A stretch of DNA of 64,000 bases from an uncultured Dehalococcoidia bacterium (GTDB taxonomy: Bacteria; Chloroflexota; Dehalococcoidia; Lucifugimonadales; Lucifugimonadaceae). The notes under the pieces are model-generated. The model made no database searches. It worked only from the letters and a program-made list of their open reading frames with translations, and had not been told where the DNA came from. Shown here piece by piece: positions 1 through 64,000 of the stretch (positions within the stretch are counted from its first letter, which is position 1; each line of letters begins with the position of its first letter). The stretch is taken from NCBI GenBank assembly GCA_958295935.1, contig OY282385.1, forward strand, positions 62,001 to 126,000. The letters are read 5' to 3'. A program made the translations under genes and the position numbers.

Positions 1-645
1 TGACTGGTCCAGATCGCCTTCATTGACGTTTACGGCGGCGAGGAATGGCAGGGCGCTCAGCAGGAAGGCGCCTTGTAGGTGGTTATCGTCGGCTGCGGTG
101 AGGTTTTGGGCGCGCACCGGTATCGCGTCCTCCAGCCTGGCCTGTACGTTTTGGAAAGTTCGGATGGCGTTCAGTGCGGCGTCGCGCTGTGCGGAGCGCA
201 TTCCCTTCATGGATTCGTTGATGCGCTCTATGCGCCGTTCGATTAGGGCGACGTCGGCGAAAGTTACTTCAAACACCAATTCTTCCAAGTCCCTGCGCCA
301 GTCGATCGATCCGGCTACGTGGGGCACGTCGTCGGCGTCGAAGGCTCTGACTACTGCCAGCAGTGCGTCCACCTGCTGGAGCTGATTGATCCTCTCCCCA
401 CTGAATAGTTCGCGGCCGGGGTTTCGTCTCGTCTCAGGGAGGTCTACGCAGACTACCTCTACCTGAACGGAGGTTGGGGTTTGCAGCAGGTTGGCCAGCT
501 GAGTGAGTCGCTGGTCGGGCACTCGCGCGACGCCTACGCGGCCATCGCGGCCGGACAGGGGGCCTGTCTGGGCGCGTCCTCGTGTCAGAGCGTTGAAGAG
601 CGTGGTACGGCCGCTGGCGGGCAGTCCGATGATGGCTATTCGCAT
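1..645 (-). CDS. YchF/Obg-like GTPase, divergent, 3' end outside window
   Basis: The frame is open from the ATG at 645 to the window edge, giving 215 residues without a stop. The N-terminus reads MRIAIIGLPASGRTTLFNAL, which aligns with the YchF P-loop (usually GLPNVGKST). The later stretch VDALLAVVRAFDADDVPHV and the RDLEELVFEVTFADV segment match the YchF G-domain and the start of its coiled-coil helices. Two nucleotide-binding features look damaged. The P-loop Lys is Arg, and the switch II motif DIAG is replaced by DLPETR. It is probably a paralog with altered or lost GTPase/ATPase activity, not the housekeeping YchF. It lies 24 bp downstream of the DUF1232 gene on the same strand, so the two may be co-transcribed. 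The family call is firm; the function is inferred. Confidence 0.75.
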   Translation of the reverse strand, partial: MRIAIIGLPASGRTTLFNALTRGRAQTGPLSGRDGRVGVARVPDQRLTQLANLLQTPTSVQVEVVCVDLPETRRNPGRELFSGERINQLQQVDALLAVVRAFDADDVPHVAGSIDWRRDLEELVFEVTFADVALIERRIERINESMKGMRSAQRDAALNAIRTFQNVQARLEDAIPVRAQNLTAADDNHLQGAFLLSALPFLAAVNVNEGDLDQS

Positions 646-669
646 GTGGTTCGGCCTGTCGGTAGGCGA

Positions 670-996
670 TTATTCGGTCTTGGTATCTTCGTCGAGCCGC
701 CGCGCGCTTCCTTCGATGGTGTTGTGCTGTTCGTCGTGCTGCTCGGTTCCGGTTTTGTCTGTGCGCTTCAGGCTGTCCGCAATGGCCTCTTTGGGGGATA
801 GGACTATGAAGAGCGTCAAGAGGATGATGGTGATCAGCAGGTCGTCGATCAGGCCAAGGCCCAGTATGAAGTCCGGCCTGAGATCGAACGGGGAGATGAG
901 GTAGAGAAGGGCGGCGACGGGTATTAGCTTTTGCAGCAGAGGTACGCGTGGGTCGAAGAGCAATCTCCATATGGCTCGCAGGAATTGGAATATCAT
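670..996 (-). CDS. DUF1232 (YkvA-like) small membrane protein
   Basis: A 108-residue protein. Residues 1-15 are amphipathic, followed by a hydrophobic hairpin (about 18-40 and 50-66) around the motif LYLISPFDLRPDFI, which is the DUF1232 signature (SPIDLIPDFIP in most members). The C-terminal 40 residues are charged and low in complexity. Proteins of this family are small inner-membrane proteins of unknown role. The divergent gene starting near 1103 is holA. The stop lies 24 bp before the YchF-like start. Confidence 0.8.
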   Translation of the reverse strand: MIFQFLRAIWRLLFDPRVPLLQKLIPVAALLYLISPFDLRPDFILGLGLIDDLLITIILLTLFIVLSPKEAIADSLKRTDKTGTEQHDEQHNTIEGSARRLDEDTKTE

Positions 997-1102
997 AGGA
1001 GCGCGGTTACTGCTGTCTTGGCGTCGTGAGTCGTGATCCGGCGGGTCGATTGGATTATACGCGTGCCCGCGGGTCGGGCTTGGCCAGAGGCAGTTTCCGA
1101 GG

Positions 1103-2080
1103 GTGTATGAAATGATTCGAGTTCTTCATGGTCAAGACGAGTTCTCCATCGGGGAGGAACTTTCTCGCCTTGGGGAGATGGTGGGGCCGGCTGAAGTTCG
1201 CGATTCGAATACCACGGTATTCGAGGGAGACAACTTGAAGTTGGCTGAGGTCATTGGCACGGCTGCTGCGGGGCCCTTTCTAGCGGATCGTCGTCTGGTC
1301 ATCGTGCGCGGTATGCTGTCTCGGCTCGATCAGCGCGATCGTTCGGTTGGGGAAGAATGGCGCAACCTGTCGAAGCGGTTGTCGGAAGTTCCGGCGACTA
1401 CCGAGTTGGTATTCGTGGAGAGCGTGCGGCTGCGTCGCGGCGGTGTGGGCCTGCGCGCGGTGGGGACTGATGCGGATGCGCGGGAGTTTCCGGCACTGCG
1501 CGGGCGTGCGGTAGAGTCATGGATAGGCAACCGCTTCGTGCAGGAGGGCGCGTCGGCCGATGGTGGGGCGGTGTCCCGGTTGGCGTGGCTCGTGGGGGGG
1601 AATCTGCGACTGCTCGATCAGGAGATACGGAAGCTGGCGTTGTATGTGGATGGGCGTACCGTGACACGAGAGGACGTGGACGAGATGGTGACGGAGGCGA
1701 GGGATGCGAACATCTTCGCTGCCGTGGACGCCGTTTTGGAGCGCCGGCCGGCCGTGGCTATGCGCTTGCTGTATAGCCTGTTGGAAGGCGGCTCGTCGGT
1801 CAGCAACGTACTGGGATTGATGGCCCGGCAGGTGCGTATAGCGCTTCTTGCGGGTCACCTGTCCAGTAAGTCGGTGGAGCGTGAGGAGATAGGCCGCCGC
1901 ATCGGGGTTAGCAATCGCTTCGCTTTGGACAAGACTATTCGGCAGGCGGGCCATTTTTCCAGGGACTATCTTGCGGATACTCATCGCCGCCTGCTCTCTG
2001 CGGACTTGGCGATCAAGTCGGGTGAGCTGGACGACCGGCTGGCTCTGGAAATTCTGGTGGGCAGGCTATCTGCGGGTTAG
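1103..2080 (+). CDS. holA: DNA polymerase III subunit delta
   Basis: A 325-residue protein matching the delta clamp-loader subunit. It has an N-terminal Rossmann-like domain (residues 1-140) with the conserved LADRRLVIVRG strand, then the helical lid (WLVGGNLRLLDQEIRKLALY near 165-190) and the C-terminal collar domain (ANIFAAVDAVLERRP onward). Delta opens the beta sliding clamp during replication. The length is normal for the family. The frame opens at GTG 1103; an ATG at 1112 with CGAGGG about 8 bases upstream is an equally good start. The gene is divergent from the DUF1232 gene, with 106 bp between them. Confidence 0.9.
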   Translation: MYEMIRVLHGQDEFSIGEELSRLGEMVGPAEVRDSNTTVFEGDNLKLAEVIGTAAAGPFLADRRLVIVRGMLSRLDQRDRSVGEEWRNLSKRLSEVPATTELVFVESVRLRRGGVGLRAVGTDADAREFPALRGRAVESWIGNRFVQEGASADGGAVSRLAWLVGGNLRLLDQEIRKLALYVDGRTVTREDVDEMVTEARDANIFAAVDAVLERRPAVAMRLLYSLLEGGSSVSNVLGLMARQVRIALLAGHLSSKSVEREEIGRRIGVSNRFALDKTIRQAGHFSRDYLADTHRRLLSADLAIKSGELDDRLALEILVGRLSAG

Positions 2081-2158
2081 GCTGGGCGTTCGGAATCCAT
2101 GGGCGTCAGATTTGGCGTATTCTGGGAGTAGAGGGGGGATTTGCCCCGAGGCCTTTCG

Positions 2159-3070
2159 TTGTTCAAGAATCTACTGACAAGACCGTTCTTCATTGCCTCG
2201 TTTGCGCTCACGGGGCTTTTGGTGTTGGCGGCTGCGTGTTCCAACCCGGTCGAGCCGACTCCGACGGTGACTCCGGAGCCTATTCCTTCCGCCACGCCGT
2301 CACCGACCCCGTCTCCGCGTCCTGAGCCAACTGCTGCGCCAGCGCCCACGGCCTCGCCGGCCGCGACGCCCACGCCGGATACGGAGAGCGTCGGTCACTA
2401 TGTTTCGGGGCATAACTTGCTCAACCGGGGGGAGTACAAGCAGGCGGAACAGAGGTTCACCATAGTGATAGAGCTGGAGCCCGATTTTGCTCGCGGATGG
2501 GATGGGCGCGGGCAGGCCAGGATGCTGCAAGGGGAGTACGAGGAGGCTTCGTTAGATTTCGATCAGGCGATAATGCTGAAGCCGAACCTTTGGCAGGCGT
2601 ACGGGCATCGCGCCACGTCTAGGATGAATGCGGGGGACACCAGCGGCGCAAAGCGGGACGCGGAGCGCGCGACCGAGGGCGACCCTGATCTTGTTGAGCC
2701 TTACATCGTGCTTGGGCGTGCGCACAGCTCACTGGGGGACCTTGCTGCTGCGGAGTCCAGTTTTACTGCTGCTATCGACCTTGCGCCGGACGAAGGCGCG
2801 ACCCACTGGTGGCGCGGCCGCTTCTATAGAGACTACGCGGAGGAGCCGTTGCACGCGATGGCGGATCTCGATAAGGCTATAGAGCTCGAGCCTAACCGGG
2901 CCGTCATCTATCTTGATCGGGCGATCCTGCTCCTCCGATATGGAGGCTCGGAGGATGACATCAGGGCCGACGTTGAAGAGGCGGTCTCGCTCGCGCAGGA
3001 TCCCCGTCTTCCGAACGTACTGGACGCTGCGGAGCAGATACTGCAAGTGTTGGATGCCCGGAGCAGCTAG
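2159..3070 (+). CDS. TPR-repeat lipoprotein
   Basis: The product has a short charged N-terminus, a hydrophobic segment and a lipobox (LAAAC), then a Pro/Thr/Ser-rich linker of about 45 residues, and then TPR units. The repeats follow the helical pattern of YKQAEQRFTIVIELEPDFAR, YEEASLDFDQAIMLKPN and later copies, giving five or six units to the C-terminus. It is probably an exported, lipid-anchored scaffold for protein contacts. The frame opens at TTG 2141, where the purine run abuts the codon. TTG 2159 has GAGG at 2148-2151 with 7 bases of spacing and still leaves a complete signal peptide, so it is preferred. Its role is unknown. Confidence 0.8.
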   Translation: MFKNLLTRPFFIASFALTGLLVLAAACSNPVEPTPTVTPEPIPSATPSPTPSPRPEPTAAPAPTASPAATPTPDTESVGHYVSGHNLLNRGEYKQAEQRFTIVIELEPDFARGWDGRGQARMLQGEYEEASLDFDQAIMLKPNLWQAYGHRATSRMNAGDTSGAKRDAERATEGDPDLVEPYIVLGRAHSSLGDLAAAESSFTAAIDLAPDEGATHWWRGRFYRDYAEEPLHAMADLDKAIELEPNRAVIYLDRAILLLRYGGSEDDIRADVEEAVSLAQDPRLPNVLDAAEQILQVLDARSS

Positions 3071-3199
3071 GGGCGTCGGCGTTTGGGAGCTTCTACGCTC
3101 TGCCTCTAGACGCGGAGATGCGTGCGGCGGGGCTTGTGATTGGAAATCGGGGCCGGCTGTTTTATGAGGGCCAGCCCCGCTCGTGAACTGCGGGCGAGG

Positions 3200-3613
3200 T
3201 CATCCGTACCGGAAGAAGACTCTCTCCGGGGTCATGGCGAGTATGACGCGGTCCTCCTTGCGCATCTGTGCCAGTCTGTCCGAGACCTTATCCGGCTTGA
3301 CGTAGCGTTGGATGATGGATTTGGTGAGCGGCCAGATTTCGTCGCCTTCGACAATTTGCGCTTGGCCGCTGGCAGTCACGTAATCGTGGGCCATGGGCTC
3401 GGAGTAGATGGACACTGCCATCCGTGGGTCGCGGGCTATGTTGCGGCATTTCACCCGCTGTTTCGTGGTAGATACCAGGATCCGTCCGTGGTCGCATGCG
3501 TACCAATTCGGCGTCAGATGCGGCATCCCGTCTTTGCCGATGGTGGCGACTACGGCGATGTACGCGGGAGCCGCGAAGTTGCGGAGACGTTCGAGTTGTT
3601 CATTTGTTGCCAT
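3200..3613 (-). CDS. PPOX-class pyridoxamine-5'-phosphate-oxidase-like flavoprotein
   Basis: A 137-residue split-barrel protein starting MATNEQLERL. The motif PHLTPNWYACDHGRILVSTT and the block CRNIARDPRMAVSI are typical of PPOX/F420-dependent reductases of the Rv1155 type. TASGQAQIV and the C-terminal PERVFFRYG complete the barrel. Members bind FMN, FAD or F420 and reduce varied substrates; which cofactor applies here is not visible. The start at 3613 is fixed by GGAGGT immediately upstream. The longer frame back to 3667 lacks a site of this quality. It is transcribed convergently with the TPR gene. Confidence 0.85.
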   Translation of the reverse strand: MATNEQLERLRNFAAPAYIAVVATIGKDGMPHLTPNWYACDHGRILVSTTKQRVKCRNIARDPRMAVSIYSEPMAHDYVTASGQAQIVEGDEIWPLTKSIIQRYVKPDKVSDRLAQMRKEDRVILAMTPERVFFRYG

Positions 3614-3871
3614 GGTGACCTCCTGTGCAGTGTAAGGCGTTGGCAGGGTGAGTTTACCCGCGACCACTCAGGCGCGGCGGGGGGGTTGGGTGAATGGGGG
3701 TATAGCATCGTTGAAACTAGAGGGTGGACGGTCCTGGAGGGGTGTTTTCCGGGGCTGGGAACAGGGCAGGGGTAAGGAGCGAACGTGAATGACGGGAGTG
3801 GTCGTAGGAGTGACGCGATGGGTCGAGGTTGGGCCTGACGTTGCTATGCTTGGGACGCTTGGGAAGGAATC

Positions 3872-6775
3872 ATGTCCGCTTTGCCGCGCCAAATAGAGGA
3901 AAACGCCAACAACGCTTTGGGCGAGTTGCTACGCGGGATGCTTTCGGGCTGTGAGGTGCGGTGCGAGAGCACTCGCACGATACGCGAGCGCCGGGCTCAT
4001 CGAGCCGACATCCTGATCACCGGCAGAGGCCGCGCTCCGGTCGTCGTGGAGGCGGAGTACGAGCCGGGGGCCAGCGTGGAGGACGATGCGCGTTCGCGCC
4101 TTGGGCGTAAGCCGGTGGGAGAGCCGCGTCCCATCGAGTCCGCCATTGCATTGCGATACCCGCCGTCGATCGAGAGCGCGTACGACATTGCCGCTGCGGT
4201 CGCTGCGGCGCAGTTGTCCTACTGCGTGGCGTATGCCGACGGCAGCCGCTTTCCGGAGTCGGGTTGGCTGAGCGGCTCGGTTGCCGACCTGGCCGATCTG
4301 ATCAGCCTGTCGGCGGTGCCTCAGAGCGCGGTGAACGCGGCGGCCGATGAGTTGGAGCGCGGGATCGACGATGCGCAGACGGTGCTGGAGGAGGTCGACA
4401 AACTGCGTCCGGGCATCACGTCGTCCATAGCCGTAACGCTGGGGATGAGCAACGTGCCGCAGACTCGGCGCATGGCCTGCGCGATCATGGCGAACGCCAT
4501 AACGTTTCACCAGCGCATCGCCGGTATGCATCAGGGCATAAAGCCGCTGCGCCAGGTGTGCGGGCCGGACGTGTCCGATCCACAGGAAGAAACCCTGGCG
4601 GCATGGAAAGGCATTCTGGCGATCAACTACTGGCCCATATTCGCTATCGCGAAGGACGTTCTATCCCTGCTGACTCCCGGCTATGCGGCCGATGTTCTGG
4701 CCGCGCTGCGCGATACCGCTCAGCGTATCGACGCCGCGGGCGTGAACAACGCCCACGACCTGACGGGGCGCATCTTCCAGCGTCTCATCTCGGACCGCAA
4801 GTATCTTGCGACCTTCTACACGCTGCCGCCCTCTGCGGCTCTGCTGGCGCGCCTTGCCGTTGCAAAGATGGATGGGGTGGACTGGTCGGACGCCGGGGCT
4901 ATCGGCAAGCTGCGCATAGGCGACTTTGCGTGCGGCACGGGCGCGCTTCTATCGGCGGTGTACGAGCAGATCGCGTCCCGCCACGAGCGCGCCGGGGGCG
5001 ACCCCGCCTCGCTGCACCAGGTGATGATGGAGGATGCGCTGTACGGCTGCGACGTGATGCCGTCCGCCATTCACATCACCGGCTCCACGCTGTCGGGGGT
5101 GCGCCCCGAGGCCGGATTCAACCGGTCTCGGCTTTATACGCTGGCCTACGGGAGACAGATCGATGGCAGCGTGAAGATAGGCTCGCTCGAACTTCTGCAA
5201 TCCTCGGCGTTGCCCTCGCTCTTCAACACCAGCGATCCGGCCCTGCGCACCACCGGCGTGGGAGAAGAGACGGCGGCCTACGTGACTGCGGACATTCCCG
5301 ATGGCGGTTTCGACCTGGTGATCATGAATCCGCCGTTTACCCGCGCTACCAACCACGAGGGCGCTCATGCCAACGTTACCAACCCGCCCTTTGCCGCGTT
5401 TGAAGCCACGCGCGCCGATCAGTCAGCGATGGGTAAGCGGATCAACGCGGCGGGCAAAGGCACTTGCTATCACGGCAATGCGGGCATTGCGTCGGCGTTT
5501 GCCGCTCTGGCTCACAACAAACTCAGGGATGGCGGAATCCTGGCGCTGGTACTGCCCCTGTCCGCTACTGCCGGCCTGTCGTGGCAGAAGTTCCGGCGGA
5601 TGTTGGTGCGAGATTACACGGACGTGTGCGTTGTGAGCATAACTTCCGACGGTTCAGATATATCTTTCTCATCCGACACAGGCATGGGGGAGTGTCTCGT
5701 AGTAGCTCGCAAATTGAAATCCAGGACGCGCAAGACCCAGCGAATCAGCTTCACGTCTCTACGCAGCAGGCCGCCCGGCTTTGTGGGGGCCAGCGCCGTC
5801 GCAAAGAGCGTCGCTGAGGTCGGCCCAGTACGACAAATCGAGGATGGCCCATATGATGGCAGCTATCTGATGGTTGGCGGAGACGCGGTTGGCAAAATGC
5901 TGACCGCTCCCCAGTCTGACGCCGGCGAGCATTGGGGCAGCGTTCGAGTAAATGATTATTCTCTGGCTCAAACCGCCTATGCCCTGTCCCATTCCAAACT
6001 CTGGCTGCCGGGCGATCCGGCGCCGTTTGACTTGTCTACATTCCGGCTAGGCGCCCTGGGGAAACTTGGATTGGTTGATCGTGACATCACGGGGCCTGAG
6101 CCTCGGGGTCCGTTTGACAAGGTAGCGGCCAGTTCAACTGCGACCTATCCGTCTCTCTGGAACCACGATGCCAAGCGGGAAACCAGATTGGTCTGCGCTC
6201 CTGACTCTCAGTTGCGTGTGAGGCCGGGAATGGAGGCCAAGGCGGCCGCGGCTTGGGAAACTGCCAGCCGCGCCCATCTGAACCTCGATTTTCGGTTCAA
6301 TTCTCAGCCCCTGGCCGCTGCATTCACAGAGCAATGGAGTATCGGCGGTACTGCTTGGCCGAATGTCCTTTTCGCTGACGCCCGTGTGGACTTCATGTTT
6401 ACTCTGTGGTGCAACTCCACGCTGGGTCTACTGTTATTTTGGTGGCTCTCCAACCGGCAGCAGAATGGACGTGGAAGAATCACCATTCGTTCTGCGGAGT
6501 CCCTGCCCGTACTGGATTTCCGCACTCTTACCGGCGAGCAGTTGCTCATGGCGGAGTCGATATTCGATGAGTTCCGCGGCAGGGAGTTGAAGCCGGCATA
6601 TCTTGCGGACGCTGATCCGAACAGGGCGCTGTTGGACCGGCGAGTAGTATGCGACCTGCTGGGTTTTGGAGAAGAGACGTACCGGGCCGTGCGGCGGTTG
6701 TCGGCCAAGTGGTGCGCCGAGCCGTCGGTGCACGGCGGCAAGGCGCGGCCGCGGGGATCTGAGCTCATCATCTGA
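3872..6775 (+). CDS. N6-adenine DNA methyltransferase with N-terminal nuclease-like domain, tandem copy 1
   Basis: A 967-residue protein resembling type I HsdM or type IIG restriction-modification enzymes. Residues 40-65 look like a PD-(D/E)xK core (D46, then E60-A-E62), but Glu stands where Lys is usual. SAM motif I is DFACGTG at 351-357 and catalytic motif IV is NPPF at 486-489, in the gamma-class order. The C-terminal part after residue 750 (TYPSLWNH onward) resembles the DNA-contact region of such enzymes. No separate restriction or specificity subunit adjoins it. The next gene is a same-length paralog whose flanking thirds are nearly identical. It probably methylates a short DNA motif and may restrict unmodified DNA. 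The methyltransferase call is firm; cleavage activity is inferred. Confidence 0.85.
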   Translation: MSALPRQIEENANNALGELLRGMLSGCEVRCESTRTIRERRAHRADILITGRGRAPVVVEAEYEPGASVEDDARSRLGRKPVGEPRPIESAIALRYPPSIESAYDIAAAVAAAQLSYCVAYADGSRFPESGWLSGSVADLADLISLSAVPQSAVNAAADELERGIDDAQTVLEEVDKLRPGITSSIAVTLGMSNVPQTRRMACAIMANAITFHQRIAGMHQGIKPLRQVCGPDVSDPQEETLAAWKGILAINYWPIFAIAKDVLSLLTPGYAADVLAALRDTAQRIDAAGVNNAHDLTGRIFQRLISDRKYLATFYTLPPSAALLARLAVAKMDGVDWSDAGAIGKLRIGDFACGTGALLSAVYEQIASRHERAGGDPASLHQVMMEDALYGCDVMPSAIHITGSTLSGVRPEAGFNRSRLYTLAYGRQIDGSVKIGSLELLQSSALPSLFNTSDPALRTTGVGEETAAYVTADIPDGGFDLVIMNPPFTRATNHEGAHANVTNPPFAAFEATRADQSAMGKRINAAGKGTCYHGNAGIASAFAALAHNKLRDGGILALVLPLSATAGLSWQKFRRMLVRDYTDVCVVSITSDGSDISFSSDTGMGECLVVARKLKSRTRKTQRISFTSLRSRPPGFVGASAVAKSVAEVGPVRQIEDGPYDGSYLMVGGDAVGKMLTAPQSDAGEHWGSVRVNDYSLAQTAYALSHSKLWLPGDPAPFDLSTFRLGALGKLGLVDRDITGPEPRGPFDKVAASSTATYPSLWNHDAKRETRLVCAPDSQLRVRPGMEAKAAAAWETASRAHLNLDFRFNSQPLAAAFTEQWSIGGTAWPNVLFADARVDFMFTLWCNSTLGLLLFWWLSNRQQNGRGRITIRSAESLPVLDFRTLTGEQLLMAESIFDEFRGRELKPAYLADADPNRALLDRRVVCDLLGFGEETYRAVRRLSAKWCAEPSVHGGKARPRGSELII

Positions 6776-6973
6776 TCCGTTTAGCTCGGCAGGCATCTCC
6801 GACCTGCCGCCATTCCGATGAAAGGCCGCCGGCACTCCGATACAGGAAAGGGATTGCCCACGACGCCGGCTATGCACGGGCCGCCGCGACCAGACGCGGC
6901 CGACGAGTTGCGACATGCGAGTATGAAGGTAAATCCTGACGATGCTACCCTCGGCGCAGTTGAAGAGGGTCAC

Positions 6974-9877
6974 GTGACGACTGCGCCGCGCCAAATAGAA
7001 GAAAACGCCAACAACGCTTTGGGCGAGTTGCTACGCGGGATGCTTTCGGGCTGTGAGGTGCGGTGCGAGAGCACTCGCACGATACGCGAGCGCCGGGCGC
7101 ATCGAGCCGACATCCTGATCACCGGCAGAGGCCGCGCTCCGGTCGTCGTGGAGGCGGAGTACGAGCCGGGGGCCAGCGTGGAGGACGATGCGCGTTCGCG
7201 CCTTGGGCGTAAGCCGGTGGGCGAGCCGCGTCCCATCGAGTCCGCCATCGCATTGCGATACCCGCCGTCGATCGAGAGCGCGTACGACATTGCCGCTGCG
7301 GTGGCTGCGGCGCAGTTGTCCTACTGCGTGGCGTATGCCGACGGCAGCCGCTTTCCGGAGTCGGGTTGGCTGAGCGGCTCGGTTGCCGACCTGGCCGATC
7401 TGATCAGCCTGTCGGCGGTGCCTCAGAGCGCGGTGAACGCGGCGGCTGATGAGTTGGAGCGCGGGATCGACGATGCGCAGACGGTGTTGGAAGAGGTGGA
7501 CAAACTGCGTCCGGGCATCACGTCGTCCATAGCCGTAACGCTGGGGATGAGCAACGTGCCGCAGACTCGGCGCATGGCCTGCGCGATCATGGCCAACGCC
7601 ATAACGTTTCACCAGCGCATCGCCGGGATGCATCAGGGCATAAAGCCGCTGCGCCAGGTGTGCGGGCCGGAAGTGCCCGATCCACAGGAAGAGACCCTGG
7701 CGGCCTGGGAAGGCATTCTGGCGATCAACTACTGGCCCATATTCGCTATCGCCAAGGACGTTCTGTCTCTGCTGACTCCCGGTTATGCGGCCGATGTTCT
7801 AGCCGCGCTGCGCGAGACCGCTCAGCGTATCGACGCCGCGGGCGTGAACAACGCCCACGACCTGACGGGGCGCATCTTCCAGCGTCTCATCTCGGACCGC
7901 AAGTACCTTGCGACCTTCTACACCCTGCCGCCCTCTGCGGCTCTGCTGGCGCGCCTTGCCGTTGCAAAGATGGAGGGGGTGGACTGGTCGGACGCCGGGG
8001 CTATCGGCAAGCTGCGGATAGGCGACTTTGCGTGCGGCACGGGCGCGCTGCTGTCGGCGGTGTACGAGCAGATCGCGTCCCGCCACGAGCGGGCCGGGGG
8101 CGACCCTGCCTCGCTGCATCAGGTGATGATGGAGGATGCGCTGTACGGTTGCGACGTGATGCCGTCGGCCATTCACATCACCGGCTCCACGCTGTCCGGG
8201 GTGCGTCCCGAGGCCGGGTTCAACCGGTCTCGGCTGTACACGCTGGCCTACGGGAGACAGATCGACGGCAGCGTGAAGATAGGCTCGCTCGAGCTTCTGC
8301 AATCCTCGGCCCTGCCCTCGCTCTTCAACACCAGCGATCCGGCCCTGCGCACCACCGGCGTGGGAGAAGAGATGGCGGCCTACGTGACTGCGGACATTCC
8401 CGACGGCGGTTTCGACCTGGTGATCATGAACCCGCCGTTTACCAGCGACACCAAACATTACGATGCGGCTTCGGGCGTTCTGGCCGCTGCCTTTGCGGCC
8501 TTCAACGCCAGCGTGGAAGAGCAGGACAAGATGGCAGCCCGTTTGCGCCAACGGGCAAGGGGCACCTGTTACCACGGCCATGCCGGGCTAGGTTCTGCCT
8601 TTGCCGCTCTCGCCGCCCGGAAGATTCGCCCCAACGGCATTATTGCGCTGGTTCTGCCCTTCACCGCAATCAACGGCGCATCCTGGGCCAAGTTTCGGGA
8701 ACTGATCGCCACTGAATACACGGACGTTACCATCGTCAGCATTGCCGCCAACGGCAAGGACATGTCTTTTTCGTCGGATACCGGGATTGCGGAATGTCTG
8801 GTAATCGCACGAAGAATCGCCAGTGACAAACGGCCAAAACAACGGGCACAGTTCGTTTCACTGACCAAGCGCCCGGCGAACTTCGCGGCGGCGGCTGAGC
8901 TCAGTAAAGCAATCCTGGCCGGTCTGCCTGCGCGTCGACTTGAGGACGGGCCATACGGGGGTGTCCCCATCCGCTCTGGAGACGCTGCGGCTGGCGAGGC
9001 GCTGGAAGCTCCTCTTACACAGTACGAAAGCGGGTGGGGCGCAGCGCGCATTCTAGACGCCGCCACCGCTCAGGTCGCACATTCACTGTCTTTGGGGAAA
9101 TTGTGGCTTCCCGCAGAACCTGAAGCGCTTGACCTGCCCATAGCTCATCTGAACCAAGTGGGGCAACGCGGGCTGGACTCTCAGCTATTCATCAGCTCTT
9201 CCCATAACGGGCCTTTCATTCAGGGCCCGCGTTCTTCAACTGCGACCTATCCGTCTCTCTGGAACCACAGCGCCAAGCGGGAAACCAGATTTGTGTGTGA
9301 GCCTGACTCTCAGTTGCGTGTGAAGCCTGGAATGGAGAGCAGGGCTGCCGAACTTTGGGAGACTGCCAGCCGCGCCCATCTGAATCGTGATTTTCGGTTC
9401 AATTCTCAGCCGCTGGCCGCTGCATTCACAGAGCAATCGAGCATAGGCGGACGTGCTTGGCCGAATATCCTCTTCGCTGACGCCCGGGTGGACTTCATGT
9501 TTACTCTGTGGTGCAACTCTACGCTGGGTCTACTGTTATTTTGGTGGCATTCCAACCTACAGCAAGGCGGACGTGGAATGACTACTATTCGCTCCTTGGA
9601 ATCCCTGTCGGTCCTGGATTTCCGTGCGCTTAGCGGCGAGCAGTTGCTCATGGCGGAGTCGATATTCGATGAGTTCCGCGGCAGGGAGTTGAAGCCGGCA
9701 TACCTTGCGGACGCCGATCCGAACAGGGCGCTGTTGGACCGGCGAGTGGTGTGCGACCTGCTGGGTTTTGGAGAAGAGACGTACCGGGCCGTGCGGCGGT
9801 TGTCGGCCAAGTGGTGCGCCGAGCCGTCGGTGCACGGCGGCAAGACGCGGCCTCGGGATGCCGTATTCGCCGTATAG
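6974..9877 (+). CDS. N6-adenine DNA methyltransferase with N-terminal nuclease-like domain, tandem copy 2
   Basis: A paralog of the preceding gene. Residues from PRQIEENANN through NPPFT differ by only a handful of substitutions, and the last 220 residues are again close. The middle (about 8444-9233) is clearly different sequence with the same fold pattern (GTCYHGHAG, IIALVLPF, FSSDTGIAECLVIARR). The frame is open from 6818, but GTG 6974 aligns with the start of copy 1 and gives exactly 967 residues, the same length. GAAGAGG at 6962-6968 can serve as its ribosome binding site. The altered block covers the second half of the catalytic domain and probably target-recognition sequence, so it may recognise a different DNA site. 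Confidence 0.85.
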   Translation: MTTAPRQIEENANNALGELLRGMLSGCEVRCESTRTIRERRAHRADILITGRGRAPVVVEAEYEPGASVEDDARSRLGRKPVGEPRPIESAIALRYPPSIESAYDIAAAVAAAQLSYCVAYADGSRFPESGWLSGSVADLADLISLSAVPQSAVNAAADELERGIDDAQTVLEEVDKLRPGITSSIAVTLGMSNVPQTRRMACAIMANAITFHQRIAGMHQGIKPLRQVCGPEVPDPQEETLAAWEGILAINYWPIFAIAKDVLSLLTPGYAADVLAALRETAQRIDAAGVNNAHDLTGRIFQRLISDRKYLATFYTLPPSAALLARLAVAKMEGVDWSDAGAIGKLRIGDFACGTGALLSAVYEQIASRHERAGGDPASLHQVMMEDALYGCDVMPSAIHITGSTLSGVRPEAGFNRSRLYTLAYGRQIDGSVKIGSLELLQSSALPSLFNTSDPALRTTGVGEEMAAYVTADIPDGGFDLVIMNPPFTSDTKHYDAASGVLAAAFAAFNASVEEQDKMAARLRQRARGTCYHGHAGLGSAFAALAARKIRPNGIIALVLPFTAINGASWAKFRELIATEYTDVTIVSIAANGKDMSFSSDTGIAECLVIARRIASDKRPKQRAQFVSLTKRPANFAAAAELSKAILAGLPARRLEDGPYGGVPIRSGDAAAGEALEAPLTQYESGWGAARILDAATAQVAHSLSLGKLWLPAEPEALDLPIAHLNQVGQRGLDSQLFISSSHNGPFIQGPRSSTATYPSLWNHSAKRETRFVCEPDSQLRVKPGMESRAAELWETASRAHLNRDFRFNSQPLAAAFTEQSSIGGRAWPNILFADARVDFMFTLWCNSTLGLLLFWWHSNLQQGGRGMTTIRSLESLSVLDFRALSGEQLLMAESIFDEFRGRELKPAYLADADPNRALLDRRVVCDLLGFGEETYRAVRRLSAKWCAEPSVHGGKTRPRDAVFAV

Positions 9878-10111
9878 CCGGCAGTAGTTCCGTCGAGGAG
9901 GGGAGGGCGGATGCGGCGCTATGTCCCGCTTTCACGCGTCTTCCGGACCTCGGCTTTGGCTTGGATGACCGGGGGGCGCGGTTCGTGCCAAAGCATTTGC
10001 GGGTGAGTTGAAGCTGGCCCTTTGCTTTTGCCTACCGGCAAGGGCGCTTGTCAGCCTTTCGGGACTGTCTACGTGTGCAGGAACGTCATTTGCTTACCTG
10101 ACGGGTACTTG

Positions 10112-11050
10112 TCAGCCCGGCGTCCATGGTCTGCCTGCGAGGGCGGCTTCGATGCTATCTGCCAACTCTTCGCTTGTTGCGTAGCCTTCGAAGCGTGCGG
10201 CGATCAGGCCGTCCGGGTCTATCAGGAAGGTCCACGGCTCTGTGGAGAGGTTCCATTGGGCGACGGCTGGGGAGACGATCCCGGTTCCCCGGTCTCCGGT
10301 CTCCAGCATTTCGCGTGGGTTATCCCATATTTCTACGTGCATGAAGTGGGCTAGTCCTGTGTAATCGTGCCTGAGTTCCTTGAACACTTCGAGTTGGGGT
10401 CCGCAGGTATGTGTATGACAGAAGGCGGGGGTGGCGAAGGTCACTACCACTGGGATACCGGAGTCCATCGCCTCGTGGAGGCTCAACTGGTAGAGCGCGG
10501 GGTTGGGTTCGGGATCGCTGCTGATGTTGCGGGCTTCTTCGACTGTGTATGCGGTCTTTGTGGGGGTCCTGGGCGCTGGGCTGCCTACAGCGGGGGTCTG
10601 CGGCGTATCTTTCACCTGTATTGCGACCTTTCCCGATATGGTTTCTTCGGGTTCTTGGAGTGTTACGTGTATCTCCCATATTCCGGTGCGGTCGAACTGC
10701 GCCTGGAAGGTGTAGACGCCTCTGTGATGGGGCCAGGGCCTCCAGCGTATGGCGTCCGCCTGGCGGGTCGCTTCCTCATTCAGAGGGCCATATTCGATCG
10801 AGAGGTCGGACGCGCGGTCCGTGATGACCGTTTGATCAATGCGAAGGAGGTTTATGGGCACCCGGTTGGGTCCCAGTGCGAGGTCGCGGGCGACTGAGAA
10901 TACGACGAGGTCCTGTTGTTCGCCGAGGACGACCAGTCCGGGCTGTGACGTATCGGAGGTGCGGTCATTTTCTTGTTGCGAACCTCCGCATGCCGTTGCC
11001 AATACGGTTGCCAACAGGACGGCGTACAGGGCGGCGCGTAAGCTTCCCAA
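10112..11050 (-). CDS. Thioredoxin-fold lipoprotein
   Basis: The product has a signal sequence ending in a lipobox (VLATACGG), a beta-rich middle domain (VYTFQAQFDRTGIWEIHV) and a C-terminal thioredoxin-like domain. The last contains VVVTFATPAFCHTHTCGPQ and WTFLIDPDGLIAARFEGY. The cysteines are spaced CHTHTC rather than CxxC, so it may be a redox or metal-binding (SCO-like) variant. The start is uncertain. The frame is open back to 11233, which would overlap the 3' end of the phosphotriesterase-like gene. TTG 11050 gives a compact signal peptide and is chosen, though no good ribosome binding site is seen. Confidence 0.7.
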   Translation of the reverse strand: MGSLRAALYAVLLATVLATACGGSQQENDRTSDTSQPGLVVLGEQQDLVVFSVARDLALGPNRVPINLLRIDQTVITDRASDLSIEYGPLNEEATRQADAIRWRPWPHHRGVYTFQAQFDRTGIWEIHVTLQEPEETISGKVAIQVKDTPQTPAVGSPAPRTPTKTAYTVEEARNISSDPEPNPALYQLSLHEAMDSGIPVVVTFATPAFCHTHTCGPQLEVFKELRHDYTGLAHFMHVEIWDNPREMLETGDRGTGIVSPAVAQWNLSTEPWTFLIDPDGLIAARFEGYATSEELADSIEAALAGRPWTPG

Positions 11051-11168
11051 GATGCTGTGAGCTTCATCTGCTTTCCTGGAAAGCGGGTGGGGAAGTGCGG
11101 AGCTTGGCAAGGGATGCGGCGTATGGAGGGAGCGGCTCTCGGCTCGTTTTGGCTGTCGCGGGATTGGG

Positions 11169-12245
11169 CTACTTGAAGGTGAGCATACGGGTCGGGTTGT
11201 CAACCAGTATGAGTCGGAGGTCTTCTTCGGCAAATCCGCGAGCCCGCATCCACGGGACGACGTTGGTGAGGATGTGGTCCCATCCGTGTCCGCCGTATGC
11301 CTTTAGGCGGTGCTTGGTGCAGATGTCGTGAGCGAGCAGCAATCGGTCTCCGACGGCATGGGAGAGCAGGAAGTCGATCATGTCTATCCGCTCGTGGTCT
11401 CCGGGCATGTACGTATCGGGAGCGAGAGGGTAGAAGGATGAGTCGTGTCCGAAGAGGTCCAGGTTGACGTAAACGCCGCTGTCGGCCACTTCTCTGAGTA
11501 TTCCCCGGTCGAAGATGGTTCGTTCGATATGTCCCATTACGGTGTGGCTGAGGTCGCCTCCCCATTTATCTATGGCGTCGATGATTTCGAGTGGTGCGCG
11601 CTGGTTTCTGCCGGGGTGTATGAGAACGGGGGCTCCTGTTTCCCTCTGGGCCATCACTGCGGCGAGTGCGCTTTTCCGCTCGCCTTCCGTCCATGGCCAG
11701 GAGCATCCGATCTCGCCAATGATTCCGCTGCGTATGCCGGTGGTTCCCACTCCGGTTTCAACGTCTGCGATGATTCCTGCGGCGACGTCCTCGGCGGTCT
11801 TGTCTGCGAACCACTCCGGGTGGGTGGAGTCTACGTAGTATCCGGATCCCATGATGACGTTCAGGCCGGTTGCCCTGGAGACTCTGGCGAGCGCGTATGG
11901 ATCTCGTCCCAGTCCCAGGGAGGTGACGTCTACCAGGGTGTTTCCCCCGGCCTTGTAGTAGAGAGCGGCCTCTTGGGTGGATATTTCTTCGTCCAGTATT
12001 TCCAGGTTGTCCTCGTTGCTGGTCCAGTTGTATCGGATCCATCCGAGGTTTTGGAGGGACACTTCTTGGCGCATGAGCTTCCGGCCAGTGGCTGATTCGG
12101 GCGGGGTGAGCACGGCCTTGAAGTCTATGAAGAGGTGCTCGTGCGTGGTGGTTATGCCCACCTTTGCGGGTTCGATGGGGCCGAGGACGGTGAGTACTTT
12201 TCCGGAGGCTCGCTCCTTGGGGACGGGGTGGTTTGCAGATGTCAT
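11169..12245 (-). CDS. Phosphotriesterase-family metal-dependent hydrolase
   Basis: A 358-residue TIM-barrel hydrolase of the PTE/PHP family. Metal ligands are visible in order: HEH in TTHEHLFIDF (residues 35-37), the bridging residue Glu in GIIGEIG, His in VLIHPGRN, His in MGHIERT and Asp in LLAHDICTKHRL. Glu at the bridge replaces the carboxylated Lys of true phosphotriesterases, as in the E. coli PHP branch. Related enzymes act as lactonases or esterases, and the substrate cannot be read from sequence. It ends 118 bp upstream of the thioredoxin-like lipoprotein start on the same strand. Confidence 0.85.
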   Translation of the reverse strand: MTSANHPVPKERASGKVLTVLGPIEPAKVGITTTHEHLFIDFKAVLTPPESATGRKLMRQEVSLQNLGWIRYNWTSNEDNLEILDEEISTQEAALYYKAGGNTLVDVTSLGLGRDPYALARVSRATGLNVIMGSGYYVDSTHPEWFADKTAEDVAAGIIADVETGVGTTGIRSGIIGEIGCSWPWTEGERKSALAAVMAQRETGAPVLIHPGRNQRAPLEIIDAIDKWGGDLSHTVMGHIERTIFDRGILREVADSGVYVNLDLFGHDSSFYPLAPDTYMPGDHERIDMIDFLLSHAVGDRLLLAHDICTKHRLKAYGGHGWDHILTNVVPWMRARGFAEEDLRLILVDNPTRMLTFK

Positions 12246-12380
12246 TTCACTGGTTCCAAGTTGCGCGTACGGATTGAGTGGGGGTTGTCTTTGGGAGGCC
12301 TGCTGACCGGGGCGGAAGTTTATACCAGCGCCGGATCGGGGCCGTCGTTTCGTCGGCTTGAGCCTACGCGTCTGGAGTGT

Positions 12381-13076
12381 CTAGAACGCCGGGGTCATGT
12401 CCACGTTCAGTCGTCCGACGTCGCGGTTATGTGCGTCTGCGTACCAGAGTGTATCTTGGTGCATGGTCAGGCCGTGCACTTCCACCGGGTCCAGGACTCT
12501 AAACATGTCGTAGACCCGTCCATCGGCGACTCGTACCTTGCTCACGACCCCCATGGCGGTGTCTGCTAGCCACATCATGCCTTTTTCTCTTGCCCAGGCG
12601 ATGCCGTGCACCCGGAATCCGGGCGTCTTGAAGCGGTGGACCTCTTTCCATTCGTCCGGTTCCATCACGTGCACGTGCTGTGACGGTGGCGAGGCCACGT
12701 ACAGGTATCCGTCCTTCCACTCCAAGCCGTGGTCTCCCGTTTCGGCTGGGTTCGGGAAGCCCTCGCGCGTTGAGTTTATTCCTGCTCCGGGCGAGGGGCG
12801 CTCCTCCAGCGTAACGCCTGTTTCAGGGTCGAGGCGAGCGACCTTTCGGTTGTAGGTGGATGCGATCCAGAGGCTTCCACCGCCGAGGGTGATGCCGCTC
12901 GACCGGTCGGTAGTGGTCTGGGCCTCGAACAGCGTGTCGCCCGAGTCGTAATCGAGCTTGAAGAGGCGGTTGTCTCCCTGATCTATGTACCATAGGCCGT
13001 CTTCCTCGGCCTGCAGCCCGTTTGGTTGCGGTCCGGGGCTCTTGAATCTGAACTCCACTTCGGCGGTCTTGGCCAT
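12381..13076 (-). CDS. Beta-propeller (SMP-30/NHL-like) protein
   Basis: A 231-residue soluble protein made of repeated blade motifs: GLWYIDQGDNRLFKLD, GGSLWIASTYNRKVARLD, GYLYVASPPSQHVHVME, MMWLADTAMGVVSKV and DTLWYADAHNRDVGRL. These resemble six-bladed lactonase/streptogramin-lyase-type propellers. No catalytic residues can be assigned. AAGGAG at 13084-13089 lies 7 bases from ATG 13076 but only 1 base from the upstream ATG at 13082, so 13076 is preferred. No signal peptide is seen. Confidence 0.75.
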   Translation of the reverse strand: MAKTAEVEFRFKSPGPQPNGLQAEEDGLWYIDQGDNRLFKLDYDSGDTLFEAQTTTDRSSGITLGGGSLWIASTYNRKVARLDPETGVTLEERPSPGAGINSTREGFPNPAETGDHGLEWKDGYLYVASPPSQHVHVMEPDEWKEVHRFKTPGFRVHGIAWAREKGMMWLADTAMGVVSKVRVADGRVYDMFRVLDPVEVHGLTMHQDTLWYADAHNRDVGRLNVDMTPAF

Positions 13077-13261
13077 TCCCATGCTCCTTGGCGTTTCGAG
13101 CGATTCGGCTGTCTCGTTATGTTATTCGGCTCGAATCGGGCGATCCGTTCCCTGCGGCGCTTATGCTAAGCGCAGTTTAGCCTTTGTGGATGCGGTGGGA
13201 TAAGCTGCGCGCGTGGCTTGTGTTCGGGCTGTTCCGAACGGTCGAATGGGGCAACTGACAT

Positions 13262-14125
13262 TTGAGCATTGTTCAGGCGTTTGTACTGGCGCTGGTGCAA
13301 GGGCTGACCGAGTTTCTTCCGATCAGCAGCAGCGGTCACCTGGTACTTGGGTCCTGGATATTCGGCTGGCCGGATCAGGGAGTGTTGTTCGACGTTGCGG
13401 TGCACGCCGGGACGCTGGCTGCTGCTGCGTTGTACTTCCGGCGACTGTGGATCGACCTGGCCGTCGGCGTGTTCAGGGGTGCGGGAGCGGGCGAGGCTGA
13501 CCGTGCGGCCTCCGGGGGACCTGTGAGGGTCGGGCCTGGAATAGGTGGCGGGGGTGCGAGAAGGCTCGTCGGGATGATCGTCGTCGCCAGCGTTCCGATC
13601 TCCATTGCCGGCGTGCTGCTTCAAGACGGTCTGGAGGGTGTATTTCGTTCTCCCGAATGGGTGGGAGGGTTTCTTCTGGTCACTGCGGCTGTGCTGACGG
13701 TTAGTGAGCTTGTGGGAAAGCGGAGCAGAGATATTGGCGGTATGACGTTCTCGAGTGGATTGGCCATTGGTCTGGCGCAGGCGTTCGCGGTACTTCCGGG
13801 GGTATCTCGGACCGGGGCGACTATTGCGGGGGCTCTGCTGGGCGGAATGACGCGTGAGGCGGCGGCGCGTTTTTCGTTTCTGCTCGCGGCTCCGGCGATA
13901 ATCGGGGCGGGGTTGCTCCTTGCACTAGAGGCGGTCACCGATCCCGGGGTAAATACGCCTTCGGCCGGGGTGTTGCTCATCGGGATATCGGTTTCATTTG
14001 CGTCGGGTTTGGCGGCTATCGGGTTATTCATGCGGTTGTTGCGGTCCGGCTCGCTTTGGCCTTTCGTTGCGTACTGTGTCCTTGCAGGCGGGGCCACGCT
14101 GTCGGCGCGTGCGGCCGGGCTCTAG
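13262..14125 (+). CDS. uppP: Undecaprenyl-diphosphatase
   Basis: A 287-residue polytopic membrane protein of the BacA/UppP family, which recycles undecaprenyl pyrophosphate for cell-wall and glycan synthesis. The first catalytic motif is LVQGLTEFLPISSSGHL (about 11-27) and the second is PGVSRTGATIAGALLGG (about 180-196). About eight hydrophobic segments are visible. A Gly-rich cytoplasmic loop (residues 75-100) is longer than usual. The start is TTG 13262. It is followed after 17 bp by an hpnB-like glycosyltransferase, so the two probably form a transcription unit. Confidence 0.92.
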   Translation: MSIVQAFVLALVQGLTEFLPISSSGHLVLGSWIFGWPDQGVLFDVAVHAGTLAAAALYFRRLWIDLAVGVFRGAGAGEADRAASGGPVRVGPGIGGGGARRLVGMIVVASVPISIAGVLLQDGLEGVFRSPEWVGGFLLVTAAVLTVSELVGKRSRDIGGMTFSSGLAIGLAQAFAVLPGVSRTGATIAGALLGGMTREAAARFSFLLAAPAIIGAGLLLALEAVTDPGVNTPSAGVLLIGISVSFASGLAAIGLFMRLLRSGSLWPFVAYCVLAGGATLSARAAGL

Positions 14126-14142
14126 CCGCCGGGCGTCAGGCG

Positions 14143-15342
14143 ATGGCGATAGCGCTCATTGCTGCCTGCTCTGCTGCCTGCGCTTCGCTGGGGGTGTGGG
14201 TGTATCTGGCGTTATTCAGGGGGATGTTCTGGCGTGCCGACGTGCGGTTGGCGGCAGGGGCCATGCCCGGTGAGGAGGGTCGGAACTGGCCGGGCGTGGC
14301 TGTGATCGTGCCGGCGCGAAACGAGGCTGAGACGCTGGGCGATACGCTGCCCGGTCTGCTGAGCCAGAGTTATCGGGGAGAGTTGAGCGTGTATCTGGTG
14401 GACGATCAATCGGAGGACGGCACTGCGGTCGTGGCCCGTGGTCTGGCTGAGAAGAATGGGGGCGGGGTGGAGCTGCGTGTGATCGAGGGCGAGGCGCTGC
14501 CGCGCGGATGGGTTGGCAAGGTATGGGCTATGCAGCAGGGATACGCGGCGGCCATTCGGGGGTCTTGCGAATACTTGCTGTTTACGGACGCCGACATCTT
14601 GCATCCGTCCGGGAGCGTGCGCGATCTGGCGGCCAAGGCGGAAGGCGATGGGTTGGACATGGTGTCGGTGATGGCCAAGTTGCGCGCTTGTACTCTGATT
14701 GAGAGCCTGTTGATTCCGGCATTCGTGTTCTTCTTTGGCAAGTTGTTTCCGTTCCGCTGGGTGAACGACGGGGCGCGGTCGACTGCTGCGGCAGCCGGGG
14801 GTTGCATGTTTGTCCGCCGGGCTGCGCTGGAGCGCGTGGGGGGTCTGGTTTGCATCAGGGATCGGATCATTGACGACTGCGCGCTGGCTTCTGTCTTGAA
14901 GGGAGGCGAGTCTCGAGGGATATGGCTTGGGTTCAGCGAGTCGGTGCGGAGCGTGCGCGGCTACGAGGGCGGCTGGGGTGTTTGGGGTATGGTGACGCGC
15001 TCGGCCTACGCGCAGTTGGGCAATTCGCCTCTGCTTCTGGCCGGGGCGGTTGGCGGCATGGCGCTTACCTACGTTGCGCCGGCGCTGGGCGCGGCTGCGG
15101 GGGTGGCGGGTCTGGCGATGGGCGCGGAGGCCGGCTTGGGCGCGTTTGCGCTTGTGAGCGGCGCGCTGTCCTGGCTGCTGATGGCTGTCGTCTTCTTGCC
15201 GATGCTTCTTTTCTACCGAAAGCCGGCGGCTCTTTCCGTGCTGCTGCCGTTCATCGCTGCGGTGTACACGCTCATGACGGTGGACTCAGCGCGTCGGTAC
15301 TACGGCGGCTCCGGCGGCGCCTGGAAGGGTCGGACGTACTGA
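14143..15342 (+). CDS. hpnB: HpnB-like glycosyltransferase (family 2, membrane)
   Basis: A 399-residue protein with an N-terminal membrane helix, a GT2 catalytic domain (VAVIVPARNEAETLGDTL, VYLVDDQSEDGT, YLLFTDADILHP) and C-terminal membrane helices. The blocks LLIPAFVFFFGKLFPFRWVND, TAAAAGGCMFVRR and IDDCALASVLK, and the SAYAQL stretch, are characteristic of hopene-associated HpnB. The family is associated with hopanoid clusters, but no squalene-hopene cyclase is present here. ATG 14143 begins the transmembrane helix, so the open frame upstream to 14056 (inside uppP) is discounted. Co-transcription with uppP suggests a role in lipid-linked glycan or polyprenoid metabolism. Confidence 0.85.
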   Translation: MAIALIAACSAACASLGVWVYLALFRGMFWRADVRLAAGAMPGEEGRNWPGVAVIVPARNEAETLGDTLPGLLSQSYRGELSVYLVDDQSEDGTAVVARGLAEKNGGGVELRVIEGEALPRGWVGKVWAMQQGYAAAIRGSCEYLLFTDADILHPSGSVRDLAAKAEGDGLDMVSVMAKLRACTLIESLLIPAFVFFFGKLFPFRWVNDGARSTAAAAGGCMFVRRAALERVGGLVCIRDRIIDDCALASVLKGGESRGIWLGFSESVRSVRGYEGGWGVWGMVTRSAYAQLGNSPLLLAGAVGGMALTYVAPALGAAAGVAGLAMGAEAGLGAFALVSGALSWLLMAVVFLPMLLFYRKPAALSVLLPFIAAVYTLMTVDSARRYYGGSGGAWKGRTY

Positions 15343-15354
15343 CGGCCTCGGCGT

Positions 15355-16572
15355 TCAGTCGTTTTGGTATCCGGTCCAGTCGCTGTACTCTGACCAGTCG
15401 CCCTCGTCCAGTCTTACGTAGTCGCCCAGTGTGTCGAATTCGGGTCTAGAGATGCCGTTGAGGTCCCACGCGATTTCTCCTTTCAGGATGGTCACGCGGC
15501 AAGTCAGTCGTTTGTCTCCCTTCATTCTTGCGAGTCCTGAGTCGACGAATCCGAAGTCGCCTTTTTCAAGTTCGAGTACTGCGACGTCGGCCTCTGCGCC
15601 GACGGAGAGGTTGCCGAGTTCGGGGCGTTTCATCCACCTTGCCGGGGCGGCGGTTGACATTTCCACGACCTGGTTGAGGGAGAGGCCGAGGTTCATGAGT
15701 TTGGACATGGTGATCGGCATGGTAGCCCTGGGCAGGTAGTAGCTGCCGGCGTGCACGTCTGTTGAGATAGTGCTGGGTACGTGGCCTTGCGGTATGAGTT
15801 TGCTTGCGGTACTGAACCAGAAGCTGAACCCGCCGTGTCCGACGTCGAACTGGATTCCTCGCTCTCTCGCTTCCGTGATGAACGGGTATAGGACGCCGTC
15901 GTCGTCCATCTGTGGCGTGTGTCTTCCGTACATGTGGGTGTGCGTGTCTCCGGGTCTTAGTCTCGCCAGTAGGCCGCGATAGTTGCGGTCCGGGTGGCGG
16001 TGATAGTCGATCATGACGGGCTTTCCGGCGCTCTCTCCGGCCTCGACGGCCTGCTCGATGCCGTGGTAGTCGGGGCCGTCGTAGTGTGCGGCTTTGATGC
16101 CCACTATGTGGTCTGGAAACTCGTTGATCACGACTGCGCAGGGAGCGGAGCGCAGTTGCAACCGGTCCTGCTCTGCATGCTTGAGCATTCCCTGCCGGCA
16201 GATGTTGAGCAGGGCCAATACCCTGATGCGCGCCTGGTCGATGACGGCCTCTTTGAAGCGAGTGAAGCTCTCGGCGCCGGAAGTGCCTGCGTCTACGACT
16301 GTGGTGACTCCGTTGGGGATCCCGTAGACATCGGGGTTGACTTGTGCGAAGCGGCCGAAGTGGTGGGTATGGACGTCGATGAGGCCGGGTGTGACGTATA
16401 GGCCGGTCAGGTCGATAGTTTGCTCTGCGCAGTGGGTTGGCAGTTCGGCGGCTAGTTCAGCGATCACGCCGTTCACGATGGCGAGATCGAGCGGCCCGTC
16501 ATGGCCATTGGCCGGGTCGATGACGTGGCCGCCCTTTAGGAGCAGGTCATGTTTGGCGTTGGCTGAGGTCAT
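15355..16572 (-). CDS. Amidohydrolase-superfamily metallohydrolase (dihydroorotase/deacetylase-like)
   Basis: A 405-residue protein with the beta-sandwich plus TIM-barrel pattern of amidohydrolases. It begins LLLKGGHVIDPANG, followed by the metal motif HTHHFG in YVTPGLIDVHTHHFGRF (about 66-72). Further ligands are His in MIDYHRH and in THTHMYG, and Asp in ISTDVHAG, and the terminal sandwich strand ELGNLSVGAEADVAVLELE is present. It is probably a cytoplasmic cyclic amidase or deacetylase; the substrate is unknown. AGGAG six bases before ATG 16572 supports the start. It converges on the hpnB-like gene with a 12-bp gap. Confidence 0.85.
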   Translation of the reverse strand: MTSANAKHDLLLKGGHVIDPANGHDGPLDLAIVNGVIAELAAELPTHCAEQTIDLTGLYVTPGLIDVHTHHFGRFAQVNPDVYGIPNGVTTVVDAGTSGAESFTRFKEAVIDQARIRVLALLNICRQGMLKHAEQDRLQLRSAPCAVVINEFPDHIVGIKAAHYDGPDYHGIEQAVEAGESAGKPVMIDYHRHPDRNYRGLLARLRPGDTHTHMYGRHTPQMDDDGVLYPFITEARERGIQFDVGHGGFSFWFSTASKLIPQGHVPSTISTDVHAGSYYLPRATMPITMSKLMNLGLSLNQVVEMSTAAPARWMKRPELGNLSVGAEADVAVLELEKGDFGFVDSGLARMKGDKRLTCRVTILKGEIAWDLNGISRPEFDTLGDYVRLDEGDWSEYSDWTGYQND

Positions 16573-16750
16573 CTCTGGCTCCTGGGCTTTACTGTTCGCC
16601 GCCTTGTTCCTGTTTGAATCGCAGTGTAGGCGTTTTGAGGATACTGATTGCCGACGACGCGGGATTACGTGAAGCTGGCTCAGGCAGCTGTAGTCCCTGA
16701 AGTCTGGCGGCGCTGCGTCCTCACCTCTCGCGGGTCCCTGTCTTCCTGCC

Positions 16751-19700
16751 TCAAGTACTGCCGGCGGAACGGCTGGACGGCAGGGCGATGAGGTCAGAAT
16801 CAGGATTTTTGTTGGTCAGAGGATGTTCGAGATTGGCGGGGAAGACCGCCAAGTCGCCGGTTTCAATCAACCTCTCTATGACGCGGTATATCCGCTCCCC
16901 GACGTTCCTGGACACTGTCCTGAACCCCAGAAGCCTGGCCGTCTCTGACGCTGCTTCCTTACGATCGATCCTATAGGAGTGTTTCACAATCTCCTTGAGA
17001 GCTTCGGCGATTTCCTCCGGGGAGACCATCTCGATTTTCTTTCCCGCGAGATCACTTCGGTCTCTTACGATGGGTAATTGCATACCAGGGTCCCACAGGA
17101 ATTCACCCTTCTTTACCACTTCTCCTCTCCATTCTGCATAGCGGATGGCCCGATCGAGATTCTGCTTAATCCTGTCGCCTATTCTTTTGACGGGCCAAGC
17201 ATCCGCAATGCGGCGTCGTACATCGCTAACATGCACGGGGCTTTCAGTTCGGACAATGTCGATGATCGGGTCCCGCAGGATAGTTAGGGGAACTTTATGA
17301 AGCTCATAATAATAAGTGTTTATGCTGGGTCGTGCCAATTCATATCGGCGTGGGGCGACTAAATCGCTTCTGAGCTTCTCTTTGTCCTCACGTTCGATCC
17401 GGGGTCTGTCCTTCTTTTGTGGTGAGATATCAATGGGAGCTGTGGCCTTCGCTTGCTCGATGGCCTGGTTGGTGCGTTCCAGCTCGCGCTCCGGGTTGCG
17501 GGACCAGTCGGTACTCCAAATTCGGTACAGCTTCCAGCCCAAGTCGTTCAAGTACTGTTCTCTGAGCCTGTCTCTGTCTCTTGCCCAGCTGGAGCTGTGG
17601 TACGCGGCCCCGTCGCACTCGATCCCCAAGATATATCTGCCGGGATGTTCTGGGTCCACTACGGCAAGGTCTATGAACTTACCGCCGGTACCCACCTCCT
17701 CGCGGATGTCATGTCCCAAGGATCGGAGCTTGCTTGCGACTTCTTTCTGGAACGGCGAGTCTACCTCGCGCCCAGACTCTTCCGCAGGATCCTTAAGAAC
17801 GCCAGTATCTGCGTAAGCCAGGAAAGTTTTGAGCGCTCGTACGCCTCTGGATCTGGTGCGACGCAGGTCGATATCGGCGGCGCGCAGATTTGTGAAGACC
17901 TCACATCGTTGCTTTGCCCTAGTGATAAGGACATTCAGGCGCCTTTCACCGCCGTCTGCCGTTAGGGGTCCAAAGTTCATGGCAACCTGCCCATTGGCGT
18001 CTCGCCCGTATCCAATGCTTATGAAAATAACGTCCCGTTCGTCGCCCTGAATATTTTCCAGGTTCTTTACGAAGAACGGCTCTTCAGGATGGTCATAAAA
18101 AAACGTCTCACATGAGGGGTCCTCTAGTCGGAGTATTTCCAACTGGTCCTGGATGGCATCTCTTTGAGCAGAACTGAAAGCGGCCACGCCGAGAGTCAAT
18201 TCCGGGCTCTGCCTGGCATGTTCCATGACCGAGGCAGCCACTCGTTCGGCCTCTTTTCGATTCGTTCTGCTTTTTCCTCGGTCGTATACGGCCTGGGAAA
18301 GGTGGTGATACTTAAGTCCAAAGTTCTCTTTACCGTAATAGGGGCTGGGGTAGACCGTTAGTCTGTTTTCGTAGAACTCCCGGTTCGATACTGCTATTAG
18401 CGACTCGTGCCTACTTCGGTAATGCCATCGCAGCATCCTGTTCGGAGCCCCCTGGGCACGGAACAGTCCCAAGATGCTCTCCATATCCGCGACCGCGCTG
18501 GCATGCTCCTCTTCGTCCTCGTCCGATCGCGTGACGTTATCGAAAAAACTGGTCGGCGGCAGTTGCATGCTGTCACCCACCACCACCGATTGTTTGGCTC
18601 TCATGAGAGTGCCTAAAGCATCTGCCGGCCTCACTTGGCTGGCCTCGTCGAACACCGCCAAGTCGAAGCTGACGCTGCCAGGGCGCAGATACGTTGCTAT
18701 GGACATAGGACTCATCATGAATACGGGTTTGATATCCTGGATGGCTTCTCCGGCTCGGTTCATCAATTGCCGTATTGGAAGATGCCTTCGCTTCTTCTCG
18801 AACTCTCTTCGCAGAATCCCTAGCTGCCCACCTGCGTTGTGTTTGGGAAGTTGGGACCAATGGGAACAGGCCACCCTGGTGCGGTTGTGGTCCAGCGCTG
18901 ACTCGTCCAGCTGACGGAATTTTCCTATGCGATCTTCGTGGATATTTCTGTTGAAGCCTGCTAGAGCAGGCCGCTCATAGTAGGCGCAGGATATGACGTG
19001 TAGATACCACTTTAGTTTCAATATATTTATCAGATGATCTACTGCTTCAGGCCACTCTTCCCCAAGCTCCACAATTGATCCCAACCCTTTTGCCTTAGCG
19101 TCGTGAGCCGCTCTGTTGAACCCTATAAGGTCATGGAGATTGTCTATCCCTGTTGACCAGACTTTGAGGACGTTGGACTGCTCCACGAACGGCAGGGTTA
19201 TCAACCCCTCGTACTTCTTATTAGTTGAACTGGTGCGCAAGGATCCTTTGAATATCTTCTCAGGGTCTATTTGCAAGAAGGACTGAAGTTCATCCAGGAG
19301 CTTGGGATGAGAGTTCGAGACTAACTTGACCTGACTCAGCAGATCGCCCACCTGCGCCGCGTCTATGTCCTTGCGCATAGACAAGACGGCATCCAGCGTT
19401 ATCGCGCCGCTGTCGACGTCTTTGAATAGCTCAAGCGCCCACTCTACTGTTCTGCTGATAGCGTCCCAATCGGATTCCGCACCTTGCCATTTCGGTCCCA
19501 GCACAACCTTGGCAATCTGTGACAGTTGCTCAAACGTCTGTCGATATTTTTGTTCCTGAAGTATCGCATTCACGAGCGCTATCTTGTCCTCGACACTCGA
19601 GGGAAGCGGTACGCGGCACAGCTCAGCGAGATACTTCGTGTCTCGCCGGTATTTTGGATACAGGAATCTCCAGAACTTTCGGCCAATTGTGGATAGTGTG

Positions 19701-21565
19701 TCGTGAATTTCCGCCGCGTCAGCATTCCACGCGCTCGGCTTCAGGATGCTGCCATACTTGGAGTGCAAGCCGGCATGAGCGCGCCCGGCGTCCGTTAGGC
19801 GCTTCATCTCATCGCGTTGGGAGTGCTTTTGGAATGCGGATAGATCCACATTCTGAATATCGGGGGCCTTGGCGGCGCGTTCCGCGATGGGCAGCAGGTC
19901 TTCGGTCTGTGCGGCGTCCTCCGGCGGCTTCAGTTCGAGGGCCTCTGCGAGGTCTGACGCCGTTCCTTGGAGCGTTTCCAGCGATTTTATCGCCGTATCG
20001 ATTTTCTCTTCCAAGGATGCCTGATCGTTCGGCGTGAGCATATCCCGACTCGATCCCCAGAAGGGGTGATTTTGTGGCACTCCGACGTCGTCTTTGAGGT
20101 CTTTGAGTCTGGACTGAAGTTGGGAAACGGCTTCCTTCTTCGACTCGAAGTCGGCGCCTGACCACGAGTTGATGTCTGCTATTTCGACACTCGGCAGTTG
20201 AGGGCCCTCTTGTTCTTGGCGTCTAATACAAAGGTACTCGCCGTAGGCCCTGTACGGAGTGACTCCGGTGTCGCCGGCAGTGGAATTGACCGCGTCGGCG
20301 TACTCATTTAGTATGTTCCGAAGGCTGGTAAGCGCTTTGAAATCACTTTCTATGTCATTGAGATTCGGTTGGCGCAACTCCAATGTCTTATTCAATTCGT
20401 CCAAGACGACTTTCTTGTTCGTCTTTTGGCTGTGCAGCTCAAGGCATGCGACACCCAGGCCGATGTTGTCCAGCCTGCGTTTCACGACTTCCAGTGCGGC
20501 CATCTTTTCGGAGACGAACAGGACTGTTTTTCCATCAGCTATGGCCTCCGCGATAATGTTTACGATGGTCTGAGATTTACCCGTTCCCGGTGGTCCCTGG
20601 ATCACAAAATTGCGGCCTTGGCTGACGTCGAAAATCGCTAGTGTCTGTGACGCGTCGGCATCCATGACGTGGTGAATGTCCTCCGGTCGCAAGTGGTCGT
20701 CCAGATTGTCTTCTTCGTGGATCTTCGGATCAGGCTCCGAGAACCCCTCGGCGAACAGGTTGCATATGATGGAGCTTTCCTGGGGACCGTACCCCATTCC
20801 GCTGGGCCAATTATTGGGATCTAGATCTTTGTACATGAGGAACTTGCCAAACGAGAAGAAACCGAGTACGACGCTCTCGCGGTCTACTGACCAGCGCTTC
20901 AAATGTTCAACGCGGGTTGAAACCTTCGCGAAGTACTTGTCGACATCGAGGTCTTCTTCGTTAGGGGGGTCGGGAATCCTTGGGCCGAACTCGGTCTGTA
21001 CTTTTTCGATGAACGAGCGATTGCCTCCCAGCTCCTCGCCGGTATATTCGATGTGGAATCTACGTCGAACATCGGATCGAGCAATCTTGACCGGAACCAA
21101 TACCAAAGGCGCTCTGCGCATGGTGTTGCTACTATCCGATTCGTACCACTCGACCATGCCAAGGGAAATAAAGAGGGTGTTTACGCCTTGTTCCTGGATC
21201 ACAGTGTTGACGGCGTGGTAGGTCTTGAGGAGACGAGATTGCAGCTGGTTGTCCGGTTCGTTGGTTTGCAAGCGGTAAGCGTTGCGCCGCGGAGGTAGGC
21301 TATTCGGCCTGCTGTCACCATCCCGGCGGGGCGTGAACGACATACGGCGACCCTTTTTAACCAAGACGTCGAAGACGGCAGAGGGGATTTCATCGACGAC
21401 TTCCACTCCCCTGGACTTGAGCGTGCGGTAGTTCAGCAACGGGTTACGGAGGCTGAAGTCGAGAAGTTCCTTCCTCGACGCTTCAATCTCTTTGATGATC
21501 GGGTCGCCGGTTTCCTCTTTATCGGAGGATGGCGGGGTTTCGGAGTTCGCGTAGGCCATGCACAA
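16751..21565 (-). CDS. DUF4011-SF1 helicase-Vsr-like nuclease-DUF3320 protein
   Basis: A single 1604-residue protein with several domains. The DUF4011 region (about 25-130, LLDFSLRNPLLNYR) comes first. It is followed by an SF1 helicase with Walker A GPPGTGKS near 323-330, motif II FDEASQ near 970, and late motifs GDSMQLPP and LNVLITRAKQRCEVF. A Vsr/DUF559-type nuclease fold follows near 1270-1350 (GIECDGAAYHSS, then RLREQYL and YRIWSTDW). The C-terminal DUF3320 lies around 1440-1500. Proteins of this architecture are widespread on defence islands and are regarded as candidate single-gene anti-phage or restriction systems. It stands alone between metabolic genes, some 7 kb from the tandem methyltransferases. 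Helicase and nuclease motifs look intact. Confidence 0.88.
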   Translation of the reverse strand: MCMAYANSETPPSSDKEETGDPIIKEIEASRKELLDFSLRNPLLNYRTLKSRGVEVVDEIPSAVFDVLVKKGRRMSFTPRRDGDSRPNSLPPRRNAYRLQTNEPDNQLQSRLLKTYHAVNTVIQEQGVNTLFISLGMVEWYESDSSNTMRRAPLVLVPVKIARSDVRRRFHIEYTGEELGGNRSFIEKVQTEFGPRIPDPPNEEDLDVDKYFAKVSTRVEHLKRWSVDRESVVLGFFSFGKFLMYKDLDPNNWPSGMGYGPQESSIICNLFAEGFSEPDPKIHEEDNLDDHLRPEDIHHVMDADASQTLAIFDVSQGRNFVIQGPPGTGKSQTIVNIIAEAIADGKTVLFVSEKMAALEVVKRRLDNIGLGVACLELHSQKTNKKVVLDELNKTLELRQPNLNDIESDFKALTSLRNILNEYADAVNSTAGDTGVTPYRAYGEYLCIRRQEQEGPQLPSVEIADINSWSGADFESKKEAVSQLQSRLKDLKDDVGVPQNHPFWGSSRDMLTPNDQASLEEKIDTAIKSLETLQGTASDLAEALELKPPEDAAQTEDLLPIAERAAKAPDIQNVDLSAFQKHSQRDEMKRLTDAGRAHAGLHSKYGSILKPSAWNADAAEIHDTLSTIGRKFWRFLYPKYRRDTKYLAELCRVPLPSSVEDKIALVNAILQEQKYRQTFEQLSQIAKVVLGPKWQGAESDWDAISRTVEWALELFKDVDSGAITLDAVLSMRKDIDAAQVGDLLSQVKLVSNSHPKLLDELQSFLQIDPEKIFKGSLRTSSTNKKYEGLITLPFVEQSNVLKVWSTGIDNLHDLIGFNRAAHDAKAKGLGSIVELGEEWPEAVDHLINILKLKWYLHVISCAYYERPALAGFNRNIHEDRIGKFRQLDESALDHNRTRVACSHWSQLPKHNAGGQLGILRREFEKKRRHLPIRQLMNRAGEAIQDIKPVFMMSPMSIATYLRPGSVSFDLAVFDEASQVRPADALGTLMRAKQSVVVGDSMQLPPTSFFDNVTRSDEDEEEHASAVADMESILGLFRAQGAPNRMLRWHYRSRHESLIAVSNREFYENRLTVYPSPYYGKENFGLKYHHLSQAVYDRGKSRTNRKEAERVAASVMEHARQSPELTLGVAAFSSAQRDAIQDQLEILRLEDPSCETFFYDHPEEPFFVKNLENIQGDERDVIFISIGYGRDANGQVAMNFGPLTADGGERRLNVLITRAKQRCEVFTNLRAADIDLRRTRSRGVRALKTFLAYADTGVLKDPAEESGREVDSPFQKEVASKLRSLGHDIREEVGTGGKFIDLAVVDPEHPGRYILGIECDGAAYHSSSWARDRDRLREQYLNDLGWKLYRIWSTDWSRNPERELERTNQAIEQAKATAPIDISPQKKDRPRIEREDKEKLRSDLVAPRRYELARPSINTYYYELHKVPLTILRDPIIDIVRTESPVHVSDVRRRIADAWPVKRIGDRIKQNLDRAIRYAEWRGEVVKKGEFLWDPGMQLPIVRDRSDLAGKKIEMVSPEEIAEALKEIVKHSYRIDRKEAASETARLLGFRTVSRNVGERIYRVIERLIETGDLAVFPANLEHPLTNKNPDSDLIALPSSRSAGST

Positions 21566-21781
21566 GTGTCCTAGTCGTTCAACCCGCCCTTGTCATCGTC
21601 AAGATCCATGGCTCGGTCCCTATTCTCATCTCCGGTTAGACTTACGGGCCAGGCTGCGATACAAAGGTTCTCGACGTTGCGCGATGGGTGGGAGCAGGCT
21701 GTACCGGGTCGACCTTGGCGGGATTTTATGGCGCCACGCGACGCGGGGCAATGAAAATGACTATTTGGAGGTGACAAGGCT

Positions 21782-23224
21782 ATGGGTCTCATTGCGGGTT
21801 CGATCAGGGATGCAAAGACCGGGGAGATGGTGGAGGCGAGGGTGCAGGTGCTGGATCCGGCCGGGGATGCGGCGGGGCCCAAGGGGGCACTGTGGAAGGT
21901 GGGGCCGGGCGAGCCGTTCTTCTACTCGGCGGGGGAGTTTTCGGTAGAGGTTTCCCGCGGCTACCACCGGGTTTTGGTGGAACGCGGGACGGAGTTCCGT
22001 CCGTGGCAGACGACGGTGCACGTGGGCAAGTCGTCGGTCGCTCCGCTTGACGTATCCCTGGAGCGTTGGGCCGATCTGCCTGAGCGGGGTTGGCATCCGG
22101 GCAATACGCACATCCACTATGACGAAAAGGAGACCCGGCCTGACGAGCGGCTGGGTTACGACTCGCGGGTCGAGGATCTGCGGATGACGGCGGTCAGCAT
22201 CCTGAAGCGTTGGGACCTCGATTATGCGACCAACAAGTATCCGCCGGGCGTGCTCAATGACTATACGGACACGCACCACTACGTGCAGTGCGGCGAGGAG
22301 ACGCGTCACAATGCGGGCGGCTCCCACGAGATCGGGTACGGTCACGTGATGCTGTTGAACATTCGGAACGTCGTGGCTCCGCTCAGCCGGGGCCTTCTGG
22401 TGGATCGTTTCGACCCGGATTATCCTCCGTTGTCTTACGCCTGCGATGAGGCTGAGCGTCAGGGCGGTTTGGTGATCTGGTGCCACAACGGGCGCGGTAT
22501 GGAGGCGCCGGTTGCGGCGGCTTTGGGGAAGTTGCATGCGTTCAACCTGTTCGATCCCTTCTGGCACGACGTGGAGTATGACATTTACTACCAGATGTTG
22601 AATTGCGGGATCCGGCTGCCGGCGTCGACGGGTTCGGACTGGTTCGTATCCTCTGCGAATCGCGTTTACTCACAGACGGGCGGCGATTTTCTCTATGAGC
22701 GGTGGCTGCACGGGATCAAGGCGGGGAATACCTTTATCACCAACGGGCCTGCGCTCTTCACGTCGGTGTGCGGCAAGGAACCCGGTGAGACGATTCAGTG
22801 CAGTCCTGGGGATAAGCTGAACGTCCACGTGAGTTGGAAGTCTCACTACCGCGTTCATCGTGCGGAGGTGGTTAGCAACGGCGAGGTGGTTGCGCGGCGT
22901 GAGTTTCCTGCGGGTTCTACCGGCGGTCACTTGAGCGTTGCGGTGCCTGTCGATTCGGATGGCTGGGTGGCGGCGCGTCTTGGCTCAGGCTCTCGGGATA
23001 GTTTCAACCAGCCTTTGTGGGCTCACACGAGCCCGGTTTACGTTAGCGCGGGCGGGGTTCGCGGCGTGCACACCAAGACGGCGTCGGCGAGGTTCGCGGC
23101 GTCTATCGACAGGTCGTTGGAGTGGGTGCGTCGGAAGGGCAAGTACTATAGCGACGAGCAGCGCCGGGAGGTTGCGGCTTTGTTCCGGGAGGGGCAGGAG
23201 GTCTACAAGCGGCTGGCGAAGTGA
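21782..23224 (+). CDS. CehA/McbA-type metallohydrolase (PHP-like domain)
   Basis: A 480-residue protein. The N-terminal 95 residues form a carboxypeptidase-regulatory-like beta domain. It is followed by a PHP-like catalytic core with HPGNTHIHYDEKE (the HxH motif), GYGHVMLLNIRN, LVIWCHNGRGME and STGSDWFV, as in CehA/McbA carbaryl and amide hydrolases. The C-terminal third is another beta-rich segment with basic residues at the end. No signal peptide is seen. GGAGGT near 21766 places the ribosome binding site ahead of ATG 21782. A strong terminator follows at 23355. The substrate is unknown. Confidence 0.8.
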   Translation: MGLIAGSIRDAKTGEMVEARVQVLDPAGDAAGPKGALWKVGPGEPFFYSAGEFSVEVSRGYHRVLVERGTEFRPWQTTVHVGKSSVAPLDVSLERWADLPERGWHPGNTHIHYDEKETRPDERLGYDSRVEDLRMTAVSILKRWDLDYATNKYPPGVLNDYTDTHHYVQCGEETRHNAGGSHEIGYGHVMLLNIRNVVAPLSRGLLVDRFDPDYPPLSYACDEAERQGGLVIWCHNGRGMEAPVAAALGKLHAFNLFDPFWHDVEYDIYYQMLNCGIRLPASTGSDWFVSSANRVYSQTGGDFLYERWLHGIKAGNTFITNGPALFTSVCGKEPGETIQCSPGDKLNVHVSWKSHYRVHRAEVVSNGEVVARREFPAGSTGGHLSVAVPVDSDGWVAARLGSGSRDSFNQPLWAHTSPVYVSAGGVRGVHTKTASARFAASIDRSLEWVRRKGKYYSDEQRREVAALFREGQEVYKRLAK

Positions 23225-23354
23225 GAGGGTAGGGCGGCGCGGCGAATGGCGCGTCGTCGCTGGGGTATCGGTCGAGCGGGGGTGGTTGATGGCGGGCTTG
23301 TTCGAGCGTATGCTAGCAACGAACTCAGGTGCGTCCTGAGTAAGCATATTGCTT

Positions 23355-23385
23355 GGCGGCAGATTGCGTGTCTGTCGCCTTTTTT
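23355..23385 (+). terminator. Rho-independent terminator
   Basis: GGCGGCAGA at 23355-23363 pairs with TCTGTCGCC at 23371-23379 (one G-U pair, 7-nt loop), followed by a run of six T. It is placed to end the transcript of the metallohydrolase gene. A second short hairpin, CTCAGG/CCTGAG, lies just upstream. Confidence 0.85.
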
Positions 23386-23402
23386 GTGTTCGTGGGGACT
23401 AC

Positions 23403-23534
23403 GTGGCTGACCGAGTGTGTATATTCGTCGATGGGGAGAATTTCAGGTTCCAGGCGGAGCGATGCGGCTCAACCAAGTGGCCGACTGGAGTTTTGAAATC
23501 AGGTATAACGATCTTGGCCAATATCTTGGCTTGA
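23403..23534 (+). pseudogene. Truncated NYN/PIN-like domain start
   Basis: From GTG 23403 a 43-residue frame begins MADRVCIFVDGENFRFQAER. This is the typical first strand and catalytic Asp region (VDGENF) of NYN-domain ribonucleases. The frame then hits TGA after about 20 unrelated residues. Full NYN proteins run to 150-250 residues, so this looks like the 5' end of a decayed or recombined gene. The continuation beyond TGA shows no NYN features, so recoding is not suspected. Confidence 0.45.
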
Positions 23535-23744
23535 TTGGACGGTAAACTGCGCCCGGAGAGGCTTGGCCGCGGGTGTGGGAGGAGTGGGTGGTCCGTGGGC
23601 CGGGCACAGTTTCCTAGTGGAGTTGCCGCAGGCTCTTTTTATTTGTCGGTTTGAGTAAACTGTCTGCGTTGGCGCTCTATCGGGCCTTGCTTGTGCCGAA
23701 TCCGCTCGGTTAGGTGAATCTGGCGAGGCCGCCAGCAGAGATTT

Positions 23745-23750
23745 GGAGGT
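23745..23750 (+). promoter_or_regulatory. Ribosome binding site fixing the UGSC gene start
   Basis: GGAGGT, 5 bases before GTG 23756. This is a much better site than anything before the more upstream in-frame GTG at 23714, so translation probably starts at 23756. Confidence 0.7.
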
Positions 23751-23755
23751 TTCAC

Positions 23756-25582
23756 GTGCATCTTCTGGAAGTGATGAACCCGGTCGCCCGGCAGCGGGCG
23801 CTTGAGAGCCCATTTCAAACGACTCCGAGGCCGCGGAGTTTGGACGGCAAGACGGTTGGGCTGGTGTGGAGCGGGACGCATGGCGGTGACGTTGCGCTGA
23901 AGCGTGCGGGTGAGATGCTTCAGGAGCGGTTCCGGGGCGTGCGAGTGAACTTCTACACGGGCGGCAACTACCCGACGCCGCCGGCCGTACTCCGGCAGGC
24001 AGGGGAGGAGTGTGACGCCGTAATCGGCGCCACGGCGGACTGAGGGACGTGTGCGTCGTGGATGGTCCACGACATGATCGAGGTCGAGAAGATGGGCAAG
24101 CCCGGCGTGCCCATCGTGTCCGGCCGGTTCGAGGGCGACGCCATCGCGAGTTCGAGGGCGTTCGGGATGCCCGATCTGCAGTTCGTGGTAGTGCCTCGCA
24201 TCTACCGGAACCTGGCTCTGGAGGAGTGCGTCAGTCAGACGGAGAGTTCGTTCGGCCAACTGGTCTCGGCGTTGACGGAGAACGGAGAGGGGGCGGCGCG
24301 TGCGCGTGCTGCGGATGAGGAGGGGCCGCACAACTTCGAGGGCGATGACCGCTACGACGCGGCGCTGCGGATGAACGAGGAGTTCATCCGGCGCGATTGG
24401 GGCGACGGCTTTCCGCTGCTGCCTGCGACGCGGGATGCGGTGGACGATTTGCTTGCGGGTACGCGCCTTCCTGCGGATTACGAGGTGTGCGACGTGCCGC
24501 CGGGCTTTGGGGTGGCGACGGTTGAGAAGATAGCGGTTAACGCGGCTCTGGCAGGGGCCAGGCCTGAGCACATGCCGGTCATCATAGCCTCGGTCAAGGC
24601 TCTTTCGGAGATCGGTTCTCACGGCGGCAAGTCGCTGCTGATGTCAACGAGTCCGAACGCGCCGCTGCTGATCGTGAACGGTCCTATAGCGAACGAGCTG
24701 GGCATCAACGCGCGTTCGGCTCTGGGGCCTGGGCGGGACAACCGCATCAACATAGTCATTGGCCGCGCCTTTTCGCTTTGCCTGCGCAACATCGGTTACT
24801 GGTATCCGAATGAAATGGACATGGACACGATCGGCACCACTCGCAAGTTCGTCCATTGCATAGCGGAGAACGAGTCGGCCAGCCCATGGGCGCCGTTCCA
24901 CGTGGACCGCGGCTTCGATGCAGATGAGAGCGCGGTCAGCCTGTTCATCACGGACGGCGAGTTGGACGTTCAGGACCAGGGCAATACGACTGCGGAGGGG
25001 CTGCTCAAGACTCTGGCCTATGGCTGTACGTTCGGCACGCGGTCGTTGCAGCAGAAGGACGACGGCGAGCGTCTGATACTGATGCCTCCGGACGTTGCCG
25101 GCCCCATTGGTGCGTCCGGCATGTCCAAGGCCGAGGCCAGGGACTTCATCCACGCCCACGCGAACGCCAGTCTTGGCAAGATGATCCAGTACATGCCGCT
25201 GGAGGGTGAGGCGAGAGTGGTGGAGGAGTGGAAGTGGTTGGAGAATCTGAGCGAGCAGCAGCGGTTGGATATCACGGTTCCGGTGCTCTACAGCGCGGAC
25301 AGGTACTTCATAGTGGTCGTCGGCGCCGATCGGGCAAAGACCGGTGTAATGCCCAGCGGCCCCAGCCCGGTTACGGTTGGCATAGACCAGTACCGGCGTA
25401 AGGGAGGGCAGGCAGTGGAAGAAGTAGAGATGCCTGCACGAAAGAAGGATTTCGCTGTGACCATGCAGGAGTACTGGACGCCTGAGAGGCGAGCCGAAGC
25501 GTCACGAAAGCAGAAAGCTGCCTGGACGCCTGAGCGCAGGAAGAAGGCCAGCGAAGCTTCTAAGGCTATTTGGAACAGCTAG
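23756..25582 (+). CDS. UGSC-family selenoprotein with in-frame UGA (Sec96)
   Basis: Read as one frame with TGA 24041-24043 translated, this gives 608 residues. The first 170 match the UGSC family: SLDGKTVGLVWSGTHGGDV, then CDAVIGATAD, the motif U-G-T-C at 96-99, ASWMVHDMIEVEKMGKP and AFGMPDLQFVVVP. Selenocysteine at this position is known in the family. Residues 190-550 form a second conserved domain (NEEFIRRDWGDGFPLLP onward) of unknown function. The C-terminal 35 residues carry two WTPERR repeats. The frame upstream and downstream of the TGA is the same, and homologous sequence crosses it without a gap. A SECIS-like hairpin follows at 24055-24073. Conventional annotation would give two broken genes, at 23756-24043 and 24062-25582. 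Sec insertion is inferred and not proven. Confidence 0.85.
24055..24073 (+). promoter_or_regulatory. Candidate bacterial SECIS hairpin (UGSC gene)
   Basis: GTCGTGGA (24055-24062) pairs perfectly with TCCACGAC (24066-24073) around the loop TGG. The loop lies 19 nt after the UGA. Bacterial SECIS elements need an apical loop about 16-37 nt downstream of UGA with a G in the first two loop positions; both hold here. Confidence 0.75.
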
Positions 25583-25603
25583 ACACAAGTGGTCTTGGGC
25601 ACG

Positions 25604-25654
25604 ACCCTAAACTGCCCAACTGAAGCAACCGCACTCGATCAAAAAGTTTAGGGT
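25604..25654. repeat. 10-bp inverted repeat after the UGSC gene
   Basis: ACCCTAAACT at 25604-25613 and its exact complement AGTTTAGGGT at 25645-25654 are separated by 31 bases. There is no T run after it, so it is not a clear terminator. It could be a regulatory site or transcript-end structure in the 207-bp gap between two convergent genes. Confidence 0.4.
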
Positions 25655-25789
25655 GCAAGAACAACGCGAACCAAGTGAGCTGGATATCCCGGCGCCATCG
25701 GATGAGGGACTCGAAGCACAGTACCCCCGATGAGGAACTAGGCCGGGGGGATGGCCGCAGGTTTGGCAGCGCTGTAGGTGGAGAGTCCG

Positions 25790-27502
25790 TCAGGCCAGTT
25801 CCGGGTGCGTGTTCTTTACGCGGTGCCTGTCGTCCACAGGTCGAATCATCATGTTGGCTATGAAGGCGGCGGCGAGAAGGCCGGCCATGACGAACATCGT
25901 GATGTTGTATAGGTTTGGCGTGGGGTCTATCGTGCCTGGCGGGGCGATTTCCATCAGTTTGCCAATGGTGACGGTCTTGGCTGCGATGAGTTCTTCGAGT
26001 CGTTCTATGGGCGCTCCGAACTTGAGTGCGAATTCGGCGGGATCTACCCTGGATGCCAGATCGTTGATCGATGAGGCGATGGACCTATCGCGAAAGTAGG
26101 TGACAACGAAAGGCCCCAGCAGTCCGGAGGCGCATACCGCGGCGAGTACCCGGCCGTGAATTCCTCCGACGTGCAGCCTTCCGTATAGGTCGGCTACGTA
26201 TGCCGGCAGGGATGCGATTCCGCCGCCGAACATGGTTAATGCCAGCATGGTGGCGGCGTAGAACATTATGAGCCAGGTTACGGCTGGATTTACGCTTACG
26301 GAACTGGTGGCGAAGGGGATGGAGAGATACAGCGCGGCCCCGATCCCGGTAAGGCAGAAGTAGGTCTTTCTTCTTCCTATGTAGTCTGACAGGTACGCCC
26401 AGAAGAACCTTCCCAGGAGGTTGAAGGCGCTTATCATCAGGACGTAGGTGGCTGCGAAGGCTGGGGTGACGATTCCGGGCAGGGTTGCGCCGAAGATGTC
26501 GCTCATCATGGTTTTGGCGACGCCGATTATGCCTATTCCCGCGGTTGCGTTGAAGCACAGGGTGATAGATAGGAGGTAGAACTGCGGCGTCTTGTGAACC
26601 TGGGTTATGTGCACGTCGTCGGGCAAAGCTTCTTTGGCCGGCGGCCCGTCGCTCTGCGGAGCTTCTCGCCCCGGCTCCCACCCTCTGGGGGGTACCCTAT
26701 ATGCGAAGGCGGCGATCATCATGACGGTGAAGTAGATTATCCCCAGTACTATGAATGCCCCGGTCGCGCCGGTATCGCCGGTGCCTACGACGTAGACTCC
26801 GGCTGCGCCGGACGCGTCGGCTGCGCTTGTGACGACCACTTCGATTTGCTGTCCTGCGACGTTAGCGAATCTTCGGCCATTTTCGGTAACCAGGTTTACG
26901 GCTTCGGCGGGGCCGAGGTATTGCGGGGCTTCGTAGAAGAGCCTTATCAGGAGCTCTTTCAAGGGGACGGCGAGTATTGCGCCGCCTCCAAAGCCCATCA
27001 GAGCCGTGCCTGCGGCCATTCCTGGCCGGTCGGGGAACCATCGGATGAGGTTGGCGATTGGGGCGACGTATCCCAGCCCGATTCCTGCTCCGCCAAGGAC
27101 TCCGTATCCCAGGAAGACCACCCACAGTTGATGCAGGTATATGCCTAGGCTGCCTACGAGGAATCCGCCTCCCCAGAGGCATGCGGCGCAGGCGCCGACC
27201 ATCCGAGGTCCAGCGACCCTCAGCCAGCGGCCGGCCAGCGCTGCGGCGATGCCTAGGAAGAGTACGGCTACGGAGAATACCCAGACTACGGAGCTGATGT
27301 TCCAGTCATCTGCCGCGCTGGATACCACGCCAAGTTCCCTGATGAGGATGGGGTTGAAGATGCTCCAGGAATAGACCGCGCCGATGCAGAGATGCATGGC
27401 TACCGCCGCCGGGAGGACTTTCCACCTGTTGAAGTCTCTCGGCGCGACGATATTCTCTCTCGTCATGAACGAAAGAGGGGATGAGTCCGGTGTTTTCTTC
27501 AT
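25790..27502 (-). CDS. OFA-family major facilitator transporter, copy 1
   Basis: A 570-residue 12-helix MFS protein starting MKKTPDSSPLSF. The oxalate/formate-antiporter family pattern is clear: LCIGAVYSWSIFNPIL in helix 1, GGAGIGLGYVAPIANLIRWFPD between helices 4 and 5, and YLSDYIGRRKTYF in the central loop. A loop of about 60 residues with low complexity (AADASGAAGVYVVGTGDTGATG) lies before helix 7, and a second long loop follows helix 11. Such carriers exchange small carboxylates. The next gene upstream is a same-length paralog, and three 2-hydroxyacid dehydrogenases follow in the same direction, which suggests hydroxy- or oxo-acid transport. Confidence 0.88.
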   Translation of the reverse strand: MKKTPDSSPLSFMTRENIVAPRDFNRWKVLPAAVAMHLCIGAVYSWSIFNPILIRELGVVSSAADDWNISSVVWVFSVAVLFLGIAAALAGRWLRVAGPRMVGACAACLWGGGFLVGSLGIYLHQLWVVFLGYGVLGGAGIGLGYVAPIANLIRWFPDRPGMAAGTALMGFGGGAILAVPLKELLIRLFYEAPQYLGPAEAVNLVTENGRRFANVAGQQIEVVVTSAADASGAAGVYVVGTGDTGATGAFIVLGIIYFTVMMIAAFAYRVPPRGWEPGREAPQSDGPPAKEALPDDVHITQVHKTPQFYLLSITLCFNATAGIGIIGVAKTMMSDIFGATLPGIVTPAFAATYVLMISAFNLLGRFFWAYLSDYIGRRKTYFCLTGIGAALYLSIPFATSSVSVNPAVTWLIMFYAATMLALTMFGGGIASLPAYVADLYGRLHVGGIHGRVLAAVCASGLLGPFVVTYFRDRSIASSINDLASRVDPAEFALKFGAPIERLEELIAAKTVTIGKLMEIAPPGTIDPTPNLYNITMFVMAGLLAAAFIANMMIRPVDDRHRVKNTHPELA

Positions 27503-27600
27503 TGGGGAACGGCTATGTCTATGATGGCGTGAGGCTCTGGGCATTGTCGGTAGAGCCGGCTGGCTGGCCGCCGGTTTCGCCGCGCGGTGGGCGGAGTCCG

Positions 27601-29313
27601 TCAGGCCAGTTCCGGGTGTGTGTTCTTTACGCGATGCCTCTCGTCCACAGGTCGAACCATGATGTTGGCTATGAAGGCGGCGGCGAGAAGGCCGGCCATG
27701 ACGAACATCGTTGTGTTGTATAGGTTTGGCGTAGGGTCGACGGTGCCTGGCGGTGCGATTTCCATCAGTTTGCCAATGGTGACGGTCTTGGCAGCGATGA
27801 GTTCTTCGAGTCGTTCTATGGGGGATCCGAACTTGCGTGCGAATTCGGCGGGATCTACCCTGGATGCCAGATCGTTGATCGATGACTGCATGGATCTCTC
27901 CCGAAAGTATGTGAGAACGAAAGGCCCGAGCAGTCCTGCGGTACTCCATGCGGTGAGTATCCGGCCGTGAATTCCTCCAACGTGCAGCCTTCCGTATAGG
28001 TCGGCTATGTATGCCGGTATGGATGCGAATCCTCCGCCGTACATGGTGAATGCCAGCATGGTGGCGGCGTAGAACATTATGAGCCAGGTTATGGCTGGGT
28101 TTACGCTTACGGAACTGGCGGCGAAGGGGATGGAGAGGTACAGCGCGGCCCCGATTCCGGTAAGGCAGAAGTAGGTCTTTCTTCTGCCTATGTAGTCTGA
28201 CAGGTACGCCCAGAAGAACCTTCCCAGGAGGTTGAAGGCGCTTATCATCAGGACGTAGGTGGCTGCGAAGGCCGGGGTGACGATTCCGGGCAAAGTTGCG
28301 CCGAAGATGTCGCTCATCATGGTTTTGGCGACGCCGATTATGCCTATTCCCGCGGTTATGTTGAAGCACAGGATGATCCACAGGAGGTAGAACTGGGGGG
28401 TCTTGTGAACCTGGGTTATGTGCACGTCGTCCGGCAAAGCCTCCTTGGCCGGCGGCCCGTCGCTCTGCGGCGCTTCTCCCCCCGGCTTCCACCCTCTGGG
28501 GGGTACCCTATATGCGAAAGCGGCGGTCATCATGACGGTGAAGTAGATTATCCCCAGTACTATGAATGCCCCGGTCGCGCCGGTATTGCCGGTGCCTACG
28601 ACGTAGACTCCGGCGGCGGCGGACGCGTCGGCTGCGCTTGCGACGACCACTTCGACTTGCTGTCCTGCGACGTTAGCGAATCTTCGGCCATTTTCGGTAA
28701 CCAGGTTTACGGCTTCGGTGGGGCCGAGGTATTGCGGGGCTTCGTAGAAGAGCCTTATCAGGAACTCTTTCAAGGGGACGGCGAGTATTGCGCCGCCGCC
28801 AAAGCCCATGATCGCCATGCCGGCTGCCATACCTGGCCGATCCGGGAACCATCGGATGAGGTTGGCCACGGGCGATACGTATCCCAGCCCGATTCCTGCT
28901 CCGCCAAGGACTCCGTATCCCAGGAAGACCACCCACAGTTGATGGAGGTATATGCCTAGGCTGCCTACTAGGAATCCGCCTCCCCACAGGCATGCGGCGC
29001 AGGCGCCGACCACCCGGGGGCCAACGATCCTCAGCCAGCGGCCGGCCAGGGCCGTGGAGACGCCGATGAAGAGGATGGCTACTGAGAATACCCAGACTAC
29101 GGAGCTGATGTTCCAGTCCTCTGCCGCGCTGGATACCACGCCAAGTTCTCTGATGAGGATGGGGTTGAAGATGCTCCAGGAGTAGACCGCGCCGATGCAG
29201 AGGTGCATGGCTATCGCCGCCGGGGGGATTCTCCACCTGTTGAAGTCTCTCGGCGCGACGATGCTCTCTCTCATCATGAACGAAAGAGGCGATGAGTCCG
29301 GTTTTTTCTTCAT
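27601..29313 (-). CDS. OFA-family major facilitator transporter, copy 2
   Basis: A 570-residue paralog of the adjacent transporter, differing at scattered positions throughout; even the 3' untranslated boundary is duplicated. It starts MKKKPDSSPLSF. Signature segments LCIGAVYSWSIFNPIL, GAGIGLGYVSPVANLIRWFPD and YLSDYIGRRKTYF are intact, with no frameshift. Differences cluster in the last third (TMYGGGFASIPAYIADLY, RILTAWSTAGLLGPFV), which may alter substrate choice. The 98-bp gap to copy 1 suggests co-transcription. Confidence 0.88.
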   Translation of the reverse strand: MKKKPDSSPLSFMMRESIVAPRDFNRWRIPPAAIAMHLCIGAVYSWSIFNPILIRELGVVSSAAEDWNISSVVWVFSVAILFIGVSTALAGRWLRIVGPRVVGACAACLWGGGFLVGSLGIYLHQLWVVFLGYGVLGGAGIGLGYVSPVANLIRWFPDRPGMAAGMAIMGFGGGAILAVPLKEFLIRLFYEAPQYLGPTEAVNLVTENGRRFANVAGQQVEVVVASAADASAAAGVYVVGTGNTGATGAFIVLGIIYFTVMMTAAFAYRVPPRGWKPGGEAPQSDGPPAKEALPDDVHITQVHKTPQFYLLWIILCFNITAGIGIIGVAKTMMSDIFGATLPGIVTPAFAATYVLMISAFNLLGRFFWAYLSDYIGRRKTYFCLTGIGAALYLSIPFAASSVSVNPAITWLIMFYAATMLAFTMYGGGFASIPAYIADLYGRLHVGGIHGRILTAWSTAGLLGPFVLTYFRERSMQSSINDLASRVDPAEFARKFGSPIERLEELIAAKTVTIGKLMEIAPPGTVDPTPNLYNTTMFVMAGLLAAAFIANIMVRPVDERHRVKNTHPELA

Positions 29314-29634
29314 TGGCGGAAGGGCCGCGTCTGAGGAGGGCGTGAGGCGTCGAGCATGGTCGGCGCAGTGTGCGCCTCGCCAGCATCTGGGAATGGGTTT
29401 TGCAAAGGTCTCGCCGGGGAAGTGGGTTGAGGGGGGCTGTCCAGACTGTGACTCGACGCGTTTATCGACAGAGGCAGAGCTTTCGATGGTCGGCTACGGA
29501 TCTGGTAGCTGAAATTTCGTGCATATCCCCGGCTGGACGCGACGAACGCTGCATTGTGAAGAGAGAAGAAGAGGCCGGGGCGGTTGTTGTTCACTCCGTT
29601 CTCACTGCGTTTGTGGGATTGCCTCAAACCGGAA
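29314..29634. other. Gene-free gap with a short dispersed repeat
   Basis: This 321-bp gap between transporter copy 2 and the first dehydrogenase holds no convincing gene. It contains GGGTTTTGCAAAGGTCTCG at 29395-29413, which recurs in slightly altered form near 56546. Promoter elements for the transporters are likely but were not identified. Confidence 0.4.
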
Positions 29635-30651
29635 CTAGCGGGCGGCTGCCTGGGCGACGGCCCGTCGTCGGGCGGTGATGCTGGCGGCCACTTCGGGGTT
29701 CTGTGCGGCCATGGGCCACTCTCCTCGCAGTACGGCGGCGACCTGAGCGGCTGCGCGGTGTGCGCTGAGCCAGGCAGAGCGGCTTGAGCCGCCGGCCATG
29801 TGCGGGGCGCAGATGACGTTGTTCATCTTGAGTAGGGGGTTGTCGGGATCGGTGGGTTCCTGCTCGAACACGTCCAGCCCGGCGCCGCGAATCTGTCCGT
29901 CCTGCAGGGCTTCTATCAAGGCTTGCTCGTCGACGACCGGCCCTCGGCACACATTCACCAGGTAGGCGGACTCCTTCATGGCCTGAAACTGCTCGGCGCC
30001 GATCATGTGGTGCGTTTCATCGTTCAGCGGCACTATTACGGTTACATAGTCTGCGCGGGCGCACAGTTCGTTCAGATCGAACACCTGCTCGACCCTGTAC
30101 TCCTGTATGAGCCATGGCTGAACGTAAGGGTCGAACACGAGGGTTTCCATACCCCATCCGGTCACCTTGCGTGCGACGAGGCGTGCGATGTTGCCGAATC
30201 CGACGAGGCCGAGGGTCTGGGTATCGAGCGGGTCGGTGCGGAAGTCGAAGCGGTTCCACTTTCCGGCCCGTACTTGCTCGGTGGCCTGCACGACGTGGCG
30301 GTTGAGAGCGAGTATGAATGCCATTGCCTGGTCGGAGACCTCCTCGGCGCACATACCGGCGGAGTTGGTGAGGATGATTCCCTTTTGGGTGCAGGCCTGT
30401 ACGTCGATGTTGTTGAATCCGTGTGAGTAGACGGCGAGCACCTGGCAGCGGTCAGCGGCGTTGATGACCGGCTCTACGCCCCATGCGCCGCGGGTCATGA
30501 TGGCGTCGGCGTCCTTTACGACCTCCATCGCCTCGCCCTGGCTCTGCGGGTTGGCCTGTACGAACTCTACGTCGAGGTCGGCCATTTCCGCCCTTTCGGC
30601 GTCTATGGATGCGTCTTCGGGGCCCAGTATCAGTACTTTGTGCTCTGCCAT
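29635..30651 (-). CDS. D-2-hydroxyacid dehydrogenase, paralog A
   Basis: A 338-residue NAD-dependent dehydrogenase of the PGDH/CtBP family. The Rossmann dinucleotide loop is GLVGFGNIARLVARKV (about 150-165). The catalytic Arg is in NVCRGPVVDE, the Glu in DVFEQEPTDPDNPLLK and the His in VICAPHMAG. It oxidises or reduces 2-hydroxy/2-oxo acids; the substrate is not predictable. It is the last of three consecutive paralogs on the minus strand and precedes the two OFA carriers. The proteins share the architecture but are only moderately similar, so they are probably not recent duplicates. Confidence 0.88.
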   Translation of the reverse strand: MAEHKVLILGPEDASIDAERAEMADLDVEFVQANPQSQGEAMEVVKDADAIMTRGAWGVEPVINAADRCQVLAVYSHGFNNIDVQACTQKGIILTNSAGMCAEEVSDQAMAFILALNRHVVQATEQVRAGKWNRFDFRTDPLDTQTLGLVGFGNIARLVARKVTGWGMETLVFDPYVQPWLIQEYRVEQVFDLNELCARADYVTVIVPLNDETHHMIGAEQFQAMKESAYLVNVCRGPVVDEQALIEALQDGQIRGAGLDVFEQEPTDPDNPLLKMNNVICAPHMAGGSSRSAWLSAHRAAAQVAAVLRGEWPMAAQNPEVAASITARRRAVAQAAAR

Positions 30652-30777
30652 TGTGTTGTTCCCAGTCGTTTTTCGTCTATTCCGTGTCTGTGGTGCGGTT
30701 TGCCGGTGGAGTTCGATCGGTTCGTTGCGGAGCTGGTGCGCTGTCCTACGCGCCGAGGGCGGGCATCCGGGGGTTGG

Positions 30778-31827
30778 CTACGACGCTAGCAGCTTCGCCA
30801 GATAGGTCTCCCATTGCAGGGGCGTGGAGCGGTCCCTGATCACGTGGCGCACTTCGGGGTTGATGAGGGACATGGGCCAGGATCCGGTGGCGATTCGCAC
30901 GGCCTCCTCGCCCATCTGGGTTTGCGCCCTCTCCCATGCCGCCTCCGAGTGGCTGGCGTAGTGGTTGGTGACCGCGACGTTGTCCATCTTCAGTAGGGGG
31001 TTGTCTGGGTCGACGGGCTCTTGCTCGAACACGTCTAGGGCTGCGCCTGCGATCCGGCCTTCCTGAAGGGCCTCGATGAGGGCCTTCTCGTCTACGACGG
31101 GTCCTCGGGAGCAGTTGATGAGGTATGCGGTGGGCTTCATGATCTGGAACTGTCTCTCTCCGATCATGTGGTACGTCGCGTCGTTCAGATAGACGTGCGG
31201 GCTGAGATAGTCCGCCCTGCGGCAGACCTCATCGACGCTTGGGACGGGCTCGACTCCGTACTCCTTGATGTCCCAGGAAGGCTTGAGCGGGTCATGGGCG
31301 ATCACGTTCATTCCGAAGGCCTTGGCCTTGCGGGCTACGGCGCGTCCGATGTAGCCCAATCCGATGATGCCGAAGGTCTGGCCGGATATGTGCCCCATGG
31401 GGTATAGGTGTTCCCGTGTCCAGACGCCGCTGGTTACGAGTTTGTGATGTAGGACGAACTTCCTCGATGCGACGAGGAACAGCATCATGGTGTGGTTGGA
31501 CACCTCCTCGGTGCCGAATGAGGCGGTGTTTGCGAGGATGATGCCGTTTTCGGTTGCGGATTCCAGGTCTATGCCATCGAAGCCGTGGCCGAAAGAGACC
31601 ATGCCCTTGCATCGTCCGTTCCTGCCCATGTGGTCGAATACCTGTGCGTCCATCGCGTGGCCCTGGGACAACATCACGTCTGCGCCCTTCACGGCCTCGA
31701 TGATCGCTCCGGCGTCGGTGTCCTCCACCCTGTCAACCTGCGCGCCTATGGCTCGGAAGGCGCGTGTGTGCTGTTCGATGTCGGTGTCGGCGGGTCCTAC
31801 GTAAAGTCCTCGAATCTCGTTGCCCAT
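30778..31827 (-). CDS. D-2-hydroxyacid dehydrogenase, paralog B
   Basis: A 349-residue member of the same family. The nucleotide-binding loop is GIIGLGYIGRAVARKA, the Arg motif is NCSRGPVVDEKALIEAL, the Glu is in DVFEQEPVDPDNPLLK and the His is in VAVTNHYASHS (the usual Pro before His is Asn). AGGAG nine bases upstream of ATG 31827 supports the start. It is the middle gene of the three-paralog run, with 126-bp and 142-bp gaps. It is cytoplasmic, and probably acts on a substrate moved by the neighbouring OFA carriers. Confidence 0.87.
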   Translation of the reverse strand: MGNEIRGLYVGPADTDIEQHTRAFRAIGAQVDRVEDTDAGAIIEAVKGADVMLSQGHAMDAQVFDHMGRNGRCKGMVSFGHGFDGIDLESATENGIILANTASFGTEEVSNHTMMLFLVASRKFVLHHKLVTSGVWTREHLYPMGHISGQTFGIIGLGYIGRAVARKAKAFGMNVIAHDPLKPSWDIKEYGVEPVPSVDEVCRRADYLSPHVYLNDATYHMIGERQFQIMKPTAYLINCSRGPVVDEKALIEALQEGRIAGAALDVFEQEPVDPDNPLLKMDNVAVTNHYASHSEAAWERAQTQMGEEAVRIATGSWPMSLINPEVRHVIRDRSTPLQWETYLAKLLAS

Positions 31828-31969
31828 GTGTTGATTCTCCTACGTTGCTTCGCTGGCTGTTGCAGCGTCTTTGCGTTTCCTTGCGGCGGGGGTCGGAGGG
31901 TCCTGTGTATTTTGGCGCTTTGCCGTCAGACTGCGCGGTCTGGCGGGGGTAATCAGGCCGGTATTCCGT

Positions 31970-32926
31970 TCACTCCGGTTCGGTCACGACGCTCTCCGGC
32001 TGTTGTCCCGACCATACCCTTTCCATGTTGTGGAAGGCGAAGTCCACCCTGCGCGGGAAGCTCTCGACGGTCTGCCCGGCGGCGTGCGGGGCTGCGGTTA
32101 CGTTGTCGAGCTTGAGCAGGGGGTTGTCCGGGGACGTGGGTTCCTGCTCGAACACGTCGATTCCCGCGCCGTAGATTCGGCGGTTCTTGAGCGCCTCGTA
32201 CAACGCCGTTTCGTCGACGACCGGCCCCCGGCAGGTGTTCACGAGTATGGCCGTGGGCTTCATGAGCGCGAGTTCGCGTGCCCCGATCAGTTTGTGCGTG
32301 GACGGTACGAGCGGTACGTGAAGTGAGACGACGTCTGATTCCCTCAGCAAGGCGTCTAGCTCGACTCTGCGCGCGCCTGCGGCCTCTATGTTTGGGCTTG
32401 CCGCTACGTCGGCGTACAGGGTGCGCGTCTCGAACCCCTGCAGCAGCCGGGCGAGCATCGAGCCTATTCGGCCGCCTCCGACTATTCCGACGGTCTTGCC
32501 GAACAGTTCATGCCCCTGTCTGTGTTCGGTCTGCCAGCCTCCGGCCCTGACGGCTCGGTCGAGGGCGTGCAGGCGGCGGTGAGCGGCTAGTATGAGCGAC
32601 AGGGCGAACTCTGCGACGGGTATGGCGTTTGCTCCGCCGTTGTTGGCTACCGGGATACCCAGTTCGGCGGCGACGCGCATATCGACCTTGTCCCATCCTG
32701 CGGCGGCGAGTTGCACGAGTTTCACTTTTTTCCCAGCCCTTAGCAGATCGGGCCCCACGGTGTGGGCGCATGAGAAGATGAAGTCGGCTTCTCTGGCGGC
32801 TTCCACTTTTTTCGCGTCATCGTTCTCGCTGTCGAAAGCGGTCATGTCCCAGCCGTCGGGGAGGCGCTGCCTGGCAAAGCCCGACAATGGCAGCGAGGGC
32901 CCTGTGAGGCAGAGTACTTTTGGCAT
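31970..32926 (-). CDS. D-2-hydroxyacid dehydrogenase, paralog C
   Basis: A 318-residue family member starting MPKVLCLTGP. The dinucleotide loop is GIVGGGRIGSMLARLL, with a second Gly where A and B have Phe or Leu. The Arg motif is NTCRGPVVDETALYEAL, the Glu is in DVFEQEPTSPDNPLLK and the His is in VTAAPHAAGQT. It is the first gene of the putative dehydrogenase-transporter unit reading leftward, and it is divergent from the methyltransferase gene at 33044. Confidence 0.87.
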   Translation of the reverse strand: MPKVLCLTGPSLPLSGFARQRLPDGWDMTAFDSENDDAKKVEAAREADFIFSCAHTVGPDLLRAGKKVKLVQLAAAGWDKVDMRVAAELGIPVANNGGANAIPVAEFALSLILAAHRRLHALDRAVRAGGWQTEHRQGHELFGKTVGIVGGGRIGSMLARLLQGFETRTLYADVAASPNIEAAGARRVELDALLRESDVVSLHVPLVPSTHKLIGARELALMKPTAILVNTCRGPVVDETALYEALKNRRIYGAGIDVFEQEPTSPDNPLLKLDNVTAAPHAAGQTVESFPRRVDFAFHNMERVWSGQQPESVVTEPE

Positions 32927-33043
32927 GTATGGTTCTCAGGGGCTTTGATCAGCACAGGGGTTTGTTTTCGTCAGTCGGTATTGTAGCCGCGCCCGGCGGT
33001 CGGGCGCGGCCCGGCGGTTCACAGCACAGAGGGGAGGTCCGCT

Positions 33044-33790
33044 ATGCCTGAAGGCCGCAACCGGATGTACGACGAGTTCGCTCACCTTTGGGGGCTGATC
33101 AGCGCGCCGGAGGACTACTCGGATGAAGCCGTCTACTGGCGGAGCGCCTTGGAGGCAAGGTTGGGATCCGGCAGGCGCCGATTGCTGGAGTTAGGCACAG
33201 GCGGCGGTCATTTCTCGTCTCGCCTTGCGCCGGAGTTCGACATCGTAGGGGTGGATACGTCAGCGCGGATGCTTGCGAACTCGCAAAGGCTCAATCCGGG
33301 TGTAGAGCACGTCGTAGGGGACATGCGCAGTGTCCGCTTGGGCCGCCGTTTCGACGCGGTGATCGCTCACGATGCGATCTCGTACCTGCTAACCGAGGAT
33401 GACTTGACGGCAACTTTCAGAACGGCTGCCGCGCACCTTGGCCCGGGCGGGGTGTTCATAGCTGCGCCGGACGATTTCATCGAGACTTACGTTCCCGGAA
33501 CCTCTGTGACCGGACCTCGCAGGGAGGGGGACACGGAGTTGACTTACGTGGAGCATTTCCACGATCCTGATCCGTCCGATTCGACTATAGAGACGGTCTA
33601 CGTGTATTTCATCAACCGGCGCGGAGAGCTTAACGTTGAGGTGGACAGGCACACGACCGGGCTGTTTTCCGTGGATACCTGGACCGTTTTGATGGAGCAG
33701 GCCGGCTTTAGTACGGAGCGCTTGTCGTACCCTGTTCGCCAGGACGGAAACGATACTTTCCTTCTGGTTGGCACGCTTCGAGCGGTTTAG
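33044..33790 (+). CDS. Class I SAM-dependent methyltransferase
   Basis: A 248-residue protein with motif I LLELGTGGGHFSSRLA (about 49-64), the acidic ribose-binding residue in FDIVGVDTSARML, and motif VVGDMRSVRLGRRFDAVIAHD. Residues after 150 form a beta-rich lid. It is likely a small-molecule or protein methyltransferase; the acceptor is unknown. GGGGAGGT lies upstream of ATG 33044. The stop TAG (33788-33790) overlaps AGGAGG, the ribosome binding site of the next gene, which suggests translational coupling. Confidence 0.85.
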   Translation: MPEGRNRMYDEFAHLWGLISAPEDYSDEAVYWRSALEARLGSGRRRLLELGTGGGHFSSRLAPEFDIVGVDTSARMLANSQRLNPGVEHVVGDMRSVRLGRRFDAVIAHDAISYLLTEDDLTATFRTAAAHLGPGGVFIAAPDDFIETYVPGTSVTGPRREGDTELTYVEHFHDPDPSDSTIETVYVYFINRRGELNVEVDRHTTGLFSVDTWTVLMEQAGFSTERLSYPVRQDGNDTFLLVGTLRAV

Positions 33791-33831
33791 GAGGGATACC
33801 CCTGGAAGAGGCTGAGACAAGAGAGATAGCG

Positions 33832-34935
33832 TTGAGCGCCCTCGCGGCGTTGGGGCGCCTTCCCTGTTCACCCTATTACGAGCAGCGCGGAGCGGAGTAC
33901 GTACGCGATACCTGCGAGTCTGCCGGTCTGCACGTGGAGACGGACCAGTGGGGGAATGTGTTGGCATCGCGGCCCGGCGTCCGACCGGACGCTCCGGGGC
34001 TGGCTTTCGTTGCGCACCTCGACCATCCGGGCTTCGAGGCGGTCTCCTACGACGGCGAGTATCTGCTATGCCGCGCGCTGGGCGGCGTGCCGCCGGGTTC
34101 GTTGAGGGCTGGCGCGAGAGTGCAGTTGATCATCGACGAGGGCGCTGACGAGGCGAGGCGCGTTCCGGGCAGGGTGGCCGGGGCCATTCCGGTGTCCGAG
34201 GACGCTCATGACACTCCGCCCCGTGAGCGGAGCGTGTTGGTGCACGTCGAGGAGCGCGTTTCAGAGCCGCCGTTTCCCGTTGTGTTGGACCTGCCGGACT
34301 TTGATCTGGAGGGCGGGATGATTCGTATGCGCGCGCTCGACGACCTCGCGGGATGTGCGTCCATCGTGTCCGCGCTCTGCGCTTCGCTGGAGTTCGAGAC
34401 TCCCGGCACGGTGTACGGTCTGTTCACCAGGGCTGAAGAGACGGGTCTTACGGGTGCGCGGCTCGCTGCGGGTGATGGCTTGTTGCCGAGAGATACGATC
34501 GTGGTTTCTGTGGAGTCGAGCCGGGCATTGCCTGGCGCGGAGGTCGGCATGGGGCCGGTTATTCGTGTGGGGGACAGGGCAACGACGTTCGATAACGGCG
34601 CTGAGGCTTATCTGGCCGCGGCGCGCGACCGGCTCTTCGAGGATAGAGGCGAGTTTGCATGTCAGCGTCAGCTTATGAGCGGGGGCGTCTGTGAGGCTAC
34701 GGCGTTTTCGGCATTCGGCTATGCGTCTACAGGCGTGGCGTTTCCTCTTTCCAACTACCACAACGCCGGGCCGGACGATACGGTCGCGGCGGAGGGGATA
34801 GCCTTGGGGGACTTTGCGGGCGGTGTTGCGCTGTTGTCGGAGACGGCCCGGCTGGCCGGTATGTCATTGCGTCCGCGCTCTGCGGCGTGGGCGGGGGAGC
34901 GTCCGACTGAAGAGGCCATGCGCCTGTCGGGATGA
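33832..34935 (+). CDS. M42/M20-type metallopeptidase
   Basis: A 367-residue protein from TTG 33832. The metal site is visible: His-Asp in LAFVAHLDHPGFE, Asp in RMRALDDLAGCASI, the paired Glu in LFTRAEETGLTGARLA, and a late His in FPLSNYHNAGPDD. The inserted beta domain lies at about 75-165. It is probably a cytoplasmic aminopeptidase. The true start may be CTG 33802, ten codons upstream. AGGAGG at 33789-33794 is ideally placed for it, and the added residues (LEEAETREIA) fit an N-terminal helix. It follows the methyltransferase gene closely and is probably coupled to it. Confidence 0.8.
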   Translation: MSALAALGRLPCSPYYEQRGAEYVRDTCESAGLHVETDQWGNVLASRPGVRPDAPGLAFVAHLDHPGFEAVSYDGEYLLCRALGGVPPGSLRAGARVQLIIDEGADEARRVPGRVAGAIPVSEDAHDTPPRERSVLVHVEERVSEPPFPVVLDLPDFDLEGGMIRMRALDDLAGCASIVSALCASLEFETPGTVYGLFTRAEETGLTGARLAAGDGLLPRDTIVVSVESSRALPGAEVGMGPVIRVGDRATTFDNGAEAYLAAARDRLFEDRGEFACQRQLMSGGVCEATAFSAFGYASTGVAFPLSNYHNAGPDDTVAAEGIALGDFAGGVALLSETARLAGMSLRPRSAAWAGERPTEEAMRLSG

Positions 34936-35365
34936 CGAACCTCCCCCTTATCTACGCTGCCTGGTTTTGCGGGGATCGTGGATAGGGCGATGACGAACCT
35001 TTGCGTTTGCCGTTTACACGTACTTGGCGCTTATCGGGTAGAGTCTGAGTCCGCGGTGCAGGAGCGCGACTCACTGGTTGCCGGGAGGGGGCGCGGCGCA
35101 GGGCGAGGGTAGTTATCTTGTTGCCCGGACTCTGAAAGAGGAGGGTCCGGGTACTCTGTTCTATCTGATGGGCGGTCCAAACTACGAGATCGTCGATAAC
35201 TCAGAGGACGCGGGCATCTGCGCGGGCGTTGTCGAACTGGACAGGTTCTAGGATGGAATGACCGATCATAGGCGGAATAGCGGGCCTCGCCCCGCGCTCA
35301 CGAGTTGACGTGTATAGATTCGCCGTGGCACCTCGTCGGGCGCACGTGCGCAGGGGAACAGACAT
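34936..35365. other. Gap with a gene fragment
   Basis: This 430-bp region contains only the thiamine-enzyme fragment at 35102-35251. The rest shows no gene, repeat or clear terminator. Confidence 0.5.
35102..35251 (+). pseudogene. Fragment of a thiamine-pyrophosphate enzyme N-terminus
   Basis: The frame encodes SYLVARTLKEEGPGTLFYLM, then GGPNYEIVDNSEDAGI. This matches the start of acetolactate-synthase-like proteins (V-x-x-LK-EG-x-x-x-F-x-x-x-GG). After AGI it turns into unrelated residues and stops at TAG 35249. No good start codon lies in frame, and the remaining 500 residues of such an enzyme are missing. It is best read as a relic. Confidence 0.55.
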
Positions 35366-35668
35366 ATGCAAAAGTACCTGATGTTGTCGAACTTGACGGA
35401 GCGGGGCAGAGCTCGAATACGGGATAATCCGCATCGCGTCCTGGAGGTGAATCAGGAGGTGGAGGAGCACGGGTGCAGGATCCTCGCTCAGTACGCCCTG
35501 CTGGGGGAGTACTCGTTTGCGACGATCATCGAGGTGCCGGATAATGCCGCGATGTACAGGCTTGCGATTGAGTTGGGCGCGCGGGGCACGGTCAATACGA
35601 CGACCATGCCGGCGATAGAGACGGACGAGTTCATCGCCGACATGGAGTCCTGGATACAAAGTAAGTAA
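35366..35668 (+). CDS. GYD-domain protein
   Basis: A 100-residue protein of the GYD/ferredoxin-like fold: MQKYLMLSNLTERGRARIRD, GCRILAQYALLGEYSFATII, LAIELGARGTVNTTTMPAIE. The family carries G-Y-D or similar in the middle strand; here GEYSF takes that place. The function of the family is unknown, and the small dimeric barrel is common in SAR202-type genomes. CAGGGGAACAG precedes ATG 35366. It lies 94 bp upstream of an amidase gene in the same direction. Confidence 0.75.
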   Translation: MQKYLMLSNLTERGRARIRDNPHRVLEVNQEVEEHGCRILAQYALLGEYSFATIIEVPDNAAMYRLAIELGARGTVNTTTMPAIETDEFIADMESWIQSK

Positions 35669-35762
35669 GCGACTATGGGAAACAGAACTGCGGGAGGCTC
35701 TGCGGTCTGCCCGGATATGGGAAGTCATTTGTCGGTTCATCATGGGAGAGAGGTGAGAAAGA

Positions 35763-37202
35763 ATGGCGCATGACGACAGGGAATTGATGTTCACGTCCGG
35801 CTGGCGGCTGGCCGAGATGGTGGCCGGCAAGGAGGTGTCTCCGGTGGAGTTGACCGATGCCTGTCTTAGACGCATCGATGAGCTTGAGCCGAAGCTTCAC
35901 GCCTTCCTTCACTTGGCGGGGGATTACGCGACGTCGGCGGCTCGCGAGGCGGAATCGGCGGTCATGCGGGGCGAATCGCTTGGGCCTCTGCACGGCGTGC
36001 CGGTGCCGATCAAGGACACCGAGGCGGTGGCGGGCATGCCTCACACGATGGGATCTCTGTTGTTGAAGGACCATGTTTCCGATGAGGATTCGCTGCCTGC
36101 GGAACGTATCAAGGGGGCTGGCGCGATCGTGGTGGGCAAGACCAACCTGCCGGAGTTCGGTCACGCGGGGTTTACGGAGAATCGGCTGGGGGAACCCTGC
36201 CGCAATCCGTGGAACCTCGCTCACACGCCCGGGGGGTCGAGCGGCGGAGCAGCGGCGGGGGTGGCGGCCGGGATGTTTCCGGTGGGTCACGGCGGGGATG
36301 GGGGCGGATCGATACGTATTCCCTCGTCTTTCAGCGGTCTGTTCGGAATCAAGGGCACACAGGGCCGCAACCCGCGCCGTCCGTCCGGAAAGGAGTCCTG
36401 GCACGTGGTGAACCACTCCTCGGGCGGTCCTCTGACGCGCGACGTGCGCGACTCGGCGCTGATGATGAACGTCATGGCCGGGCCTTCTGCGGACGCCGAG
36501 TACGGTACGCTGCCGGACGCGCCGCCTGACTTTACCGGGGCGCTTGGTCGCGGGGTGAAGGGGCTCAGGATTGCCTGGAGCCGCGATCTGGGGGGCGCGG
36601 TGGTGGATCCGGAGGTGGCCGATGCGGCTCAGCGCGCGGCTGAGTCGTTCGAGGAAATGGGCGCGACCGTGGAGGAGCCGGGATTCAAGCCGGATGAGTT
36701 CGATGAGGTGCGCCGCACTTTCTTCCACTACTGGACTACGCGCACCTACGCCGGGAATCCGAGTGCGCTCGATCAGGCCGATCTGCTTACCGACTACGTG
36801 CGCGTGGACATGGAGTACGGGCGGGAGATGAGCGGCGCGGATTACGTCGAGGTGTTGAACAACATCGGGCGGTACCGCGACTACACGTCTCGGTTCATGG
36901 AGAGATATGACCTGTTGATGACGTCGACCACCGCGGTTACCGCGCTGGAGATTGGCAAGCGTCCTGCCGTGATCGGGGGCACGCGGGTCGTGAACCCGAT
37001 GCTGGACTATTTTCCGTTCACGTATCTGTTCAACCTTACCGGCAATCCCGCGGCCAGCGTTCCATGCGGCTTCTCGTCAGCCGGGCTGCCGTTCGGGTTG
37101 CAGGTGGTTGGCAGGCTGCTCGACGAGGAGACCGTCCTGGCGGCTTCCGCCGCGTATGAGGAAGCTCATCCGTGGGCCGATAAGCGGCCGCCCGTCAGCT
37201 GA
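35763..37202 (+). CDS. Amidase (amidase-signature family)
   Basis: A 479-residue amidase with the Ser-cisSer-Lys triad: Lys in GVPVPIKDTEAV (about 83), cis-Ser in TPGGSSGGAAAG (about 158) and the nucleophile Ser in GGDGGGSIRIPSS (about 182). The C-terminal blocks FTYLFNLTGNPAASVPCG and GLPFGLQVVGRLLDEETV are standard. It hydrolyses an aliphatic or aryl amide. It lacks the GatB/GatC neighbours of GatA and, unlike GatA, carries a degenerate middle region, so a catabolic amidase is more likely. AGAGAGGTGAG precedes ATG 35763. Confidence 0.88.
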   Translation: MAHDDRELMFTSGWRLAEMVAGKEVSPVELTDACLRRIDELEPKLHAFLHLAGDYATSAAREAESAVMRGESLGPLHGVPVPIKDTEAVAGMPHTMGSLLLKDHVSDEDSLPAERIKGAGAIVVGKTNLPEFGHAGFTENRLGEPCRNPWNLAHTPGGSSGGAAAGVAAGMFPVGHGGDGGGSIRIPSSFSGLFGIKGTQGRNPRRPSGKESWHVVNHSSGGPLTRDVRDSALMMNVMAGPSADAEYGTLPDAPPDFTGALGRGVKGLRIAWSRDLGGAVVDPEVADAAQRAAESFEEMGATVEEPGFKPDEFDEVRRTFFHYWTTRTYAGNPSALDQADLLTDYVRVDMEYGREMSGADYVEVLNNIGRYRDYTSRFMERYDLLMTSTTAVTALEIGKRPAVIGGTRVVNPMLDYFPFTYLFNLTGNPAASVPCGFSSAGLPFGLQVVGRLLDEETVLAASAAYEEAHPWADKRPPVS

Positions 37203-37271
37203 GGTGTGCGCAGGCCGGCCGGAATAGCCACGGTGGGCGACCGGCCTCTTCGCGCCCCAACGGCCTGCCTG

Positions 37272-38072
37272 CTAGCTGAGAGCGCCGGCTAGCAGGGCGC
37301 CTATCCGTGCGCTGCGTGTCCCTATCATCGCCAGCGCGTTCCTTGTGGTGGTCCGTTCGATCTCTTCTACGTCCAAGCCCTTGATCTCGGCCAATTTTGC
37401 GGCTACGAGCGGCAGGTCGCGGGGTTCGGTCCACTTTTCTCTCTTGCGCTTGAAGGGCTGGGGGTAAGAGTCGGTCTCTAGAACGATTCGGTCTATGGGG
37501 GCCCATGCGGCCACGTCCTGCAACTCGGGCAGTCTCAGAAGGGGCTTGGCGAGGGAGAGGTGGAACCCCATGTCGAGTACGGATCGGGCGTACTCACGGC
37601 TGCCCTGGAAGTAATGGGCCGCGCCTCCCAGATCGCCTGCCCGCTCGTCGGCCAGGACGCGCACTGCGTCTCTCTCCGCCTCGCGGACGTGGAAGACTAT
37701 TGGAAGCTCGTGCCGTCTTGCGACGTCGATCTGGGCGCGCAGGGCGCGTTCCTGCATCTGTCGGTCGGGGCTGTGCGGTAGGTAGTCGAGTCCGATCTCG
37801 CTCATGACCACCACCTTCTCGGAGCCGGCCAGCCGGTCGAGGTCGTCGAGGTCGTTGGGGGTGAGGTCTCCTTCGAGATCGGATGGGTGCACGCCGACGC
37901 CGGCAAAGATGCCTCGGTTGGTTTGGGCTATCTCCACGCATCGGGAAGAACTGGCTACCGTGACCCCGGCGACCACGATGGCGGCGACGCCCCGGGCCGC
38001 GGCTCTCTCTATGATTCCGGGCAGTTCTTCCGGATCATGTTGGTCGAGGTGTGTGTGTACGTCTATGAGCAA
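37272..38072 (-). CDS. TatD-family metal-dependent hydrolase
   Basis: The 266-residue barrel begins just before the metal motif VHTHLDQHD. Other ligands are Glu in VVMSEIGLDY, His in LPIVFHVRE, His in GGAAHYFQGS and Asp in IVLETDSYPQPFK, matching TatD deoxyribonuclease-like hydrolases. The frame is open to TTG 38126, but TTG 38072 brings the protein to family length. No strong ribosome binding site is seen for either. The enzyme is probably a cytoplasmic nuclease or phosphoesterase. Confidence 0.82.
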   Translation of the reverse strand: MLIDVHTHLDQHDPEELPGIIERAAARGVAAIVVAGVTVASSSRCVEIAQTNRGIFAGVGVHPSDLEGDLTPNDLDDLDRLAGSEKVVVMSEIGLDYLPHSPDRQMQERALRAQIDVARRHELPIVFHVREAERDAVRVLADERAGDLGGAAHYFQGSREYARSVLDMGFHLSLAKPLLRLPELQDVAAWAPIDRIVLETDSYPQPFKRKREKWTEPRDLPLVAAKLAEIKGLDVEEIERTTTRNALAMIGTRSARIGALLAGALS

Positions 38073-38239
38073 GATGTGCCGGGCCTTGCCAGAACTCCGT
38101 TGGGGTGTATTGTCGCGTCTTGTCAAACCTCTGCAAGGGTTCGCAGGGGTTCGGCGCGGATGCCCGCGGCCGTTTGCCTGGTCTGGGGAGACCTGCTCGG
38201 CGAGATGGGGCTCAACTAATTGTGAATGGGGAAATGAAA

Positions 38240-39217
38240 ATGCGGCACGGTTACGGCCAGTTCAAGGAAGCGACGCCGGAGTTTCTGCGTTTTGCCAGGC
38301 AGTTCGGGGCGAGCGACGTACTGCTCAACACTCCCAACCTTCCGGCAGTTGATGGCAAGTGGCAGCTGAAGGATTTGATAAAGCTGCGGGTGTCTGTGGA
38401 GCAGGAGGGTCTCAAGCTATCGGCTCTTGAGAACGTTCCCACCGAGTTCTACGACCACATAATGCTGAACGGCCCGCGCCGGGACGAGCAGGTCGACAAC
38501 ATGGTGGAGACGGTGCGCAACATAGCTCGCGCCGGCATTCCCGTATTTGGTTACAACTGGATGCCCTCGCACGTGTGGCGGTCGCCGATGGCCGTCATCC
38601 GCGGGGGCGCGCTCGCCACTGCGTTCGACCTGGAACATGCGGAATCGATGCCGCTTACGCACGGGCGGGAGTACACCGAAGCTGAGATGTGGGAGAACCT
38701 CGAGTATTGGATCCGCATCATCACTCCGGTAGCCGAGGAAGAGGGTATAAGGCTTGGGATCCATCCCTGCGACCCTCCGGTGGAGAAGCTGGGCGGCATT
38801 CCGCAGCTGCTGAGGAGTTTCGAGGCTTACAAGCGGCTCGTGAGCATCGTGGATAGCGACTCGAACGGCATCGAGTTCTGTCAGGGCACCTTCTCGGAGA
38901 TGGAGGACGCAGCCGGCGGCGGCATATACGAGATGATCCGCTATTTCGGAGAGCGCAGGAAGATTCTGTACGTCCACTTCCGCAACGTGTCAGGCACGGT
39001 GCCGAAGTTTCACGAGGAGTTCGTCAACACGGGCCACGTGGACATGTATCGGGCTATGAAGATCTACTACGAGGTCGGTTTCGACGGATTCTTCATAGAC
39101 GACCACGTTCCGCAGACGTATCAGGATACGCAGTGGGGTCACCGGGGCAGGGCGCACGCAGGGGGGTACATACAGGCGATGATCGAGGCTGTCAGCAAGC
39201 AGGGGGAGGGTCGGTAG
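38240..39217 (+). CDS. Mannonate dehydratase-like TIM-barrel protein
   Basis: A 325-residue protein resembling UxuA: MRHGYGQFKEATPEFLRF at the start, VFGYNWMPSHVWR, RLGIHPCDPPVEKLGG with a metal-binding His, YVHFRNVSGTVPKFHEEFV and GFFIDDHVPQTY. True UxuA is about 390 residues, so this is a shorter paralog, and sugar-acid dehydration is only a guess. ATG 38240 has GGGGA with 7-base spacing; ATG 38234 is too close to it. The open frame upstream to 38105 overlaps the TatD gene and is discounted. Confidence 0.8.
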   Translation: MRHGYGQFKEATPEFLRFARQFGASDVLLNTPNLPAVDGKWQLKDLIKLRVSVEQEGLKLSALENVPTEFYDHIMLNGPRRDEQVDNMVETVRNIARAGIPVFGYNWMPSHVWRSPMAVIRGGALATAFDLEHAESMPLTHGREYTEAEMWENLEYWIRIITPVAEEEGIRLGIHPCDPPVEKLGGIPQLLRSFEAYKRLVSIVDSDSNGIEFCQGTFSEMEDAAGGGIYEMIRYFGERRKILYVHFRNVSGTVPKFHEEFVNTGHVDMYRAMKIYYEVGFDGFFIDDHVPQTYQDTQWGHRGRAHAGGYIQAMIEAVSKQGEGR

Positions 39218-39230
39218 CTGCGGGCCGCGG

Positions 39231-39250
39231 GCCGGGAAGAAGTTCCCGGC
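39231..39250 (+). terminator. Weak hairpin after the dehydratase-like gene
   Basis: GCCGGGAA pairs with TTCCCGGC around a GAAG tetraloop, 14 bp after the stop. It lacks a T run, so it may be a 3' stabilising structure or a factor-dependent terminator. Confidence 0.4.
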
Positions 39251-39337
39251 TCGTGGAATTGCCGGGCCGACGTGACACGCGCCTTAAGGATTCAGGCTGA
39301 TCGTGCATATACTTTATGTACGTACCTCAGCGCACGT

Positions 39338-39378
39338 CAGGGCGGCCATTCTGATTGACAAGTGAGTCAACCGCCCTG
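39338..39378 (+). promoter_or_regulatory. Nested inverted repeat upstream of VOC gene
   Basis: CAGGGCGG (39338-39345) pairs with CCGCCCTG (39371-39378). Inside it TTGAC (39355-39359) pairs with GTCAA (39366-39370), leaving a 9-nt bulge on the left. It lies 53 bp before the VOC start, so it is a candidate operator or leader structure. A TATACT at 39308-39313 could be a -10 element, but the -35 match is poor. Confidence 0.35.
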
Positions 39379-39431
39379 GCAGGTCGGCGTAGACCTCATA
39401 CCGCGCGCGGTGCGGCGACAGGAGAAACGAA

Positions 39432-40217
39432 ATGCCAGTAGTAACTGAAACGACCCAGGGATCCCCCACGTGGCTCGACCTTTCCACGACGGATGAGAAG
39501 GCGGCCATAGAGTTCTATGGCTCGCTCTTTGGATGGACCAACGAGAGCAACGACGTCGGCAACGGAGTGTACTACCACATGCAGAAGCAGGGTGAAGCCT
39601 ACGTTTGCGGCATCTTCCAGCAGCAAGAGGAACAGGTGGGGATGCCGCCGTGCTGGAATACCTACATTGCGGTGGATGACGCGGACGAAGTGGCTGCAAA
39701 GGTGGCGTCTGCAGGCGGCCAGGTCTACCAGGAGCCGTTCGACGTGTTCGATGCAGGCCGCACGGCGGTAATCGTCGACCCCACCGGGGGCGTTGTCATG
39801 TTGTGGCAGAACAAGCAGGGCACCGGCGGGACGCTGGTGGGCGAGCCCAACTCGCGCTGTTGGAGCGAGTTGATGACGGACGATCCGGACAAGGCTCTGA
39901 GCTTCTTCGAGACTGTGCTGGGCGTCGAGAGGGGCGAGGTCCCGGGTCCCGGCGGCATGCGGTACCACCTGATCAAGGCCGGGGGCACAGAGGTGGCCGG
40001 GGTCGTCGAGAAGACCCCGGAGATGGGGGTGGACATGCCGGTGCATTGGTTGAACTACTTTGCGGTGGCGGACTGTGACGCCACGATGGAGAAGGCGAAA
40101 TCTCTGGGCGGGTCCCTGCTCGCCGGACCGATGGACGTCATGCCGGGCAGGTTCGCTGTACTTGCGGACGGGCAGGGCGTATCGTTTGGCGTGATCCAGT
40201 TGAACGAACCTTCCTGA
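39432..40217 (+). CDS. Two-domain VOC (glyoxalase-like) protein
   Basis: A 261-residue protein with two vicinal-oxygen-chelate domains. The first spans residues 5-125 (PTWLDLSTTDEKAAIEFYGSLF, then GGQVYQEPFDV and GRTAVIVDPTGGVVMLW). The second spans 135-260 (CWSELMTDDPDKALSFFETVLG, GRFAVLADGQGVSFGVIQL). It resembles CFP30B/27-kDa antigen-type glyoxalase-like proteins. Metal residues are only partly conserved, so the activity is unknown. AGGAG lies 8 bases upstream of ATG 39432, and a terminator follows at 40241. Confidence 0.85.
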   Translation: MPVVTETTQGSPTWLDLSTTDEKAAIEFYGSLFGWTNESNDVGNGVYYHMQKQGEAYVCGIFQQQEEQVGMPPCWNTYIAVDDADEVAAKVASAGGQVYQEPFDVFDAGRTAVIVDPTGGVVMLWQNKQGTGGTLVGEPNSRCWSELMTDDPDKALSFFETVLGVERGEVPGPGGMRYHLIKAGGTEVAGVVEKTPEMGVDMPVHWLNYFAVADCDATMEKAKSLGGSLLAGPMDVMPGRFAVLADGQGVSFGVIQLNEPS

Positions 40218-40240
40218 TCGAGACCGCAGGAGCTTGAGAA

Positions 40241-40274
40241 GCGCCGGGCAGGCCGTATGGCCGTCCGGCGCTTT
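40241..40274 (+). terminator. Rho-independent terminator after VOC gene
   Basis: GCGCCGG pairs with CCGGCGC, with an inner GGCC/GGCC helix and a GTAT loop, then TTTGTCGTTT. It lies 23 bp after the stop codon. Confidence 0.75.
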
Positions 40275-40391
40275 GTCGTTTGCGGGCGCTCTACAATGCC
40301 CTTGCATCTGCCCGGCGCGGAGAACGCGGAACGCGGGGAGGGTTGCACAAAGGCGCCTGCTTGAGACGGGCGCAGTTTCCAGAGTGGAAGT

Positions 40392-41525
40392 ATGAAGATC
40401 GAAAACGTAGAGACATGGTTGGCCTGGAAGTGGGTTGCCGTCCGGGTGACCTGCTCTGACGGCACGCACGGCGTGGGGGAGGCGCAGTTCTGGGGCTATG
40501 CCGAGGCCACTGAGGCGATTCTCAGGCGCATGGCGGATGACCTGATCGGGCAGGATCCCAGGCATATCGATAACCTCTGGAATGCCGCTTACCGCAAGTA
40601 CTCTTTCCGTTCTGCCGCTATTACAGCCGCTTTGAGCGCCATCGACGTGGCCCTGTGGGATATCAAGGGGAAACGGCTCGGCGCGCCGGTGTGGGATCTG
40701 CTTGGCGGCAAGGTGCGGGATAACGTGCGTGCGATGGTTCTTCTGGGCGGGGACGGGCCGATGCGCACGCCCGACGACTTTGCGGCGTCTGCGCGCGAGG
40801 CCAAGGCCGAGGGCTATAGCGCGGTGAAGATGACGCCGTTTCCCGACGGGTGGGCGGGATTGCCGTACCCGCAGCTGATCAGGACCAACACGGAGATCGT
40901 GGCGGCTGTGCGCGAAGAGCTGGGCTGGGAGATCGACATAGGCGTCGAGATACACCGGAACATGCTCCCGTCCGAGGCGGTGGTCTTCGCGGAACGCATC
41001 GCCAAATTCCTGCCTTACTTCTACGAAGACCCCATCGCTCCCGAGAGCGTGTTCTCCATGGGCGAGGTGGCCGAACGGTTGCGTATACCGTTGGCCGTGG
41101 GCGAACGGAACGCGACCATCTGGGAGTTCCGGGAGTACTCGGCCCTGCCGGGGGTGCACTTCGTGCGCCCGGACGTTGGGCTTGCCGGGGGTATAACGCA
41201 GGCAAAGAAGATAGCGGCTATCGCCGAGTCTTTTCACCAGCGCGTCATCCCGCACAACTTCCTGGGCCCGGTTACGACCATGGCCTGCGTACAACTGGCC
41301 GCGGCCACGCCCAACTGGGACCTGCAGGAGTACGTCAGGGAGGCTGGAACTCCTCGCGCCGAGGCGGCCGCCAACACGGTGCAGGTCGTCGACGGCTACA
41401 TGCAGATACCGGAGGGTCCCGGGCTTGGGATCGACCTGGACCTGGCCGGTATCGAACGTCATCCGTACGATCCGGGCGCGGGCGATCCGGCGAGGCGCGC
41501 TGATGGGTCGGTGGCGCTCCGCTGA
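40392..41525 (+). CDS. Enolase-superfamily enzyme (mandelate racemase/muconate lactonizing group)
   Basis: A 377-residue protein with an N-terminal capping domain (VRVTCSDGTHGVGEAQFWG) and an eight-strand barrel. The conserved ALSAIDVALWDIKGK segment precedes the K-x-x acid-base strand YSAVKMTPFP. Metal ligands are in DIGVEIHRN (Asp/Glu region), FYEDPIAPE and AVGERN, and a late His is in QRVIPHNFLGP, all typical of sugar-acid dehydratases such as galactonate or gluconate dehydratase. Expansion of this family is a known trait of SAR202 genomes. It is followed 31 bp later by an SDR gene, probably in one operon. Confidence 0.87.
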   Translation: MKIENVETWLAWKWVAVRVTCSDGTHGVGEAQFWGYAEATEAILRRMADDLIGQDPRHIDNLWNAAYRKYSFRSAAITAALSAIDVALWDIKGKRLGAPVWDLLGGKVRDNVRAMVLLGGDGPMRTPDDFAASAREAKAEGYSAVKMTPFPDGWAGLPYPQLIRTNTEIVAAVREELGWEIDIGVEIHRNMLPSEAVVFAERIAKFLPYFYEDPIAPESVFSMGEVAERLRIPLAVGERNATIWEFREYSALPGVHFVRPDVGLAGGITQAKKIAAIAESFHQRVIPHNFLGPVTTMACVQLAAATPNWDLQEYVREAGTPRAEAAANTVQVVDGYMQIPEGPGLGIDLDLAGIERHPYDPGAGDPARRADGSVALR

Positions 41526-41556
41526 GGGGCGTCGAGGCAACGATTTGGAAAAGCTG

Positions 41557-42336
41557 ATGAGACTAAAAGACAGGGCAGCGATCATCACCGGCGGCGCAGG
41601 TTCTATGGGGAGAGCGCAGGCGAGGCTCTTTTCAGCCGAGGGGGCCGCGGTATGCGTGGCGGACTTCAACCTGCCGGGCGCGGAAGAGGTTGCGTCCGGG
41701 ATAAACGCGGGCGGAGGCAGGGCTATGGCCGTTGAGCTAGACGTTCGCGACCTGGCCCGTTGGGAGGAAGTGGCGGCGGCGGCGGAACGCGAGTTCGGGA
41801 AGGTGGACACGCTGTGCAACATTGCGGGAGCCAACTTCCGGGTGAGTTTCGACGATCAGAGCGAGGAGATGTGGCAGGTAATCATCGACTCGAACCTGAC
41901 CGCATATTTCCTGGGTACCAAGGCGGTGGTTCCGGCTATGCGCCGAGCCGGTGGGGGCGTGATCCTGAACGTGGGTTCGCTGGGGAGTATCCGCCAGGGC
42001 GCGATGAGCCCGGCTTACGGAGTCAGCAAGATCGGCCTTCTTGGACTGACCCGCAGCACCGCATCGGCTTACGCCAAGGACAACATCAGGTGCGTGTTGA
42101 TTTCGCCTGGGCACGTTGACACGAACTTCCTTCGGGGCAACAGTTCGCACAGCCCGAACGATGAATCGACTGACATAGACGTTCCTGAGAACTACAGGAG
42201 ACGGGTCGAGGCGACTCCGCTGGGTAGAATGTGCACGCCGGAGGACATTGCCAGCGCATTTCTCTTCGCCGCCTCGGATGAGGCTTCCATGATCACCGGT
42301 TCGATGATCACCGTGGACGGGGGCGCGGCTCTCTAG
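41557..42336 (+). CDS. Short-chain dehydrogenase/reductase
   Basis: A 259-residue classical SDR. It has the cofactor loop ITGGAGSMGRAQ, the NIAGANF strand, catalytic Ser in LNVGSLGS, the YGVSK motif, and the C-terminal ITGSMITVDGGAAL. Asp in VCVADFNLP suggests NAD(H) preference. ATG 41557 begins the Rossmann domain; the open frame reaching back to 41425 overlaps the enolase-superfamily gene. The partner gene upstream suggests stepwise oxidation of a sugar acid. Its last four bases overlap the end of the convergent TPP-enzyme gene. Confidence 0.88.
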   Translation: MRLKDRAAIITGGAGSMGRAQARLFSAEGAAVCVADFNLPGAEEVASGINAGGGRAMAVELDVRDLARWEEVAAAAEREFGKVDTLCNIAGANFRVSFDDQSEEMWQVIIDSNLTAYFLGTKAVVPAMRRAGGGVILNVGSLGSIRQGAMSPAYGVSKIGLLGLTRSTASAYAKDNIRCVLISPGHVDTNFLRGNSSHSPNDESTDIDVPENYRRRVEATPLGRMCTPEDIASAFLFAASDEASMITGSMITVDGGAAL

Positions 42337-42926
42337 CGCTGCGGGGGCTCTGACTGAAGGGCTGCCATCACGTTTCTCATCTGCCTTGGCATCCTGGCGT
42401 TGGACTCCCACGTCTGGTCCACGCCTTGTTCGGCCGGCTCGGGCGCGGTCTTGAGATTGACCAGCGCCGGCCCTTCTTCCGCCATTATGCGGGGCAGTTC
42501 CATGGCCAGGTCCTCTAAGTCCTCGAACTCATACGCGGATCTGTAGCCGGCCGCCAGCGCCATCCCCCGGTAGTCGATCCGGTTCATGTTGGGAACCGGC
42601 TGTCCTCCGGTCACCGCGTACATGCCGTTATCGAAGACGAAGTGTAGGAAGTTCTTTGGGGCCTGCCCGGCCACGGTGACGAGGCTGCCGAGGTTCATGA
42701 GCAGGCTGCCGTCGCCGTCGAGCACTATCACCCGCCGGTCGGGGCGTCCCAACGCGATTCCCAGCCCCAGCGACGACGCCTTGCTCATGCCGTTGGAAAT
42801 TCCCACGTCGAGGTCGGGCCGGCTGGAGACGTTGGCCCATGCGCCCCCCTGGGTCATGGTATAGACGGCGACGGCGTTTCCCCGCAGTTCGCTGATCAGG
42901 GGTATGGACTCTTCGTACTTGATCAT
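42333..42926 (-). CDS. TPP-dependent decarboxylase, beta (TPP-binding) subunit
   Basis: A 197-residue protein equal to the C-terminal half of phosphonopyruvate/sulfopyruvate decarboxylases. The diphosphate-Mg motif is LDGDGSLLMNLGSLVTVA, continuing to FVFDNGMYAVTGGQ with the usual Asn about 28 residues after GDGS. Residues 150-165 form the final strand. The next gene upstream supplies the PYR-domain subunit, as in ComE/ComD. The substrate is a 2-oxo acid of unknown kind. The stop overlaps the SDR stop by 4 bp (convergent). Confidence 0.85.
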   Translation of the reverse strand: MIKYEESIPLISELRGNAVAVYTMTQGGAWANVSSRPDLDVGISNGMSKASSLGLGIALGRPDRRVIVLDGDGSLLMNLGSLVTVAGQAPKNFLHFVFDNGMYAVTGGQPVPNMNRIDYRGMALAAGYRSAYEFEDLEDLAMELPRIMAEEGPALVNLKTAPEPAEQGVDQTWESNARMPRQMRNVMAALQSEPPQR

Positions 42927-42954
42927 TAGCCGCCGCCTGTTCGTGCCAGTGAGT

Positions 42955-43458
42955 CTAGCCCGGAGAGTACTCGGTGCCGATGAGTACGGCTACGGGCTGG
43001 TTCTCCCTGGCCGCGCGTTCGAAGGCCATTGGTACGCGGTCGAGGTCATCCTCTCCCTCCACCACGTAGTAGGGTACTCGCCACAGGTGTAGGTACGGCT
43101 CGAGGAACTGGGCTGCGGTGTCCGGCGTGTCCCCTCTGCGTGTGTATCCCCGGTAGCCGACGAACATTACCAGTGGTTGGTTCACTCCGATGCCCATCCC
43201 TCGCAGAGCGTCCCCGGACTCGAACAGCCCGGCGTTCTGGATCATGACGACCGGCCTCTTTCCTGCGATCCACAGTCCGGCGGCGATGCAGATGGACTCT
43301 CCCTCGCGGGCGATGGGTATCAGTTCGATAGTAGGCTCGCGCACCAGCGCGTCGTACATGTGGCGGGTCTCCGAGTCTGGCAGCGCGATGACGTGCGTTA
43401 CGCTCTGCCGCCTGAGTGATTCGACGACCTTGCTTGCTGGCAGCTTGCCGATTTCCAT
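42955..43458 (-). CDS. TPP-dependent decarboxylase, alpha (PYR) subunit
   Basis: A 167-residue partner resembling ComD: LRRQSVTHVIALPDSETRHM, then IPIAREGESICIAAGLWIAG with the catalytic Glu that activates thiamine, MIQNAGLFESGDALRG and GYRGYTRRGDTP. Together with the downstream gene (28-bp gap) it makes a split sulfopyruvate or phosphonopyruvate-type decarboxylase. No coenzyme M genes are present, so the substrate is likely another 2-oxo acid. No strong ribosome binding site is seen. Confidence 0.85.
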   Translation of the reverse strand: MEIGKLPASKVVESLRRQSVTHVIALPDSETRHMYDALVREPTIELIPIAREGESICIAAGLWIAGKRPVVMIQNAGLFESGDALRGMGIGVNQPLVMFVGYRGYTRRGDTPDTAAQFLEPYLHLWRVPYYVVEGEDDLDRVPMAFERAARENQPVAVLIGTEYSPG

Positions 43459-43681
43459 ATCTAGAGATAGTTCGTTCGCTGGGTTGGGGTTGTCCGCGCC
43501 GCCTCATCCAGAATTGCGTGAAGGCATTCGCCAAGCGCAAGCCTACCGCAAGCGTTGGGTTGCGGCAATGAAAGCGCAGCCGGGCAACGGCGTGATTGCT
43601 GCTAAAGTTGGGGCATCGTAAGAATTCAGGCGCAGCGCACGCCCAGGCTTGGAGCCGGGCGTTCCGGATAAGGCGGCAGCA

Positions 43682-46366
43682 ATGACAGGTACAGACCCCT
43701 TTGGCGCGCTAACCACGCTGGAGACTTCCTCCGGGCCGGTTGACTACTACTCCCTGGCATCGCTTGGGGAAGCGGGGCTCATCGATCTGGATCGGACTCC
43801 TTTTTCGATACGCATCCTCATCGAGAACGCGCTGCGTCATTGCAGCGGCGGCCCTGCGACGGTCGAACACGTTGAACAAGCCGCTTCCTGGAGTCCCTAC
43901 CGGCGTCCTGAGCGGGAATTTCCATACATGCCCGGTCGGGTGGCCCTACAGGATTTCACCGGAGTTCCTTGCATAGTGGACCTTGCCGCCATGCGGGATG
44001 CGGTGGCCAGTCGGGGCGGCAATCCGGGGATCATCAATCCCGTGGTGCGTTCCGACCTGGTGATAGACCATTCTGTGCAGGTTGACTATTTCAACTCGGC
44101 GGGAGCGTTGGCGGCCAATATCGAGCGGGAGTTCGAGCGCAACCAGGAACGGTACCAGTTGCTCAAGTGGTCTCAGAGCGCTTTCGACAATCTGCGGGTC
44201 GTGCCTCCTGGCACGGGCATCGTCCACCAGGTGAATCTGGAATATCTGGCCGAGGGCGTTCTGACCTCGCGCTCGAACGGCAGGACTATCGCGTATCCCG
44301 ACACGTGCATAGGCACCGACTCCCACACCACGATGATCAACGGGCTTGGCGTGTTGGGTTGGGGCGTGGGAGGCATCGAGGCAGAGGCGGTGATGCTTGG
44401 GCAGCCCTACTACATGCTCATGCCGGAAGTCGTGGGGGTCAGACTGACCGGCGTTCTGCCGGAAGGGGCGACCGCGACCGACCTTGTACTCTCGGTAACG
44501 GAGTCGCTGCGCAGTCTGGGCGTTGTGGAAAAGTTCGTGGAGTTCTTTGGGCCTGGCCTTGGATCTCTGCCCGTTGCGGACCGTGCGACTATCGGCAACA
44601 TGTCTCCGGAGTACGGCGCAACCTGCGGTTTCTTCCCTGTGGACGAGCAATCGCTCAGATACCTGCGCAATACGGGCAGACCGGGCGCCACTGTGGATCT
44701 GGTGGAGCGCTACTCGAAGGCGCAAGGGTTGTTCCACGAACCAGGCAGCGAGCCGGAGTACACGACCAGAGTGGAGTTTGACTTGGGTTCGGTTGTTCCC
44801 AGCATGGCCGGGCCCAAGCGGCCACAGGACCGCGTTGCGCTTGGGAAGGCCGGGGCCAACTTTCGGGCGGCCTTTCCTGCCAGCGAGTCCAGGGACAAGG
44901 GAGTGGAGATAGAAGTCGAGGGGGAAAAGGCCAGAGTGAGCGACGGGTCGGTGGTCATATCCGCCATCACGAGCTGCACCAACACCTCCAACCCTTCCGT
45001 GATGATTGGCGCGGGGCTGCTGGCGCGCAATGCCCGGCGTTTGGGGCTGCGGAGGAAGCCGTGGGTCAAGACCAGTATGGCGCCAGGCTCTACGGTGGTG
45101 ACCCGCTATCTCGAGGCGGCTGGGCTGGACGAGGAGTTGGACGCTCTGGGCTTCCACACCGTCGGCTATGGCTGCACCACCTGCATCGGCAACTCAGGCC
45201 CCCTGCCGCAGGCCGTAGCGGAGGCCGTCGACGACCATGACCTCATCGCGGCGGCCGTGCTGAGCGGCAACCGCAATTTCGAGGGCCGTGTGCACCCGCA
45301 GGTGAAGGCGAATTACCTTGCTTCGCCGATGCTCGTGGTGGCGTATGCGCTGGCCGGGCACATGGACGTCGACCTGCAGAACGCCCCGATAGGCTCCGGA
45401 GCAGATGGGCGCGAGGTCTATCTGCGAGACATCTGGCCCAGCCAGCGGGAGATTGCCGACACTGTTGCCGGAGCGCTCGACGCGGAGATGTTCCGTGAGC
45501 AGTACAGCCGCGCTTTCGAGGGGCCGGACGACTGGCGGAAGCTGCCCGCGCCGGAGGGCGTGCAGTTCAATTGGGACCCGGGCTCGACGTACATACAGCG
45601 CCCCAATTTCTTCGATGGCTTTACGGAGCATCCCGGCCAGCGCGGCGAGATCGAAGGCGCACGCGTGTTGGTCATGCTGGGCGACTCGGTGACCACAGAT
45701 CACATTTCACCTGCCGGCAGCATCCCGCCCAGCGCGCCATCGGGCCAGTTTCTCATTGGCAATGACGTGCCGCGCAGGGATTTCAACTCTTACGGATCGC
45801 GTCGCGGCAACCACGACGTGATGGTGCGGGGAACGTTCGGCAACATCCGCCTGCGCAATCTGCTGACGCCGGACGAGGAGGGCGATTGGACGATCCATCT
45901 GCCTGACGGCGAACTGATGCGCGTCTACCAGGCCTCGGAGCGCTACTCGTCCGACGGGGTGCCGCTGATGGTTCTTGCGGGCAAGGAGTACGGTACCGGG
46001 AGTTCCCGCGACTGGGCGGCCAAGGGGCCTATGCTTCTGGGAGTTCGCGCGGTCATCGCGCAGAGTTTCGAGCGCATCCACCGGGCGAACCTGGTGGGCA
46101 TGGGCGTGCTGCCCTTGCAGTACGTGCGGGGTGAGAGCGCTGCGTCCCTGGGGCTGACCGGCAGGGAGTCTTACGAGATTCCCGGGGTTGGCCGGACCGT
46201 CGAGCCGGGATCCACCATCAGGGTGACCGCGGTCTCGGATGGCGGCGTGCGTACGGAGTTCGACGCTCTGGTCAGGGTGGATACCGCTATCGAGGCGGAG
46301 TACTACCAGCACGGAGGTCTGTTGCCGTACGTGCTGCGCCAGATGATGGCTGAGAGCGGATCGTAG
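43682..46366 (+). CDS. acnA: Aconitate hydratase A
   Basis: An 894-residue monomeric aconitase of the AcnA/IRP type catalysing citrate-isocitrate interconversion. The [4Fe-4S] cysteines are Cys432 (AITSCTNTSNPSVM), Cys498 and Cys501 (GYGCTTCIGNSGPL). The swivel domain shows LGDSVTTDHISPAGSIP and GSSRDWAAKGP. Length is full. The frame opens at TTG 43649, but ATG 43682 follows an AAGGCGG sequence and fits homolog starts (TDPFGALTTLE). The gene stands alone, apart from other TCA-cycle genes. Confidence 0.95.
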   Translation: MTGTDPFGALTTLETSSGPVDYYSLASLGEAGLIDLDRTPFSIRILIENALRHCSGGPATVEHVEQAASWSPYRRPEREFPYMPGRVALQDFTGVPCIVDLAAMRDAVASRGGNPGIINPVVRSDLVIDHSVQVDYFNSAGALAANIEREFERNQERYQLLKWSQSAFDNLRVVPPGTGIVHQVNLEYLAEGVLTSRSNGRTIAYPDTCIGTDSHTTMINGLGVLGWGVGGIEAEAVMLGQPYYMLMPEVVGVRLTGVLPEGATATDLVLSVTESLRSLGVVEKFVEFFGPGLGSLPVADRATIGNMSPEYGATCGFFPVDEQSLRYLRNTGRPGATVDLVERYSKAQGLFHEPGSEPEYTTRVEFDLGSVVPSMAGPKRPQDRVALGKAGANFRAAFPASESRDKGVEIEVEGEKARVSDGSVVISAITSCTNTSNPSVMIGAGLLARNARRLGLRRKPWVKTSMAPGSTVVTRYLEAAGLDEELDALGFHTVGYGCTTCIGNSGPLPQAVAEAVDDHDLIAAAVLSGNRNFEGRVHPQVKANYLASPMLVVAYALAGHMDVDLQNAPIGSGADGREVYLRDIWPSQREIADTVAGALDAEMFREQYSRAFEGPDDWRKLPAPEGVQFNWDPGSTYIQRPNFFDGFTEHPGQRGEIEGARVLVMLGDSVTTDHISPAGSIPPSAPSGQFLIGNDVPRRDFNSYGSRRGNHDVMVRGTFGNIRLRNLLTPDEEGDWTIHLPDGELMRVYQASERYSSDGVPLMVLAGKEYGTGSSRDWAAKGPMLLGVRAVIAQSFERIHRANLVGMGVLPLQYVRGESAASLGLTGRESYEIPGVGRTVEPGSTIRVTAVSDGGVRTEFDALVRVDTAIEAEYYQHGGLLPYVLRQMMAESGS

Positions 46367-46378
46367 TGAGGGCCAGAC

Positions 46379-47296
46379 TCAAGCGGATTCTGCCGGTGCG
46401 AATTCCTGCTTCAGGCAGGAGACCAAATCTGGGTATCTGAACTGGAAACCTGCTTGCATTAGCTTCTCAGGCGCGGCTCGTGCGCTTGCGAGGGCCAGTT
46501 CCTGGACGAATTGGCCGAATAGCAGGCGGGCGACTATGGCGGGCATCCAGAGCAGGGCCGGCCTGCCCATCGCTTTTCCGATGGTTTTGGAGAGGTCTGA
46601 GTTGCGAGCTACGCCCGGCGCGGCCACGATGACGGGGCCTTTCAAGTCTGGCTGCGTCGTGATGAAGAGAAGGGCGTTGATGGCGTCGTCCAGATGAATC
46701 CAGGGCGTCCACTGGCGTCCGTTTCCCAGTCGTCCCCCCATGCCAAAGCGGAACGGGCGCGCCAGGGTGGGCAGCCCACCTCCCTTTCCGCTCATCACCA
46801 TGCCAAACCTCGCAGTCACGGCTCGGCAACCCAGTTCGGTTGCGGCGTTCGTCGCTTCCTCCCAGGGAATCGCTATGCCGGCGAGGAATCCCGATCCCGG
46901 CCCGCTCGACTCGGTCAGCAACTCTTCCCCTCGGTCGCCGTAGATCGCGAGGCCGGATGCCGTGATCAGAAGCCGGGGCGGCTGTTCCAGACCTTTCAGA
47001 ATCTGAATCAGGTTGCGGGTGGTCTCGATACGGCTGTCGGCGATGAGCCGCTTGTAGCGCTGCGTCCAGCGCTTCGCGACAGTGGCTCCCGAGAAGTTGA
47101 AAGCTACGTCCGCCTGGCCGACTTCCGCCGGGTCCACGGAGTTAGGATCCGAGGGGTTCCACCGGATTTCGCGAATGGGCGCCTCTGGGCTGGGCGCCCG
47201 CCGCACGAGGTGGGTTACTTGATCGCCTCGTTCAATCAGGCGTTGTGTCAGGGCTTGCCCGATGAATCCGCTTCCGCCGGTGATGAGTGCGCGCAT
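46379..47296 (-). CDS. TIGR01777-family NAD(P)-binding epimerase-like protein
   Basis: A 305-residue extended SDR starting MRALITGGSGFIGQALTQRL. The family pattern is clear: HLVRRAPSPEAPIREIRWNP, AFNFSGATVAKRWTQRYK, ITASGLAIYGDRGEELLTE and TPWIHLDDAI. The C-terminal helix LPASARAPEK-like segment and the Phe-rich end match YfcH/SulA homologs. The active-site Tyr-x-x-x-Lys is degenerate, as in the family. Function is unknown. It converges on acnA with a 12-bp gap and is divergent from the enoyl-CoA hydratase gene. Confidence 0.85.
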   Translation of the reverse strand: MRALITGGSGFIGQALTQRLIERGDQVTHLVRRAPSPEAPIREIRWNPSDPNSVDPAEVGQADVAFNFSGATVAKRWTQRYKRLIADSRIETTRNLIQILKGLEQPPRLLITASGLAIYGDRGEELLTESSGPGSGFLAGIAIPWEEATNAATELGCRAVTARFGMVMSGKGGGLPTLARPFRFGMGGRLGNGRQWTPWIHLDDAINALLFITTQPDLKGPVIVAAPGVARNSDLSKTIGKAMGRPALLWMPAIVARLLFGQFVQELALASARAAPEKLMQAGFQFRYPDLVSCLKQEFAPAESA

Positions 47297-47418
47297 CCTG
47301 TAAGTATAGTCGCGTGAAACGCTTGGGCAGCCGGCGTTGTGCGTTACTGAGCGCGGCGTTGTGCCGGGCGTTATTCTTGTGGGTCGTTGCCGGTTTGAAT
47401 GACTCGCGGGGCCCTTGG

Positions 47419-48222
47419 ATGAGCGCAGTGAACAACACCAATTCGATCATCGTTGATATTGATGGAAATATCGCTACGGTGACCATCAACCGCCCCGATC
47501 GTCTCAATGCGATCGACCTTCCGACTTGGCATGGCTTGCGGGAAGCCCTCCACCAACTGGCTGAGGACAGGCCGGTGCGATGCGTAGTACTGCGCGGCGC
47601 GGGAGACAGGGCGTTTTCGGCTGGAGCCGACATCAAGGACTTCGAGGAACGCCGATACGATTCGGAGAGCGCCGCCCGTTACGCGCAGGTGTTCGAGGGC
47701 GCGCTTAAGAGCGTCGAGGAGATGCCGCAACCCACCGTTTCCATGATCCGGGGCGTGTGCGTCGGGGGCGGTCTCGAGCTTGCGGCGGCGACCGACATAC
47801 GAATTGCGGCGGAGGGATCTCGCTTTGGAGTGCCGGTGGCGCGCATCGGCATAGTCGCAGGCTGGAACGAGCTGCGAAGAATGACCGCGGTGGCCGGTCA
47901 GGCCGCGGTGAGCTACCTGCTGCTGAGCGGGCGGATAGTGGGCCACGAGGAGGCTCTGCGCATGGGGCTGGTGACCGCGGTCGCCGCGCCGGGCGAACTT
48001 GAGGCGGATGTTTACCGTCTGGCGGACGAAATTGCCCGCGCCGCGCCGCTGTCTCACGCCGACCACAAGACGATGATGCGGCGCATCGCATCGGAGCCGG
48101 GGATAGAGTCGCTGACGGAATCGGAGCGGGCGCTGCAATATCGGGTTTTCGACTCCGAGGACTTCGCCGAGGGCCGGTCGGCGTTCATCGCCAAGCGGCG
48201 GCCCAACTTCAAGGGCCGCTAG
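47419..48222 (+). CDS. Enoyl-CoA hydratase/isomerase family protein
   Basis: A 267-residue crotonase-fold protein. The N-terminal strand ATVTINRPDRLNAIDLPTW, the oxyanion segment AFSAGADIKDFEERRY and the second loop MIRGVCVGGGLELAAATDIR are typical. The helix SHADHKTMMRRI is near the end. Of the two hydratase Glu residues, one position is occupied by RFGVPVARIGI, so it may be an isomerase or hydrolase rather than a strict hydratase. ATG 47419 is the family-length start; the frame upstream to 47287 is discounted. Confidence 0.85.
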   Translation: MSAVNNTNSIIVDIDGNIATVTINRPDRLNAIDLPTWHGLREALHQLAEDRPVRCVVLRGAGDRAFSAGADIKDFEERRYDSESAARYAQVFEGALKSVEEMPQPTVSMIRGVCVGGGLELAAATDIRIAAEGSRFGVPVARIGIVAGWNELRRMTAVAGQAAVSYLLLSGRIVGHEEALRMGLVTAVAAPGELEADVYRLADEIARAAPLSHADHKTMMRRIASEPGIESLTESERALQYRVFDSEDFAEGRSAFIAKRRPNFKGR

Positions 48223-48270
48223 TGCGCTCGCAGGCCTTTGGCTGAAAGGCCGTCGCGCCGGCCGCCCCGC

Positions 48271-48933
48271 TTACGAGGCGCGAGCGGCGCTCACCTTGTC
48301 CAGCATGCTGGGGGGCAGCGGGAAGACCCAGCCCCTGTTGGCGATGATTTCCCGTGCGAGGGCTTGGGGAATTGCGACGATTATCTCAGGCTCTAGCGAG
48401 AACCTGCCGGTGAATCCGCCGATGGCGCTGCGAGCGTGAACCCCGGCGTATCCGCCAGCATCCTCGCCGTCGCTGGCGAACTCGCCCATTCCGCCGCCAA
48501 AGACCGACTGCCAGCGGAATGAAAACCCGTTGACCACGGCCGGGCCGGAATTGAACTCCACGTCGGTAGAGACGACCATGCCCAACGCCTTGACCGTGTA
48601 GAGCACGTCGTTCAGGTCGCCGCCTTCTCCGCCGCAGGCAATCGCCCAGTGCAGGCGAGCGAGCATGGAGTCCGCTATGTCGGAGGCGGCCTTCTGGCCG
48701 TGCAGCACCCTCTCCGGGTCGTCGTTCATCTGCTTCTCTCCGCCTCCGGCCCCGGAGAGATAGACGAGGCCCGAATCGTGGAACACGACACCTGCGATGC
48801 CCGCGCCCTTGAGTGACGTCACGCTATCCTCGAATGATCCCAGGTCTATGCCCAGACTGCGGATGCGGTCGTATACGTCATAGCCCCTCCGCATCTCATC
48901 GGGGATCGCTGCTTCCTCGTAGTACTTGCCCAA
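48271..48933 (-). CDS. RidA/YjgF-like protein
   Basis: A 220-residue protein whose middle matches the RidA fold: GLVYLSGAGGG, then QKAASDIADSMLARLHWAIA, and DLNDVLYTVKALGMV. The C-terminal 90 residues extend well beyond a normal RidA monomer (about 130 residues) and lack an obvious second copy. The key deaminase Arg is not clearly present, so the activity is uncertain. TTG 48933 is chosen because AGGAGG lies 6 bases upstream. It follows the sugar isomerase gene by 36 bp on the same strand. Confidence 0.65.
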   Translation of the reverse strand: MGKYYEEAAIPDEMRRGYDVYDRIRSLGIDLGSFEDSVTSLKGAGIAGVVFHDSGLVYLSGAGGGEKQMNDDPERVLHGQKAASDIADSMLARLHWAIACGGEGGDLNDVLYTVKALGMVVSTDVEFNSGPAVVNGFSFRWQSVFGGGMGEFASDGEDAGGYAGVHARSAIGGFTGRFSLEPEIIVAIPQALAREIIANRGWVFPLPPSMLDKVSAARAS

Positions 48934-48969
48934 TTCAGGCCTCCTGGGTGAGTGGCGTGCGAACCGGTT

Positions 48970-49809
48970 TCACACGCCGTGTTGCGCTAGCGTTCTTCTC
49001 AAGAAGTCCGCCGCCATCGGCACAGCCGTCTCTTCGTCGAGATCGTCCTGACCCTCGTAGACTATCGACATCCAGCCGTTGAATTTGCAACGCTCGATGA
49101 TCGGCATGATGCGGTCGTAGTCCAGCCAAGCCTCTTTGCCGGAACGTATACGGTACACCTTAGCCCTGACGTGTACAGCCCTGGGCGCCGAAAGTTCTAT
49201 CGAACCGTAGAAGTCTTCCGTTTGATCCTCCACTCCGCGTTCGCCCAAAGACGCACCGGGCGAGCCGCGGTATTGTCCGGTGTCGAGGATGTGTGAGTAG
49301 TAGGGATCGCCGACCTCGTCTAGCAGTCTCAAGACCTGTTGGCCTGTGGCGGGTATGCATCCGTGATTGTGGTTGTGCAGGCCAAGGACGACGCCTTGGG
49401 AGCGGGCGTACTCGGTGACTTTGCGGGACGCGCTTATGAGCCGCGGCCATACCGACTCTTCTCGCTCTCCGTCCGGGACCCATGCCCCGAACACCCTCAC
49501 CATCGGCGCGCCCATGGCGCGGGCCGCGTCCACCCAAAAGTTCACTCGGCTTACCTGCTGTTCGAGCTCCGTTCCCGTCTTTCCGAAGTCGTTGCTGACG
49601 CCGAGGTAGCACACGTGCAGCCCGCCGCGCATCGTTGCCAGCTTCAACTCTTCGAGATAGGCAGGCTCGGTCGACTCGAACTGTCCGCTGTGCAGGTCTA
49701 CGCCGTCGAGGCGCAACTCCGCGGCGCGCTCGATGATGCCGAGCAGGTCGATCTTGCCGGCGCGCGCAGTGTCTCGGTAGGAGAGTGATTGGAGGCTTAA
49801 CTTGATCAA
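48970..49809 (-). CDS. Sugar phosphate isomerase/epimerase-like TIM barrel
   Basis: A 279-residue protein of the xylose-isomerase-like/AP endonuclease 2 family. Signature segments are LRLDGVDLHSGQFES, MVRVFGAWVP, VVLGLHNHNHGC with metal-binding His, DPYYSHILDTGQYRG, and the C-terminal Glu in SIVYEGQDDLDE. It probably isomerises or epimerises a sugar or inositol derivative. TTG 49809 starts the first barrel strand (IKLSLQSLSYRD). The frame is open to 49860, but those residues look like leader sequence. Confidence 0.78.
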   Translation of the reverse strand: MIKLSLQSLSYRDTARAGKIDLLGIIERAAELRLDGVDLHSGQFESTEPAYLEELKLATMRGGLHVCYLGVSNDFGKTGTELEQQVSRVNFWVDAARAMGAPMVRVFGAWVPDGEREESVWPRLISASRKVTEYARSQGVVLGLHNHNHGCIPATGQQVLRLLDEVGDPYYSHILDTGQYRGSPGASLGERGVEDQTEDFYGSIELSAPRAVHVRAKVYRIRSGKEAWLDYDRIMPIIERCKFNGWMSIVYEGQDDLDEETAVPMAADFLRRTLAQHGV

Positions 49810-49912
49810 TCCGGACCGCCGAGGCGCTTTGGATCGTGCACGGGTCGAGGGGCCCGCCACGGTGAAAATCTACCATGAAACGGCGGGGCAGGGCAGAGCG
49901 TTGCGTGCTTGC

Positions 49913-50012
49913 GCACTCGCCACGAGGGGGCAATCGGGGTTACCCTGCTTGCGATGGGACTATCTGCCGCTTACTTGCGCCCGGGGCGGTACGCAAAGGG
50001 GGACGTTGCCAT
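49913..50012 (+). repeat. 100-bp direct repeat, copy 1 (left flank of R-M island)
   Basis: Identical to 51741-51840 except for one base (G at 49966, A at 51794). It can fold into nested helices. It ends GCCAT followed by C, so unlike copy 2 it no longer leads into an ATG. The AT-rich restriction-modification genes begin directly after it. Confidence 0.85.
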
Positions 50013-50087
50013 CAAGAGTTCTTCGACCCTACGCAAGGCGCCCATTGCTGGATCTAACTTCTTCAGGACTTCCGAAGTCAATAATGT

Positions 50088-50585
50088 TTATCCCGCATCG
50101 TCACTATAAACCACTTTCCCATTTATTCCGGCCCATTTTATCGAAAAGCTTATATGTGATATTTCGTTTCGGCTGGCGTCCAGCTGACGCTCGGCTTCCG
50201 CTACAACAGTATCAACGTCAAATTCATAGATGATTTTGCATTTCATCTGGTTACGTGCGTAAAAGACGGCATAGTATATTTTTGCGTTCCTGGTAATACG
50301 CGTGAGTGATTCTCGACGCTTATAATCAGGGTATGCAAACATCCGATCAAGCTGGCCGCGGCCCCCTTCTTTACACGATAGATATTCGTATTTCTCGCCA
50401 GGGTTCCCGACCGCATGAGCATCTGCGTCCCGCTTGGAGTGAATCAACTCGTGGCCAAGTATGTCTGCAATGATCATTTCCTTGACTAGACCGGGTTGAA
50501 GCAAATTTGCAATCCCTATCGTACGCGCCAAGTCTGACGCTTTGAGCACTAAATCGATGATCTTATGGTAGATTTGTCCGGCCAT
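50088..50585 (-). CDS. Predicted type II restriction endonuclease
   Basis: A 165-residue protein adjoining a DNA methyltransferase, 14 bp after its stop and on the same strand. A plausible PD-(D/E)xK core is DADAHAVGNPGEKYEYLSCK, with Asp in DADAH (about 53) and E-x-x-x-K in EYLSCK (about 68-72). The helices LVLKASDLARTIGI and VKEMIIADILGH precede it. No close family is recognised, so the call rests mainly on gene context. The gene is AT-rich compared with its surroundings, which points to horizontal transfer. Confidence 0.55.
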   Translation of the reverse strand: MAGQIYHKIIDLVLKASDLARTIGIANLLQPGLVKEMIIADILGHELIHSKRDADAHAVGNPGEKYEYLSCKEGGRGQLDRMFAYPDYKRRESLTRITRNAKIYYAVFYARNQMKCKIIYEFDVDTVVAEAERQLDASRNEISHISFSIKWAGINGKVVYSDDAG

Positions 50586-50599
50586 AGCGCTGCATACTA

Positions 50600-51394
50600 T
50601 CAGATGAGTCTTCGCGCCAATTCTGATTCCACTTGCAGCAATCTCCGATTTGCTATGTCTACAAACTCCTTCTCTTTTTCGATAGCTATAAAATGTCTAT
50701 CAAGTCTGCGGCACACAACTGGGCAAGTTCCAACACCCGCAAACGGGTCGAGCACCAAATCACCTTTCGATGAACTGGCTTTTATTAGTCTTTCGATCAA
50801 TTTCTCAGGCTTTTGGATAGTGTTAAGCACTTCCCTGTTGGCAAGCTCTTTTGACTTGTAGGTCAGCTGCTTGACGTCACCCCAAACGTCCCCTGGATTC
50901 TTGCCTTCCGGGTTGAATTTTGTCTTTGCGTATTGCCCATTTTGAACTGACGGTACACGCTCGCACCGGAGTCTGTGTTCCAATTCGACCAACTGGCTGA
51001 CGCGTATGTCCTCTAAATTAAACGTCTTGGGCTTTGCGCCCTTTGTGAAGTAGCATATGATATCGTAGTTGTTAGTGTAGTTAATCCTTCCTTGTGCTAG
51101 TCGGCTTGGTTGGAACCATATAATTTTGGAACGCAGGGTTAGAAATGGCCGATAGTCAATAAAGTCAATGCAGTTCGGCTTTCCGAAAAGATAGAGCGCT
51201 CCGCCTTCCTTCAATTTAGTGGAGAATATCTTGAGCAGCTCCAGATTGAAGCGCTGTATGTTGGAAATTTGATCCCACTTATTGGAAGTTACTCCATATG
51301 GGCCATCGCAGACGATAAGATCGACTGATTCATCATCTAATTGAGTGAAAAGATCAAATGCATCGTCATGATAGATTTTGTTAATATCAAGCAT
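50600..51394 (-). CDS. Beta-class DNA methyltransferase (N4-cytosine or N6-adenine)
   Basis: A 264-residue modification enzyme with catalytic motif IV CDGPYG (about 31-36) ahead of the SAM motif LDPFAGVGTCPVVC near the C-terminus (about 221-234), the beta-class order. Motif IV is DGPY rather than DPPY, a known variant. KPEKLIERLIKASS precedes motif I. ATG 51394 has GAGGT 11 bases upstream; the open frame to 51454 lacks one. It pairs with the downstream endonuclease as a type II system. Codon usage is distinctly AT-rich. Confidence 0.85.
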   Translation of the reverse strand: MLDINKIYHDDAFDLFTQLDDESVDLIVCDGPYGVTSNKWDQISNIQRFNLELLKIFSTKLKEGGALYLFGKPNCIDFIDYRPFLTLRSKIIWFQPSRLAQGRINYTNNYDIICYFTKGAKPKTFNLEDIRVSQLVELEHRLRCERVPSVQNGQYAKTKFNPEGKNPGDVWGDVKQLTYKSKELANREVLNTIQKPEKLIERLIKASSSKGDLVLDPFAGVGTCPVVCRRLDRHFIAIEKEKEFVDIANRRLLQVESELARRLI

Positions 51395-51838
51395 GTGTTT
51401 TCTTACCTCGTGTTTCAACTTTGGTTGGGAATTGTTGCCCAAAACGTTCGACAAGCAACTGGCATTTTAGTACTCCCGGAGTTAGGTGCAGCTGGCCCTT
51501 TTGGTGACCTGACACTCAGGTATTAGGTTGTCCTTATAGCATACTCTGTTGGATTCTGTGCTCCGTGTCTTCCTTCTATCTGGTGTATCTCGGTTCATGG
51601 CACGTTGTGGCTGAGTGCAGTCTTGGGGATGGCCAGCGCGAAGATGTAGAGCGATTATACTGCTATTAACGACTGTTTCAATCCACTTTGGCGGATGCCG
51701 TGAGTTCCGGGGCGCTTTTTCGCACGCGGGCACACGTGTCGCACTCGCCACGAGGGGGCAATCGGGGTTACCCTGCTTGCGATGGGACTATCTACCGCTT
51801 ACTTGCGCCCGGGGCGGTACGCAAAGGGGGACGTTGCC
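51395..51838. other. Divergent promoter region with repeat copy 2
   Basis: This 444-bp region lies between the leftward methyltransferase and the rightward DUF3500 gene. The left 340 bp is AT-rich and probably belongs to the island. The right 100 bp is repeat copy 2 and the DUF3500 leader. No gene is visible. Confidence 0.5.
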
Positions 51839-51840
51839 AT
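51741..51840 (+). repeat. 100-bp direct repeat, copy 2 (leader of DUF3500 gene)
   Basis: CTTGCG (51776-51781) pairs with CGCAAAG (51820-51826, one bulged A), and TACCGC (51793-51798) with GCGGTA (51814-51819), giving two stacked helices. The AGGGGGA Shine-Dalgarno-like run follows directly, 7 bases before ATG 51839. The single difference from copy 1 changes an A-U pair to G-U, keeping the helix. It is a candidate cis-regulatory RNA of unknown class. Confidence 0.7.
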
Positions 51841-52816
51841 GTCGAACTCGAACGCCGTCAAACGCATGACCAAGGCCAGCCTGGCATTTCTGGAATCCCT
51901 GACCCCTGAGCAGGCCGGGCGGGCGAGCTTCCCCTTCGCCGGCGGCGAGCGCTACGTCTGGAACTACACGCCGGTTGACCGCAACGGCCTGATCCTGACC
52001 GAAATGAGCGATGAGCAGCGCGCGCTGGCTCTGAGGCTGATGGAGACGGCCTTGAGCGGGCGGGGAATCAGGCAGGCCAACGAGATCATCGACCTGGAAC
52101 TGTTGCTGGGCGAATGGGAGGACATGCAGGGCGAGCCGAGCAGCTGGTCTCGCGATCCCCGCCGGTATTGGTTCAGCGTGTTCGGAACGCCGGGCGGCGC
52201 CGCGCCGTGGGGCTGGCGGGCCGGCGGGCATCATATAGGCATTCATGCCACAGTGGTGGACGGGCGGCGCGTGTCTGCGTTGCCGTTTTTCTTCGGGGCC
52301 AACCCGGCTGAAGTGCGGCACGGCCCGGAGAAGGGCAGGCGCGTCCTCGAACTGGAAGAAGAATTGCCCCGGCAGCTGGTACGTTCACTCGACGCGGGGC
52401 AGCGAGGAGTCGCGGTGGTCGATCCGGTAGCTCCCGCTGACATTCTCACCAAGACCTATCGCGCCGTTTCTCCCGGTGCGGCTCCCACTGGCCTTGCGTA
52501 CTCGGCTATGTCCGGGGAACAGCGCGAGAAGCTGGTCAGGCTGATTCGTCACTACGTGGAACGGATGTCTGACGACCTGTCGGCGTCCTACTGGAATCGG
52601 GTCGAGTCGGCTGGGCTGGAGACTATTTCATTCGCCTGGGCCGGCCCGCTGGAGCGATGGCATGGCCACTATTATTCGATCTCGGCGCCGGAGTTCCTGA
52701 TCGAATACGACAATACCCAGAACGGCGCGAACCACATCCACTCCGTGCTGCGCGACTACCGGCACGACTGGGGCGAGGACCTGCTGGCAGCGCACTACGC
52801 CGACGCGCACGCGTAG
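51839..52816 (+). CDS. DUF3500 protein
   Basis: A 325-residue protein of the DUF3500 family. Signature segments are AGGERYVWNYTPVDRNGL, WGWRAGGHHIGIHATVVDG, LPFFFGANPAEVRHGP, FAWAGPLERWHGHYY, and the late SAPEFLIEYDNTQNGANHIH. Conserved His residues suggest a metal or redox site, but no activity is known. ATG 51839 directly follows repeat copy 2. Pieces of this gene (its 3' end and about 67 bp from 52461-52528) are copied into the downstream intergenic spaces. Confidence 0.82.
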   Translation: MSNSNAVKRMTKASLAFLESLTPEQAGRASFPFAGGERYVWNYTPVDRNGLILTEMSDEQRALALRLMETALSGRGIRQANEIIDLELLLGEWEDMQGEPSSWSRDPRRYWFSVFGTPGGAAPWGWRAGGHHIGIHATVVDGRRVSALPFFFGANPAEVRHGPEKGRRVLELEEELPRQLVRSLDAGQRGVAVVDPVAPADILTKTYRAVSPGAAPTGLAYSAMSGEQREKLVRLIRHYVERMSDDLSASYWNRVESAGLETISFAWAGPLERWHGHYYSISAPEFLIEYDNTQNGANHIHSVLRDYRHDWGEDLLAAHYADAHA

Positions 52817-52914
52817 ACCTGCCCTGTACCAGACCCGGACGGGGGGAGTATGGCACGCCGCCGCGCACGGGTAGACCTGCCCGCGTTTTACACTACGCCT
52901 GAGATTGTTAGGTC

Positions 52915-52981
52915 GCGCCGTTTCCCCGGTGCGGCTCCCGCTGGCCTTGCGTACTCGGCCACGTCCGGGGAACAGCGCGAG
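52915..52981 (+). repeat. Copied fragment of the DUF3500 gene, first spacer
   Basis: These 67 bp match 52461-52528 inside the DUF3500 gene with a few changes and recur again at 53719-53786. The spacer before each Uma2 gene was therefore assembled from pieces of the neighbouring gene. Confidence 0.7.
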
Positions 52982-53046
52982 GCGGTTGATACACTCAGGG
53001 TTGTAGTTGGGTCTGAAGCGCGGTCAGGCATCCAGGGAGGGCGACT

Positions 53047-53631
53047 ATGGTAGGCGCAAAGGCTGACAGGCTCGCCGGTCGCGGCGCGTCCGGGCCATCG
53101 GGGCTCACGTACTCGGATTACCTGAGGACTTCTGACGATGAGCGCTACGAGCTTCTGAACGGAGAGTTGCTCATGGTTCCTGCGCCGAATATAGCCCATC
53201 AGAAGGCCCAGGCTGAACTGGGGATACGCTTGGGCGCATGGGTGAAAGAGAGGGGGCTAGGCTCCGTCTACTTCGCCCCCACTGACGTGGTGTTGTCGGA
53301 CTCGGACGTCGTGCAACCCGACCTGCTTTTCATCTCCAATGAGCGGGGTCACGTCGTCACACGCGACAACGTACAGGGCGCGCCGGACCTGGTCGTTGAA
53401 GTACTGTCTCCCTCCACGAGCGCGGTGGACTGGACCACCAAGCGCGATCTTTACGCCAGATACGGCGTTAGGGAGTACTGGATTGTGGACCCGGACGACA
53501 GGACCGTGGCGGTACTGTCGCTTCACGAGGGAACGCTGGAGTTCGTGAGGACCTGCGGCGACGGTGAAGATCTGACGTCGGCCGTGGTGGATGGCTTTCA
53601 CCTGGAAACCGGGTTGATATTCGGTTCGTGA
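53047..53631 (+). CDS. Uma2-family putative nuclease, copy 1
   Basis: A 194-residue Uma2/DUF820 protein with the PD-(D/E)xK pattern: YELLNGELLMVPAPN, Asp in VVQPDLLFIS, and Glu-x-Leu in LVVEVLSPST, then KRDLYARYGVREYWIVDPD. The family is abundant in cyanobacteria and Chloroflexota, often in tandem, and its role is unresolved. GGGAGGG lies ahead of ATG 53047. The second copy 805 bp downstream is nearly identical except for a segment of about 20 residues after HQK. Confidence 0.85.
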   Translation: MVGAKADRLAGRGASGPSGLTYSDYLRTSDDERYELLNGELLMVPAPNIAHQKAQAELGIRLGAWVKERGLGSVYFAPTDVVLSDSDVVQPDLLFISNERGHVVTRDNVQGAPDLVVEVLSPSTSAVDWTTKRDLYARYGVREYWIVDPDDRTVAVLSLHEGTLEFVRTCGDGEDLTSAVVDGFHLETGLIFGS

Positions 53632-53718
53632 TGCAAGGAATTTTCCGGGCAGCGCACTACGCCGACGCGCACGCGTAAACCTGCCCGCGTTTTACACTAC
53701 GCCTGAGATTGTTAGGTC

Positions 53719-53786
53719 GCGCCGTTTCTCCCGGTGCGGCTCCCACTGGCCTTGCGTACTCGGCCACGTCCGGGGAACAGCGCGAG
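53719..53786 (+). repeat. Copied fragment of the DUF3500 gene, second spacer
   Basis: A second copy of the 67-bp DUF3500 internal fragment. It is preceded at 53649-53678 by a copy of the last 30 bp of the DUF3500 gene (original at 52788-52817, with TAA-like change at the stop). Confidence 0.7.
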
Positions 53787-53851
53787 GCGGTTGATACACT
53801 CAGGGTTGTAGTTGGGTCTGAAGCGCGGTCAGGCATCCAGGGAGGGCGACT

Positions 53852-54436
53852 ATGGTAGGCGTAAAGGCTGATAGGCTCGCCGGTCGCGGCGCGTCCGGGC
53901 CATCGGGGCTCACGTACTCGGATTACCTGAGGACTTCTGACGATGAGCGCTACGAGCTTCTGAACGGAGAGTTGCTCATGGTTCCTGCGCCGAATATAGC
54001 CCATCAGAAAATTGTGGGTAACCTGGGCGCGCGGCTGCTTCTGTTCGCACAAGACGGAGACTTGGGCAAGGTCTACTTCGCCCCCACTGACGTGGTGTTG
54101 TCGGACTCGGACGTCGTGCAACCCGACCTGCTTTTCATCTCCAATGAGCGGGGTCATGTCGTCACACGCGACAACGTACAGGGCGCGCCGGACATGGTCG
54201 TTGAAGTACTGTCTCCCTCCACGAGCGCGATAGACTGGACCACCAAGCGCGATCTGTACGCCAGATACGGCGTTAGGGAGTACTGGATTGTGGACCCGGA
54301 CGACAGGACCGTGACGGTACTGTCGCTTCACGAAGGAACGCTGGAGTTCGTGAGGACCTGCGGCGACGGTGAAGATCTGACATCGGCCGTGGTGGACGGC
54401 TTTCACCTGGAAACCGGGTTGATATTCGGGTCGTGA
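53852..54436 (+). CDS. Uma2-family putative nuclease, copy 2
   Basis: A 194-residue duplicate of the preceding gene with its 5' flank. The sequence agrees almost fully except that residues about 52-72 read KIVGNLGARLLLFAQDGDLG instead of the AQAELGIRLG... segment of copy 1, with equal length. Core residues (QPDLLFIS, VVEVLSPST) are intact. The replaced block lies in the N-terminal helix region of the fold and may change substrate or partner recognition. Confidence 0.85.
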   Translation: MVGVKADRLAGRGASGPSGLTYSDYLRTSDDERYELLNGELLMVPAPNIAHQKIVGNLGARLLLFAQDGDLGKVYFAPTDVVLSDSDVVQPDLLFISNERGHVVTRDNVQGAPDMVVEVLSPSTSAIDWTTKRDLYARYGVREYWIVDPDDRTVTVLSLHEGTLEFVRTCGDGEDLTSAVVDGFHLETGLIFGS

Positions 54437-54617
54437 CCAAGAGAACCTTCCGGGCAGCGCATCAGGCCTTTGCAGGAACATCTCGGATCGATGCCGCAGC
54501 TTTGGTGTACTCGAAAGCAATCTTCTCTGGATTGACCCTTCTTTGAGCCCCTTCTAATATCAGGAAAGTTCATCAGACCTTCGACAAGCACACCGAGACT
54601 TGGAAAGGCCGTACACA

Positions 54618-55418
54618 ATGGTTCAAACAGCGTCGCTACCGCAAACCGGCCAAGCGCTCAGGGAGGCCGTCCGCTCAGGACGGTTCAGGCAGCCCACGTC
54701 TGGGGTGGCCCCGGATTACGTGCAGACCAACGTGGCCATCCTGCCCAAGGCGGACGCCTTCGACTTCCTGCTTTTCTGCCAACGCAATCCCAGGCCCTGC
54801 CCGCTGATCGAAGTCATAGAGGCAGGCCGGACGGAGGCCGTGCAGTCGGCTCCGGGATCCGACATACGAACCGACGTGCCGCTCTACCGCGTATATCGGC
54901 GGGGGGAGCTGGTGGACGAACCCGCCGACCTGCTCTCGATCTGGGAAGATGACTTTGTGACCTTCCTTCTGGGCTGTAGCTTCACCTTCGAGCACGCCCT
55001 GCTGCGAAACGGGATTCGCCTGCCGTACTTCGGCACTGACAAGGGCGTTTCCATGTTCGTTACCAACGTGGAGACGAACCCGGCCGGGCCTTTTCACGGC
55101 CCGATGGTCGTCTCGCAGCGGTGGATACCCTCGGACAAGGTGGTGCGGGCAGTGCAGGCCACGTCACGCTACCCCGCGGTGCACGGTGCACCGGTTCACA
55201 TAGGAGACCCTGCCTCTATAGGCGTGCCCAACGTTCTCAAACCCGATTTCGGGGACGCCTGGGAACCCAACTCACCGGACGACGTGCCGGTGTTCTGGGC
55301 CTGCGGCGTGACCCCGCAGGCTGTGGCGATGGCTTCCAAGCCGGAGTTGATGATCACCCATGCCCCCGGCTACATGTTCGTCACAGACCTCAAGGACGAG
55401 GACCTGGCGGTGATTTGA
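54618..55418 (+). CDS. DUF1445 protein (D-glutamate cyclase N-terminal-like, putative hydro-lyase)
   Basis: A 266-residue protein of the DUF1445 family: GVAPDYVQTNVAILPK, DFLLFCQRNPRPCPLIEV, DFVTFLLGCSFTFEHALL, GPMVVSQRWIPSDKV, GAPVHIGDP, and ALASKPELMITHAPGYMF-type end (here MASKPELMITHAPG). In human DGLUCY the same domain precedes a DUF4392 domain. Here the following gene encodes that second domain, so the pair is probably a split D-glutamate cyclase. ATG 54618 has AAAGG upstream; TTG 54600 is less likely. Confidence 0.85.
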   Translation: MVQTASLPQTGQALREAVRSGRFRQPTSGVAPDYVQTNVAILPKADAFDFLLFCQRNPRPCPLIEVIEAGRTEAVQSAPGSDIRTDVPLYRVYRRGELVDEPADLLSIWEDDFVTFLLGCSFTFEHALLRNGIRLPYFGTDKGVSMFVTNVETNPAGPFHGPMVVSQRWIPSDKVVRAVQATSRYPAVHGAPVHIGDPASIGVPNVLKPDFGDAWEPNSPDDVPVFWACGVTPQAVAMASKPELMITHAPGYMFVTDLKDEDLAVI

Positions 55419-55532
55419 TCGGCTGGCGCAATTGGGATGAGCTTTCATCGTCAGGGTGTGTGCTGTGCCCGCCGGCCGGGTGAGCAGAGCCGAAGCGATT
55501 CCGTACGTAGCAAAACCAGGAGGGCCCTGTAA

Positions 55533-56387
55533 ATGTCGGGCAGAACAATCGAAGACATCATCCTGCAGAATGACACGCGAAACATGACGTCGCTGCGGCC
55601 GCATTTGCCGCCTGACTTTGCGACGGAAGCGGCGCAGGTACTTCTCGACCATCCGGGCAAGGCCCTCATCGTCACCGGCTTCTACATCCTGGCGGCCGAC
55701 GCGCCGGAGACGGACGGCCCGCCGGGCGCGGCGGGCATAGGCGAAGCCTTGGCTCAGATCGGCTACGAGGTCGCCTACGTCACGGACAAGTACTCTAAGG
55801 CCGCCATGGAATCTGTAGCGGGCGGTAAGGAAGTGATCGAATTTCCCGTTGCCACCCACAACGAATCCTCACGCTTTGCCAACGGTCTTATCCACGACTG
55901 GGCGCCCACCTGCCTCGTCGCTATCGAGCGGGCCAGTCTTGTGGGAGACGGCACCTACCGCAACTGGAAGGGCGTGGACTTCTCCGAATACAACGCCAAG
56001 ATCGACCACCTATTCGATCAGCATCCATATTCGGTCGGTATCGGCGATGGCGGGAACGAGATAGGCATGGGCAACCTGCGCCACGTAATTCCCGAGCAGG
56101 AGGGTTTGCCGAACGACCCGAGTGTGACGACGACGACCAAACTCATAATCGCCAGTTGTTCCAACTGGGGCGGTTACGGTCTGGCTGCGGCCCTTTCCCA
56201 GTTGAAGGGCAAGAACCTGCTGCCGTCCGTGGAGCAGGGCCACCAGTGGGTGAAGGACACCGTGGCGGCCGGGGCGGTCGAGGGTATGTCCGCAGAGGCC
56301 AAGGACTGGGTGGACGGACGGTCGCCCGAAGAGGACTCGGTCTGCCTCCGAGACCTGCACGAGTTGCTGGCTTCACAGGGCCTGTAG
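55533..56387 (+). CDS. DUF4392 protein (D-glutamate cyclase C-terminal-like)
   Basis: A 284-residue protein matching DUF4392, the catalytic part of mammalian D-glutamate cyclase, which converts D-glutamate to 5-oxo-D-proline. Visible blocks are ALIVTGFYILAADAPETDG, GAAGIGEALAQIGYEVAYVT, LVAIERASLVGDGTYRN, and the Gly-rich SVGIGDGGNEIGMGNL. AGGAGGG lies upstream of ATG 55533. The gap of 114 bp after the DUF1445 gene, in the same orientation, suggests one operon. Confidence 0.85.
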   Translation: MSGRTIEDIILQNDTRNMTSLRPHLPPDFATEAAQVLLDHPGKALIVTGFYILAADAPETDGPPGAAGIGEALAQIGYEVAYVTDKYSKAAMESVAGGKEVIEFPVATHNESSRFANGLIHDWAPTCLVAIERASLVGDGTYRNWKGVDFSEYNAKIDHLFDQHPYSVGIGDGGNEIGMGNLRHVIPEQEGLPNDPSVTTTTKLIIASCSNWGGYGLAAALSQLKGKNLLPSVEQGHQWVKDTVAAGAVEGMSAEAKDWVDGRSPEEDSVCLRDLHELLASQGL

Positions 56388-56829
56388 CAGCCCCATCGGT
56401 GACGGCGCGGGCCGCTACAACAAAATCCGCGGACCCCTGGCAGAGACCTTTGTGAAGCGGGTTGCCTGACGCAGCGCGCTGCCACTTTAACGCCGGTCCT
56501 GACCTTCCCCTTTGAGGAAGGGCATGTCTTGGAGTCCTGCGAGAGGGGTTTCGCAAAGGTCTCTCGCAAGAGGGCCCCAAGATCTCTCTTCTATGAATGG
56601 AGAGAGTCTGCTATCCGCTTGTGGAAATCGACCGGCCAAGAGTCACGACCGAGCGTGTCTCACTTGGCCTATGCAAATTTGACGTGTCAGATAGCCTGTA
56701 GACTTGCGTTTTGGCGCTTAGTGATATGCTAGCCGCCGAACGTCGTCACTGAACCGGCGTTCCGAGGCCAATCGGCTGTTGCATAGTAGTCCTTCGCGGA
56801 TAAGGACCACTCTTTTGGAGGCGTACGAT
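56388..56829. other. Gap with short inverted repeat before ABC operon
   Basis: This 442-bp stretch has no convincing gene. It holds the inverted repeat at 56442-56565 and, near 56816, the ribosome binding site TGGAGGC of the transporter gene. An AT-richer stretch around 56680-56740 may carry the operon promoter. Confidence 0.5.
56442..56565. repeat. Short inverted-repeat element
   Basis: AGAGACCTTTGTGAAGCGG at 56442-56460 faces GGTTTCGCAAAGGTCTCT at 56547-56564, about 15 of 16 central bases complementary. A single similar arm occurs near 29395. The layout resembles a small MITE-like element or a long hairpin. Confidence 0.45.
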
Positions 56830-58653
56830 ATGAGGAAAGTTCACATGTTCAAACGCAGATTGCCGTTGGCGATCTCGGCGATTTTCGCGGCGGTCGCGCT
56901 TGTCGCGGTGGCCTGCGGAGGGGGTGAAGCGGCGACTCCTACCAGTGCGCCGCAGCCGACCGCGCGGCCCACGGTGGCCCAACCCACCGCGACAACGGCG
57001 CCTGAGCCGTCAGGACCAGAAGGCAGGGTGACCATCGCCTCCGCCATCTCGCCGCTGATTCAGCACCAGCGGAGGGATATATCGGCAGTCGGAGGACTTG
57101 GCCGGTCGCTTTCCGTGTGGGAAACCATAGTGCGCGCGCCTTTCGTGCCGCCGCCGATGCCGCCGCCTCAGGACCACACGCTCTATACCCCGGACGACCT
57201 GGGCATCGCTTCAGGATGGACCATCGCCTCAGACTTCACGAGCATCACGTTCGATATTCGTTCAGACATTGCCTGGCACGACAACGGCGGCGATTGGGGG
57301 AACGTGACGGCTGACGACGTGGCCTGGAGCTTCAACGAGGCGTTCGCGCCCGACTCAGTCAACAACGGCGCCGAAGAGATCGGAGCCGAGATGAAGCTCG
57401 GGTTCGACGTCGTGGGTACTTTGCAAGTTAGGCAGAACATCGCCCCAGGGGGATTCGACCCGACGTGGGCGTGGCTACAGGGCAACGCCAGCTTTGCGGG
57501 CATAGTGATCACCAACAAGGCGGCATTCGAGCAACTGGGCGAGGAAAGGTACGCCGAGACGCCTATAGGCACGGGCAAGTACCGGGTTCTTGAGTGGGTC
57601 GGCAGCGAAAAAGTCGAGGTCGAGGCGGTGGACGACCACTGGACGGGCATCGTTCCCAACGTCAAGAACATCACCGTCGTTGACATGCCCGACGCTGCCA
57701 CTGTCGAGGCCGCGTTACGCGCTGGCGAAATAGACGCCGGTTCCCTGCCGCCGCAGGTCATAAATGACGTGGTGGACAGCATCGGCGGCTTTCTGCAGGA
57801 GATCGGAATCGCCCGCCCGCAGGGTTTCCAGATGGCTGGCAACTACTGGGGTCAAGCCTGCGTGGACTGTGAGGGCGGCATCATGGCGCGGCCCGGATTC
57901 GACGAGGGTCTCGACAGCGGCTTCCCGTGGATCGGGGACCCTGCGGACCCGGCCTCGATGGAGAGCGCCCGGAAAGTGCGTTGGGCCATGGCGATGGCCA
58001 TCGACCGCGAGTCGATCATCGAGAACGTTCTCGAAGGACTGGGGCGGGTGATCTACGCCTGGCAGAACATCCTGCCGGACGACCCGGCCCACAAGGCTGA
58101 GTGGAACATACCGTTCGACCCGGCAATGGCGAAGCAGTACATGGTCGACGCCGGCTATCCGGACGGCTTCGACTATGAGATATGGGTACCCAGCAACTTT
58201 GCTCCGGGGACAGTCTCAGCTGCTGAGGCTGTGGCGGAAATGTGGCGCCAGCACCTGGGCATCAACGCCACCATCGACCGCACCGAGTACGGCACACGCA
58301 GGCCGCAGACTGTGGACAAGACGATCAACGTACCGTTCACGCACGGGATCAACTGGATACCGGGCGCTACGTCAGCTCGTTACATCTGCCCGCAGCCCGG
58401 CCACATCGTTGGATTCACCATGGCTGACGACGTCTGCGCCGTGGGTCTGTCGAACGCTACGGAACAGTCTCTGGAGAAGAGAATCTCGAACAACATCGAG
58501 GTGCAGGACTACCTCTCGAACTGGATGCTCTTCATCCCGATCTACCAGGCGCCTGCCACGCTCTACGCTGTGGGGCCTCGCATCGCAGAGTACAAGCCCT
58601 ACAACCAGCAGGACGTCTTCTTCAACCGGGTGGAGTCGATCAAGCTGAAGTAG
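56830..58653 (+). CDS. ABC transporter substrate-binding lipoprotein (family 5)
   Basis: A 607-residue extracellular solute-binding protein. It has a signal helix and lipobox (LVAVACGGG), a Thr/Pro-rich linker, then the SBP family 5 fold: DLGIASGWTIASDFTSITF, DIRSDIAWHDNGGDWGNVTADDV, PIGTGKYRVLEW, ATVEAALRAGEIDAG and VRWAMAMAIDRESII. It is related to dipeptide/oligopeptide binders, but the ligand cannot be read. GGAGG eight bases before ATG 56830 fixes the start. Two permeases follow; no ATPase gene is in the window. Confidence 0.9.
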   Translation: MRKVHMFKRRLPLAISAIFAAVALVAVACGGGEAATPTSAPQPTARPTVAQPTATTAPEPSGPEGRVTIASAISPLIQHQRRDISAVGGLGRSLSVWETIVRAPFVPPPMPPPQDHTLYTPDDLGIASGWTIASDFTSITFDIRSDIAWHDNGGDWGNVTADDVAWSFNEAFAPDSVNNGAEEIGAEMKLGFDVVGTLQVRQNIAPGGFDPTWAWLQGNASFAGIVITNKAAFEQLGEERYAETPIGTGKYRVLEWVGSEKVEVEAVDDHWTGIVPNVKNITVVDMPDAATVEAALRAGEIDAGSLPPQVINDVVDSIGGFLQEIGIARPQGFQMAGNYWGQACVDCEGGIMARPGFDEGLDSGFPWIGDPADPASMESARKVRWAMAMAIDRESIIENVLEGLGRVIYAWQNILPDDPAHKAEWNIPFDPAMAKQYMVDAGYPDGFDYEIWVPSNFAPGTVSAAEAVAEMWRQHLGINATIDRTEYGTRRPQTVDKTINVPFTHGINWIPGATSARYICPQPGHIVGFTMADDVCAVGLSNATEQSLEKRISNNIEVQDYLSNWMLFIPIYQAPATLYAVGPRIAEYKPYNQQDVFFNRVESIKLK

Positions 58654-58782
58654 GGCCTCGATAGCAACGATTCCGAACCGGATACGATATGCCGGCGCGG
58701 GCGGGTCTTGCTCGACTCGCTCCCGCGCCGGCGCCGCCGGTGAGGCCCGGTTCGCGTGCCGCGCCTCGCTTCTGGAGACTAG

Positions 58783-59706
58783 ATGACGCGCTTCCTGGCT
58801 CTTCGCAGCGTCTACATGATCTTGGTGATGATCGGCATCTCCATCCTGGTCTTCGCACTTTCCAGAATGTCCGGCGACCCGCGCTACCTGTATATGACGC
58901 CCGGCACGCGTTGGTCTCAGGAGGCATGGGATGCGCGGGGCAAGGAGTTGGGACTGGACCGGCCGCTGGTGATGCAGTACGTCGTTTGGGCCGCGGGGGC
59001 TGTGCGGGGAGATTTCGGGGATTCCATATGGCACAAGCGTAATTCTTTGAAGGTGATCCTGGAACGCGCACCTGCCACCCTTCAGTTGTCCGGGATCGCT
59101 TACGTGTGCGCCATCGTCTTGGGCACGGCGCTTGGCGTAGCCTCGGCGGTAACCAGAGGGAGCATGTTGGATCTGGTCGTCCGCAGCTTCGCCCTGGTTG
59201 GACAGGCCGCCCCTCCGTTCTGGATTGCCTTGGTGCTGATCTACGTGTTTGCGGTCATCTTGGACTGGTTGCCGACCTCTCGCAGAGGCGACTGGACTCA
59301 CTTCGTGCTGCCCGTCACCACGCTGGCCTGGCTGGCCTCGGCAGGTATTACGCGCATCACCCGTTCAGCGTTGCTCGAGGTTCTGGACAGCGAGTACGTC
59401 AAACTGGCGCGGGCCAAGGGGGTGGGTAGGGCGAAGATCGTCTTCAAGCACGCGCTGAAGAACGCTCTGGTGGCGCCACTGACCGTGGCCGCCATCCTGT
59501 TTGCCTCATTCATCACCGGAACGGTCGTGGTCGAGATGGTATTTGCGTGGCCGGGGTTGGGCAGGCTGGCCGTAGAGGCCACGCTGCAGACCGACTTCCC
59601 ACTCGTGACCGGCCTGACGGTGATATTCGCAGCGGTGTTCTTGCTTTCGAGCCTGGCCGCGGACCTTCTCTATGCGTACATCGATCCCAGAATACGAATC
59701 TACTAG
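58783..59706 (+). CDS. ABC transporter permease, DppB type
   Basis: A 307-residue inner-membrane permease. It has an N-terminal helix (SVYMILVMIGISILVFAL), the periplasmic loop, then five more helices including the EAA loop LLEVLDSEYVKLARAKGVG at about 200-220. The conserved AWPGLGRLAVEATLQTDFPLV segment is near the end. It pairs with the next permease and the binding protein upstream. The 3' end overlaps the start proposed for the next gene by 35 bp. Confidence 0.9.
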   Translation: MTRFLALRSVYMILVMIGISILVFALSRMSGDPRYLYMTPGTRWSQEAWDARGKELGLDRPLVMQYVVWAAGAVRGDFGDSIWHKRNSLKVILERAPATLQLSGIAYVCAIVLGTALGVASAVTRGSMLDLVVRSFALVGQAAPPFWIALVLIYVFAVILDWLPTSRRGDWTHFVLPVTTLAWLASAGITRITRSALLEVLDSEYVKLARAKGVGRAKIVFKHALKNALVAPLTVAAILFASFITGTVVVEMVFAWPGLGRLAVEATLQTDFPLVTGLTVIFAAVFLLSSLAADLLYAYIDPRIRIY

Positions 59707-60610
59707 CAGCGGCAGCGCGTTCCAGGGTTCAGAAGCCGCTGAGCTTCCGCCTATGCTGGCTATGCTGGTGCGCGTCTGGCGCTTCATCCGGCGCTATCCG
59801 GTCATACCGGTGGCGATAGTCATTCTCCTGGCCGTGACGGCTACCTTCGCTCCGCTGATCTCCCCAAAGCATCAGTTGGTGCAGGATCTATCGAAGGTCA
59901 AGGCGCCCCCATTCTGGGTGGATGGAGGGACGACTGAGTACTTTCTGGGGGCCGACCACCTTGGCCGGGACATTCTCAGCCGCATCATCCACGGCTCGCG
60001 TATATCCCTGATGGTGGCGGGGATCGTGCTCAGCGCCGGCGCAGTCATAGGTACCAGCCTGGGCATCCTGGCGGGTCTGTCCGGCGGGTTCTGGGACGAA
60101 TTCATCATGCGGATGGTGGACCTGACCTACGCCGTGCCGTTCCTGCTCGTGGCCCTGGTGACCGCGGTAGTGTTCGGGGCAAGCCTCGGGTTGGTACTGA
60201 TACTCCTTTCCCTGTTCAGCTGGCCCGGCTTTGCACGACAGACGCGCGGCCTCACGCTGCAACTCAAGAACACGGATTACGTGGCTTCGGCCAAGATTGC
60301 GGGCAGCTCTACGCTGCGCATCTCTTACCGGCACATACTTCCGGGCGTGATCAACATCGTGATGGTGCTTGCCACGCTTCAGGTTGGAGGGTTGATACTG
60401 ACCGAGTCGGTGCTCAGTTTCCTGGGAATCGGGATACCTGCTCCGCAGCCGGCCTGGGGGTCGATGGTGGCTGATGGCCGACAGTTCATCGGCACGGCGT
60501 GGTGGGTTGCCATGATGCCGGGATTCGCCATATTCCTGACCGTGTTCGCGTTCAACTTCCTGGGAGATTGGCTGAGAGACTACTTCGACCCCCGATTGAG
60601 GCAGATCTAG
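59672..60610 (+). CDS. ABC transporter permease, DppC type
   Basis: A 312-residue permease with an N-terminal helix (YPVIPVAIVILLAVTATFAPL), then YFLGADHLGRDILSRIIHGSR, the DppC signature. The EAA loop is LKNTDYVASAKIAGSSTLRI and the terminal region TESVLSFLGIGIPAPQPAWG is intact. ATG 59672 overlaps the upstream gene; ATG 59753 would also leave all membrane segments, and neither has a clear ribosome binding site. It is the last transporter gene seen; ATPase subunits must be encoded elsewhere. Confidence 0.88.
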   Translation: MRTSIPEYESTSSGSAFQGSEAAELPPMLAMLVRVWRFIRRYPVIPVAIVILLAVTATFAPLISPKHQLVQDLSKVKAPPFWVDGGTTEYFLGADHLGRDILSRIIHGSRISLMVAGIVLSAGAVIGTSLGILAGLSGGFWDEFIMRMVDLTYAVPFLLVALVTAVVFGASLGLVLILLSLFSWPGFARQTRGLTLQLKNTDYVASAKIAGSSTLRISYRHILPGVINIVMVLATLQVGGLILTESVLSFLGIGIPAPQPAWGSMVADGRQFIGTAWWVAMMPGFAIFLTVFAFNFLGDWLRDYFDPRLRQI

Positions 60611-60705
60611 GGCTGCATTGGGGCAATAGCCGGATTCATTCGAACTCGGCGAATCCATTTCAACTGTGCCGGCAAGGCACGCAGGATTATCGGAGGCGAT
60701 GAGAA

Positions 60706-61785
60706 ATGGCGAGGAGTTGGGACAGGTCCAAAGGTGAACAGCCCGGGCTTGCGCGGGACGTGGACATAAGGTACGGCCGCGGTCTGCTGAGAGCCGAGAG
60801 TGCGAATTGGCCGCGTTACGTAGCCGTGTCAACGCCCACCGCCTGGCGCGTTGCCCAGCCGTACCTGGCCCAACCCCCGGCTGGGCTGGGCACAGTGGAC
60901 TACCTCGACTGGGGCCATCTGGAGGAGGTGAGCGCCAGTCTCCCCGATGACGCCGAGCTGGTCGTCGGCGTCGGCGGAGGGGTGCCGCTGGACGCGTCCA
61001 AGTACGTCGCTCTCAGGAAAGAGCTGCCCCTGATCCTCGTTCCGTCCATCGTATCCACCGGGGCGATAATCCACGGCATGTTTGCCAAGTGGGAGGGTCG
61101 ATTGATCATTGGCGGCGAGGAAATGCCGTTTTGCGATTGCGAACACGTCATTGTCGATTACGACTACGTTTTGCAGGCGCCGGAGTACCTGAACACCGCG
61201 GGGCTTGGCGATGTTCTGTGCGGGTTCTCAGGCATCGCCGAATGGCAGTACAACGCCGAGCGCGGCGCGGCCCCGCCGGTCGACGAGGAAGCGGTGGGAA
61301 ACACTTTGTCCCACCACCGAGACATAGCGCAGGGCTTTCCGAAGACGCTGGATCCGGAAGGGAATCTCACTTCCGACAGCATCAGGTTCATCATGCAGGC
61401 GGTACAGGACCGGGACGACCGTATGCTGCAAAACCCTAACGCCCCTGGCGCGGACCACGCGATGATGATCGTCTTCGAGATTGTTGCCGATCGGCGCCTC
61501 GTGCACGGGGAGTTGACGGCTCTCGGAGCGGTAATCGCAGCGTGGGGAGCAGGTAGGCGGCAGGAGGAATTGGTCGAAAGACTTGAGCAGTGCAGGGTGC
61601 GTTTCCGGCCTACGGACATCGGCCTGACCCGCGCTGAGTTCCGCCAAATCATCGAGGACGTCGTGCCGTATCTGACGGAGCGCGGCATGGACACGGTGGT
61701 CGCCCGCGAGCCGATTGTTGGGGAACGGTTTGAGGCTCTCTGGGACTACCTCGAGGGAAGCCGGCCCGCGTCGCTCGGCGCGTAA
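60706..61785 (+). CDS. Glycerol-1-phosphate dehydrogenase-like (iron-containing ADH family)
   Basis: A 359-residue dehydrogenase with the NAD loop VVGVGGGVPLDASKYVAL (GGG-x-x-x-D-x-x-K), then PLILVPSIVSTGAIIHGM, NTAGLGDVLCGFSGIAEW and metal His residues in LSHHRDIAQG and RRLVHGELTAL. This resembles AraM/G1PDH and 3-dehydroquinate-synthase-like enzymes rather than long-chain ADHs. It may act on glycerol phosphate or a related polyol phosphate. It follows the transporter operon by 95 bp in the same direction. GGAGGCGATGAGAA precedes ATG 60706. Confidence 0.82.
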   Translation: MARSWDRSKGEQPGLARDVDIRYGRGLLRAESANWPRYVAVSTPTAWRVAQPYLAQPPAGLGTVDYLDWGHLEEVSASLPDDAELVVGVGGGVPLDASKYVALRKELPLILVPSIVSTGAIIHGMFAKWEGRLIIGGEEMPFCDCEHVIVDYDYVLQAPEYLNTAGLGDVLCGFSGIAEWQYNAERGAAPPVDEEAVGNTLSHHRDIAQGFPKTLDPEGNLTSDSIRFIMQAVQDRDDRMLQNPNAPGADHAMMIVFEIVADRRLVHGELTALGAVIAAWGAGRRQEELVERLEQCRVRFRPTDIGLTRAEFRQIIEDVVPYLTERGMDTVVAREPIVGERFEALWDYLEGSRPASLGA

Positions 61786-61868
61786 GCGCGACTTTCTTGC
61801 GGCGAGCGTGCCAGAGGTGAGCGGTATGAGTCAGCGTCCGCGCGCTGGATAGCTGCGTAGTCAGAGCC

Positions 61869-63425
61869 ATGACCGAGTTGGCGAAACGCACCGCTGGCGC
61901 TATGGCGCTATTGGCGCCGCTGCTCACCGCCCTGTTGGCGGCGGGATGTACCGACTCGACGACCGGACCGGCGGCCACCTCTCCGCCGCCTCTGCCGACC
62001 CCCGATGGGATTTTCACGCCCGCGGCCGAACCGCAGCCCTCGCCCTCGCCGCAATCTGGCGCCGCCTCGCCCACGGCAGCATCCACGCCTTCTCCGACGC
62101 CGCTCGCGACTGCGACCCAAGAGGAGAAGGCCGTGCGGGTAATGGAGAGCATGTTCGACGTTAACAATCGCGTCAACGTCGGCGCTATCGCGTCCGCCGG
62201 TCTCACAGGGCATCCCGGTCTTGTACCCGTGCTCGTGGAGGCGGCGTCCCGAACGTTCGATTTTGAAACTGCGCTTGTCATCGCCGACGCTCTTGAAAGG
62301 ATTACAGGCGAGCGCGTGGGCGGCGACTTTGTGCTAGTTGCGCCGTGGTTCAGCTGGATGGCGCAGCAGGACGACCTGCCCGAACTGCCTGGGTTCGGCG
62401 CCTGGAAGGGCGAGAGCTACGGCGCTATCGACCCTTCTTTCCGCGATTTCTTCTATGAGGGCGTGCCTCACACCATCCCGTTATGGTCGCCGATGTGGGG
62501 GGGCGTCAGGAGGGACGGCATACCGCCTCTGGAGTATCCCGAAACGATACCCGCCTCGGAGGCCGGATACCTCGAACCGGATGAGCCGGTCTTTGGGGTA
62601 GTGATTAACGGAGAGGCAAGGGCGTATCCCTGGCGCATCATGGGCTGGCATGAACTAGCGAACGACGTCGTGGGAGGGAGGAACATCTCGGTCGTGTTCT
62701 GAACGCTTTGCGGCCTGGGCATCGTGTACGACGCCGAGTTCGACGACAAGGTTTGGTCGTTCGGCACCTCCGGATGGCTATGGCAAAGCAACAAGCTGAT
62801 GTACGACCGCTTTACCAACACGCTCTGGCATTCGCTGACCGGGGAGCCGGTCATTGGAGAGCTCGCGGGCTCAGATTTACGGCCGCCGATGCTGCCGGTC
62901 ACGGTACTGAACTGGGAGGAATGGGTCGCCAGATACCCGGACTCCACGGTGTTGTCTCTCGATACCGGGCATCGCCGCACTTACAACGCGCCCGGTCAAC
63001 CGGGGTCTGCGTATAACGACTACTTCAGTTCCCCAGGCAAGATGTTCCCCACCTTCGCGGAGGACGAGAGATTGCCCTTCAAGGATCGCGTGTTGGGACT
63101 TTCTTTCGGGGACGTTGCCAGGGCGTACCCGGTCGAGGTCGTTACCGCGCGCCGAGTCATCAACGATCAGGTGGGGAGCCAGGCGGCGCTGTTGGTCGGC
63201 GTTCCGGGCGCGGGCGCGGTTCGCGTATTCGACCCGCAAGGCAACACCTTCACGCCCGGCAAGGATACCCGCGAGGTAGTTGATCAGGATGGCGGGGTGT
63301 GGCTCATAGAGGAAGATGGATTGGTCAGCGCCGACGGATCCCTCAGATTGCCCAGGCTGCCTGCCCGCGAGCTGTTCTGGTTCGCCTGGACAGCCTTCTT
63401 CCCACATACGGAACTTTACCCATAG
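61869..63425 (+). CDS. DUF3179 selenoprotein with in-frame UGA (Sec278)
   Basis: Read through TGA 62700-62702 as one frame, this gives 518 residues. The N-terminus is a lipoprotein signal (LLAAGC) with a Pro/Ser-rich linker. The DUF3179 domain begins around 190 and shows [20 protein letters not shown], then ISVVF followed by U-T-L-C-G at 278-282. Members normally have C-P-L-C-G here, so UGA stands exactly where the first Cys of a CxxC pair is expected. [20 protein letters not shown] continues without a gap. A SECIS-like hairpin follows at 62718-62735. Conventional annotation would report two fragments, 61869-62702 and 62724-63425. It is probably an exported redox protein; the biochemical role of DUF3179 is unknown. 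Sec insertion is inferred. Confidence 0.85.
62718..62735 (+). promoter_or_regulatory. Candidate bacterial SECIS hairpin (DUF3179 gene)
   Basis: GGCATCG (62718-62724) pairs with CGACGCC (62729-62735) with one A-C mismatch, around the loop TGTA. The loop starts 22 nt after the UGA and has G in its second position. This is weaker than the UGSC hairpin but within the bacterial SECIS limits. Confidence 0.6.
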
Positions 63426-63477
63426 CGGAAGCCCTGCGGAGTGTTCCCAAGCCTTTCGCGCTTCTAGAATGGAGTGG

Positions 63478-64000
63478 ATGGACAAGTCACGCATCCGCAA
63501 CTTCTGCATTATCGCCCACATCGACCACGGCAAATCGACGCTTGCCGACCGGCTGATGCAGTTCACGGGCGCGGTCGAGGACCGCGACCTTACCGAACAG
63601 CACCTCGACACGATGGAGCTCGAACGGGAGCGCGGTATCACCATAAAAGCGCAGGCGGTCAGGCTCTCCTATACGGCCCGCGATGGCCGCGGCTACGAAC
63701 TGAACCTCATCGACACCCCCGGCCACGTTGACTTTACCTATGAGGTCTCGCGCTCCCTTGCAGCGTGCGAGGGAGCCCTGCTCCTGATAGACGCCACCCA
63801 GGGCATTCAGGCCCAAACCATGGCCAACATCTACCTCGCCATGGAGCACGACCTGAGCATTATCCCGGTCATAAACAAGATCGACCTGCCGGGAGCCGAG
63901 CCGGAGCGCGTTGCCGGCGAGATTGAACAGTCTTTCGGATTCGCGCCGCAGGACATCCAATACATATCGGCCAAGACCGGAAAGGGCGTGCTCGATCTGC
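63478..64000 (+). CDS. lepA: Elongation factor 4, 3' end outside window
   Basis: The first 174 residues of EF4/LepA. G1 is [14 protein letters not shown], the switch motif is [14 protein letters not shown]3 is [17 protein letters not shown]4 is [11 protein letters not shown] and G5 is SAKTGKGV. The ribosome-bound GTPase back-translocates tRNA and aids translation under stress. ATG 63478 matches homolog starts ([13 protein letters not shown]); ATG 63469 is in frame three codons earlier. The frame runs open to the window end. It begins 52 bp after the DUF3179 stop. Confidence 0.95.

Follow-up and report, generated by a model that had tools for sequence, protein, structure and literature searches.

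A gene that very probably encodes one 608-residue selenoprotein, and that standard annotation would split in two, was identified in the 64,000-nucleotide stretch of DNA analysed here (hereinafter the window). The gene adds a well-supported member to a known family, UGSC, and its fusion is of a known type. The proposal of the initial annotation, that a UGSC-family selenoprotein was hidden by an in-frame UGA, was well supported by a Pfam match, by the selenocysteine (Sec) machinery of the host genome, by a TGA codon kept in 88 of 88 homologs, and by a SECIS element. Judged by computation, Sec would almost certainly be inserted at UGA 24041 in the cell. This settles the annotation in favor of a single 608-residue selenoprotein over two fragments, and likewise for the SAR202 relatives of the gene. 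No paper naming both SAR202 and selenoprotein was found in the literature searched. The coordinates of the features are listed in Table 1.

Table 1. Features of the putative selenoprotein gene, in positions of the window.
Feature	Position	Strand	Evidence or remark
Shine-Dalgarno-like GGAGG	23745..23749	+	6 nt upstream of GTG start; from sequence
Complete selenoprotein gene (predicted)	23756..25582	+	608 aa from GTG start, followed by TAG stop; selenocysteine predicted at TGA
UGSC domain, residues 6-174	23771..24277	+	Pfam PF24696, 101.5 bits; predicted doubly wound alpha/beta fold
UGA codon, predicted to be read as selenocysteine	24041..24043	+	residue 96, U of UGTC motif; TGA in 88/88 homologs
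Putative bacterial SECIS hairpin, 8-bp stem and TGG loop	24055..24073	+	covariation, codon constraint
Second domain, residues 196-547	24341..25396	+	unmatched in Pfam and without clear fold match; encoded separately in many Chloroflexota
C-terminal tail of 61 residues, two WTPERR repeats	25397..25579	+	found only in host genome among those searched

The computed frame of 608 codons contained a single internal stop, the TGA, and was closed by TAG at 25580-25582. Standard translation of the region gave two ORFs (23714-24043 and 24062-25582); as had been noted initially, they lie in one reading frame and are split by the TGA alone. This frame is open from GTG to TAG. The GTG start agreed with the MHLLEV start of relatives, and homologs aligned across residues 1-547. 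The codon was confirmed as the U of a UGSC-like motif, here U-G-T-C, and Sec or Cys is indeed reported at this position of the motif in the description of the family (PMC2398784).

The match to the Pfam UGSC family (PF24696) had an E-value of 7.7e-29 and a score of 101.5 bits against a cut-off of 25. The NCBIfam equivalog model NF041046 (UGSC_fam) was matched over its whole length with 87.6 bits, below its cut-off of 125, which indicates that the protein belongs to a divergent branch of the UGSC family. The sub-clade of the window protein carries U-G-T-C, and U-G-S-C was found in fused relatives at a greater distance as well as in a second fused copy in the host genome, which is 47% identical and likewise has TGA; either motif is accepted by the Pfam model. 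As far as the family is described (PF24696; PMC2398784), the protein resembles its members in having the domain above the Pfam cut-off, Sec as the first residue of a UGxC motif, a SECIS after the UGA, and an occurrence in aquatic bacteria. It differs from them in the UGTC of its sub-clade, in an additional second domain of about 350 residues, and in its score under the NCBIfam equivalog cut-off.

At the motif column, TGA was present in all 88 homologous regions, which shared 30-79% identity with the window protein, and TGT or TGC was found at the codon corresponding to 24041-24043 in no relative examined. The codon of Cys 99, three residues after Sec 96, was TGC or TGT in the same 88 of 88. 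Further, UGSC domains were identified in 42 of the 400 Chloroflexota genomes scanned, and almost all of these domains contained a single TGA. The sequence was conserved on both sides of the TGA among homologs from many assemblies, in agreement with the initial annotation. Sequence comparison thus places the conservation of the codon beyond chance. In the collection of named genomes, almost all relatives belonged to SAR202/Dehalococcoidia Chloroflexota; among them was Candidatus Lucifugimonas marina with its complete genome, the cultured strain JH1073 carrying the ortholog L093. Judged by these relatives, the window itself is probably from the same group. Two orthologs (L067, L068) were found in records labelled Candidatus Entotheonella; in the tree, L068 was placed within the Chloroflexota clade. 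The records may be mislabelled, or the gene may have been transferred.

Two fused paralogs deviated from the usual motif. In one (L120; genome G027, C101:29848-31446, minus strand), TGA occupied both motif positions (D-TGA-GT-TGA-TSW), possibly as a UxxU di-selenocysteine, with a one-base sequencing error as an alternative; it adjoins a paralog in which the two codons are TGA and TGC as usual. In the other (L130; genome G178, C21:50387-50908), the UGxC motif was replaced by DTRSGS, which contains neither Sec nor Cys. This gene, with a TGA-containing copy about 4 kb away, possibly encodes a non-catalytic partner.

The hairpin downstream of the UGA consists of GTCGTGGA (24055-24062), the loop TGG (24063-24065), and TCCACGAC (24066-24073). 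The perfect 8-bp stem and TGG loop described initially were recovered; the distance of 19 nt from the UGA was correct for the start of the loop, but not for the stem. Bacterial SECIS elements are hairpins directly after the UGA with a small apical loop containing G (PMC1088965), and the UGG loop starts 19 nt after the UGA. The folding energy was ordinary (z -0.16) and uninformative alone, and an Rfam gathering scan of the window gave no match. Across the 54 distinct orthologs of the close set, the eight base pairs formed in 96% of cases, compared with 65% expected when codons were redrawn from the synonymous usage of each gene (2000 trials, maximum 73%); in 15 distant homologs the values were 71%, 54%, and 67%, respectively, these counts being of sequences and not of independent events, with a large gap to the null. 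Compensatory wobble changes were detected from TCG/CAC to TCA/CAT (L097 and L108) and from GCG/GAC to GCA/GAT (L107 and L114), and in L052 and L057 the stem was wholly rewritten with its pairing kept. The outermost pair was broken in a few orthologs, and the innermost pair was lost in some that have TGC instead of GTC. Normalized codon entropy was 0.09-0.29 for the four scorable stem codons; over 82 other conserved codons in the vicinity it averaged 0.87, with no value below 0.15. Since the constraint on the stem far exceeds what the protein demands and the stem covaries, the hairpin is identified on sequence evidence as a bacterial SECIS.

The host assembly (2.75 Mb, a single contig, C1, on which the window starts at C1:62001) was searched by family for the selenocysteine machinery. 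All four components, selA, selB, selC, and selD, were present, so that the absence of selB, selA, and tRNA-Sec, named initially as a ground for refutation, does not apply. The selB gene was located about 3 kb before the start of the window (C1:57380-59224, minus strand; 337 bits, above cut-off), selA at C1:2504438 (516 bits), and selD, with an in-frame TGA of its own in the GGUAGK motif, at C1:970798 (381 bits). In addition, a tRNA-Sec with anticodon UCA was identified at C1:2535117, called SeC by ARAGORN and scored at 70 bits with Rfam. To the extent that genomic data can tell, the host organism decodes UGA as selenocysteine. The co-occurrence of selA with UGSC is weak evidence, because selA was present not only in 23 of 23 UGSC carriers but also in 16 of 20 relatives without UGSC.

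The structure model of the full-length protein was of moderate quality (pLDDT 73.9, from a shallow alignment of 34 close sequences), with pLDDT mostly 70-96 over residues 21-170 of the UGSC domain. In the model of the N-terminal domain, strand and helix alternate five times, and the helix that follows strand 3 has Sec 96 at its N-terminus. Most of the PDB fold matches listed for this domain were proteins with a doubly wound alpha/beta fold (e.g., WrbA and B12-binding domains), the best match having a Z-score of 11.2 over 128 residues. A thioredoxin-like fold was suggested for UGSC in the 2008 description (PMC2398784). That fold has the order beta-alpha-beta-alpha-beta-beta-alpha with its motif at the first helix, whereas Sec follows strand 3 in our model; the UGSC domain is predicted to adopt a doubly wound alpha/beta fold and not obviously a thioredoxin fold, although a fold search leaves some probability for the latter. 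Searches of PDB sequences with the protein and with its profile gave no match.

The second domain matched no Pfam family. When modelled alone, it reached a pLDDT of 84.8 and a pTM of 0.84, and its model had no clear fold match in the PDB, which by itself is no proof that the fold is new. Asp 217, Thr 255, Asn 332, Arg 337, Asn 345, Lys 364, Glu 371, and Glu 373 were conserved in this domain, and they would plausibly suit the binding of a substrate or cofactor. The suggestion that the full protein might be a new architecture was not upheld: the fusion is common in Chloroflexota, with close and distant fused relatives throughout the class, and a fusion of UGSC to a conserved domain, Unknown_1, appears in the Global Ocean Sampling selenoproteome of 2008 (PMC2398784, Figure S1A). 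As described there, that protein likewise combines a UGSC selenoprotein with one conserved domain that has an unclear function and is also found alone, and the second domain of the window protein is likely to be Unknown_1, a candidate identity drawn from the description.

What is new here is that the second domain is often a separate gene in related genomes, usually beside a gene for a stand-alone UGSC selenoprotein. A UGSC-like gene was located within a few kilobases of stand-alone second-domain genes in 11 of 14 loci, often directly adjacent, and in these 11 loci it carried TGA in the motif; L124 and L131 are examples of loci with the split pair. At L131 and L133, a single stand-alone UGSC selenoprotein gene is surrounded by a cluster of three genes for a stand-alone second domain. 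The tree of UGSC domains (73 in all) united 36 fused proteins, the window protein among them, in a group with a support of 99/98, and it set two further fused proteins (L058 and L059) apart, which indicates that the fusion, or its loss, happened more than once. Because the domains are fused in some genomes and neighbors in others, the sequence comparison suggests that they are most likely working partners. This fused-or-adjacent pattern names a partner for a major uncharacterized marine selenoprotein family and offers a direct handle on its function. Close orthologs shared no conserved operon, their neighboring genes being variable, and no relatives of the window protein were found in the viral contigs searched.

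Two other readings of the TGA were considered. Taken as a real stop, a pseudogene, or a sequencing error, it would leave a truncated protein of 95 residues and an unrelated ORF from ATG 24062, in line with the two ORFs given by standard translation. This is implausible because the TGA is kept in all 88 homologs, from many assemblies, and in nearly all UGSC domains of the 42 Chloroflexota genomes; the protein conserved on both sides, the covarying hairpin, and the full Sec machinery also argue against it, and we regard it as highly improbable. Decoding of the UGA as an amino acid other than Sec (Trp or Cys), whether through readthrough or an altered genetic code, is the most remote of the readings, even though the frame would be open under any code that reads TGA: the genome has a tRNA-Sec with anticodon UCA, Sec or Cys is what the family description reports at the motif position (PMC2398784), in relatives such as L064 and L076 the orthologous genes still end with UGA, and a SECIS would be needless.

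Regarding function, a distant kinship to selenoprotein B of glycine or proline reductase (GrdB/PrdB), with reductive cleavage of an amino-acid-like substrate, was evaluated. PrdB has the same motif type, UxxC, in the 2008 table (PMC2398784), the host genome contains five GRDB-family genes, and the sole profile alignment places the UGSC site in the strand-helix GPAFNAGRYGxACG of GrdB. However, the protein had no Pfam GRDB match at E-values up to 1, the hhalign probability was 2.2% (E 0.021), and it thus differs from selenoprotein B of glycine or proline reductase (PF07355 and PrdB) in lacking significant sequence or profile similarity, so that this kinship was not supported and appears quite improbable. 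The five GrdB-family (PF07355) genes of the host genome (G000:C1) all lack in-frame stops. It is slightly less probable still that the second domain holds a three-Cys [4Fe-4S] cluster like that of class I fumarases, which would make the fusion a redox-controlled hydro-lyase. Fold matches to class I fumarases and CyuA recurred, but these were weak (Z 3.4-4.3) and within the range of chance arrangements; Cys 245, 342, and 368 were invariant in close orthologs, but Cys 245 and 342 were not kept in the wider family. As only Cys 368 was mostly kept (34 of 48), such a cluster is unlikely and was rejected. Genes for class I fumarase were represented among 40 relatives by only one fragmentary case.

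A two-part redox selenoenzyme, in which the UGSC domain and the second domain act together, is the likely role of the protein, Sec insertion being the one strongly supported step of the proposal. SelB with Sec-tRNA(Sec) would recognize the hairpin of the mRNA at 24055-24073, and Sec would be inserted at UGA 24041 instead of termination. The selenol would then lie at the start of the helix after the third strand, three residues before the invariant Cys (U96-G-T-C99). From the UxxC arrangement we infer that Sec 96 may act as a nucleophile or reductant, attacking or reducing its target, and that Cys 99 may resolve it as a selenenylsulfide. As a dedicated partner on the same polypeptide chain, the second domain would most likely bind a substrate or cofactor and position the substrate. 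That the protein is a thiol/selenol redox enzyme of small-molecule metabolism has, in our estimate, about an even chance. More tentatively, UGSC and its partner domain might constitute an undescribed class of two-component selenoenzymes that work in the breakdown of resistant organic matter. The two components would be fused in SAR202 and separate in other Chloroflexota, and the selenol domain would have a doubly wound alpha/beta, non-thioredoxin fold; we consider this possible but rather doubtful.

The C-terminal tail begins after the conserved GIDQY end, where orthologs stop. Nothing similar to it was found in 30 related genomes or in Pfam, and it may be the result of a recent loss of a stop codon. 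Further downstream, two adjacent and closely similar MFS transporter genes, a tandem duplication, were located at 25790-29313 (minus strand) of the window, and this pair was followed by three D-2-hydroxyacid dehydrogenase-like genes (29635-32926). Upstream, the region 16751-21565 (minus strand) encodes a protein of 1604 residues with DUF4011, AAA helicase, MTES_1575 nuclease-like, and DUF3320 domains, which looks like a defence-type helicase-nuclease.
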